A stretch of DNA of 36,474 bases, taken from contig JABMQR010000019.1 in the NCBI GenBank assembly GCA_013202335.1, forward strand, positions 1 through 36,474, given 5' to 3'. The DNA comes from Bacteroidota bacterium (GTDB lineage: Bacteria; Spirochaetota; Spirochaetia; JABMQR01). The notes under the pieces were generated by a model. It was not told the DNA's origin. It searched no databases and saw only the letters and a program-made list of their open reading frames with translations. This document shows positions 1-36,474 of the stretch, piece by piece; position 1 is the stretch's first letter; each line of letters starts with the position of its first letter. Made by a program: the position numbers and the translations under genes.

Positions 1-18
1 TCATAGTGGAAAAGCTCT

Positions 19-120
19 ATGAAAAGTGTTATCCTGATTTTTTTAACTGTAACAAGTATTTTCTGTTTGCTATACTGCTTGTTTCACAAAATCCAAAGGA
101 TAATTATATCCAAAGGATAA
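19..120 (+). CDS. possible small single-membrane-segment protein (33 aa)
   Basis: A short open frame from an ATG at 19 encodes 33 residues, almost all of them one hydrophobic stretch followed by a basic end (HKIQRIIISKG). Its stop codon ends one base before the ATG of the exporter remnant. A 13-base direct repeat (ATCCAAAGGATAA, near 91-103 and 108-120) covers its 3' end. I do not recognise it. It lies in decayed DNA and no good ribosome binding site is visible, so it may be chance or the residue of a larger gene. Confidence 0.15.
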   Translation: MKSVILIFLTVTSIFCLLYCLFHKIQRIIISKG

Positions 121-121
121 A

Positions 122-343
122 ATGACAACATTAACCACCATGATTGGGTTTGCCTCATTTATTCCCTCTTCAATGCACGCCATGCGTTCAACAGGAATAG
201 TTCTCGCTGCTGCAATGGTTATTGCGTTAGGGTTCTCCTTATTTATGCACGCATCTCTGCTGGTTATTGTGCGTGAGCGTTTAGGGTTATCCCTTGATCC
301 CTGGACGTTCAAAAGAAACAGAAAAAGAGAGAGCGGATTCTAG
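122..343 (+). pseudogene. C-terminal remnant of an RND/MMPL-family exporter
   Basis: The 73 residues begin TTLTTMIGFASF and continue through two hydrophobic helices (GIVLAAAMVIALGFSLFMHA onward) to a basic tail. This is the pattern of the last two membrane segments of MMPL/RND-superfamily exporters, in which the TT.TT.GF motif precedes the final helices. Such proteins are normally many hundreds of residues long. An in-frame stop at 101-103 cuts the frame just upstream, and the preceding bases do not continue the family, so the rest has been deleted or displaced. It sits beside another broken gene (383-779). I infer a non-functional remnant. The ATG at 122 is preceded by AAAGGATAAA, so a short peptide could still be made. 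Confidence 0.6.
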
Positions 344-382
344 GTTTACTTGAAGATATGTGCTGGTGATACAGTGATTTAT

Positions 383-779
383 ATTGATGCAGTTAATCTC
401 TGTATGCTCAGTAAGCATTTCTATCTGAAGTCCTGACTTCCCACAGCTGTGCAGAACTGAAGGAACACCTGCCGCTTTCGTCATTGTCGACCATTTGTTG
501 TCTTTCAGCACACTCTGACTGGAGGGGTTTAATTTACTCTATATCAATACTGGTAGGTGGTGTAAGAAGATACTTGAAGGCTTCCCACATGTCTATTTCA
601 TAGAATACTGCTGAATCCAGATATGCTTTCCAAAGAGGCATTTCTTTATGCACATAGATGTCCCAGTAGGGTTTTTCTGTTTTTTTACAGGGGATATAGT
701 TTGAAATATCTGGAACACAGGGAATGCGATCCGGTATACCATTAGTCATAGTAAGTAGAAAGGATTCTTTTCCGGTCAC
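383..779 (-). pseudogene. broken uroporphyrinogen-decarboxylase-like (URO-D family) gene
   Basis: Two consecutive minus-strand pieces in different frames each resemble parts of one URO-D superfamily protein (the MtaA/CmuA/HemE-like group). The first, from the ATG at 779, starts MTGKESFLLTMTNGIPDRIP, then VPDISNYIPC and KPYWDIY, as in the N-terminus of this group, and stops at 534 after 81 residues. The second, in a frame shifted by one base and read from about 511, contains KAAGVPSVLHSCGK and EMLTEHTEINCIN, resembling the later conserved HSCGK region. Full proteins are usually 350-400 residues, so most of the middle and the C-terminus is missing. I infer an internal deletion plus frameshift. 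The antisense overlap with the exporter tail below 343 suggests the two remnants were joined by deletion. Confidence 0.65.
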
Positions 780-794
780 CGCATTTTCCTGTTT

Positions 795-2264
795 TTAGGC
801 TTGGAAAGAGCCGATAATATCCGGAATTTCAGGTCCGGAACCGCTGATACGATTAAAATCACCACTATTTTTATCAAAGATATACTGTTTGCTCCACTCT
901 TCTGCATGCAGAAGAATTTCCTTAACAGCATGGCCTATGTATCGGATTTCCTCGTCTGTCATGGTTGGATGAATGGAAATTCGAACCCATCCGGGTTTTT
1001 CAGTAAGATCTCCGCCGGTTATCATGGATTGGATTTTAGAACTGGAGGTCTTATTGATATGGAACAGGATGTGTCCGTATGTACCGGCACAGCTGCATCC
1101 GCCTCTGGTCTGGATGCCGAATCTATCATTTAACAGGCGTACGATCAAATTGTGATGTACCCCTTTTGTAAAGAATGAGAGTATTCCCAAACGATCCTTG
1201 TGGTGTTTTTCCAGTATGAAGATATCATCTTCTCCCTCAATTTCATTAAACAGAATATGCAGCAGTTCTTCTTCCCGGGCTTTGATATTATCAACTCCCA
1301 TTGCCTCTTTTACTTTGAGGGTTAACGCTGTTCTTATGGCCTGCAGAAAGCCGGGAGTTCCCCCGTCTTCGCGAATTTCAATATCATCAATATAAAGATG
1401 AGAACCAAAAGGGTTTGTCCACTGAACAGTACCGCCTCCAGGGCTATCAGGAACGGTATTATGGTAGAGATTACTGTTCATGATAAGAACACCGGAAGAT
1501 CCCGGACCGCCCAGAAACTTGTGCGGTGAGAACATGATAGCATCAAGCTGAGCCTCAGCATCCGCAGGATGCATATCGATATTGACATAGGGGGCACTGG
1601 CAGCAAAATCGACGAAACATTTTCCCCCGTGACGATGAATGATTTTTGCCATTTCATGGTAAGGTGTTAAAATACCGGTTACATTTGATCCGGCAGAAAA
1701 AGCTCCGATCAGCAGCGGTCTTGAACTGAATTTTTTTGCCATTTTTTCAAGCTCGATCATATCAGGAAGTCCAGTTTCACTATCAGGTGGAATTATTTTT
1801 ATCTCTGCATTGCATTCTTCCCAGGTGATCTGGTTTGAATGATGCTCCATATGAGTAATCAGGACAACAGGTTTTTCTTCTTCAGGAATCTGATTCTTCA
1901 TGGATTCAGGTATTCTCAATCCCAGGATTCTCTGAAGCTTATTGACTGCGGAGGTCATCCCGTATCCGGCAAGAAACAGGCAGTCTTTCTCATTAGCATG
2001 GACATGTGCTTTGATTGTTTCACGGGCTGAATGATAGGCCTGTGTCATAGTTGTTCCGGTGAGCGTGGTCTCTGTATGCGTGTTTGCAACATAGGGACCT
2101 GCTTTTTCGAGCATATGCTTTTCAATTGGTTCGTATAAACGTCCTGAAGCAATCCAATCAGCATAAATCAGAGGTTTTTCCTCTTGTATATCCGGTAGAT
2201 ATATCTTCTTATCAATACCTACGATGTTGTTTCTAAATGTTGAAAAGTACTGCTCTAAGGACAC
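795..2264 (-). CDS. class V aminotransferase, cysteine desulfurase / selenocysteine lyase-like
   Basis: PLP-dependent fold-type I enzyme of the SufS/CsdA/NifS superfamily. Visible marks are YADWIASGR near the N-terminus, NTHTETT, THMEHHSN, the cofactor aspartate in CFVDFAASAPY, and the Schiff-base lysine in SPHKFLGGPG (about residue 249 from the chosen start). A cysteine-containing segment RGGCSCAGTYGH stands near the C-terminus, where the desulfurases carry their mobile active-site loop. About 490 residues is longer than SufS (about 400). An ATG exists at 2306 but has no ribosome binding site. The GTG at 2264 is preceded by AGGAGA with 6-base spacing, so I chose it. There is no SufU/IscU or other Fe-S gene nearby, so substrate (cysteine, selenocysteine or another amino acid) is open. 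It is transcribed away from the NimA-like gene. Confidence 0.85.
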   Translation of the reverse strand: MSLEQYFSTFRNNIVGIDKKIYLPDIQEEKPLIYADWIASGRLYEPIEKHMLEKAGPYVANTHTETTLTGTTMTQAYHSARETIKAHVHANEKDCLFLAGYGMTSAVNKLQRILGLRIPESMKNQIPEEEKPVVLITHMEHHSNQITWEECNAEIKIIPPDSETGLPDMIELEKMAKKFSSRPLLIGAFSAGSNVTGILTPYHEMAKIIHRHGGKCFVDFAASAPYVNIDMHPADAEAQLDAIMFSPHKFLGGPGSSGVLIMNSNLYHNTVPDSPGGGTVQWTNPFGSHLYIDDIEIREDGGTPGFLQAIRTALTLKVKEAMGVDNIKAREEELLHILFNEIEGEDDIFILEKHHKDRLGILSFFTKGVHHNLIVRLLNDRFGIQTRGGCSCAGTYGHILFHINKTSSSKIQSMITGGDLTEKPGWVRISIHPTMTDEEIRYIGHAVKEILLHAEEWSKQYIFDKNSGDFNRISGSGPEIPDIIGSFQA

Positions 2265-2449
2265 TTTGTCTCTCCTGAATTTTGGGTATGGCTCAGAGTG
2301 TAGCATGAGTTAATGATTTTTGAAATATGCCAATAATATAAATTTCTTATCAATTTTTATTATTGAGTATTCCGGGATTTTACGTGATGATAACTGAACA
2401 ATACAGATGCAGTTTTAACGTGTAAAAGCTGCACAATAGGGGTAACAGC

Positions 2450-2911
2450 ATGAGACGAAGTGAGTTGGAAATTTTAGATAAAAGCATAATTGAGGATATT
2501 CTCAATACAAACACTGTCTGCAGAATTGGTCTTGTGGATGGAAGTGATCCATATATCGTTCCTATGTCTTATGGTTATACTCCGGATTGTATCTATCTGC
2601 ATGCGGCACTTGAGGGGAAAAAGCTTGATGTACTGGAAAAAAACAATCGGGTTTGCTTTGAGGTTTCCGACTCTGTAGAGACTATTCCGGCAAAAGCAGC
2701 CTGCAGTTTCTCTGTTCAGTACCGTTCAGTAATCGGTTTTGGGAAAGCTGAATTAGTTAGTAATCCTGCCGAAAAGCAGCAGGGATTGCAGGTTGTCATG
2801 CAGCAGCATACCGGGAAGAGTGAATGGGCTATACCTTTGGCTGCACTGCAGAAAGTGGCTGTAATTAAGATTACTATTGAATCGATGACAGGAAAGCAGA
2901 AAATACTTTAA
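2450..2911 (+). CDS. pyridoxamine 5'-phosphate oxidase-like flavoprotein (NimA-like)
   Basis: A 153-residue FMN-binding split-barrel protein. The N-terminal helix (SELEILDKSIIEDIL), then VCRIGLVDGSDPYIVPMSYG, IYLHAALEGKKLD and the late SEWAIPLAALQKVAVIKI match the layout of the NimA/PNPOx-like group, including 5-nitroimidazole reductases and many general flavin or heme-binding relatives. The ATG at 2450 follows AGGGG with suitable spacing. It stands alone: divergent from the aminotransferase and followed by 239 bases with a strong repeat element. Substrate cannot be told from sequence. Drug reduction is only a family possibility. Confidence 0.85.
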   Translation: MRRSELEILDKSIIEDILNTNTVCRIGLVDGSDPYIVPMSYGYTPDCIYLHAALEGKKLDVLEKNNRVCFEVSDSVETIPAKAACSFSVQYRSVIGFGKAELVSNPAEKQQGLQVVMQQHTGKSEWAIPLAALQKVAVIKITIESMTGKQKIL

Positions 2912-3006
2912 CTTACCGTGCAGATGATTTGTGAAAAACCTTTTATTAGCTAGTACCCTCCAGGTACTGCATAACAACCTGTAAGTTTAAGCTGTACTGG
3001 GCAATA

Positions 3007-3112
3007 GAAGTTTTTGGAGTTCGTTAGTTGTCACAAAATAGTGATTACCTTAATTCACTCCAAAAACTTCAAAAGGTAATTTTAAGAATCTTTGATTTTT
3101 AAAATTACCTCA
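3007..3112 (-). repeat. two-hairpin intergenic element, copy A
   Basis: Read on the minus strand: TGAGG then TAATTTTAA (3112-3099), a 13-base loop, TTAAAATTACCT (3085-3074; a perfect 12-bp stem), TTT, then GAAGTTTTTGGAGT (3070-3057), a 36-base loop, and ACTCCAAAAACTTC (3020-3007; a perfect 14-bp stem). The order and edge sequences are shared with copies B, C and D. It lies between two plus-strand genes, so on its own strand it is not the leader of either. Confidence 0.75.
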
Positions 3113-3150
3113 TTTACTTACCGTACACTTCCCGTTAGAATACAATCCAT

Positions 3151-3786
3151 ATGAAGAACTATATCGTACTGGCCGGGAATATTGGTGCGGGAAAATCAAC
3201 GCTTGTTGATAGAATCAGTAATCATCTCGGATGGAAACCCTATTATGAACCTGTCTCTGAAAATCCCTATCTTGAGGATTTTTACAAGGATATGAAGCGG
3301 TGGGCCTTTCACTCACAGCTCTACTTTCTTACTGACAGGCTGAGAACGCATAAGAATCTTCAGGATTATAATGGGTCGGTTGTTCAGGACAGATCGGTAT
3401 ATGAAGATGCCGAAATTTTTGCTAAGAATCTGTTTCTGCAGGGGTCTATTTCCAGCAGAGATTTTGATACCTATCAGGGTTTTTATAAACTGTTTCTATC
3501 CTTTCTTGAACCGCCGGATTTAGTCGTTTTTCTGAAAGCTTCTGTGGGAACACTAAAATCACGTATTGCTATGAGGGGAAGGGGGTTTGAGTCAGCGATT
3601 CCTGATTCCTATCTGGAAAACCTGAATCAACTGTATGATGCCTGGATTGAGAGCTTCGCACTTAGCCCGGTATTGGAAATCCATGCCGGTGAAATTGACC
3701 TTGTATCACGTCCGGAGGATCTGGAACTAGTGGTAAATATGATTCAGGAAAAAATCAAAGGAAAACAGCAGGTTTTGTTCGAATAA
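3151..3786 (+). CDS. deoxynucleoside kinase (dGK/dCK family)
   Basis: A 211-residue P-loop kinase of the deoxynucleoside kinase family, phosphorylating deoxyadenosine, deoxyguanosine or deoxycytidine in the salvage pathway. The Walker A loop GNIGAGKST is at residues 9-17. PVSENPYLEDFY carries the conserved substrate-side glutamate region, and QDRSVYEDAEIFA is the (E/D)RS motif of the family. RIAMRGRGFE near residue 145 fits the arginine-rich lid. Length agrees with bacterial members. The start at 3151 is the first in-frame ATG before the P-loop; no strong ribosome binding site is visible. The ACT/DUF711 pair follows 24 bases downstream and may be cotranscribed. Confidence 0.9.
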   Translation: MKNYIVLAGNIGAGKSTLVDRISNHLGWKPYYEPVSENPYLEDFYKDMKRWAFHSQLYFLTDRLRTHKNLQDYNGSVVQDRSVYEDAEIFAKNLFLQGSISSRDFDTYQGFYKLFLSFLEPPDLVVFLKASVGTLKSRIAMRGRGFESAIPDSYLENLNQLYDAWIESFALSPVLEIHAGEIDLVSRPEDLELVVNMIQEKIKGKQQVLFE

Positions 3787-3810
3787 TGAGCAAGCCGTAA
3801 AGGAGACAGC

Positions 3811-4080
3811 ATGACAGCCATCGTTACCGTAATAGGAAAAGATCATAAGGGAATTATTTCCAGTGTGAGTAATTATATGTCAGAAAACGAGATAAATATT
3901 CTCGATATTAGCCAGACAATTATGCAGGATTATTTTACTATGATCATGCTTGTGGATCTGACAGAAACGAAACTTGAAATAAAGGCTATACGGGAGAGTC
4001 TCGACACTCTTGGCAATGATCTTAAAGTAAAAATTGCCCTTACGCATCAGGATGTATTTGATGCGATGCACAGGATATAA
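3811..4080 (+). CDS. ACT-domain protein, UPF0237 family
   Basis: An 89-residue single ACT domain: [20 protein letters not shown] is the beta-alpha start with the small-ligand-binding glycine loop, followed by [20 protein letters not shown]. This is the UPF0237 family, which is habitually encoded next to UPF0210/DUF711 proteins, as here (2 bases apart). ACT domains usually bind amino acids, so a sensory or regulatory role for the partner is plausible but unproven. AAAGGAG stands 5 bases or so before the ATG at 3811. It begins 24 bases after the kinase gene. Confidence 0.9.
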
Positions 4081-4082
4081 TA

Positions 4083-5444
4083 ATGATTTTTTCAAATAAT
4101 GAGATTTTTGAAACCGTTCAAATGATTGAATCAGAACACCTGGATGTACGTACCATAACCATGGGTATATCGCTTCGTGACTGCCCGACCGGAAGTGTCC
4201 CGTCAACCTGTGACAGGATTTATGATAAAATTATGCGCTGTGCCGGTAAGCTTGTAGAAACCGGAAATGCCATTGCAGATGAGTATGGGATTCCCATAAT
4301 TCACAAGCGAATAGCAGTCACACCGATTGCACTTATAGCTGAGTCCACAGCTGCTGAAAACTATCTAAAATTCGCTGAAACGCTTGAGAGAGCAGCAGTG
4401 AATACAGGAGTTAATTTTATTGGCGGATTTTCGGCTCTGGTAGAAAAAGGAGCAACTCCTGGAGATATGCGTCTTATCAGATCCCTGCCGGAAGCATTGA
4501 GCAGAACAGAACGGGTTTGTGGATCCATCAATCTGGGAACGACAAAGTCCGGTATAAACATGGATGTTGTTGCTGAAATGGGGAGAATAATCAAAGCAAC
4601 TGCCGAAGCAACTGCAGACAGAGATGGAATTGGGTGTGCCAAGCTAGTGGTATTCTGTAACGCACCAAGTGATAATCCTTTTATGGCTGGTGCTTTCCAT
4701 GGGGTTGGTGAACCGGATTGCCAGATAAATGTGGGAATAAGCGGACCCGGGGTGGTGAAAAGTGCACTGGAACGTGTTAAAGGTGAGCCTATTGATATCG
4801 TTTCGGAAACTATAAAGCGTACAGCGTTTAAGATAACAAGAATGGGGCAGTTAGTAGCAACTGAAGCTTCCAAAAGATTGGGATTTCCCTTTGGTATTGT
4901 AGATCTTTCTCTGGCTCCAACCCCTGTGGTTGGTGATAGTGTTGCCTATATCCTTGAGGAGATGGGGCTTGAATCTGTGGGTGCTCCTGGAACAACCGCT
5001 GCTCTGGCACTATTGAATGATGCAGTAAAGAAGGGCGGAATTATGGCCTCATCACATGTAGGTGGACTTTCCGGTGCCTTTATTCCTGTTTCAGAGGATG
5101 CCGGAATGATTAAGGCCGTTGAACGAGGTGCTCTCACTTTAGAAAAACTGGAAGCTATGACCTGTGTCTGTTCCGTGGGACTTGATATGATTGCAGTTCC
5201 CGGAGATACTCCGGCTTCAACACTATCAGGCATAATCGCTGATGAGGCGGCTATAGGTATGATCAATCAGAAAACGACAGCAGTGCGTATTATTCCTGTT
5301 CCCGGTAAAAAAGTCGGAGACTGGGTTGTATTTGGCGGACTGCTTGGTGAGGCTCCTGTTATGCCGGTCAACCGATTTTCCTGTGAAGAGTTTATAAGTC
5401 GTGGTGGACGTTTGCCTGCTCCTGTACATAGTTTTAAGAACTGA
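4083..5444 (+). CDS. UPF0210 / DUF711 family protein (PFL family)
   Basis: A 453-residue member of the UPF0210/DUF711 family, structurally related to glycyl-radical (pyruvate formate-lyase) folds; its biochemical role is not known to me. Family marks include [19 protein letters not shown] at the N-terminus, [18 protein letters not shown], the glycine-rich [11 protein letters not shown] and SGPGVV segments, and [15 protein letters not shown]. The length is normal for the family. It is preceded by the ACT protein with a 2-base gap and AGGA upstream of the ATG, so the two are almost certainly translated together. Confidence 0.9.
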
Positions 5445-5538
5445 TAGTAAAGGGTTAAATTATTTGCTTATCTTATAAAAAAGACTGAAGATATATTTTG
5501 ACGGGGTTGCCTGTTCTTTCTGGTAAAATCCATTGGAA

Positions 5539-5544
5539 TATAAT
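5539..5544 (+). promoter_or_regulatory. candidate -10 box for the formate dehydrogenase operon
   Basis: A perfect TATAAT lies 26 bases before the fdhA ATG. The best -35 candidate (TTCTTT at 5514-5519) is poor and spaced 19 bases, so this rests on the -10 alone. No molybdenum-cofactor riboswitch fold was recognised in the 126-base gap. Confidence 0.35.
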
Positions 5545-5570
5545 CTGGAAGTTGTGGTATACTACTGCTC

Positions 5571-8276
5571 ATGAATTCACCTATTAACCTGACTATAGAT
5601 AATATACCTATCTCCGTTCCCGAGGGGACAACAATACTTAACGCTGCTAAGCAGTTGGACATTGATATACCACACCTCTGTAATGATGATAGATTGACCC
5701 ATACCGGTGCCTGCAGGCTTTGTCTTGTGGAAATTGAAGGGCAGCCCAAGCTGCAGACCTCCTGTTCACGTCTTGCCGAGGACGGTATGGTGATCTGGAC
5801 AGAGACAAAAGAGATTAAAAAGTTACGGAAGATTGTTCTTGAACTCTTTATCGCTGAACACCGGCTTTCCTGTACGACGTGCGATAAGGATGGTGACTGC
5901 CTGCTGCAGGACTACTCATACCGCTATCGAATTAATGAATATAAATTTCCACATTTAGAACACAAAATTACCAGCATGAATTATACTGCAAGGGAAAAAG
6001 CCTTTGTATATGATCCTTCCAAATGTATTCGATGCGGGCGATGCATTAAAATGTGTCGTGAAGTCCAGGGAGTTGAGGCGATTGCCTTCCAGAAACGTTC
6101 TTATGAGGTGATGGTTACAACGGGGTTTGATGTTCCGTTGAAAGATACAGTATGTGAAACCTGTGGGCAGTGTGTGGGAACCTGTCCTACCGGCGCTCTC
6201 TATACCAAAGCGGCAAAAGGCAAAGGACAGGCGAAAACCCTGACGAAAACCCGGACAACCTGTACCTATTGTGGAGTTGGGTGCCAGCTTGATCTGAATG
6301 TGAGCAGACAGACCGGAAAAATTGTTATGGTTACAACTGAGACCGGCTCGATTCCAAATGATGGAAATACCTGTGTAAAAGGTCGTTTTGGTATGGATTT
6401 TATTCATTCAGACAAACGCCTTACAAAACCGCTGATAAAGGAAAACGGAGAATTTCGGGAAGCAGAGTGGGATGAAGCGCTGAATCTTGCTGCAGCTAAA
6501 TTCAGTTCGATAAAAGAACAGTTCGGTTCTGACTCTCTTGCCGGTCTTAGCTCAGCAAGAACTACCAATGAAGAAAATTATGTCATGCAGAAGTTTATTC
6601 GGGCTGCTGTAGGGACAAACAATGTCGACCACTGTGCACGTCTTTGCCATGCTTCAACCGTTGCAGGGCTTGCCAGAGCATTCGGCAGCGGGGCGATGAC
6701 AAACAGCATAGAGGAGATTAAACGTGCCTCTCTGGTATTTGTTATTGGATCGAATACTACTGAATGCCATCCGGTTATCGGTATCACTATACGGCAGGCT
6801 GCGGCCTCAGGTAAGACGGTGCTTATTGTTGCCGATCCCAGGAAAATATCCTTAACAGAAGATGCCTCACTGCACCTTCAGCATAAACCGGGAACAGATG
6901 CTGCATTAATAAATGCTATGATGCACGTGATTCTCTCAGAGGGTCTTGAGGATAGAGATTTTATTGAGAGTCGGACTGAAGGGTTTTCTGAAATTACCGA
7001 GGCAATTAAACGCCATTCCCCGGAATTTGCCGAACGAATATGCGGGATTCCTGCGGAAGAAATCCGGAAAGCTGCGAGACTTTTTGCCGAAGCAGAAACA
7101 GCCTCAATTATCTACTCTATGGGAATAACTCAGCACACAACCGGAACGGATAATGTTCTTGCTCTGGCAAATCTTGCCATGATGACCGGGAATATAGGGA
7201 AAGAATGTTCGGGGGTTAATCCATTACGCGGACAGAATAATGTTCAGGGTGCCTGTGATATGGGAGCCCTGCCGAATGTATACAGTGGATATCAGAAAGT
7301 TGATGATTCTGCAGTTAATGAAAAATTTGAGAAGGCCTGGGGTGTGAAGCTGAAGAATAAATCCGGCTTAACCGTAGTTGAAATCATAAATAGTGCAGTT
7401 GAAGGCTCTGTAAAGGGACTCTATATCGTTGGAGAAAATCCCATGCTGAGCGATCCCGATATTGCCCATGTGGAAGAGGGATTGAAAAACCTTGATTTTC
7501 TGGTAGTCCAGGATATTTTTCTCACAGAGACAGCACTTCTGGCTGATGTGGTTCTCCCTGCAGCAAGTTTCGCAGAGAAAGAGGGGACCTTTACCAATAC
7601 CGAGAGACGTGTTCAGCGTGTTCGAAAAGCCGTTGAGTCCCCTGGAGAAGCACGTGAGGATTGGGATATAATTTGTGATTTGTCCCGTAGAATGGGATAT
7701 CAGATGGCATATAATTCTGCAAGTGATATTCAGGATGAGATTGCACAGGTTACCCCAATCTATGGGGGAATCTACTATGACAGAATTGATGAGGTCGGTC
7801 TCCAGTGGCCATGTACTGATCGAAATCATCCTGGAACAAAATTCCTCCATAACGGGCAGTTTTCGCGTGGAAAAGGAAAATTTCATCCTGTTTCCTACCT
7901 GCCGCCGAATGAGATGCCTGATGATGATTATCCATTTATTCTAACAACCGGGAGAATGCTTCAGCATTGGCATACCGGCACTATGACCAGGAAGAGTGTT
8001 GTCCTGCATGATCTGGTACCGCATGGAGCCCTTGAGATGCATCCTGATGATGCTGAACGGTATGGGATTACTAAAGGTGATAACCTGTCAGTGAGTTCAC
8101 GGCGGGGGAATATTACTGTTCCCGCAAATATTACCGATAAGATCCGGCAGGGAACGGTCTTTATGGCCTTCCATTTTCATGAACATCCGGCAAATGCTCT
8201 TACAATTGCAGCTCTGGATCCTATAGCTAAAATCCCTGAATTTAAGGCCTGCGCGGTGAAGGTAGTAAAGGCATAA
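5571..8276 (+). CDS. fdhA: formate dehydrogenase, catalytic subunit alpha (long, NuoG-like N-terminus)
   Basis: A 901-residue cytoplasmic molybdenum (or tungsten) enzyme oxidising formate or reducing CO2. In order: a plant-type [2Fe-2S] domain (CNDDRLTHTGACRLC and a later Cys), a His-Cys3 cluster motif (EHRLSCTTCDKDGDC), two [4Fe-4S] motifs (CIRCGRCIKMC, CETCGQCVGTC), the Moco-domain cluster (CTYCGVGC...CVKG), the molybdopterin domain, and a C-terminal dinucleotide-binding domain (LTTGRMLQHWHTGTMTR). The metal ligand is Cys359 followed by His360 (DHCARLCHAST), where some homologues have selenocysteine. No diaphorase, HycB-like or membrane subunit follows, so the electron partner must be encoded elsewhere. 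Instead, Mo-cofactor genes follow 3 bases downstream. No signal peptide is visible. The start matches the beginning of the [2Fe-2S] domain; ribosome binding is weak. Confidence 0.93.
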   Translation: MNSPINLTIDNIPISVPEGTTILNAAKQLDIDIPHLCNDDRLTHTGACRLCLVEIEGQPKLQTSCSRLAEDGMVIWTETKEIKKLRKIVLELFIAEHRLSCTTCDKDGDCLLQDYSYRYRINEYKFPHLEHKITSMNYTAREKAFVYDPSKCIRCGRCIKMCREVQGVEAIAFQKRSYEVMVTTGFDVPLKDTVCETCGQCVGTCPTGALYTKAAKGKGQAKTLTKTRTTCTYCGVGCQLDLNVSRQTGKIVMVTTETGSIPNDGNTCVKGRFGMDFIHSDKRLTKPLIKENGEFREAEWDEALNLAAAKFSSIKEQFGSDSLAGLSSARTTNEENYVMQKFIRAAVGTNNVDHCARLCHASTVAGLARAFGSGAMTNSIEEIKRASLVFVIGSNTTECHPVIGITIRQAAASGKTVLIVADPRKISLTEDASLHLQHKPGTDAALINAMMHVILSEGLEDRDFIESRTEGFSEITEAIKRHSPEFAERICGIPAEEIRKAARLFAEAETASIIYSMGITQHTTGTDNVLALANLAMMTGNIGKECSGVNPLRGQNNVQGACDMGALPNVYSGYQKVDDSAVNEKFEKAWGVKLKNKSGLTVVEIINSAVEGSVKGLYIVGENPMLSDPDIAHVEEGLKNLDFLVVQDIFLTETALLADVVLPAASFAEKEGTFTNTERRVQRVRKAVESPGEAREDWDIICDLSRRMGYQMAYNSASDIQDEIAQVTPIYGGIYYDRIDEVGLQWPCTDRNHPGTKFLHNGQFSRGKGKFHPVSYLPPNEMPDDDYPFILTTGRMLQHWHTGTMTRKSVVLHDLVPHGALEMHPDDAERYGITKGDNLSVSSRRGNITVPANITDKIRQGTVFMAFHFHEHPANALTIAALDPIAKIPEFKACAVKVVKA

Positions 8277-8279
8277 CCT

Positions 8280-8804
8280 ATGAAAACTATCTGTATTACC
8301 GCAGCAACGAGTAAACTGGGAAAAACTACGCTAATCCAGAAACTCATACCCTGTCTTGAGAACTGGGCAGTCTGTAAAGTAACCACCTGTGTACGTCATA
8401 TTGAAGATAATTGCCCACGTGGCCACGAAAACAGCTGCGGAATCTGCAATAATCTGGATCTTCCATATGTGCTCATTGAAGAGGAAACAGTAATAGCTTT
8501 TCCGGAAACAGATACCGGGAAATATGTTGCTGCAGGTGCCGGTAAAGTAGTTTGGGTTCAGGCGCGACCGGAATCCCTTGCAGAAGCTTTGCAGGAAGTT
8601 CTGAATCTGCTTACAAATGTCCCGGGTATTATATTTGAGGGGAATCATGTGTTAAAACACTTAGTCCCTGATTTATCAATTATGATGACAGCTAAAAATG
8701 GGAAATATAAACAATCGGCCAGAGAAGTGCGGGACTCGGTTGATCTTTTTATTGAAGACTGGGATTTTGGGAAGGCAGTTGATGAAGTTCGAAAAAGATT
8801 CTGA
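8280..8804 (+). CDS. mobB: MobB-like P-loop protein with a cysteine cluster
   Basis: A 174-residue protein starting ICITAATSKLGKTTLIQKL, a P-loop in the same place as in MobB (molybdopterin-guanine dinucleotide biosynthesis adaptor), though the first glycine is alanine. Its position between a molybdenum enzyme and mobA supports the assignment; sequence outside the P-loop is divergent. Residues 37-56 hold C37, H40, C45, H49, C53 and C56 (CPRGH....CGIC), which looks like a metal site and is not something I associate with ordinary MobB. It begins 3 bases after the fdhA stop and overlaps mobA by 23 bases. An alternative is an unrelated GTPase or ATPase serving Mo-cofactor insertion. Confidence 0.65.
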   Translation: MKTICITAATSKLGKTTLIQKLIPCLENWAVCKVTTCVRHIEDNCPRGHENSCGICNNLDLPYVLIEEETVIAFPETDTGKYVAAGAGKVVWVQARPESLAEALQEVLNLLTNVPGIIFEGNHVLKHLVPDLSIMMTAKNGKYKQSAREVRDSVDLFIEDWDFGKAVDEVRKRF

Positions 8805-9471
8805 AGTCAGGCTGCTGGGATCAGCGATACAAGCATCAGCGATACAAGCATCAGCGATACAGGTATCGACGATAATTCTTGCAGGTGGTTCCGGGACTCG
8901 CATGGGTGGAATACCCAAATCCCACCTGATTATGGGAGAAGAGACCTTTCTAAACCGGAATATTCGCATAGCGGAAAAAATATGTAGTGAAATCATAATC
9001 TCTGTTGCCGGTGAACAAATGCTTGATTCGTTAGATTATAATACGGTCAGGGATATCCCGGTTATCGTAGTATTTGATGAATTTGAAGGGCATGGTCCGC
9101 TCATGGGAATCCTATCAGCACTGAAAGAGAGCCGGTTTGAGGTGAACTTTATAACAACTGTTGATTCACCTTTTGTCAGCATCCCATTTGTAGAGTACCT
9201 GGTTCAGGGATTAGGGGATAATGATGCCCATGTGCCATTATGGAACGGCTACCCGGAACCTTTGTTTGCAGTATATCGGAAAAGCTGTATTCCATTCATT
9301 CAGGAAAGTATTCTGAAAAACAAAAGAAAAATAACTTCATTTTATGATATGATATCCGTAAAGTATGCTGATTCTGAAGTGGTAAAAGGATATGATTCTG
9401 AAGGATCATCATTTACTAATATAAATACACAGGAAGAGTACCGGAAATTACTGGAAAGTCAGGACCGGTAG
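8782..9471 (+). CDS. mobA: molybdenum cofactor guanylyltransferase MobA
   Basis: Nucleotidyltransferase that joins GMP to molybdopterin to give the MGD cofactor used by formate dehydrogenase. The signature TIILAGGSGTRMGGIPKSHL is the nucleotide-binding loop. GHGPLMGILSAL, TTVDSPFVS (the metal-binding Asp) and NGYPEPLFAVY follow in the family order. The ATG at 8782 has GGAAGG six bases upstream and overlaps mobB; an upstream frame to 8698 has no such support. Unusually, about 30 residues precede the LAGG loop, and they include three 15-bp tandem repeats coding SAIQA. About 229 residues in total, near 200 without the extension. Confidence 0.85.
   Translation: MKFEKDSEVRLLGSAIQASAIQASAIQVSTIILAGGSGTRMGGIPKSHLIMGEETFLNRNIRIAEKICSEIIISVAGEQMLDSLDYNTVRDIPVIVVFDEFEGHGPLMGILSALKESRFEVNFITTVDSPFVSIPFVEYLVQGLGDNDAHVPLWNGYPEPLFAVYRKSCIPFIQESILKNKRKITSFYDMISVKYADSEVVKGYDSEGSSFTNINTQEEYRKLLESQDR
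8820..8864 (+). repeat. three 15-bp tandem repeats inside mobA
   Basis: ATCAGCGATACAAGC occurs twice exactly (8820-8834, 8835-8849) and once with two changes (8850-8864), with a fourth partial copy (ATCGACGATA) after it. The period is a multiple of three, so copy changes would keep the mobA frame and only lengthen its N-terminus. Confidence 0.9.
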
Positions 9472-9492
9472 GAAATACAAGGAGACCAGAGA

Positions 9493-9795
9493 ATGGCTGA
9501 TGAAAAAATTTACTTAACTGCTAAAATAACTGCAAAATCCGGGAAGTTTAATGAGCTGCGCGAAGCAATACTCTGGGTTCTCCCAAAATCCCGGGCTGAA
9601 GAGGCTTGTGTCCTTTATGACCCTCACACACTGACTGAAGATCCTGATTCAATTATGTTTTATGAGATATGGAAAGATGCTGCAGGATTTGATGCACATG
9701 TTAAATCTTCTCACCTTGAAGAGTTTCATGCAATGTTGAAAGATGTTCTTGTGGGACCTGCTGAGCTTACTTTTCTAAAAAAACTGGAAGGGTAA
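9493..9795 (+). CDS. antibiotic-biosynthesis-monooxygenase (ABM) domain protein, YgiN-like
   Basis: A 100-residue dimeric alpha/beta-barrel protein of the ABM family, which includes quinol monooxygenases such as YgiN and heme-degrading enzymes. KIYLTAKITAKSGKFNELREAI, ACVLYDPHTLTEDPDSIMFYEIWKDAAGFDAH and HLEEFHAML follow the family pattern with the usual histidines. AAGGAG precedes the ATG. It is the last gene of the fdhA-mobB-mobA run (21 bases after mobA) and ends 5 bases from the convergent cyclic-nucleotide-binding gene. The substrate is unknown; association with formate oxidation is by location only. Confidence 0.85.
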   Translation: MADEKIYLTAKITAKSGKFNELREAILWVLPKSRAEEACVLYDPHTLTEDPDSIMFYEIWKDAAGFDAHVKSSHLEEFHAMLKDVLVGPAELTFLKKLEG

Positions 9796-9800
9796 CTATT

Positions 9801-10289
9801 CTACAGTTTTTTGTAGAGCTCGTAGGATAACAGTTCGTTTGACACTCTCAGCCTTCTGCTGATCTCTCTGGCAAGATTCATGATAATCATTGTATGAGTT
9901 TTCGGATTCCATTTTGATAATTGATAGAGATCATTATTAGTAAAAGTGTAGGCGACCGTATCTGAATCAGCTCGTACAGAAGCTGCACAGGGCTGGATAT
10001 CGATGAGCTCCATCTCCCCAAAAGTGTCCCCTTCTACAAAATTGCTGAGAACTACGGTCTCCTCCTCTGCAGGATTACTGGAGGAAAATCGTTGTCTCAC
10101 AATAGAAACACTTCCTGAAATGATAAAGAAGAGTCTGTTGTTTGGTTCTCCTTCGCGCAGGATAATATCTCCGGTTTTATAGTGCTCTTCCTTGAAATGA
10201 GTTCTGATTTCATCAAGTTCAACCTCTGTTAGACCCCCGAATAAACTGTGACTGTATAAAAACTTATTATCAATTTTGCATGATTCCAT
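9801..10289 (-). CDS. cyclic-nucleotide-binding domain protein without DNA-binding domain
   Basis: About 162 residues forming one cNMP-binding domain: LFGGLTEVELDEI, YKTGDIILREGEPNNRLFFI, GSVSIV, the phosphate-binding cassette region EGDTFGEMELIDIQPCAASVRA, then a C-terminal helix with REISRRLRVSNE. The canonical cassette is FGE(x)AL....RxA; here it reads FGEMELIDIQPCAASV, so the arginine is not in place and cyclic nucleotide binding is doubtful. There is no helix-turn-helix and no other effector domain, as in many small spirochaetal cNMP proteins. I chose ATG 10289; the frame extends to a TTG at 10319 without support. It could act as a protein-interaction sensor. Confidence 0.8.
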   Translation of the reverse strand: MESCKIDNKFLYSHSLFGGLTEVELDEIRTHFKEEHYKTGDIILREGEPNNRLFFIISGSVSIVRQRFSSSNPAEEETVVLSNFVEGDTFGEMELIDIQPCAASVRADSDTVAYTFTNNDLYQLSKWNPKTHTMIIMNLAREISRRLRVSNELLSYELYKKL

Positions 10290-10391
10290 AGTTTTATAAT
10301 AATCCCAAACCAGGTTCAATACAAGTTTGAATAATTAATAAACTGTTAATTAGTTAAGTATTTTGCTATAATTATGCTGAAGAGGATATAT

Positions 10392-11078
10392 ATGAAAGAT
10401 CAGAGAGCATATTGGGACAAAGTTGCCTATGAAAAAAGTTTTACATTACCATTCGCACATGATAATTTCAGCAAATATGTAGATAAAGAAGCTGCGATTC
10501 TGGATATCGGTTGTGGATACGGTCGGATTGTGCATGAGTTGGATGAGAACGGCTATACCAATCTAACAGGTATTGATTTCTCCCAAAATATGATCCAACG
10601 GGGGAGACAATTATATCCTCATCTGAATCTTATAACCGGCAGTGGGAACAAGCTGCCTTTTTCCACAGAAAGTTTTGATGCAGCCATCTTGTTTGCTGTT
10701 ATCACTGGTAACTATCGCAGTGAAGATCAGATTAAACTAGTAAATAATATCCGGGAAATTCTGAAACCAGGCGGTATTATTTCAGTGAATGATTTTTTGC
10801 TTAACGATGACCAGCGTAATCTGGAGCGATATGAGTATTATCGTGAAAAATATGGAGTGTATGGTGTTTTTGAGCTTCCTGATGGTGGAGTTGTACGGCA
10901 TCATACCAAGGAGTGGATAATGGAACTTCTGCAGGGGTTTACACAGCTGCATTATACGGAGACAGAGTTCACCACAATGAACGGCAATATATCAAAGGGA
11001 TTTGTGTATTTGGGCTTGAACGCGGGCAAGAGTACTTGCCTTGGCATTTGCAGGGCAAATGCGGGTGAAGATGTATAG
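10392..11078 (+). CDS. class I SAM-dependent methyltransferase
   Basis: About 228 residues with the Rossmann SAM-binding loop AILDIGCGYGRIVHEL, an acidic residue at the end of strand 2 (GIDFSQNMI), LPFSTESFDAAILFAVI, and LKPGGIISVNDFLL. This is the Methyltransf_11/25 small-molecule-type layout. The ATG at 10392 follows AGAGGA with 5-base spacing and is preferred over the ATG at 10374. The last 18 or so codons (from about 11024) are made of a palindromic repeat that occurs again right after the stop, so the natural C-terminus has probably been replaced or extended. The substrate is unknown. Confidence 0.85.
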   Translation: MKDQRAYWDKVAYEKSFTLPFAHDNFSKYVDKEAAILDIGCGYGRIVHELDENGYTNLTGIDFSQNMIQRGRQLYPHLNLITGSGNKLPFSTESFDAAILFAVITGNYRSEDQIKLVNNIREILKPGGIISVNDFLLNDDQRNLERYEYYREKYGVYGVFELPDGGVVRHHTKEWIMELLQGFTQLHYTETEFTTMNGNISKGFVYLGLNAGKSTCLGICRANAGEDV

Positions 11079-11125
11079 ATAAAGGGCAAGAGTACTTGCC
11101 TTGGCATTAGCAGGGCAAATGCGGG
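11024..11125. repeat. two tandem 42-bp palindromic repeats (60-bp period)
   Basis: Copies at 11024-11065 and 11084-11125 differ at one base. Each contains GGCAAGAGTACTTGCC, an inverted repeat, followed by GCATTTGCAGGGCAAATGC (hairpin). The first copy is the 3' end of the methyltransferase gene; the second fills the gap to the convergent EamA gene. Related GGCAAAAGTACTTGCC occurs at 13017-13032. The paired arms could end transcription from either side, though there is no U-tract. Confidence 0.85.
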
Positions 11126-11137
11126 AGAGCGTGGGTG

Positions 11138-12091
11138 TTATTCTTTAGCTCTTTTTTTTAGTACTCTTCCATCAATTAAGATTAAACCAATAAACAACAG
11201 GATTGCGCCAATTATAGTATTCAGGGTAAGTACTTCTCCCAGTACAATTATTCCCAGAAGGACTGCAGTAACAGGAACAAGAAATGTTACCAGCAGGACA
11301 TTTGTTGGACCGGCAGTTGCGAGAACTCTGTAGTAGATGAGATAGGCAGTACCCGTACAAACTACGCCCAGTATGACAGCAGCGCCAATTGCAGTAAAGC
11401 TGAGGCCGGGAATTAATGTCCATGGCTGCTCAACAATAAGAGCGACGGGAACAGCAACGACAGAACCGCAGGTCAGCATAGCAGCTGCAGCAGTCAGAGG
11501 GCTGAAGTTCCGAAATCTTCTTCCATAAATAGCCGAAAGAGCATAGGAGCAGGATGCACCGAGAACGGCGAACTGTCCACCTATATGCCCATCCATGTGA
11601 AGCAGGGCTCCAAGACCAATAAGTACGGCCACACCGAACCATCCAGTTATGACCCCAATAATCCGATTTGGAGTAAGCTGATCATCTTTCGTTAAAATAA
11701 AGACAAGAATTACGCTGAAAATTGGGGTGGTGGCATTAAGAAGAGAGCCCAGACTACTGTCTATATACTGCAAACCCCAGATAATAAGGCTGAAAGGAAT
11801 GACATTGCTGAACAACCCCATAATGAGAAATGCTCCCCAGTCTTTCACAGTGTGTGGTAGTTTTTTTCCTCTAGCTGCTGATACAATCAGAAGAAAAACT
11901 GCTGCTATAGAGATTCTTGCGGCCATTATTGTCAACGGCGGAATTTCAGCTACAGCTGTTTTCATAAAGAAAAATGAGCTTCCCCAGATAATGGACAGTA
12001 ATCCAATAAGTGACCACTCACCAATAGTCATTTGCTTATTTGCTGAGCGTTCAGTTTTTATTTTTTGGGTTACTGCGGCTGTCTTGCGCAT
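11138..12091 (-). CDS. EamA/DMT-family transporter (10 TM)
   Basis: A 317-residue drug/metabolite transporter with two EamA repeats. The first repeat starts EWSLIGLLSIIWGSSFFFMK and includes the usual end-of-helix pattern PIFSVILVFILTKDDQLTPN, GVAVLIGLG; the second ends PVTAVLLGIIVLGEVLTLN and FIGLILI. About ten hydrophobic helices with positive termini place it in the inner membrane. Members export amino acids or other metabolites, but the substrate cannot be read from sequence. AAGGAAGG lies upstream of the ATG at 12091. It is convergent with the methyltransferase and followed upstream by a gene desert. Confidence 0.9.
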   Translation of the reverse strand: MRKTAAVTQKIKTERSANKQMTIGEWSLIGLLSIIWGSSFFFMKTAVAEIPPLTIMAARISIAAVFLLIVSAARGKKLPHTVKDWGAFLIMGLFSNVIPFSLIIWGLQYIDSSLGSLLNATTPIFSVILVFILTKDDQLTPNRIIGVITGWFGVAVLIGLGALLHMDGHIGGQFAVLGASCSYALSAIYGRRFRNFSPLTAAAAMLTCGSVVAVPVALIVEQPWTLIPGLSFTAIGAAVILGVVCTGTAYLIYYRVLATAGPTNVLLVTFLVPVTAVLLGIIVLGEVLTLNTIIGAILLFIGLILIDGRVLKKRAKE

Positions 12092-12213
12092 TATTCAGCA
12101 CCTTCCTTAGAGCTGGACCCCAGTCTTAACGAGGTACTTATCTCACTATACAGAATTTATGATGGAGTTTCGATATATTCTAAGAATTAAATTAGCATTT
12201 TCTGATTTTTTAT

Positions 12214-12225
12214 GGGGACGGAGGA
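12214..12225 (+). repeat. GGGGACGGAGGA motif, plus orientation
   Basis: A 12-base motif found here once in plus and twice in minus orientation about 630-670 bases downstream. I infer that these mark the ends of a degraded mobile or repeat-associated element. Confidence 0.5.
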
Positions 12226-12845
12226 ATGAAGAGGCTTATAAAGCGAAAAGTGGTCTATGTCCAGCAAAAACTGCACTATCAGAGCATTTAGCGGATTAAC
12301 GATCTGTATCAGACTTCGTTCTTACCCTGTAACCCATATTTATTTGAGAATACTATATATATTTTAGGATTTATATCGTGAGAAATAGCCATTTCACGAA
12401 CTGGCAGCACCCAGATATCTCGGGGAAAATCTACTGGGGTATATTGGTGTGAGATAATGACGACGTTCGTCAACTTTTCACAGATTTTATCGTTTCAGTT
12501 TGTTGAAAAGGACTAGAATCTCTTTTGTCAGTTTATCAATAAAGCCATAGATTTTATGTGCCATATGAAAATTTCCGAAAATAGATAGAAAAAAACTTTA
12601 TCTGCAAGCAGTGATTTACTGGATTGTTGGAAATATAATCAAAAACATGCTGCAGATATTCATTGGTATCAACAATAGAACTTTTGCAGATTTGCTCGGG
12701 CGGTCACATGATAAACTGCATCTGATTGTAACTTTCTTGGATGTCTCATATGTATCCTACATAAAATTATCTCAGAAAAATTCAATTTTTCTGAAACAAA
12801 ATTAATTATTTATATTTGCAATGTCATAATCATTTCTTAGTAAGG

Positions 12846-12894
12846 TATCCTCCGTCCCCAAACAAATGGTAAGTATCCTCCGTCCCCAAACAAA
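12846..12894 (-). repeat. two direct copies of the GGGGACGGAGGA motif, minus orientation
   Basis: TATCCTCCGTCCCCAAACAA occurs at 12846-12865 and again at 12874-12893, period 28 bases. On the minus strand each reads TTTGGGGACGGAGGATA. It is inverted relative to the copy at 12214-12225. Confidence 0.7.
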
Positions 12895-12985
12895 CCTTGT
12901 ATAAAACAAAAAGGATTCGGCTTTCTCGGAAACTTTAGCAAAAAACCCAATCTTCCCTTTATTAAAAGACCTCATTTTAGTATAT

Positions 12986-13135
12986 TGAGGCAATTGTAAA
13001 AATCTAATGAACAGGAGGCAAAAGTACTTGCCTTTTTTTATTTTGTTCCGATTTTTGACAATTGGCCTTTTGAAGTTTTCGATTATTTTTTATGTTAATA
13101 TGTATTTCACATAGTATATGTAAATAAAAAACTTC
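12986..13135 (+). repeat. two-hairpin intergenic element, copy C
   Basis: TGAGG-CAATTGTAAAAATC (12986-13004) pairs with GATTTTTGACAATTGGCCT (13050-13068) with small bulges. TTT follows, then GAAGTTTTCG (13072-13081) pairs through GAAGTTTT with AAAACTTC (13128-13135) over an AT-rich loop. Inside the first hairpin sits a terminator-like stem. It lies 87 bases before gatC on the same strand, so it could be in the gatCAB leader. Confidence 0.7.
13016..13039 (+). terminator. intrinsic-terminator-like hairpin within element C
   Basis: AGGCAA, loop AAGTAC, TTGCCT, followed directly by a run of T to 13039. No plus-strand gene lies close upstream, so if used it would act on transcripts entering gatCAB (attenuation) or on a short RNA from the element itself. 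Its core is shared with the tandem repeats at 11.0-11.1 kb. Confidence 0.5.
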
Positions 13136-13222
13136 TGACTAATAGGTTGATATTTTTATAATTAAAATTTTAGAAATATCTTTTAGTATTGCAGTTATTT
13201 TCCAAACACAGGTGTATCACGT

Positions 13223-13504
13223 ATGGATATCGAAGAACTGAGAACGACAGCATCTCTCGCAATGGTGGAACTTCATGATGATGAAGTTGCGCGGCTGTCT
13301 GATTCTGTAACCGATATGCTGAACTATTTTGCACTGATGCAAAAAGCTGATATTACAGGACTTGAACCGACAACACATGCTCTTGCAGAGTACAGTACGG
13401 TACGGGAAGATGTTGCAAATAATAATCCCATCCCTTCGGGGAATCTAGTTGAAAGAGCTCCGGAGAATGATGGTAATCATATCGTAATACCTAATGTATT
13501 ATAG
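13223..13504 (+). CDS. gatC: Asp-tRNA(Asn)/Glu-tRNA(Gln) amidotransferase subunit C
   Basis: A 93-residue GatC, the small belt subunit that holds GatA and GatB together. The pattern is typical: IEELRTTASLAMVELHDDEVARL, LNYFALMQKADITGLEPTTH, then VREDV and APENDGNHIVIPNVL at the C-terminus. CAGGTG stands before the ATG at 13223. It opens the gatC-gatA-gatB run (15 bases to gatA) and is the first gene after the repeat-rich desert. Confidence 0.95.
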   Translation: MDIEELRTTASLAMVELHDDEVARLSDSVTDMLNYFALMQKADITGLEPTTHALAEYSTVREDVANNNPIPSGNLVERAPENDGNHIVIPNVL

Positions 13505-13519
13505 GAAAGGACGTAGGCT

Positions 13520-14950
13520 ATGAACGAAATTGGGCACCCCCCCCTGTTCTGGCGCGGCCTTACCGGCAGTGCTGAACAACTTCAGAAATATAACAAACTC
13601 ATTGAGAAATATGATGCTGAAATCGGTGCTTTTCTTGAAACAGACCCGGAGCTGGGTGCTGAATTAGGTAAGAAAAACTCTGACTCACAACCATCATCAC
13701 CACTGACCGGAATTCCATTCGGCGTTAAGGACAATATTGCAGTCGAAGACTTTCCGCTTACCTGCGGATCAAAAATCCTGGAATCATTTGTATCTCCATA
13801 CAGTGCAACAGCAGTTTCGAAACTACTTTTCGCAGGTGCTGTGCCGGTTGGAAAAGTGAATTTGGATGAGTTCGGCATGGGATCTTCAACAGAGAATTCC
13901 GCATATGGTAAAACCGTTAATCCCTGGGATCATACAAGAGTTCCCGGCGGCTCAAGCGGAGGCTCCGCAGCAGCCGTAGCTGCCGGGTTGGTGCCTTTTG
14001 CACTTGGCAGCGATACCGGTGGATCTGTCCGGCAGCCGGCAGCATTTTGCGGCACGTATGGATTAAAACCCACCTACGGCGCAGTCTCCCGATACGGACT
14101 TGTTGCGTATGCTTCATCTCTTGAATGTGTGGGAATACTCGCTGATTCTGTTGAAATGACAAAAAATGTATTCGATGTAATTGGCGGTAAGGATCCAATG
14201 GATCAGACTTCAAGCAATGCATCAGTGGATTTTAATGATACAGCTGAACAACCCTATACCATAGGAGTTCTCTCTCAGACAGAGGAACTCGATCCGGCAG
14301 TTACTGAAACCTATAGAGAAACTATTGAAAAGATGAAGTCATTGGGCTGGCAGATCAGAGAAATATCACTAAATACTCAGGAGTATGTAGTACCGGCCTA
14401 TTATACCATCGCAACAGCTGAAGCCAGTGCAAATCTTGCCCGCTATACCGGTATCCGGTATGGAATGAGAGAGAAAGATATAACAGATCATGAAAGTATG
14501 GTTCGTTTAACCAGAGAAAATGGTTTTGGCGATGAAGTAAAACTGAGAATCCTGCTCGGAACCTATGTTCTCCGATCAGGATTTCAGGATCAATATTACG
14601 TCCGTGCACAGAAGATCAGAACCCTCATCAGAGATGAGATTAATAAGATATTCTCTAAAGTTGATATGATTTTGATGCCTGTTTTTCCTACCCAGGCTTT
14701 TAGTTTCGGCAGTAAAGAGATGACTCCTTTTCAGCAGAAACTTGCTGATAAATATACCGTTACTGCAAATCTTGCCGGGATTCCTTCATTGAGCTTTCCA
14801 ACCGGATTGAAAAACAGACTTCCCGTCGGTATGCAGTTTATGGCTCCAGCCTTTTGTGAATACCGCCTTTTTAATGCAGCCAGAATAGTATCGGAGGGTA
14901 AGCGTATCCAGCTTGCTCCCGGCGCTATGTGTGGGGAGGAGGGGAAATAA
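13520..14950 (+). CDS. gatA: Asp-tRNA(Asn)/Glu-tRNA(Gln) amidotransferase subunit A
   Basis: A 476-residue glutaminase subunit of the amidase-signature family; it frees ammonia from glutamine for amidation of misacylated tRNA in GatB. The catalytic Ser-cisSer-Lys triad is visible: Lys70 (GIPFGVKDN), the GGSSGGS loop (Ser145) and Ser169 in [11 protein letters not shown]; assignment of numbers is by family pattern. [14 protein letters not shown] and SFPTGL follow as expected. AGGAAAGGACG precedes the ATG. The stop TAA shares its last base with the gatB ATG, so translation is coupled. Confidence 0.96.
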
Positions 14951-16377
14951 TGGCAATGTTTCAAACGTTTATCGGTCTTGAAATCCATATCCACCTGCTC
15001 ACAAAGACTAAGGTGTTCTGCGGCTGTAAGTCAGCCTATGGAGATAAACCCAATACAAATATCTGCCCGGTATGTCTGGGATATCCCGGAGTTCTTCCCA
15101 CCGTAAATGAGGAAGCTTTGAAGATGTCCTATATGGTCGGGGTAGCAACGAACTGCGAATTGTCAACGCATACCCTGTTTGAACGTAAAAATTATTTTTA
15201 TCCTGATATGACAAAGAACTACCAAATTACACAGTTCTCTGACCCCGTCGGCGTGAACGGCTGGTTTGAGTTTGAGACCGGCGGCAGTACGAAACGGATC
15301 AGAATTCATGATATACACCTTGAAGAGGATGCCGGTAAAATGATTCATGATGGATCCAGAAGTCTGTTGGATTATAACCGGGCAGGGACAAGCCTGCTGG
15401 AGATCGTGACAGAGCCGGATTTTTCAAGCAGCGAGGAAGCCGAGGATTTTCTTCAGTCGTTTCGGAGAATGGTGCGATATCTTGGCGTATGCGATGGAAA
15501 TATGGAAGAGGGATCATTACGTTGTGATGCCAATATTTCCATAAACATGAAGGGTAAAGGTTTAGGTACGAAAGTGGAGATAAAAAACCTCAACTCTTCC
15601 CGATTTGTACGAAAAGCACTGCAGTATGAGTATAAGCGACAAGCAAAAACGATAAAAACCGGCGGGAAGATTATTCAGGAAACCCGGCTTTGGAATGAAG
15701 AAAAACAGAAAACCCGAAGTATGCGGACAAAAGAAGCTGCCCATGACTATCGTTATTTCCCGGAACCTGATATTCCTCCGTTTATCCCTGGTGAAACGTT
15801 CATGATGGGTGTTAATGCAGCAATGGTGGAACTGCCGTTTATCAGGAAACAGCGAATGTCAGAGGATTATTCTCTGACTGAAGAGTTAGCAGCATTTATT
15901 ACTGAGGAGAAATTCCGTGCGGATTTTTTTGAGTCTGTAATTACTGAAGATGTAGATGCGGTAACTGCGGCAAAATGGCTTAAGGGTGAGACGATTAAAC
16001 AATTGGGTCGAAGGAATCTTGAGTTGTCCAAATCTCCTCTCTCCCCAATTCGCTTTTCCGGCTTGATGAAAATGCTTGCTGGTGGTATTATCCATGCCAA
16101 TATTGCACGGCAATTACTGGCATTAATTCTGGATCAGGATGAAGATCCTGAAGTATTACTGGAAAGAGAGGGCTTGACCGGATCAGATGATAATGCAGAA
16201 TTAGCAAAGATCATCGACCTGGTGGTGAGTAATAATCCGGAAGCAGCAGTGCAAATACAGGAAGGTAATACCAAGGCGGTAGGATTTTTGATGGGGCAGG
16301 TGATGAAAACCTCCCAGGGATCCGCTGATCCCAAAACCGTAAGATTACTACTTATGGAAAAGCTTGGTAGTAAGTAA
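14950..16377 (+). CDS. gatB: Asp-tRNA(Asn)/Glu-tRNA(Gln) amidotransferase subunit B
   Basis: A 475-residue kinase/tRNA-binding subunit that activates the Asp or Glu on tRNA and receives ammonia from GatA. Marks: IGLEIHIHLLTKTKVFCGC (usual GLE.H.QL...K.FC region; His-Ile replaces the common Val-Gln), NICPVCLGYPGVLP, RKNYFYPDMTKNYQI, HLEEDAGK, DYNRAGTSLLEIVTEPD, then the helical and YqeY-like tail domain. Chosen start ATG 14950 overlaps the gatA stop by one base and follows GGGGAGGAGGGG. Zinc-type cysteines (C.C and C..C) are retained. Confidence 0.96.
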   Translation: MAMFQTFIGLEIHIHLLTKTKVFCGCKSAYGDKPNTNICPVCLGYPGVLPTVNEEALKMSYMVGVATNCELSTHTLFERKNYFYPDMTKNYQITQFSDPVGVNGWFEFETGGSTKRIRIHDIHLEEDAGKMIHDGSRSLLDYNRAGTSLLEIVTEPDFSSSEEAEDFLQSFRRMVRYLGVCDGNMEEGSLRCDANISINMKGKGLGTKVEIKNLNSSRFVRKALQYEYKRQAKTIKTGGKIIQETRLWNEEKQKTRSMRTKEAAHDYRYFPEPDIPPFIPGETFMMGVNAAMVELPFIRKQRMSEDYSLTEELAAFITEEKFRADFFESVITEDVDAVTAAKWLKGETIKQLGRRNLELSKSPLSPIRFSGLMKMLAGGIIHANIARQLLALILDQDEDPEVLLEREGLTGSDDNAELAKIIDLVVSNNPEAAVQIQEGNTKAVGFLMGQVMKTSQGSADPKTVRLLLMEKLGSK

Positions 16378-16504
16378 TTGTAATTCTGAAATGTAGCAGA
16401 GCATTCCGGATTTCCACATCCTTCAAGGCAATTAAGAACATAATTTGAATATCGTTAAGAACGGTGCTGAATCACAGGGCATCATATGAGGAGATACATA
16501 AATA

Positions 16505-18301
16505 ATGAGACTGAAAAGAACACACACCTGCGGTGAGCTGCGGGCAGCTAATGTTGGAGAAACGGTCAACCTGAATGGTTGGGTAGGCAGCTACCGTGAT
16601 CATGGCGGTGTAACTTTTATAGATTTATACGACAGATGGGGGCTTACCCAGATAGTATTTGATCCGGAACACTCACATGAAGCGCATAAAATAGCACATA
16701 CCCTTCGTGGACAATATGTTGTAGCAGTAAGAGGGGATGTAAAAGCAAGACCGGAAGGAATGGCAAACCCAAATCTTGAAACTGGAGAGGTTGATGTTTA
16801 TGTCATTGAATTTGAACTTCTGAACAGTTCAAAAACTCCGCCGTTTGATATCCTTCATGCCGGAAGTGTACATGCTGAGACAAAACTCAAATATAGGTAT
16901 CTTGATCTGAGAAGTCCGGAAATGCAGCAAAGATTGATTTTTCGCAGTAAAGCAACAAATATGATCCGGAACTACTTTATTAACAATGAATTTGTAGAGA
17001 TTGAGACACCAATATTAGGTCGGGCAACTCCAGAGGGAGCAAGAGATTATCTGGTTCCCAGCAGAGTGAATCAGGGAAAGTTTTATGCCCTGCCGCAAAG
17101 TCCTCAACTATACAAGCAGTCACTCATGGTCTCCGGTTTTGACCGCTATTTTCAGATTGCACGCTGTTTCAGAGATGAAGATCTTCGTGCTGAAAGACAA
17201 CCGGAATTTACCCAGGTAGATATAGAGATGTCATTTGTTTCCAGTGAAGATGTTATTGCACTTCTGGAAAAACTGTTTGTAAATTTGATGAAAGAGCTGA
17301 AAGGTATAGATATCAAAACTCCTATGAACAGAATCACCTATAAGGATGCAGTGCTGCGATACGGTAGTGATGCTCCTGATATGCGGTTTGGGTTTGAGAT
17401 TTCTGATATTTCAGATGTTTTCCAAAATACTGAATTTGGTGTATTTAAGGGAGCTCTTGCAAAAGGCGGCTGTATACGGGCAATTAACCTGAAGGGTTAC
17501 AGTAAGCAGCTGAGCAGGAAAGACCTGGATGAGCTGACTCCGTTTGTTAAACCTATGCGTGGTAAAGGGGTAGCCTGGATAAGAATGAATGAGGATGGTC
17601 CTCAATCTCCTATAATAAAATTCTTTTCTAATTCTGAAGCAGAAAATCTCTATAAGAAAATGGATGCTGAGACAGGAGATGTAATTATATTTCTTGCAGA
17701 CTCAGAAAAAATAGTCAGCCAGTGTCTTGCAGCTATTCGAGGCCGTTTTGCGAAGAAATTCGGTTTAATTAAGAAAGATGATTTTGCATTTGCCTGGGTA
17801 GTGGATTTCCCACTTTTTGAGGCAGATGATGAGGGTAATCCTACTCCTACCCATCACCCGTTTACCTCTCCCAAACCGGAAGATATTCATCTTCTGGATG
17901 GTTCAAAGGAAGATTTACTGAGTATTACATCAGATGCATATGATATCGTACTGAACGGCAGCGAAATTGGTGGCGGCTCAATCAGAATCCATGACCATAT
18001 CGTGCAGGAAAAGATATTTAAAATTCTGGGCATAGAGGAAGAAGAAGCAAAAGAAAAATTTGGTTTTCTTCTGGATGCTCTGCAGTATGGTGCCCCACCA
18101 CACGGTGGGTTGGCTCTTGGGTTGGATAGGGTAATTATGCTCTTGTTAGGAACTGATGCAATACGGGATGTAATAGCATTTCCGAAAACTCAGAAAGCAA
18201 CTTGTCTTATGACCGATGCCCCCGGGACGGTTGATGAGGAGCAGTTGGATGAACTTGCCCTGAAAGTATTCGTTATGGATGATGAAGAGGATGACGATTA
18301 G
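16505..18301 (+). CDS. aspS: aspartyl-tRNA synthetase, bacterial type
   Basis: A 598-residue class II synthetase with an N-terminal OB anticodon-binding domain (LNGWVGSYRDHGGVTFIDLYDRWG), motif 2 (FRDEDLRAERQPEFTQ), the GAD insertion of bacterial AspRS, and motif 3 (GGLALGLDRVIMLL). It closes the gatCAB group. Close linkage suggests, but does not prove, a non-discriminating AspRS that also charges tRNA-Asn with Asp for amidation; the sequence alone does not settle that. GAGGAGA lies 10 bases before the ATG. An acidic C-terminal tail (MDDEEDDD) is present. A 127-base gap separates it from gatB. Confidence 0.96.
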   Translation: MRLKRTHTCGELRAANVGETVNLNGWVGSYRDHGGVTFIDLYDRWGLTQIVFDPEHSHEAHKIAHTLRGQYVVAVRGDVKARPEGMANPNLETGEVDVYVIEFELLNSSKTPPFDILHAGSVHAETKLKYRYLDLRSPEMQQRLIFRSKATNMIRNYFINNEFVEIETPILGRATPEGARDYLVPSRVNQGKFYALPQSPQLYKQSLMVSGFDRYFQIARCFRDEDLRAERQPEFTQVDIEMSFVSSEDVIALLEKLFVNLMKELKGIDIKTPMNRITYKDAVLRYGSDAPDMRFGFEISDISDVFQNTEFGVFKGALAKGGCIRAINLKGYSKQLSRKDLDELTPFVKPMRGKGVAWIRMNEDGPQSPIIKFFSNSEAENLYKKMDAETGDVIIFLADSEKIVSQCLAAIRGRFAKKFGLIKKDDFAFAWVVDFPLFEADDEGNPTPTHHPFTSPKPEDIHLLDGSKEDLLSITSDAYDIVLNGSEIGGGSIRIHDHIVQEKIFKILGIEEEEAKEKFGFLLDALQYGAPPHGGLALGLDRVIMLLLGTDAIRDVIAFPKTQKATCLMTDAPGTVDEEQLDELALKVFVMDDEEDDD

Positions 18302-18333
18302 GTCGTTCATTCCATCAGCACCAAAAGCAATAA

Positions 18334-18377
18334 TTGGTTTAGGATAACCGGCAGATTCAGCCGGGATCCTAAACCAA
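18334..18377. terminator. strong stem-loop after aspS
   Basis: TTGGTTTAGGAT pairs perfectly with ATCCTAAACCAA, with an inner CCGGC/GCCGG stem and loop AGATTCA. It lies 33 bases after the aspS stop. There is no T-run, so it may be a weak terminator or an mRNA-stabilising hairpin. Confidence 0.6.
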
Positions 18378-18505
18378 AATACAAATATAATTCAGTATGA
18401 TCACCTCTTGTTTTTACCTGATACTTCTATTTCGTAAAGCGGATTTCTTTAACGGGAACCCAAGAAAAAAAATCAATAACAACACAACTCATACCTCAAA
18501 AAAGA

Positions 18506-18535
18506 TTGACCCTTGAATTAGGGACGTGGTATTCT
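18506..18535 (+). promoter_or_regulatory. candidate sigma-70 promoter placing the start point at the ATG
   Basis: TTGACC (18506-18511), an 18-base spacer and TATTCT (18530-18535) put the expected transcription start near 18542, the first base of the next gene's ATG. A leaderless mRNA is possible. Confidence 0.35.
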
Positions 18536-18541
18536 CTGCCT

Positions 18542-19795
18542 ATGAGTATAGTCAAACCGAACAAGCTTGGAGTTATATCAGGACCTGGGACTGAGGCCTT
18601 TTCTTCTATGGTTCTTAAACATCTCAGGAAGCTGTATACAATACGTTACAAAAAGTTATCATCAGCTTTGGCAAAGCGTCATGAGATGGATGAAACTGAG
18701 ATCCTGAAATTTGTCACTCTCATTGAGGATCTGAACAACAAGCGAATTCCACACCATAAAACCACAAAAACTTATCGGGCTCCAAATCTGGAAATACCGG
18801 TAAGATATACGAAATTTGCCAACGGTGAAGTTAAGGCAGAAATCCTGCAGTCCGTCAGGGGGCTTCGGGTATTTATTATCTATGATTTATCCATTCAGTA
18901 TCCTGTACATATCTTTGGACCGGATGAGCCGGAAGTTCTTAGTATAAACGATCACCTGATGTTCCTCTACAACACTATTAATGCCGTGAATGTGGCAGGT
19001 GCAGAGAGTGTTCAATTGGTCCTGCCTACGTATCCCTATTCCAGGCAGCATAAAAAAAGTGGCCGCGAAGCACTTACTGCCAGCTGGTTTGGTCATATCT
19101 GTGAATTTATGGGTGTTGACCGTATAATAACTCTCGATATTCATTCGAGAGAGATAGAGAACAGTTTTCATACTCTTCGCTTAGAAAATCTGCATGCCAG
19201 TTACCAAATACTTCTTCAGTTGAGAAAATTGGTAAATTTTAATGATCCTGACCTTACTGTGGTAAGTCCTGATACCGGTGCAATTCTAAGAAACAAGTTC
19301 TTTGCTGAGAGCCTGCATAAACCCCTTGCTTTGCTCTACAAAGAGCGGGATTATTCCAAAATCAGTCGGAATGCAAATAGTACCAACATCAAAGTTGTAA
19401 AAATGCTTGGTGAAGTAGCAGGAAAAACAGTCTTCATGGCTGATGATATGATTGGTACTGGTGGTACTCTGTTAACTGCAATGCGTGAAATCCGTAAGTG
19501 CGGGGCAAAGAAAATTATCTGTGCCATAAGTCTGCCCTTTTTCAACAAAAACTCCATTGATGTCTTTGATGAGGCCTATAAAGATGGTATTTTTTACCGG
19601 ATTATTGGTACCAATGCAGTTTACCATGACCAGACTTTACTCGGTAAAGAGTGGTACATACATACCGATGTCTCAGATCTTTTTGCACGTATAATTTCAA
19701 GACTGCATCATGGCAGATCATTAAGCCCACTTCTCGATAACCGGAAATTTATCCAGAATCTGATTAATGTTAATATTGATAAGAAGGGCAGTTGA
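18542..19795 (+). CDS. prs: ribose-phosphate pyrophosphokinase (PRPP synthetase) homologue, long form
   Basis: About 417 residues. The phosphoribosyltransferase-fold motifs of PRPP synthetase are visible: RYTKFANGEVKAEI, LVLPTYPYSRQHKK (the flexible Mg-ATP loop region), DIHSREI, VSPDTGAILR and the PRPP loop DDMIGTGGTLL near residue 302, where canonical enzymes have D(D/I)(I/M)xDTGGT. The glycine in place of that second aspartate, the N-terminal extension of about 60 residues and the long insertions set it apart from the 310-residue standard enzyme. The frame reaches a TTG at 18506, but that TTG is part of the likely -35 box. It converges with the LoaP-like gene (11 bases between stops). Confidence 0.8.
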   Translation: MSIVKPNKLGVISGPGTEAFSSMVLKHLRKLYTIRYKKLSSALAKRHEMDETEILKFVTLIEDLNNKRIPHHKTTKTYRAPNLEIPVRYTKFANGEVKAEILQSVRGLRVFIIYDLSIQYPVHIFGPDEPEVLSINDHLMFLYNTINAVNVAGAESVQLVLPTYPYSRQHKKSGREALTASWFGHICEFMGVDRIITLDIHSREIENSFHTLRLENLHASYQILLQLRKLVNFNDPDLTVVSPDTGAILRNKFFAESLHKPLALLYKERDYSKISRNANSTNIKVVKMLGEVAGKTVFMADDMIGTGGTLLTAMREIRKCGAKKIICAISLPFFNKNSIDVFDEAYKDGIFYRIIGTNAVYHDQTLLGKEWYIHTDVSDLFARIISRLHHGRSLSPLLDNRKFIQNLINVNIDKKGS

Positions 19796-19806
19796 TAATA
19801 CGGAAC

Positions 19807-20361
19807 TTACAAAGTGGTACTTTCCACTGCCTTTATCACCTCTTCATATTCAAAATCAATAAGAAAAGTTTTATCATTCAGCAGGAATTTGACTTTTATT
19901 CTGCGTTTACGTCTGTCAACTTTAACAATTGCCCCTTCACAGTCTTTCAGAGGCCCTGAAACAGGTACTACTTTATTGTTTTTATCAAATGATACTACAG
20001 ATCTTTTTGTTGTTTCACCAGTGGAAGTAAGCTGAACTAACAGTTGCCGATCATTATTTGAGAGTGGAACCAATTCACCTTTATCATTTCTCATATATCT
20101 CATAAAACCCGGGATTGACCTAAGCAGTGTTCTGGTTTCCGGCCCGATACAGTCACTAACCAGAAATATGTAACCGGGAAAAATTGGTTTTATCACTTGC
20201 TGCTCTTTACCCAGTTTTCGTATGGTTAACTGGCGTTTTGGTACAACAAGTTGAAACCCGGGCTTGCTGCCCGCCAGGTTTTTAACATGGCTGATATAGA
20301 GCTCTTCTTTTCCGGTTGCTACCTGTATCAGGTAGATTGTGCTGTACGAAATACTAATCAT
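19807..20361 (-). CDS. NusG paralogue, LoaP-like transcription antiterminator
   Basis: A 184-residue NusG-family protein with an N-terminal NGN domain (STIYLIQVATGKEELYISHV, LVVPKRQLTIRKLGKEQQVI, IFPGYIFLVSD, IPGFMRYM) and a C-terminal KOW domain (VSGPLKDCEGAIVKVDRRKR). The VPKR...IFPGYIF pattern is closer to LoaP and RfaH-type specialised paralogues than to housekeeping NusG, and no secE or rplK flanks it. LoaP proteins act on long polysaccharide or secondary-metabolite operons, and the Pel-type genes begin about 900 bases away on the other strand. GGAGT precedes the ATG by 4 bases. It lies 27 bases after the GNAT gene and is probably cotranscribed with it. Confidence 0.8.
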   Translation of the reverse strand: MISISYSTIYLIQVATGKEELYISHVKNLAGSKPGFQLVVPKRQLTIRKLGKEQQVIKPIFPGYIFLVSDCIGPETRTLLRSIPGFMRYMRNDKGELVPLSNNDRQLLVQLTSTGETTKRSVVSFDKNNKVVPVSGPLKDCEGAIVKVDRRKRRIKVKFLLNDKTFLIDFEYEEVIKAVESTTL

Positions 20362-20388
20362 ACTACTCCACTCTTATAACAGAGGTAT

Positions 20389-20895
20389 TTAGGAAAGTTG
20401 TTTTTCCATCCACTGAATATCCCGGTATTTCCCGAACTTAAAACCTGCTTCAGTAAAAAGACCAACTTTCTTAAATTGGAATTTGGTATGCAGAGAAATA
20501 GATACAGGGTTAGGTATAGTTATACATGCATAAACTCTGTGAATATCTGTCTCCTCCAGAAGTGAGAAGAGCTTGGAATAAAGATTGAATCCTACTCCGT
20601 GACCGGTATAATCAGGATGCATATAAATACTGGATTCCACTGAGGTTGCATATGCAGCTTTTTCCCTAAAGGTGCTGGTACATGCATAACCGATTACCGT
20701 TTCATTCTGGATTGCAGTAATAATTTTATATCTGCTTTCAGGATTGTGGTAATTGAACCACTCCTGACGATTTTCTATTGTTACCGGTTCAAGATCGAAT
20801 GTGGCGGTAGTATGTCTGATATAGTGGTTATAAATTGATGTGAGTTCCGGAATGTCTGTTAGTTCAGCATATCTGTAATGTGTTGAATTTTCCAT
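20389..20895 (-). CDS. GNAT N-acetyltransferase, phosphinothricin-acetyltransferase-like
   Basis: A 168-residue GNAT protein. YRYAELTDIPELTSIYNHYI and TTATFDLEPVT match the N-terminus of the Pat/Bar/YncA group. The acetyl-CoA loop is in SSIYMHPDYTGHGVGFNLYS, with HGVG in the place of the R/Q-x-x-G-x-G/A motif, and ACITIPNPVSISLHTKFQF is the following motif B. The acceptor is unknown. Members include methionine-sulfoximine and amino-acid acetyltransferases. It starts 346 bases from pelE in divergent orientation and precedes the LoaP-like gene. Confidence 0.85.
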   Translation of the reverse strand: MENSTHYRYAELTDIPELTSIYNHYIRHTTATFDLEPVTIENRQEWFNYHNPESRYKIITAIQNETVIGYACTSTFREKAAYATSVESSIYMHPDYTGHGVGFNLYSKLFSLLEETDIHRVYACITIPNPVSISLHTKFQFKKVGLFTEAGFKFGKYRDIQWMEKQLS

Positions 20896-21241
20896 GAATG
20901 GTATTGTACGAAAAAATCCACAATATGCATAGGACTCTTGAGATTATTTCAACAATCTACGGAACAGTAGGTAATAGTAACTGTCTGGAATAATTTAGTT
21001 TCACCCATTGTGACAAATCAAATTTCTATAGAATTGATAGTGAAAATACGGTATAGTGAGATGAGGTAGTTTCAATAATCGTAGAAATTCTGGCTAATAG
21101 GTTAGTACTTTGCAAAATTAAAGAAAGTTTACAGCTTTATTCTTTTTATTATTGAAAGTTCCTCAGTTGATTGCCAAAAATCAGAATAAATAAGTGAATA
21201 ATTTTTTTGTTTTATGATCATCTGTTATTGGGGGCTGTATT
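20896..21241. promoter_or_regulatory. divergent control region between GNAT/loaP and the pel genes
   Basis: No gene. It must hold the promoter for pelEFG and for the GNAT gene. A TATAGT at 21052-21057 is a possible -10 with no good -35. The strongest structure is the inverted repeat at 21062-21165, described separately. TTCTATAGAA near 21026-21035 is a small palindrome. Confidence 0.4.
21062..21165 (+). promoter_or_regulatory. long inverted repeat in the putative pel leader
   Basis: TGAGGTAGTTTCAATAAT (21062-21079) can pair with ATTATTGAAAGTTCCTCA (21148-21165), 16 of 18 positions, over a 68-base AT-rich loop. It ends 76 bases before pelE. It could be a leader RNA structure or a protein-binding inverted repeat. 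Its TGAGG edge recalls elements A-D, but the GAAGTTTT second hairpin is absent. Confidence 0.5.
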
Positions 21242-22306
21242 TTGAATCAGCGTAGTAGGGATCAGTTAAACCTGGAAGAGTCCCAAAAGCTCTATTTTTC
21301 TCTTCAGAAATATCCATGGGTTTACCCGATAATAATGATGCTTCTTGCATGTATGGATTTTGGTTTGCTGCTTCTTTATTATAAATGGCAATATCTGGAA
21401 GGGAGAGCGGTATTGCCGCAAATCCTGGCAGCTCATGTTGTAGTGTTTATCATTGTTATAATAATTCGTCGAAGCTCATCTCCGCAGACACGGGAAATAT
21501 CACCTCTTATGTTCCTCATCCTGCCTGGTGTCGGGAGCTTGTTGTTTAGCCTTTCCTATCTGGTTCTCTTTTTTGTAGGATCCAAGTTTGTTAAAAAAGA
21601 ACTAAAACACTCTTATATGGATGAGGCGGTAAAATATGAAAAAGATATATCCATTGATTTTAAACAAATTGGACGGTTGATGGATATGGCTGGTGTTTTC
21701 TCATACTCTGACTCCTCTCACAAAAAAGAGATGATTGTTGACCTTTTATCTGGAGATATATCAGCAAACTCCAAACTGTTGAAACAGGGTTTGGGAGATA
21801 AAGATCCTGAAGTTGTACATTATACTGCATCAACGCTTAATTACATGGAAGAAAAGTATGAAAAGGCTATTCAAACAGCAAGAGCTGCATGTGTTGAGGA
21901 ACTCACAAGAAAGAAACTTATGAATGTAGCAACATTATATGAAAGCTATATGAATTCGGGACTGCTTGAAGATGATATACTTCCCATTTATCGAAATAGT
22001 TATATACAGGTTCTGGAGTTGATTTTAAAGGAGTTTGGCAGGGATGAGGAAATTCTGGAACTAATGATTCATGCCTATCTGATAAATGATCAGCCGCATG
22101 ACGCTGAAATTATTATGCTGGAAGCTGTCAATATATTCCCTCAAAGTATTACTCTCAGATTTGCACAGATGAAGTACTATTACAGTAAGAACATGCTGGG
22201 AGATCTTGTAAACACCGCCCAGATCGTAAGTGATATGCCGCTTGAGTTGACTAAAGAGCAGAAAGCAATAGTGGATTTTTGGCTTCAGGAGGAATTTCCG
22301 GCATGA
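21242..22306 (+). CDS. pelE: PelE-like inner-membrane protein
   Basis: A 354-residue protein: two hydrophobic helices at about 29-48 and 61-78, two more at about 90-115 (LMFLILPGVGSLLFSLSYLV), then a cytoplasmic helical half with repeat-like segments (DKDPEVVHYTASTLNYMEEK, EILELMIHAYLINDQPHDAE) typical of TPR-type scaffolds. PelE of the Pel exopolysaccharide synthase has this build and helps organise PelD and PelF at the membrane. The assignment leans on the pelF-pelG context. Start is TTG at 21242, backed by GGGGG seven bases upstream. Its stop overlaps the pelF ATG (ATGA). Confidence 0.75.
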   Translation: MNQRSRDQLNLEESQKLYFSLQKYPWVYPIIMMLLACMDFGLLLLYYKWQYLEGRAVLPQILAAHVVVFIIVIIIRRSSSPQTREISPLMFLILPGVGSLLFSLSYLVLFFVGSKFVKKELKHSYMDEAVKYEKDISIDFKQIGRLMDMAGVFSYSDSSHKKEMIVDLLSGDISANSKLLKQGLGDKDPEVVHYTASTLNYMEEKYEKAIQTARAACVEELTRKKLMNVATLYESYMNSGLLEDDILPIYRNSYIQVLELILKEFGRDEEILELMIHAYLINDQPHDAEIIMLEAVNIFPQSITLRFAQMKYYYSKNMLGDLVNTAQIVSDMPLELTKEQKAIVDFWLQEEFPA

Positions 22307-23823
22307 GCAGAAGCAGTAAATCACTATTCAGAGGGAAGTTGGATCCGAAAAAAACCCGACAGTGGGGCAAACCCGGGATTGATCTTGAACCTGATGGGAA
22401 AACAATTTGCTTAATTCTTGAAGGAGCATATCCCTATGTTGCAGGAGGTGTTTCTTCCTGGATCCAGCAAATGGTTACAAGGATGAAAGATTTCCGATTT
22501 AAAATACTCACTATAATGGCATCTGATGAAGCAGAGATGGAGCTTAAGTATACATTTCCGGATAATATAATAGAATTCAGGACAATTTTCCTCTATGAAT
22601 ACCTCAATGTAAAGCAGGAACGCTTCCGGAAAAAACTTCTTCTTACCAAAGAAGAGAGGGAACAGCTCCGAAAATTTATTCTATTTGATAGAGATGTTGA
22701 TTGGGATATGATTACAGACATCATTTGTCGGGAAGATAAAATAGGAAACACTGTTGACTTCCTTATGAGTTATGACTTTTTTGATGAACTAATTGTTCTC
22801 TATAATACAAAATATCAGGGTGAGGGCTTTAATGTTTTCTTTTGGACTTTCCGTTCAATGCTGGCAACTTTAATCTGTGTTATGCAGCAGCCGCTGCCCA
22901 ATGCAGATCTGTATCATGCTATTTCTACAGGATATGCAGGCCTCATGGGATTGATCGCAAAAAACTCCTATAAGAAACCCTTTCTCCTTACTGAGCATGG
23001 AATCTATGCCAGAGAGCGGGAGGAAGAACTTCTGAAGGCGGATTGGGTAAAAGGAGTATACAAATATCTTTGGATAGATTATTTCTACTTTTTATCTGTT
23101 GGTGCGTATAAGACCGCAAACAAGACCATAGCTCTGTTTAGACACAATAGGGAAATCCAGGTCTCTCTGGGGGTAAAGCCGAGAAATGCGCTGGTGATTC
23201 CCAATGGGGTTGATGACAGTACCTTTCCTAAGGAGAAGGATGATCATCCAGAGATTAATGTAGCCGCAATTCTTCGTGTAGTACCAATTAAGGATGTAAA
23301 AACACTGATACGTGCTTTTAATTTTGTGGTAAGCGCCTATCCTGAGGCAAGGCTTCTGCTGATTGGACCAGCGGAAGAGGATGAGGAATATGCAAAAGAG
23401 TGCATTAACTTAATTGACGATCTGGGATTAAAAGATGTGATCATATTTACCGGACGAGTAAATATTAAGGAATATATGCCTAGAATTGATATGATTGTGC
23501 TTACCTCAATATCAGAAGCTCAACCACTTGTTATCCTGGAAGCGTATGCCTGTGCTACAGCGGTTGTTGCAACGGATGTCGGGTCATGCCGGGAACTTGT
23601 TGAAGGCAATGACGATGGATTTGGATTGGGCGGGATTATCACAAAACCAGTATCCCCTAAAGAGACTGCTGAGGCGATAATGAAATTGTGTGCAGATCCG
23701 GAATTGAGAAAAGAGTATGGAAACAACGGACTGGCGAGGATCAGGAAACTGTATAACAGTAATACTGTCTTTAGAACTTATGCACGAACGTATGAACAAA
23801 TAATAGAGGATACGACACGTTAA
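22303..23823 (+). CDS. pelF: Pel polysaccharide glycosyltransferase PelF
   Basis: A 507-residue cytosolic GT4-family retaining glycosyltransferase, in known Pel systems using UDP-sugar to build the amino-sugar polymer. The signature CLILEGAYPYVAGGVSSWIQ near residue 35 is characteristic of PelF. FLLTEHGIYAREREEELLKA, the phosphate-binding VIPNGVD and the E-x7-E motif (Glu405 and Glu413 in SEAQPLVILEAYA) follow, with a DVGSCRELVEG loop. The frame extends upstream to a TTG at 22279, but ATG 22303 has AGGAGG upstream and overlaps the pelE stop. The stop is followed directly by the pelG ATG. Confidence 0.93.
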   Translation: MSRSSKSLFRGKLDPKKTRQWGKPGIDLEPDGKTICLILEGAYPYVAGGVSSWIQQMVTRMKDFRFKILTIMASDEAEMELKYTFPDNIIEFRTIFLYEYLNVKQERFRKKLLLTKEEREQLRKFILFDRDVDWDMITDIICREDKIGNTVDFLMSYDFFDELIVLYNTKYQGEGFNVFFWTFRSMLATLICVMQQPLPNADLYHAISTGYAGLMGLIAKNSYKKPFLLTEHGIYAREREEELLKADWVKGVYKYLWIDYFYFLSVGAYKTANKTIALFRHNREIQVSLGVKPRNALVIPNGVDDSTFPKEKDDHPEINVAAILRVVPIKDVKTLIRAFNFVVSAYPEARLLLIGPAEEDEEYAKECINLIDDLGLKDVIIFTGRVNIKEYMPRIDMIVLTSISEAQPLVILEAYACATAVVATDVGSCRELVEGNDDGFGLGGIITKPVSPKETAEAIMKLCADPELRKEYGNNGLARIRKLYNSNTVFRTYARTYEQIIEDTTR

Positions 23824-25560
23824 ATGGCTGGAATTGGATTTTCACTCAGAAAAATGATGAAGGAAGGCGACAACTATGGCACGCAGGTTCGAGCCTGGTT
23901 TCATACGTCTATTGTCGCGGCCGGTCCCTGGATCATAAGTATTGTAACGATCAATATGCTTATGATTTTTTCACGCAAGTGGGATGTTCCGTATGCTGAA
24001 CGGGAACTCATTATCGCTGCGGTAATCTATTCAACACTATTTTCTCAGATTCTTACCGCACCGTTTCAAATGCTGATAACCAGATATATTGCAGATAGAA
24101 TTTACACCAGTGAATATGAGTATATTAAGCCGTCATTCTGGGGGCTCAGTCTTATTATGCTTGTGCTGAGTTTTGGTTTGTCTATCCTCTTTTACCGGGG
24201 GAGTGGTCTTCCTGATGAGTTTTTGTACGTAGCCTCAGCATTATTTATCTTGTTGTCAATTCTATGGATACTTAATGTGTATTTATCCACCATGAAAAAT
24301 TTCAAGCTCATTACATTTTCCAATCTTTTGGGAGCTGTAATTACTTTTGGTGTGATTCTTTTCTTTACAAATAATCCAATTCAATTTCCGGAGATGCAGG
24401 GAGCTACGAACTTACTTCTGTCCTATCTGATAGGTATGTTTGTTGTTCTGCTGTTCCTGTTAGTTGTTCTGATGTCTGAGTTGGGGGAAGATAATGGTAA
24501 GGTTTTTCACTTTATCCGTTATTTTCATGCGGTTCCCAGTCTTTGGCCTATCGGTTTGCTCTATACCGCCTCTTTATGGGTTGATAACATAATCATGTGG
24601 TTTTCTCCAATTAGTATTAATCTTTATGGTGTCTATCGGTATGCACCGTTTTATGATGTAGCTTCGTTTTATGCCTATCTTGCCATATTACCCTCCATAA
24701 TGATGTTTATGGTTTTAATAGAGACCGACTTCTATGTAAAATGCCGGGAATTCTATCTTGCAGTTATTAAGAATGGTCCATTAAAGGAACTAGAATCTTT
24801 TGCTAAAAGAATGCGTGAATCTTTGTTTCAGGATATCATAAGGACTTTTGAGCTGCAGTTGTTTGTTTCTCTGCTTGTAATAGCGCTCTCTCCAACGGTT
24901 TTTCCATTGCTTAATGTTCCGGAAGCTACCAGAAAAATCTTTGTCATCTACTCTTTAGGGTCGTTGTGTAACTCATTTATTCTCATTTTTCTTCAAGTTC
25001 TTTTATATATCGGTGAACGAAACAGAGCTATGTTCCTAATGGCCCTGTTCTTTTTTTCTAATTTTGTCCTCACTCTTATCAGTATGAATATGGGGGAGAG
25101 CTTTTATGGAGCAGGTTTCTTTGTTTCCTCCTTTATTACCATGATAGTAGGAGCTTTTATCGCCTATAACAGCTATCATCGGGTAATACAACATACCTTC
25201 ATGACTCAACCCGTTTTTACCCGGGAAAGAGAGAAAGTATTTGAAAGATTGGAGAAGTGGGTTGATGACCGAATGGTTGCAAAAGATTCATTTGAGCTGA
25301 AGTTTTTACGGCAGAAAGATAAGCAGAAAACAGCAGCTGCAGCTATGAGACAGAATTCGTCTTCTGATAGTAAACGCCTCTCTGCTCATTCTTGGCGACA
25401 AGCTTCTTCTTTTAGTCCAGGTTCGCCCAGTGTTAAAGATCTGTGGGATACTCCTTATCGTAAGCAGTTAGTTAACGACAAGCGTCCTGTGATAGCAACC
25501 CGGTCTCAAAGATTTATGAATAAACATTATAAATTTGTGAAAAAAGGATATCGGAAATAG
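23824..25560 (+). CDS. pelG: Pel polysaccharide transporter PelG with extended C-terminus
   Basis: A 578-residue membrane protein starting MAGIGFSLRKM, the near-invariant PelG start, followed by about twelve membrane helices (MOP-flippase-like; Wzx relatives) to about residue 460. It is thought to carry the Pel polymer across the inner membrane with PelD, PelE and PelF. Known PelG proteins are about 455 residues. Here about 115 hydrophilic residues follow, with a charged helix (FTREREKVFERLEKWVDDRM) and a Ser-rich basic stretch. The ATG comes immediately after the pelF stop with no gap. The gene ends 20 bases from the convergent DUF2194 gene. Confidence 0.92.
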   Translation: MAGIGFSLRKMMKEGDNYGTQVRAWFHTSIVAAGPWIISIVTINMLMIFSRKWDVPYAERELIIAAVIYSTLFSQILTAPFQMLITRYIADRIYTSEYEYIKPSFWGLSLIMLVLSFGLSILFYRGSGLPDEFLYVASALFILLSILWILNVYLSTMKNFKLITFSNLLGAVITFGVILFFTNNPIQFPEMQGATNLLLSYLIGMFVVLLFLLVVLMSELGEDNGKVFHFIRYFHAVPSLWPIGLLYTASLWVDNIIMWFSPISINLYGVYRYAPFYDVASFYAYLAILPSIMMFMVLIETDFYVKCREFYLAVIKNGPLKELESFAKRMRESLFQDIIRTFELQLFVSLLVIALSPTVFPLLNVPEATRKIFVIYSLGSLCNSFILIFLQVLLYIGERNRAMFLMALFFFSNFVLTLISMNMGESFYGAGFFVSSFITMIVGAFIAYNSYHRVIQHTFMTQPVFTREREKVFERLEKWVDDRMVAKDSFELKFLRQKDKQKTAAAAMRQNSSSDSKRLSAHSWRQASSFSPGSPSVKDLWDTPYRKQLVNDKRPVIATRSQRFMNKHYKFVKKGYRK

Positions 25561-25580
25561 AGTAAAGATCTGATCAATTG

Positions 25581-27434
25581 TTAATCACGGACTTTGATTG
25601 TTACATCTACTTTAGTTATTTCAAGAATATATAAATAATCCCGTTTCAAAGGCTTTAGAATTCCTCCGCGGATACTCGCTATCGGTGACTCACACCTGAA
25701 ATAGAATTTTTGCGGCAGTAGAATATTTTCCAATTGGATAGATATGGTATTCCCTTCACGTTTTGAATAGAAATGCATATTTTCATTTTGAATATACTCA
25801 TTGTATGCATCAATATTTGTTTTTGGTTCCAGGAAAGGATAGTTTTGTGATAGAGCCTGGAATGTATTTTCAAACTCTCTGAACAGCGGTCCCCAGCGCA
25901 GGGCATCAGCCGTTTCTGGATTCAGAAGTTCAATTGAGCTGATTGAATGGTTTACCATACCAAATTCAGCCACACCATTTACCATCGTCCAGAGCACATC
26001 AGGAGTAATCTCATAACCATGACTGAATTTTGGAATATCATAGACTTCAGCTATATCCGGGTCAGGTCCAAGTTCCTGAATAAAAACACCTTCATCCTGA
26101 TTAGGATTTGTATAAACTCCGGAAAACACCTTCAACTCGGGAAAAGCATTTAGAACAGCTTCTTTTGTATGACTTCCAATAAGGTTGGAAGGAGAAGCAT
26201 ACGTGTAATACTCTATTTCCCCAAAAATTGTGTCCATAGTATCTCTGAGCTTATCAAGGCCGGCTGTCATATCTGATACATTTTCCCATAATGATGGATA
26301 CAAACTTAGTGCTGGATTATTGGTGATTTCCCCAGGTGTAAGTAATGGACTGTGACTGTATCCCAGTATTCCCATCTCTCCGCTGGAAGAGCTGAGCATT
26401 GCGCCAAACTGGCTGATGGTATCCAAATTTTTATTAGGTTCATCTGGTAAGGGATTTCCAGTACTTGTGGTATATGATCCAATTGCCATTCCTGTAAAAG
26501 CCAGATTATACCTGTTTTTTAAAGTTAGAAGATCAGCCCACCAGATTTCACGATAAAATTTACCATTATCCCTCAGGTAATCATTATAAATATGGTCTGT
26601 CAGGCCCATGGGGATAGGGGCGGGTAGATCGTTAATATTGAAAATTTTATCTGCATGTATATATGATAGACTATAATCATTATTCAGGTGCAGAAGCTGA
26701 AGAAGCAGCCCACGATTAATCTTGTCCAGAAAGAGTGTGCTGTTTGTATAGAGCACTGATCCCTCTCCCCAGGTGTTAAGCCAGATGAGGGGAATACCTT
26801 CAGATGATATTGCAATAGGGGTGACCAAATCACTAAGTGTGATGTTCAGACTGGAGGATGTAATGAAAGATGAGTCAATTGTCATTTCATCCATGATTGG
26901 GAAAAAGGGCTCTGTAAATGTTATTCCGATGGGATTCTTAGAAAGGATTCCATCAATTTTCTGTATACCGGCAATTTCTGCAAGTGCCGGGTGGGTGGCG
27001 CTGAGCAGTATAGATATGTCTGCCCCCAGTGAGACAATATTCACAATATAATCAATATCTTCCTGCGAAAGAGTATCGATTTCATCAACAGCAATAATTA
27101 TTGTATCCCCGACCTCAATCTCCCTGATTGTTTGAGAACTTTTTTCTGAATTAACATCAGCAAGTACATACGGCATATGCGTATTACGGAAAATTTGTCG
27201 GAGATGATCCGTAATAATATTTGATTTCTCGTTGTCTGACGAATAAAGGATTACATATTGGTCAAATTGTATAGGAATATTTCCCGAGGATAAGACGCTT
27301 ATTTCAGCCTGTTTAATAACCTTATTTGTGTTGGACCTGAATATTGATGCAAAATTTACTATTTTGAAAGCCTGCAGAACAACTCCGGCTGTTAAGATGA
27401 TCAGAACAACAATCAAAAACCTGAATTTTATCAT
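25581..27434 (-). CDS. DUF2194-type exported protein of the Pel locus (candidate PelA-like deacetylase)
   Basis: A 617-residue protein with an N-terminal membrane anchor or signal (RFLIVVLIILTAGVVLQAF), then an alpha/beta region (QYVILYSSDNEKSNI, IIIAVDEIDTLSQEDIDYIV, ILLSATHPAL) like glutamine-amidotransferase-fold domains, and a long C-terminal part with GILGYSHSPLL, SNLIGSHTKEAVL, KFSHGYEI and MVNHSIS. This matches my knowledge of DUF2194 proteins, which recur beside pelF/pelG in several phyla. By position it may stand in for PelA (hydrolase/deacetylase); the clustered histidines are suggestive only. Its ATG overlaps the pelD stop by 4 bases (27431-27434), so the pair is coupled. Confidence 0.65.
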   Translation of the reverse strand: MIKFRFLIVVLIILTAGVVLQAFKIVNFASIFRSNTNKVIKQAEISVLSSGNIPIQFDQYVILYSSDNEKSNIITDHLRQIFRNTHMPYVLADVNSEKSSQTIREIEVGDTIIIAVDEIDTLSQEDIDYIVNIVSLGADISILLSATHPALAEIAGIQKIDGILSKNPIGITFTEPFFPIMDEMTIDSSFITSSSLNITLSDLVTPIAISSEGIPLIWLNTWGEGSVLYTNSTLFLDKINRGLLLQLLHLNNDYSLSYIHADKIFNINDLPAPIPMGLTDHIYNDYLRDNGKFYREIWWADLLTLKNRYNLAFTGMAIGSYTTSTGNPLPDEPNKNLDTISQFGAMLSSSSGEMGILGYSHSPLLTPGEITNNPALSLYPSLWENVSDMTAGLDKLRDTMDTIFGEIEYYTYASPSNLIGSHTKEAVLNAFPELKVFSGVYTNPNQDEGVFIQELGPDPDIAEVYDIPKFSHGYEITPDVLWTMVNGVAEFGMVNHSISSIELLNPETADALRWGPLFREFENTFQALSQNYPFLEPKTNIDAYNEYIQNENMHFYSKREGNTISIQLENILLPQKFYFRCESPIASIRGGILKPLKRDYLYILEITKVDVTIKVRD

Positions 27435-28711
27435 TCAATCTCCTCAACAGTATCTGTTAAGGTAGATTTTATTCTCTCGGAAACTAAGGTGTAATTTCCT
27501 TTACCCGTTGCAGGAAGTAGTATCTCAAGCATATCTCTTTGCTCATCATAGCAAACAAAATCTACGCTTCGCAGGACTTTTCTCATTGAAAATACAACCA
27601 TCTCTATATCTGTGGTTAATACTTTGAATTTACCATAGCAATAGGGCAGCCCATATTTTTGGAGTCGGATCTCCTCTTCTTCGAGCTGCATATCAAACTG
27701 GTTCTTTTTCAAAAGGTTGGACCAGCTTACACCGGTTACATTATAGGTTCTGTCAATATCAATTGCCTGAGAAAGGGCTTTGTTTATCCATTCAGCTATA
27801 ACACAGAAAACACTGAAACTGTATTCTGTAATATGCTCAAACTCAATTGCATCAATATTAATGAGACCAATTACCGTATCATCCTCCATGATTGGAGCAC
27901 TAAACAGCGGGAAATCCTCGTTTTCTGCTTTTGTCCACCTGACAGGCTTTTTAGATTCTACCAGTTTCATATATTTAGGTTCATCTACAAACCTGATAGA
28001 GCTTCTTTTTCTGCCATATTCACCATAAATAAGTTTCAAGCGTAAATACCCACCACTTTCAAGGGTATAAATTGCTATAGTTGTTGCTTTTATAAATTTA
28101 TGAAGAATCCCAATTGCCTCTGTATATACTTTTTCCGGGTTAGTTGTCTGAAGTGATGCAGCAATTTCATAGAGAGAAAAGATACTGTATTCTGATCCCA
28201 CTATCTGTTCTTTAAGCTCATTGTACATCAAAATTGTTCTTCGGTAATCTTCCTCAAGTTTATTATACTCTTCAAGGATTTCTGTATTTGCGGTCTTCAT
28301 GGTTCTTACATTTCGGGAATAGGTATCCCTGACACGGCCGGTTGTATATCCTGCAATTAAAAACATAATAGGAAATTTATAGAAATCAAAGACCTTGAAA
28401 AAGAGAACTAAATCCAGACCTTTGTAGAGATACCCTACTATATAAGCAGCTGAAGCAATTAATGCAGTTGTCAGACCGGGCAGGTAACCATGCCGAATAC
28501 CGATAATTGCAGTAAGAATAAATAGCGGGTGAAGGTTCATTGTCAGGAAACTGTTCTGAATATTCGGGATAAAGAAAAACAGGAGCATGATTGCAGCATT
28601 AGCTAAGACAATCTCTACAAATATACCGAGTACTGTAGTGGTGAACTCGCGCTTTGACTGAAACTTCCAGCCGGGGAATAGTCTGTTGATTGTTTTTGAT
28701 TTTCCTGCCAT
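27431..28711 (-). CDS. pelD: PelD-like c-di-GMP receptor (TM, GAF, degenerate GGDEF)
   Basis: A 426-residue protein: about four membrane helices (residues 27-125), a short coiled coil (TANTEILEEYNKLEEDYRRT), a GAF domain (SIFSLYEIAASLQTTNPEKV to VIGLINIDAIE), and a C-terminal GGDEF-like domain. In that domain RSVD (381-384) stands five residues before EQRDM, where active cyclases have RxxD-x5-GGDEF. So the inhibitory c-di-GMP-binding I-site motif is kept while the catalytic motif is lost, exactly the logic of PelD from Pseudomonas. I infer that it switches on PelEFG when c-di-GMP is bound. It is first of a two-gene minus-strand unit. No clear ribosome binding site precedes the ATG. Confidence 0.85.
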   Translation of the reverse strand: MAGKSKTINRLFPGWKFQSKREFTTTVLGIFVEIVLANAAIMLLFFFIPNIQNSFLTMNLHPLFILTAIIGIRHGYLPGLTTALIASAAYIVGYLYKGLDLVLFFKVFDFYKFPIMFLIAGYTTGRVRDTYSRNVRTMKTANTEILEEYNKLEEDYRRTILMYNELKEQIVGSEYSIFSLYEIAASLQTTNPEKVYTEAIGILHKFIKATTIAIYTLESGGYLRLKLIYGEYGRKRSSIRFVDEPKYMKLVESKKPVRWTKAENEDFPLFSAPIMEDDTVIGLINIDAIEFEHITEYSFSVFCVIAEWINKALSQAIDIDRTYNVTGVSWSNLLKKNQFDMQLEEEEIRLQKYGLPYCYGKFKVLTTDIEMVVFSMRKVLRSVDFVCYDEQRDMLEILLPATGKGNYTLVSERIKSTLTDTVEEIE

Positions 28712-28770
28712 AAGTTAATTCTAAATCAAAACGTCTTCTTAATCCATTACAATTTGATAATTATAATGTA

Positions 28771-30093
28771 TCAACTGGTTAAAGACTCAGCTTGCTGTTC
28801 ATTCGCTTCACCCCGATTAACTCCGCCCATAATGAAGTAGGCAATAACCATACAAACTGCTGCAAACAGGAATATCGCCCTAAACCCGAACAAATCAATA
28901 AAACCGCCGGTAATAGGGGGTGCAATTATTGAGGCGAGCTGGGAAAAGAAGTAGTACAAACCGGTATAGATTCCCATATCACTATAGGTTGCCATTTGCC
29001 AGAGCATGGGGAATGAGTTTGTAATAATTGATACCCAGAACATCCCAAAGAAGAACATAAGTGCCCAGAATGTAATTTGGCGCATAAAGAGGCTTAATCC
29101 CAGTGCTTTTGTAACAGGATCATGCAAAAAGACCAGGAGAAGAACTCCGGTCAGTAAAAGTAATGCAGTTCTGATTGTGACTTTTCTGCCGCGCCTGTGA
29201 GCAATTATACCGGAAGGGATTGCAAAGATTGCATAAGCTATACCAACCATTCCCGCCGCAAATGCAGCGGTCCCGGAAGAGGTAGCCAAAATTTCAGTTG
29301 AATATAGTCCAATAAACGGCAGTACACCCTGATAACCGATGAACCAGAAAAGCAGGGAGAGTAAAATCAGCAGGGCACTTTTATCTTTGGAACCCATAAT
29401 CATTTTCATAGACCGGGATAAGGGTGTTTTTTTCTCCTGTTCCCCATCTGCCAATTTTCCCCGTTTCTCTTTTACAAATAAGAAGAGGAGAATTGTTGAG
29501 AGAATTACCAGCAGACCGGCAACCGGGAAAGCCAGGATTTCTTTCACCGGACCACGTCCAGGAAGATTTATGGCTACATTCATCAATTGAGCAAGACCGA
29601 TAGTACCAACTATTGATGCAATTCCACCCATAGTATTTATTACTCCATTTGCCTCAGATCTAAGTTCGCCGGGGATCATATCCGGCATAAGGGCAACGAC
29701 AGGTCCTCGTGCAGCTTGTTTAAAAATATTCAGAATGAAGATGGAGATAATCAATGCTGCGAGAGTACTTAATGCAGTGAATGGAATTATTCCAAAGACA
29801 ATAGCTGTTAAGGGGAGTGTACTTATGATGTAGGGCATCCTGCGGCCTATAGCTGTTCTCGTTCGATCTGAAAGTGCTGAAACAATGGGAATCAGCAAAA
29901 TTGCAAATACATTGTCAAGGGTCATTATTGTTCCGATTACCCCTTTTGATTCAATGAATTTACTGAGAAAAATAGGTACATAGGTATCATACAGCGGATC
30001 CATTAATCCCATAGTAAAAAAACCCAGACCGATAAGAAATGTTATGCCGTAATAACCCTTTAACCCGGGTTTAGTCTCTGCTTTCTTTTTCAT
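28771..30093 (-). CDS. MFS transporter, GPH/SLC45-like sugar-type
   Basis: About 440 residues and twelve membrane helices. FFTMGLMDPLYDTYVPIFLS, IPIVSALSDRTRTAIGRRMP (the loop 2-3 MFS signature, in the DR...GRR form of glycoside/SLC45 relatives) and a second-half AHRRGRKVTIRTALL support the family. Likely a cation-coupled uptake system for a sugar or related solute. The frame extends to a GTG at 30108, but ATG 30093 has AGGAG 6-7 bases upstream. It stands divergently from epmB with a 211-base gap and has no metabolic partner nearby. Confidence 0.87.
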   Translation of the reverse strand: MKKKAETKPGLKGYYGITFLIGLGFFTMGLMDPLYDTYVPIFLSKFIESKGVIGTIMTLDNVFAILLIPIVSALSDRTRTAIGRRMPYIISTLPLTAIVFGIIPFTALSTLAALIISIFILNIFKQAARGPVVALMPDMIPGELRSEANGVINTMGGIASIVGTIGLAQLMNVAINLPGRGPVKEILAFPVAGLLVILSTILLFLFVKEKRGKLADGEQEKKTPLSRSMKMIMGSKDKSALLILLSLLFWFIGYQGVLPFIGLYSTEILATSSGTAAFAAGMVGIAYAIFAIPSGIIAHRRGRKVTIRTALLLLTGVLLLVFLHDPVTKALGLSLFMRQITFWALMFFFGMFWVSIITNSFPMLWQMATYSDMGIYTGLYYFFSQLASIIAPPITGGFIDLFGFRAIFLFAAVCMVIAYFIMGGVNRGEANEQQAESLTS

Positions 30094-30304
30094 TTGTTTC
30101 TCCTGCACTGTTAGTGAGAATATGCGGCAATTATTAAAAATTTCCGCATAGTATATACACTTTACGTTCTCTCTGCCGGCAAGTCAAACAGAACTTTTTT
30201 TATCACACCCATTTATTGGCTGAAAGAAGAGGTGTTTCGAAGATAAATCCCATTCCAGGTAGATGGACGAATAGAGGGATTCGTGATAGTGATAGTAGTA
30301 CGAT

Positions 30305-31390
30305 ATGAAACAAGAAATAAAACATCCGCTTTCCGGGTCCCGTTTATTGAGGGAGCCAGATGAGTTGGAATCAAAATTTAATCTATCTCTGCATAGTGAA
30401 GAGGAAGCATGGTTCCTTGCTGAAAGGAACAGCCTGCCGTTTCTTTTGCCCTCATACTATGCGGGGCTCATTAACCCGTCAGATCCCCATGATCCCATAC
30501 GGGTACAGGCAATTCCTACAAAAAGGGAGTTTGATATTACTCCGCTTGAATTAGCGGATCCACTAGGGGAAAAGAATTTTATGCCCGTAGAGTTCCTCAT
30601 CCATCGATATACATCCAGAGCACTATTCCTTTCAACCGGGACATGTGTAATGTACTGTCGCCATTGTTTCAGGAGAAACTATACAGGGAAGCCGCAAATT
30701 CCGACTGATGAGCAGATTGTGAAGGCGGCACAGTACCTTGAAGATCATGAAGGGATAAAGGAGCTGCTGATTAGTGGAGGAGATCCTCTTACACTTCCCA
30801 CTGATTCATTGAATCGACTCCTGGGAATATTCAGAGAATACCGTTCGGATATTGTTTTTAGAATTTGTACCCGTATACCTGTTGTTATGCCGCAGATGGT
30901 AACCGAGTCGTTGGTTAGGATGTTGGCTGGATATCGAAAACAAGGAATGTATGTCATAACTCAATATAACCATCCTATAGAACTTTCCTCTGAAAGTGTT
31001 GAGGCGGCACGGCGTATTCTGGATGCCGGGATTCCTATGCTGAATCAAGCGGTGCTGCTAAAAGGGGTGAATGATGATGTGGGAATTCTGGAAAATTTGA
31101 TGAATGGACTTGTTGGTACGGGTATAATCCCCTATTACCTGTTCCATCCGGATATGGCCGAGGGAACGTCTCATTTTCGTATCTCTCTAAAGAAAGGTCT
31201 GGATTTTTTTGCCCAACTTACAGCTAAACTCTCTCGTTTAGCACTCCCGGAATATGCTGTTGATATACCGGGGGGATGGGGGAAAGTAAGTCTTTCAGGT
31301 GATGGAATTGTTGAAATTATTGGTAATACCTATATGTTGAGAAATAGTGATAACCAAATTTTCCCCTATGTGGATACAGAGTTTGACTGA
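30305..31390 (+). CDS. epmB: EF-P (R)-beta-lysylation protein, lysine 2,3-aminomutase family
   Basis: A 361-residue radical-SAM, PLP-dependent aminomutase. The cluster-binding CVMYCRHC motif has Cys114, Cys118 and Cys121. RRNYTG, LLISGGDPLTL (SAM-binding), RICTRIPVVMP and YVITQYNHP follow as in KamA/EpmB. The short length and the nearby efp and epmA point to EpmB, which turns lysine into beta-lysine for EF-P, rather than catabolic KamA (longer, with an extra C-terminal domain). It is 2 kb from efp on the opposite strand, with an Rrf2 gene between. No good ribosome binding site was seen. Confidence 0.85.
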   Translation: MKQEIKHPLSGSRLLREPDELESKFNLSLHSEEEAWFLAERNSLPFLLPSYYAGLINPSDPHDPIRVQAIPTKREFDITPLELADPLGEKNFMPVEFLIHRYTSRALFLSTGTCVMYCRHCFRRNYTGKPQIPTDEQIVKAAQYLEDHEGIKELLISGGDPLTLPTDSLNRLLGIFREYRSDIVFRICTRIPVVMPQMVTESLVRMLAGYRKQGMYVITQYNHPIELSSESVEAARRILDAGIPMLNQAVLLKGVNDDVGILENLMNGLVGTGIIPYYLFHPDMAEGTSHFRISLKKGLDFFAQLTAKLSRLALPEYAVDIPGGWGKVSLSGDGIVEIIGNTYMLRNSDNQIFPYVDTEFD

Positions 31391-31411
31391 TAGAAAGTAT
31401 CGTTTTTGCCT

Positions 31412-31846
31412 CTATTTAAGCGTTGCCGGAAATTTAACGTCAAGAATATTCTGTATGGAAATACTTGCGAAGTAGTTACGTATAACAGTATACGTATGCT
31501 TCCAGAATTCATTTGCAGTGCAGTCATCAGAGTAGTCGCAATCCACAATTTCCTGTTCTTCAACAGCTGAACAGGGGGTGAAGAAATAACCTTCATCGAT
31601 AGCCATGAAAATATCATCAATAGAGACATCTGAAGGGGACCTGGTAAATGCGAATCCCCCGCCAGGTCCACGGGTTGAGGTTATCAGGTCAGCTTTTCTC
31701 AGCCTGAAAAAGATCTGCTCAAGGAATTCAGGGGAGATACAGGTCTGTTCTGAAAGAACTCGTATCGAGATGGGTTTATCCGATCCATATTTAACCATGT
31801 GAACAATTGCCCTTAGTGCATATCTTCCTTTTGTTGTAATCCTCAT
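31412..31846 (-). CDS. Rrf2-family transcriptional regulator with cysteines
   Basis: A 144-residue winged-helix regulator starting MRITTKGRYALRAIVHMVKY, the standard Rrf2 start. ISIRVLSEQTCISPEFLEQI and LRKADLITSTRGPGGGF complete the DNA-binding domain. Three cysteines in PCSAVEEQEIVDCDYSDDC (C-x10-C-x5-C) fit an Fe-S-cluster site as in IscR, NsrR or RsrR relatives, which would make it a sensor of Fe-S, redox or NO state. ATG 31846 is preceded by GGAGAAGGA; an upstream extension to 31942 is unlikely. It converges with epmB (21 bases). Its targets are not evident. Confidence 0.9.
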   Translation of the reverse strand: MRITTKGRYALRAIVHMVKYGSDKPISIRVLSEQTCISPEFLEQIFFRLRKADLITSTRGPGGGFAFTRSPSDVSIDDIFMAIDEGYFFTPCSAVEEQEIVDCDYSDDCTANEFWKHTYTVIRNYFASISIQNILDVKFPATLK

Positions 31847-31959
31847 GTCCTTCTCCCGCAAACATACATAACTTTTAACCATTCTGCTTACTAAAAAATT
31901 CTGGGAACCTATTAGTTTACAGATATTATTACAGTAATACAAATTCTCTGATAAGTAAA

Positions 31960-32090
31960 TGAGGCAATTCTAATAATTGAAAGAACAAAACTACATTTGA
32001 TTCTGCTTTATTTAGAACTACCTTTTGAAGTTTTCGATTTGAGAACATATAAATATATATAGTATATAGATTTATACAACCGAAAACTTC
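31960..32090 (+). repeat. two-hairpin intergenic element, copy B
   Basis: TGAGG-CAATTCTA (31960-31972) pairs imperfectly with TAGAACTACCT (32013-32023). TTT follows, then GAAGTTTTCG (32027-32036), a 44-base AT-rich loop containing ATAGTATAT, and CGAAAACTTC (32081-32090; a perfect 10-bp stem). It lies between two minus-strand genes, in the plus orientation. ATAGTATAT is also in the loop of copy C. Confidence 0.72.
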
Positions 32091-32173
32091 TCTATCGATT
32101 CCCTGCTGATGTCTGGGTAATTCGATAAAAAAAATGCGATTAGGGTATAAGTGCAATTAAGGAAAAAGTTTCT

Positions 32174-33505
32174 CTACCCCTGAATTTTATGAGAAAATAC
32201 TACCGCCCGAAATCCTTTTGTTTTTTTTGAATGGGTAACCGTTAGAAGGGGTGTTGTGGTAGTTATCCTGCCGATATCGGAACTTTTACCTGATACCAGT
32301 ATTTTTCCCACCGGTGAAAGCATACCGGGAATATTCTCATTGATAGAGTCGGCAAATGAATATCCTGGAATTATATCAGGCTCTATACCTATAAAATCAA
32401 ATGCGATGATATCTGTCTTATTCATTTTTTCAGGAAGATAATCGATACCCGCAACAGCTATAATACGACAGGAAATTTCCGGGAATTCATGCTGGATGTT
32501 TAAGCGGGATATAAGCAGTGCAAGAATATCTCTGCCGGCCAGTACACACTGACAAGTTTTTACATCTGCTTTGCTCCGGGAGAAGCGATTTTTTAAGACC
32601 ATTACCGCTGAATGCCCTTGTCCGGGATTCCAAAATAAAAACGAGTTTTGGTTTGGGTTTAATTTTGTATATAAATCGGCTGCGGCTGCAGAAGGAATTG
32701 GAATTGTATCAAAACCGGGTAGATCAAATACAGTTATTATCGCATATGAAATATTTTTTCCTGAAAATGATAGATTATCCATTCGGAGATACGGGCCGGG
32801 AAAAGTGGTGTCATGAATTACCGGTTCAACTTCTTTTTTGCTTCCACTTTCACATACATGCCCGTACTGGATGAAAAAAACTGAATGTTTGCTTGTATGA
32901 TCCTGAAAAACTATTTTTGCACCCAGTTCAGCTATCAGGTTTTCTGCGGTTTCACGCAGCGGTTCTACAATGACAGCAGCAAAGCAGCCGTCATCTGATA
33001 ATGATGCTAATCCATTATGGAAAAAACGCCGTAGAACAGGTAAGCCCGCTTTTGCGGGGATATTGGTAGTTATAAGATCATACCTCTTTCCAGTAATAAG
33101 CTGACCAGCAGGTTTGTCAGAGTTTTGCGCATAAGTATCTGAAAGGTGTGTCTGTACTTCAAGAATGTCGAGTCCGGAAAAAACCGAAATCTCTGTTTTA
33201 TTCAACCTTGCATTCTCAGCTGTTATTTCCAGTGCAAGAGAGTCCCTGTCCAATGCATCGATTGTTACATGGGAATAAGTTTTTTTAAGCGAAACTGCGA
33301 TAACTCCGGTGCCGCAGCCGGTATCCAGAAGAGTGTGGACTTTGCTGAAATCGATTTTTTCAGCCAGAGCACGCAGCAGAAGTTTCGTTCCTGTATCAAT
33401 ATCAAAACTACTGAATAATCCCATTGAGAGATAAAAGTAAAGGTCCCTGCCGCAAAAACGGTAAGAGACCTTTTTATTGATTCGTTTTGCTAATCGATCT
33501 GTCAT
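32174..33505 (-). CDS. two-domain RsmC-like methyltransferase
   Basis: A 443-residue protein. The N-terminal half is a class I methyltransferase of the RsmC/MTS type: LYFYLSMGLFSSFDIDTGTK, then VHTLLDTGCGTGVIAVSL (SAM loop) and YDLITTNIPAKAGLP, which stands where RsmC has the catalytic NPP[FY]; here it is NIPAK. The C-terminal half (from about residue 235) is a second alpha/beta region that looks like a degenerate methyltransferase repeat, as in RsmC. The expected substrate is 16S rRNA guanine, but the altered motif leaves this open. Its ATG overlaps the efp stop by 4 bases (33502-33505), so it is translationally coupled to EF-P. Confidence 0.7.
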   Translation of the reverse strand: MTDRLAKRINKKVSYRFCGRDLYFYLSMGLFSSFDIDTGTKLLLRALAEKIDFSKVHTLLDTGCGTGVIAVSLKKTYSHVTIDALDRDSLALEITAENARLNKTEISVFSGLDILEVQTHLSDTYAQNSDKPAGQLITGKRYDLITTNIPAKAGLPVLRRFFHNGLASLSDDGCFAAVIVEPLRETAENLIAELGAKIVFQDHTSKHSVFFIQYGHVCESGSKKEVEPVIHDTTFPGPYLRMDNLSFSGKNISYAIITVFDLPGFDTIPIPSAAAADLYTKLNPNQNSFLFWNPGQGHSAVMVLKNRFSRSKADVKTCQCVLAGRDILALLISRLNIQHEFPEISCRIIAVAGIDYLPEKMNKTDIIAFDFIGIEPDIIPGYSFADSINENIPGMLSPVGKILVSGKSSDIGRITTTTPLLTVTHSKKTKGFRAVVFSHKIQG

Positions 33506-34065
33506 TTATTGACGCGTTCCAGATATTCCCGGGTTTCTGTATTAACCAGAATCCTTTCACCCTGTTTAATGAAAATGGGCACTTTTACCTTCAGCCCGGT
33601 TTCTGTAACAATTACTTTTGTTGCACCTGTTACTGTATCACCCTTAATAGCATCCTGGGCTTCTGCTACTTCATACACAACTTTATAAGGTATTATAATA
33701 TCGAGAGGGGTATCTCCCCAGAAAGTTATTCGGTATGTTTCACCATCTTTCATAAGATATTGGTAATCTTCGAAGGATGCCATGGGGATTTCAAACTGAT
33801 CGAACGTAACTGTGTGCATAAAATGATAATTTTCACCATCATTATACAGATACTGACTGTCTCTGTCGTCAACGGTGATATCTTCAACAGAATCTTGTGT
33901 TTTCATGGTTTCACGAAGAACCCGTCCTGTGCTGGGGCTTTTCAATTTTGCGCGTACAAAGGCTGATCCTTTTCCCGGGTTAACAAATTCTCTCTCTACT
34001 ACGATAAAGGGGGCTCCTTTAATCAGGAGTGCCATGCCTTTTTCGATCTGGCCTGCTTTGATCAT
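33502..34065 (-). CDS. efp: translation elongation factor P
   Basis: A 187-residue EF-P with KOW-like, OB and C-terminal OB domains. It relieves ribosome stalling at polyproline. The modification loop reads NPGKGSAFVRAKLK with Lys32 at the tip, the residue that EpmA lysylates; both modification genes are present in the window (epmA just upstream, epmB at 30305). The C-terminal region VTETGLKVKVPIFIKQGERI is the family signature. The start at 34065 is the standard MIKAGQIEKGM. It is followed by the coupled methyltransferase gene and preceded by epmA with a 112-base gap. Confidence 0.96.
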   Translation of the reverse strand: MIKAGQIEKGMALLIKGAPFIVVEREFVNPGKGSAFVRAKLKSPSTGRVLRETMKTQDSVEDITVDDRDSQYLYNDGENYHFMHTVTFDQFEIPMASFEDYQYLMKDGETYRITFWGDTPLDIIIPYKVVYEVAEAQDAIKGDTVTGATKVIVTETGLKVKVPIFIKQGERILVNTETREYLERVNK

Positions 34066-34177
34066 GTTATTTAGTCCTTATATAATTATTCTATTGTTCC
34101 ATTTAGGAATTAAGATATTTAAGTGTTGTTTTTTCGCCATTAAATTCAATTCTGAAAGATTATAATGGGAAAAGCGG

Positions 34178-35167
34178 TTAAAGTGTAGCAGATAATGGGA
34201 ATAAAATCACCCCCTCAATAATATCATATCCTCCTAACAGCATGAGTAATCTATCTAACCCAAGAGCAGTACCTGAGCAATGGGGAAAGGGTTTTTCCGG
34301 ATTGTTGAAAAGCTTGTGATATTCATGAGGACTGTCAGGTATTGCTGCATTGGAGACATCGGTACGTGCAGCAAGGGCTGCCGATTCTTCACGAAAAAAT
34401 TCCTCAATACAGACAGGATTAGTCTCTTCGGTATAACAGTTTGCCAGCTCAATACCACCTGCATACAGCTCCCATCGCTCTTTATAGGGCGAACGGGTCT
34501 TATTCGAAGCCAGGCAATGAATTTGGGCGGGATAATCTGTAATTACTAAAGGTCTGTCCTGGGGAATTTCAGGCTCTACAAAGGTAAGAAAAATTCGGTT
34601 GAAAAGCGATTCCCATGTTTCAGGGGTATCAGAATCAGACAGACCAAGCCGGGCTGCTGCTGCTTTCAGTTTTCCCAGAGTTTGGAGTTTGTCCAGATAG
34701 ATTCCTGCATATGAGAAACAAAGATCATGCATTGATTCAATCCTGAAAGGCGGCAGCAAATGTTTCGGTGTACCGATTGGGGCAACTGCAGAAACATACT
34801 CTTCAGTATGGGCGATTGAATCTCTATAATCTGCATCAACCGTATACCACTCTAGCATAGAGAATTCAGGATTATGACAGGTTCCTATCTGTTCACTGTT
34901 TCTGAAACATTTACTTATCTGGAAAATACTTCCGGATCCATCAGCCAGCAGCTGTTTCATGAATATCTCAGGAGAAGGGATTAACCAGCATAAGGAGGAC
35001 TGATGGAATGGGCTGGAGAAAGATGTTTCAAAGACATGAATTGCCGGTTCGGGGATGAGTCCTGCGGCAAGAGACGGTGTCTCAACTTCCAGATACCCTT
35101 TCCCGTCAAAATGTTTTCTTGTATTGGCATACAGATTACTTCGCTGTAGAATGCTCTCTCTGTTCAT
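34178..35167 (-). CDS. epmA: EF-P lysine ligase EpmA (PoxA/GenX, LysRS-like)
   Basis: A 329-residue class II LysRS catalytic core without the N-terminal anticodon-binding domain, the hallmark of EpmA. Motif 1 region RKHFDGKGYLEVETPSLA, motif 2 ISKCFRNSEQIGTCHNPEFS and LEWY, and motif 3 CSGTALGLDRLLMLLGG are all visible. It attaches (R)-beta-lysine, made by EpmB, to EF-P. It is upstream of efp on the same strand. The length matches E. coli EpmA (about 325). Confidence 0.94.
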   Translation of the reverse strand: MNRESILQRSNLYANTRKHFDGKGYLEVETPSLAAGLIPEPAIHVFETSFSSPFHQSSLCWLIPSPEIFMKQLLADGSGSIFQISKCFRNSEQIGTCHNPEFSMLEWYTVDADYRDSIAHTEEYVSAVAPIGTPKHLLPPFRIESMHDLCFSYAGIYLDKLQTLGKLKAAAARLGLSDSDTPETWESLFNRIFLTFVEPEIPQDRPLVITDYPAQIHCLASNKTRSPYKERWELYAGGIELANCYTEETNPVCIEEFFREESAALAARTDVSNAAIPDSPHEYHKLFNNPEKPFPHCSGTALGLDRLLMLLGGYDIIEGVILFPLSATL

Positions 35168-35281
35168 ACCGCTGATACTATCAGATGATTGCTGAAATTA
35201 ACAAGTCCTGATAGTATCTTCCCGAATACCCAGGTCAATTTTCCCAAATTGTCTTCTTGCTGTGCTTAACCGGAGGTTGAG

Positions 35282-36352
35282 ATGGAAAAAAATAAGTTCC
35301 CCTCTGTTGATATTATTGCTTTTGGTAATCCTCTTATTGATGTATATGCTGAGATTCCGCACGAGCTGCTAATCGCTGCAGGGGTACAGACTAGTGGGGT
35401 AGTTCATAGAGAAACCCCTGAAAATTGTGAATTATATGCGTATTCAAAAAAAATATATGATACCGGGAATATGATATTAGTAAACTGCGCTGATAGGAAT
35501 GGAGTAATTTCTGCTAACGGTATTCGGGCATATCCCGGCGGCGGGTCATTTACCGCAGCAAGACTGCTTGCCGGAGCAGGGGCTTCGGTTCTATTCTGCG
35601 GCGGGGTTGGTACAGATGGTGGTGCCGAATTATTTAGCAGAGCAGCTGATTCCAGTAACCTGCAGTTACTGCTGTCTGAGTATGCAGGTGGTACCGGCTG
35701 CTGCAGGTATTTTCAGAGTTCAGGAATACCTGATACCTATTCTATAGTGGTATCTCCCGGTGCCTCGCATAAATATTCACTAACCAGAGATGCAATTAAA
35801 GTTACGAAAGCGGCTAAATGGGTATATGTTGAGGGATTTGCGCTCTCTTATGCCGGGGAGCTAATACGCGATTTACCGGAAACGGTTAATACGGCTGTAG
35901 ATCTTGGTTCACCCTATGCTGCAGCAATGTACAGTGATTTGCTTTTAAAGATCGCCGGTGATCGACGAATGATACTGTTTGGAACGGGCGAAGAGTTTGC
36001 TGCACTTTTTGCATGCTCTTTTGCTGCTGTTGAGAGCAGATGTCTGGAGTGGATAGCGAAATATAGTGCTTGTAATTGTGATTTTTTGGTTAAATATGGC
36101 GAAAAGGGTGTGGTAAGTATTAACCGGGGCGGAAGAACTTTTCATGATGCTCCGGATATGGGAATTCCTGTAGGCGGTGGCAGCACCAGAACAATTGGTG
36201 CCGGTGATGCCTTTGCAGCTGGGTATTTAACAGGAAAAATCAGGCAGAAAAGCGAAGCAGTATGTCTTGGAATGGGTACGGATTTGGCAGTTAGTACTCT
36301 TTCGGTGGAGGGACCGTCCTTTCCTGAGTTCTGCAAAAAAACAGAATTATAA
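35282..36352 (+). CDS. PfkB-family carbohydrate/nucleoside kinase
   Basis: A 356-residue ribokinase-fold kinase. The N-terminal strand IIAFGNPLIDVYAEI, PGGGSFTAARLLAGAGASV with FCGGVGTDGG (PfkB signature 1 region), and RTIGAGDAFAAGYLTG (signature 2; catalytic Asp309) are present. The proportions resemble adenosine-kinase-like members, but ribose, fructose or another sugar remains possible. GGAGG lies five bases before the ATG. It is divergent from epmA (114-base gap) and is the last gene here, followed by element copy D. Confidence 0.9.
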   Translation: MEKNKFPSVDIIAFGNPLIDVYAEIPHELLIAAGVQTSGVVHRETPENCELYAYSKKIYDTGNMILVNCADRNGVISANGIRAYPGGGSFTAARLLAGAGASVLFCGGVGTDGGAELFSRAADSSNLQLLLSEYAGGTGCCRYFQSSGIPDTYSIVVSPGASHKYSLTRDAIKVTKAAKWVYVEGFALSYAGELIRDLPETVNTAVDLGSPYAAAMYSDLLLKIAGDRRMILFGTGEEFAALFACSFAAVESRCLEWIAKYSACNCDFLVKYGEKGVVSINRGGRTFHDAPDMGIPVGGGSTRTIGAGDAFAAGYLTGKIRQKSEAVCLGMGTDLAVSTLSVEGPSFPEFCKKTEL

Positions 36353-36379
36353 AAGCAGCAGATGTTTTTAATTTATATG

Positions 36380-36474
36380 TGAGGATCTTTCAAAATTAGG
36401 AAATTTTGAAAGATCTACCTATTAGTGAAGTTTTTGATGGTTTGTAATTACTTTAGATACAATAAGATAAACCA
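36380..36474 (+). repeat. two-hairpin intergenic element, copy D (cut by window end)
   Basis: TGAGG then ATCTTTCAAAATT (36385-36397), loop AGGA, AATTTTGAAAGAT (36402-36414), CTACCT, ATTAGT, then GAAGTTTTTG (36427-36436). The first hairpin is perfect over 14 bp (GATC to GATC). The return arm of the second hairpin, if present, lies beyond the window. The first hairpin could also end transcription of the PfkB gene. Confidence 0.65.

Follow-up and report, generated by a model that had tools for sequence, protein, structure and literature searches.

The window analyzed here, a stretch of 36,474 nucleotides, comes from the chromosome of an uncultured spirochaete. The AspS protein that it encodes is 92% identical to that of Spirochaetia bacterium BS150m-G37, a Black Sea Spirochaetia MAG available as a 2.0 Mb draft (hereafter G001), which is the genome closest to the window, and approximately 10.5 kb around the window AspS gene is syntenic with G001 at 81-85%. 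Searches by the family and by the order of G001 returned the same four draft genomes, G001, G004, G005 and G006, which form the comparison set used throughout.

Copies of the element in the window

The preliminary description had recognized four intergenic copies, A to D, sharing a plan of two hairpins. These copies are present where it had placed them, with the sequences that it reported; however, the underlying unit has three hairpins, and copy D shows this unit in inverted order, being its right end (Table 1). Copies A and B are left parts of the three-hairpin unit from which the third hairpin is missing, while C is a full but altered unit that carries a large insertion in its first hairpin and keeps the third. 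Copy D presents the third hairpin followed by the second and matches six places in G001 with 78-84% identity over 74-90 bp. The window ends inside copy D, presumably at a typical short-read contig break within a repeat. A probable fifth copy, the decayed E, contains an internal CTAATAGGT that is also found in C and D.

Table 1. Copies of the element in the window; R1 and R2 are the covariance models described below
Feature	Position	Strand	Parts present	Evidence
Copy A	3007..3111	-	first hairpin 3074-3110, second hairpin 3007-3070; right end and third hairpin absent	inverted repeats, folding; training member of R1 and R2
Copy B	31961..32090	+	first hairpin 31962-32023 with enlarged loop, second 32027-32090; right end absent	R2 E-value 0.033, B outside R2 training
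Copy C	12987..13183	+	first hairpin 12988-13068, second 13072-13135, third 13149-13180	R2 E-value 2e-05, C outside R2 training
Copy D	36381..36474	-	third hairpin 36384-36415, link, part of second 36427-36474; cut by window end	R1 E-value 0.072, D outside R1 training but in R2 training
Copy E (probable, decayed)	21063..21164	+	outer ends GAGG...CCTC, CTAATAGGT inside, hairpins lost	arms 18 nt, 89% complementary

The 13-mer CTTTTGAAGTTTT occurs exactly three times in the window, in A, B and C, against an expectation of 0.01, and none of 100 shuffles reached this count; with two mismatches it has four places, a number attained by 28 of 100 shuffles and hence at chance level. Folded as single-stranded DNA, A and B depart from shuffled sequences with z-scores of -6.0 and -5.5, respectively. 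A screen for inverted repeats detected two in A (17 and 14 nt), a perfect one of 14 nt in D and one of 13 nt in B. The earlier statement that pairing in the first stem is mostly kept applies to A and D but not to the other two: B has two outer pairs as A-C mismatches and the stem of C is interrupted by the large insertion.

Two further features adjoin these copies. A pair of tandem copies of GTAAG(G)TATCCTCCGTCCCCAAACAAA lies just before copy C (12842-12894), and the segment 2953-3009, next to copy A, is a dispersed repeat in its own right, being 89% identical over 57 bp to a place in G001 (C194:3037-3093).

Architecture, short forms and subfamilies

The complete unit, as seen in the relatives, is about 155 bp long and comprises three hairpins between the outer ends GAG...CTC. 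In complete G001 copies the order is GAG, first hairpin, CTTTT, second hairpin, link, third hairpin and CTC, the central (second) hairpin GAAGTTT...AAACTTC being mostly 64 nt long. Just inside these ends is a terminal motif, approximately GAGSMNNTTNCAAAA, which reads inward from both ends, is common to both ends and to the subfamilies, and is carried by each outer hairpin in its outer arm. Two shorter forms are also complete: a two-hairpin form of about 73 bp, which is without the central hairpin, and a one-hairpin form of 38-41 bp, in which the two outer arms are joined. Complete forms thus span 38-160 bp and have no coding capacity, which places them within the size of MITEs (<500 bp).

Three subfamilies can be distinguished: alpha, with AT-rich hairpins and found mostly in G001; beta, the type of the window; and gamma, found in G005 and G006. 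The third hairpin of gamma, GCTCTTGC-TTTTT-GCAAGAGC, has a stem wholly different from that of beta at the same place, the outer GAG being conserved. The copies in the window belong to subfamily beta and are old and mostly truncated. The suggestion that the copies do not reflect recent copying therefore stands for these four but not for the family, since G001 holds copies with identities of 95-99%.

Abundance and distribution

The pattern GAGSHAATTTCAAAAT, which runs inward from both ends and constitutes the terminal inverted repeat expected of a MITE, was counted against its reversed form in each genome. With up to two mismatches it has 198 places in G001 (98 forward, 100 reverse) versus 9 for the reversed pattern; with up to one mismatch the corresponding counts are 104 versus 0 in G005, 28 versus 0 in G006 and 14 versus 1 in G004. 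All four genomes of the comparison set contain the family. Querying G001 with a single relative of the window copies gave 38 matches, and the same query gave none in two more distant spirochaete genomes.

Neither 72,556 plasmid records nor 50,697 phage records contained the family. When IMG/VR was scanned with four exact patterns, two matched the same single contig and two matched none. This 8.7-kb contig (IMGVR_UViG_3300001336_001014) carries a gamma-type element without the third hairpin (L319:5681-5799), which sits between a repressor-like gene, its role assigned by reading only, and a gene on the opposite strand. Carriage of the element by a phage is therefore possible, the viral status of the contig being its IMG/VR label.

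Target duplications and insertion differences

We collected 56 complete insertions with whole-element patterns that are blind to the flanks but have some letters fixed inside and at the ends; counts of the triplets at the outer (GAG) and inner (AAG or GTC) positions are for that reason given no weight. Identical 4-bp flanks, i.e. a target duplication, are found in 39 of the 56, compared to a mean of 1.7 and a maximum of 8 in 5000 rounds of shuffled flanks; the flanks match at three or four positions in 51 insertions, and an exact duplication is absent in 17. All forms bear exact duplications: 18 of 26 three-hairpin, 12 of 13 two-hairpin and 9 of 17 one-hairpin insertions. Four of the 13 two-hairpin copies lie within one larger duplicated repeat, leaving about 53 independent insertions; this further repeat, of at least 185 bp, encloses the two-hairpin element in G005 (L240, L242, L248, L256). 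The duplicated target sequences vary and are AT-rich. A looser detection that yielded 93 candidates was set aside: 77 of them were under 60 bp and gave only 12 exact duplications, as most of these were hairpins internal to longer copies.

In the window, A, B and D are without a target duplication because one end of each is missing. Comparison of sites with G001 nevertheless reveals that copy B is absent there: the left flank is shared up to AAAT, whereupon GAGG and the rest are missing, although B, having lost its right end, offers no clean junction on that side. This insertion polymorphism and the dispersed multiple copies, along with the target duplications, are features of MITEs. At the site of copy A, G001 has a weak trace of the second hairpin (41 bp, 78%, E-value 0.003) beside an alpha element, and copy A may be ancestral at its site. 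Nor is the site of copy C a clean empty site in the relative, where L001 carries TTGAGG as well.

Base pairing and covariance models

To evaluate pairing in the family at large, we used 22 distinct first hairpins, with copy A as the sole member from the window. Changes on both sides of a pair are seen at 6 of 17 pairs, and 17 of 374 cells are compensated as against 4.1 in shuffles, none of 500 of which was as high, in controls that leave relatedness in. The same set has 18 unpaired cells and two wobble (U-G) cells. The columns of 66 distinct hairpins (18 first, 32 second and 16 third) comprise 600 Watson-Crick pairs, 2 of G-U type, 5 of A-C type and 35 other mismatches; on neither strand is G-U commoner than A-C, although the numbers are small. 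RNA stems are usually rich in G-U pairs, with a strand bias, while in a DNA palindrome template switching can correct one arm against the other, which gives rise to compensatory changes without any RNA function. In the first hairpin, compensatory changes account for part of the retained pairing and G-U pairs are nearly absent, which is what palindromes in DNA would be expected to show. The proposal of selection on structure is only partly upheld: compensatory changes are present, but the unpaired cells (18) are about as numerous as the doubly changed ones (17), and compensation within a DNA palindrome can do without RNA function.

Two covariance models, of the kind suggested at the outset, were built. 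Model R1 describes the first hairpin, whereas R2 took the third hairpin alone as structure and is therefore close to a sequence model. Copy C, with the E-value given in Table 1, was found by R2. R1 finds A strongly, A being in its training set, but it is weak on D, on B (E-value 0.23), on C (0.26) and on E (4.8; 0.3 with R2, also weak), and among 12 loci it has matches in L001 only and is silent in the other 11. Rfam models gave no match over the element, either in the window or in five element-bearing loci.

A probable mobile DNA element and its alternatives

Taken together, these repeats are very probably copies of a tiny, non-coding mobile DNA element, a MITE, that is common in a group of uncultured spirochaetes. 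The family is new and unusual in being built as a chain of hairpins; it has the MITE features that we tested and lacks those of REPs. Thus, one half of the initial suggestion of a MITE or REP-like element is upheld, by the inverted repeats, the target duplications, the roughly 200 motifs in 2.0 Mb and the absence of B from G001.

There is only a very slim chance that the stems are instead selected on a transcript, as a cis-regulatory or small RNA. The excess of compensated cells and the wholly different third-hairpin stems of beta and gamma at the same place are what such a structured RNA could display; however, the former was counted against shuffles that do not remove relatedness, and exact 4-bp duplications, a species-specific insertion, the near-absence of wobble (2 of 374 cells) and the lack of an Rfam match all speak against it. 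Moreover, at 26 tandem sites the copies are 9 sense versus 17 antisense. A transcription terminator, mobile or selected, is if anything less probable still. Many copies do lie a few tens of bases behind the 3' end of a gene, and copy C holds a terminator-like GC hairpin followed by a T run, nested in its first hairpin (13010-13046). Yet, by crude gene calls, convergent genes flank only 5 of the 40 classified copies and divergent genes 9 (all gaps of at least 60 bp in the same loci are 5 convergent, 17 divergent and 42 tandem), the alpha hairpins are AT-rich, and 9 of the 56 copies are inside an ORF of at least 100 aa, with 7 left unclassified. Copies occur in both orientations.

A REP or REPIN moved by a RAYT tyrosine transposase (IS200/IS605-like) merits as little credence as a terminator. 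The IS200/IS605 mechanism is not known to make target duplications, whereas 4-bp duplications are present here. As in REPINs, at least in the available text of their description (PMC3116915), the units are short, palindromic and extragenic, with a high copy number, single and double forms and compensatory changes. However, REPINs are tied to RAYTs, while the Y1 domain (PF01797) has no match in the drafts G001 and G006, although G001 is the richest in copies; the matches in G005 (5) and G004 (2) are without facing family ends among the places listed. The hairpin base also lacks the GTAG or CGTC tag named in the title of PMC3733652, and there is GAG at both ends instead.

Returning to the MITE, its movement can be envisaged as follows. 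A DDE transposase encoded elsewhere would bind the terminal motif and cut at GAG, and the cut element would be joined to a target opened with a 4-bp stagger. The hairpins might be maintained at the DNA level, either by template-switch correction of palindromes or by being favoured by the transposase or the insertion process. The short forms would be deletion products, formed either between the TTTCAAAAT stretches that recur in both outer hairpins or around the central one, and some of them at least would afterwards be mobile on their own. For instance, the 38-bp form corresponds to a fusion, at the repeated AATTTCAAAAT, of the outer arm of the first hairpin with the third hairpin, a product that deletion in place would give. 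Two identical 38-bp copies in G005 (L158, L161) share a derived base and have no similarity beyond the 38 bp; this one pair suggests that the 38-bp form can move.

It is conceivable, though unlikely, that movement requires a DNA hairpin at each end, i.e. that the folded palindrome (as a cruciform or single strand) is recognized rather than a duplex end. A 38-bp hairpin, which has no room for ordinary end pairing, would then still be mobilizable. Such recognition would fit the L158/L161 pair and the replacement of the third stem next to an unchanged outer GAG; it would be simpler, however, to suppose that longer insertions were shortened by independent deletions.

Relationship to known repeats

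Like the bacterial MITEs Correia/NEMIS, ERIC, RUP, QMITE1/2 and Chunjie, the spirochaete MITE is small, non-coding and AT-rich, with inverted ends, target duplications, a high copy number and a mostly intergenic location. It differs from them in that both ends form separate closed hairpins with another one between them, and in that complete one- and two-hairpin forms bear target duplications. According to the portions available of the respective papers, QMITE1 copies range from 39 to 400 bp and come with REP-like remnants (PMC10969869), and most families in PMC2229807 pair end to end and have a terminal TA. The CIR elements of Caulobacter are comparable in having two separate stem-loops and a linker, for which they are called unlike other repeats, but are listed without a terminal inverted repeat and with a GANTC motif (both from the accessible text of PMC2229807). 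In Borrelia, compensatory changes in intergenic repeats are read as RNA structure, in what is available of PMC2674063. Searches of listings of open-access papers brought up no description of such a MITE in Spirochaetia.

In the present family, conserved intergenic hairpins with compensatory changes are explained as mobile DNA. Palindromic MITEs can thus imitate structured RNAs, which is a warning for covariation-based RNA discovery, and inexpensive tests separate the two: near-absent G-U pairs, strand symmetry and target duplications. With a one-, two- and three-hairpin series that bears target duplications, the question of the smallest mobile unit of bacterial DNA becomes testable.

Candidate partner transposases

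A transposase of the IS1182/ISNCY/IS5 kind is a tentative candidate for the partner of the element. In G004, the 16-nt ends of a decayed ISNCY/IS5-type element (L185/L205) are perfect and, with the sequence GAGCCTGTCCCAAAAG, resemble the family end motif. However, its transposase is below the curated cut-offs and its flanks are without a matching 4-bp duplication; ends resembling those of the family on a transposase element are seen in G004 only, in this decayed form. In the part available of PMC3281130, ISPse1 of the related IS1182 family is tabled with a value of 4, read here as the direct repeat, and IS1272 of the same family is reported to replace stem-loops (PMC5678879, likewise from a partial text). 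Among the places listed in the four draft genomes, none of the matches to NF033551 (5) and NF033593 (3) is flanked by family ends, and NF033593 has no match in G001, G005 and G006. PF01609 has 14 matches in the four drafts, and the 12 whose locus was inspected show no facing pair of family ends among the places listed.

Three short ORFs of 137-176 aa (L201:1486-2013, L202:418-861 and L203:1474-1884) match the N-terminal part only of the IS1182 transposase model. Those in G001 and G004 adjoin the same gene, radical-SAM-like by our reading, and these short ORFs are possibly a retained DNA-binding remnant.
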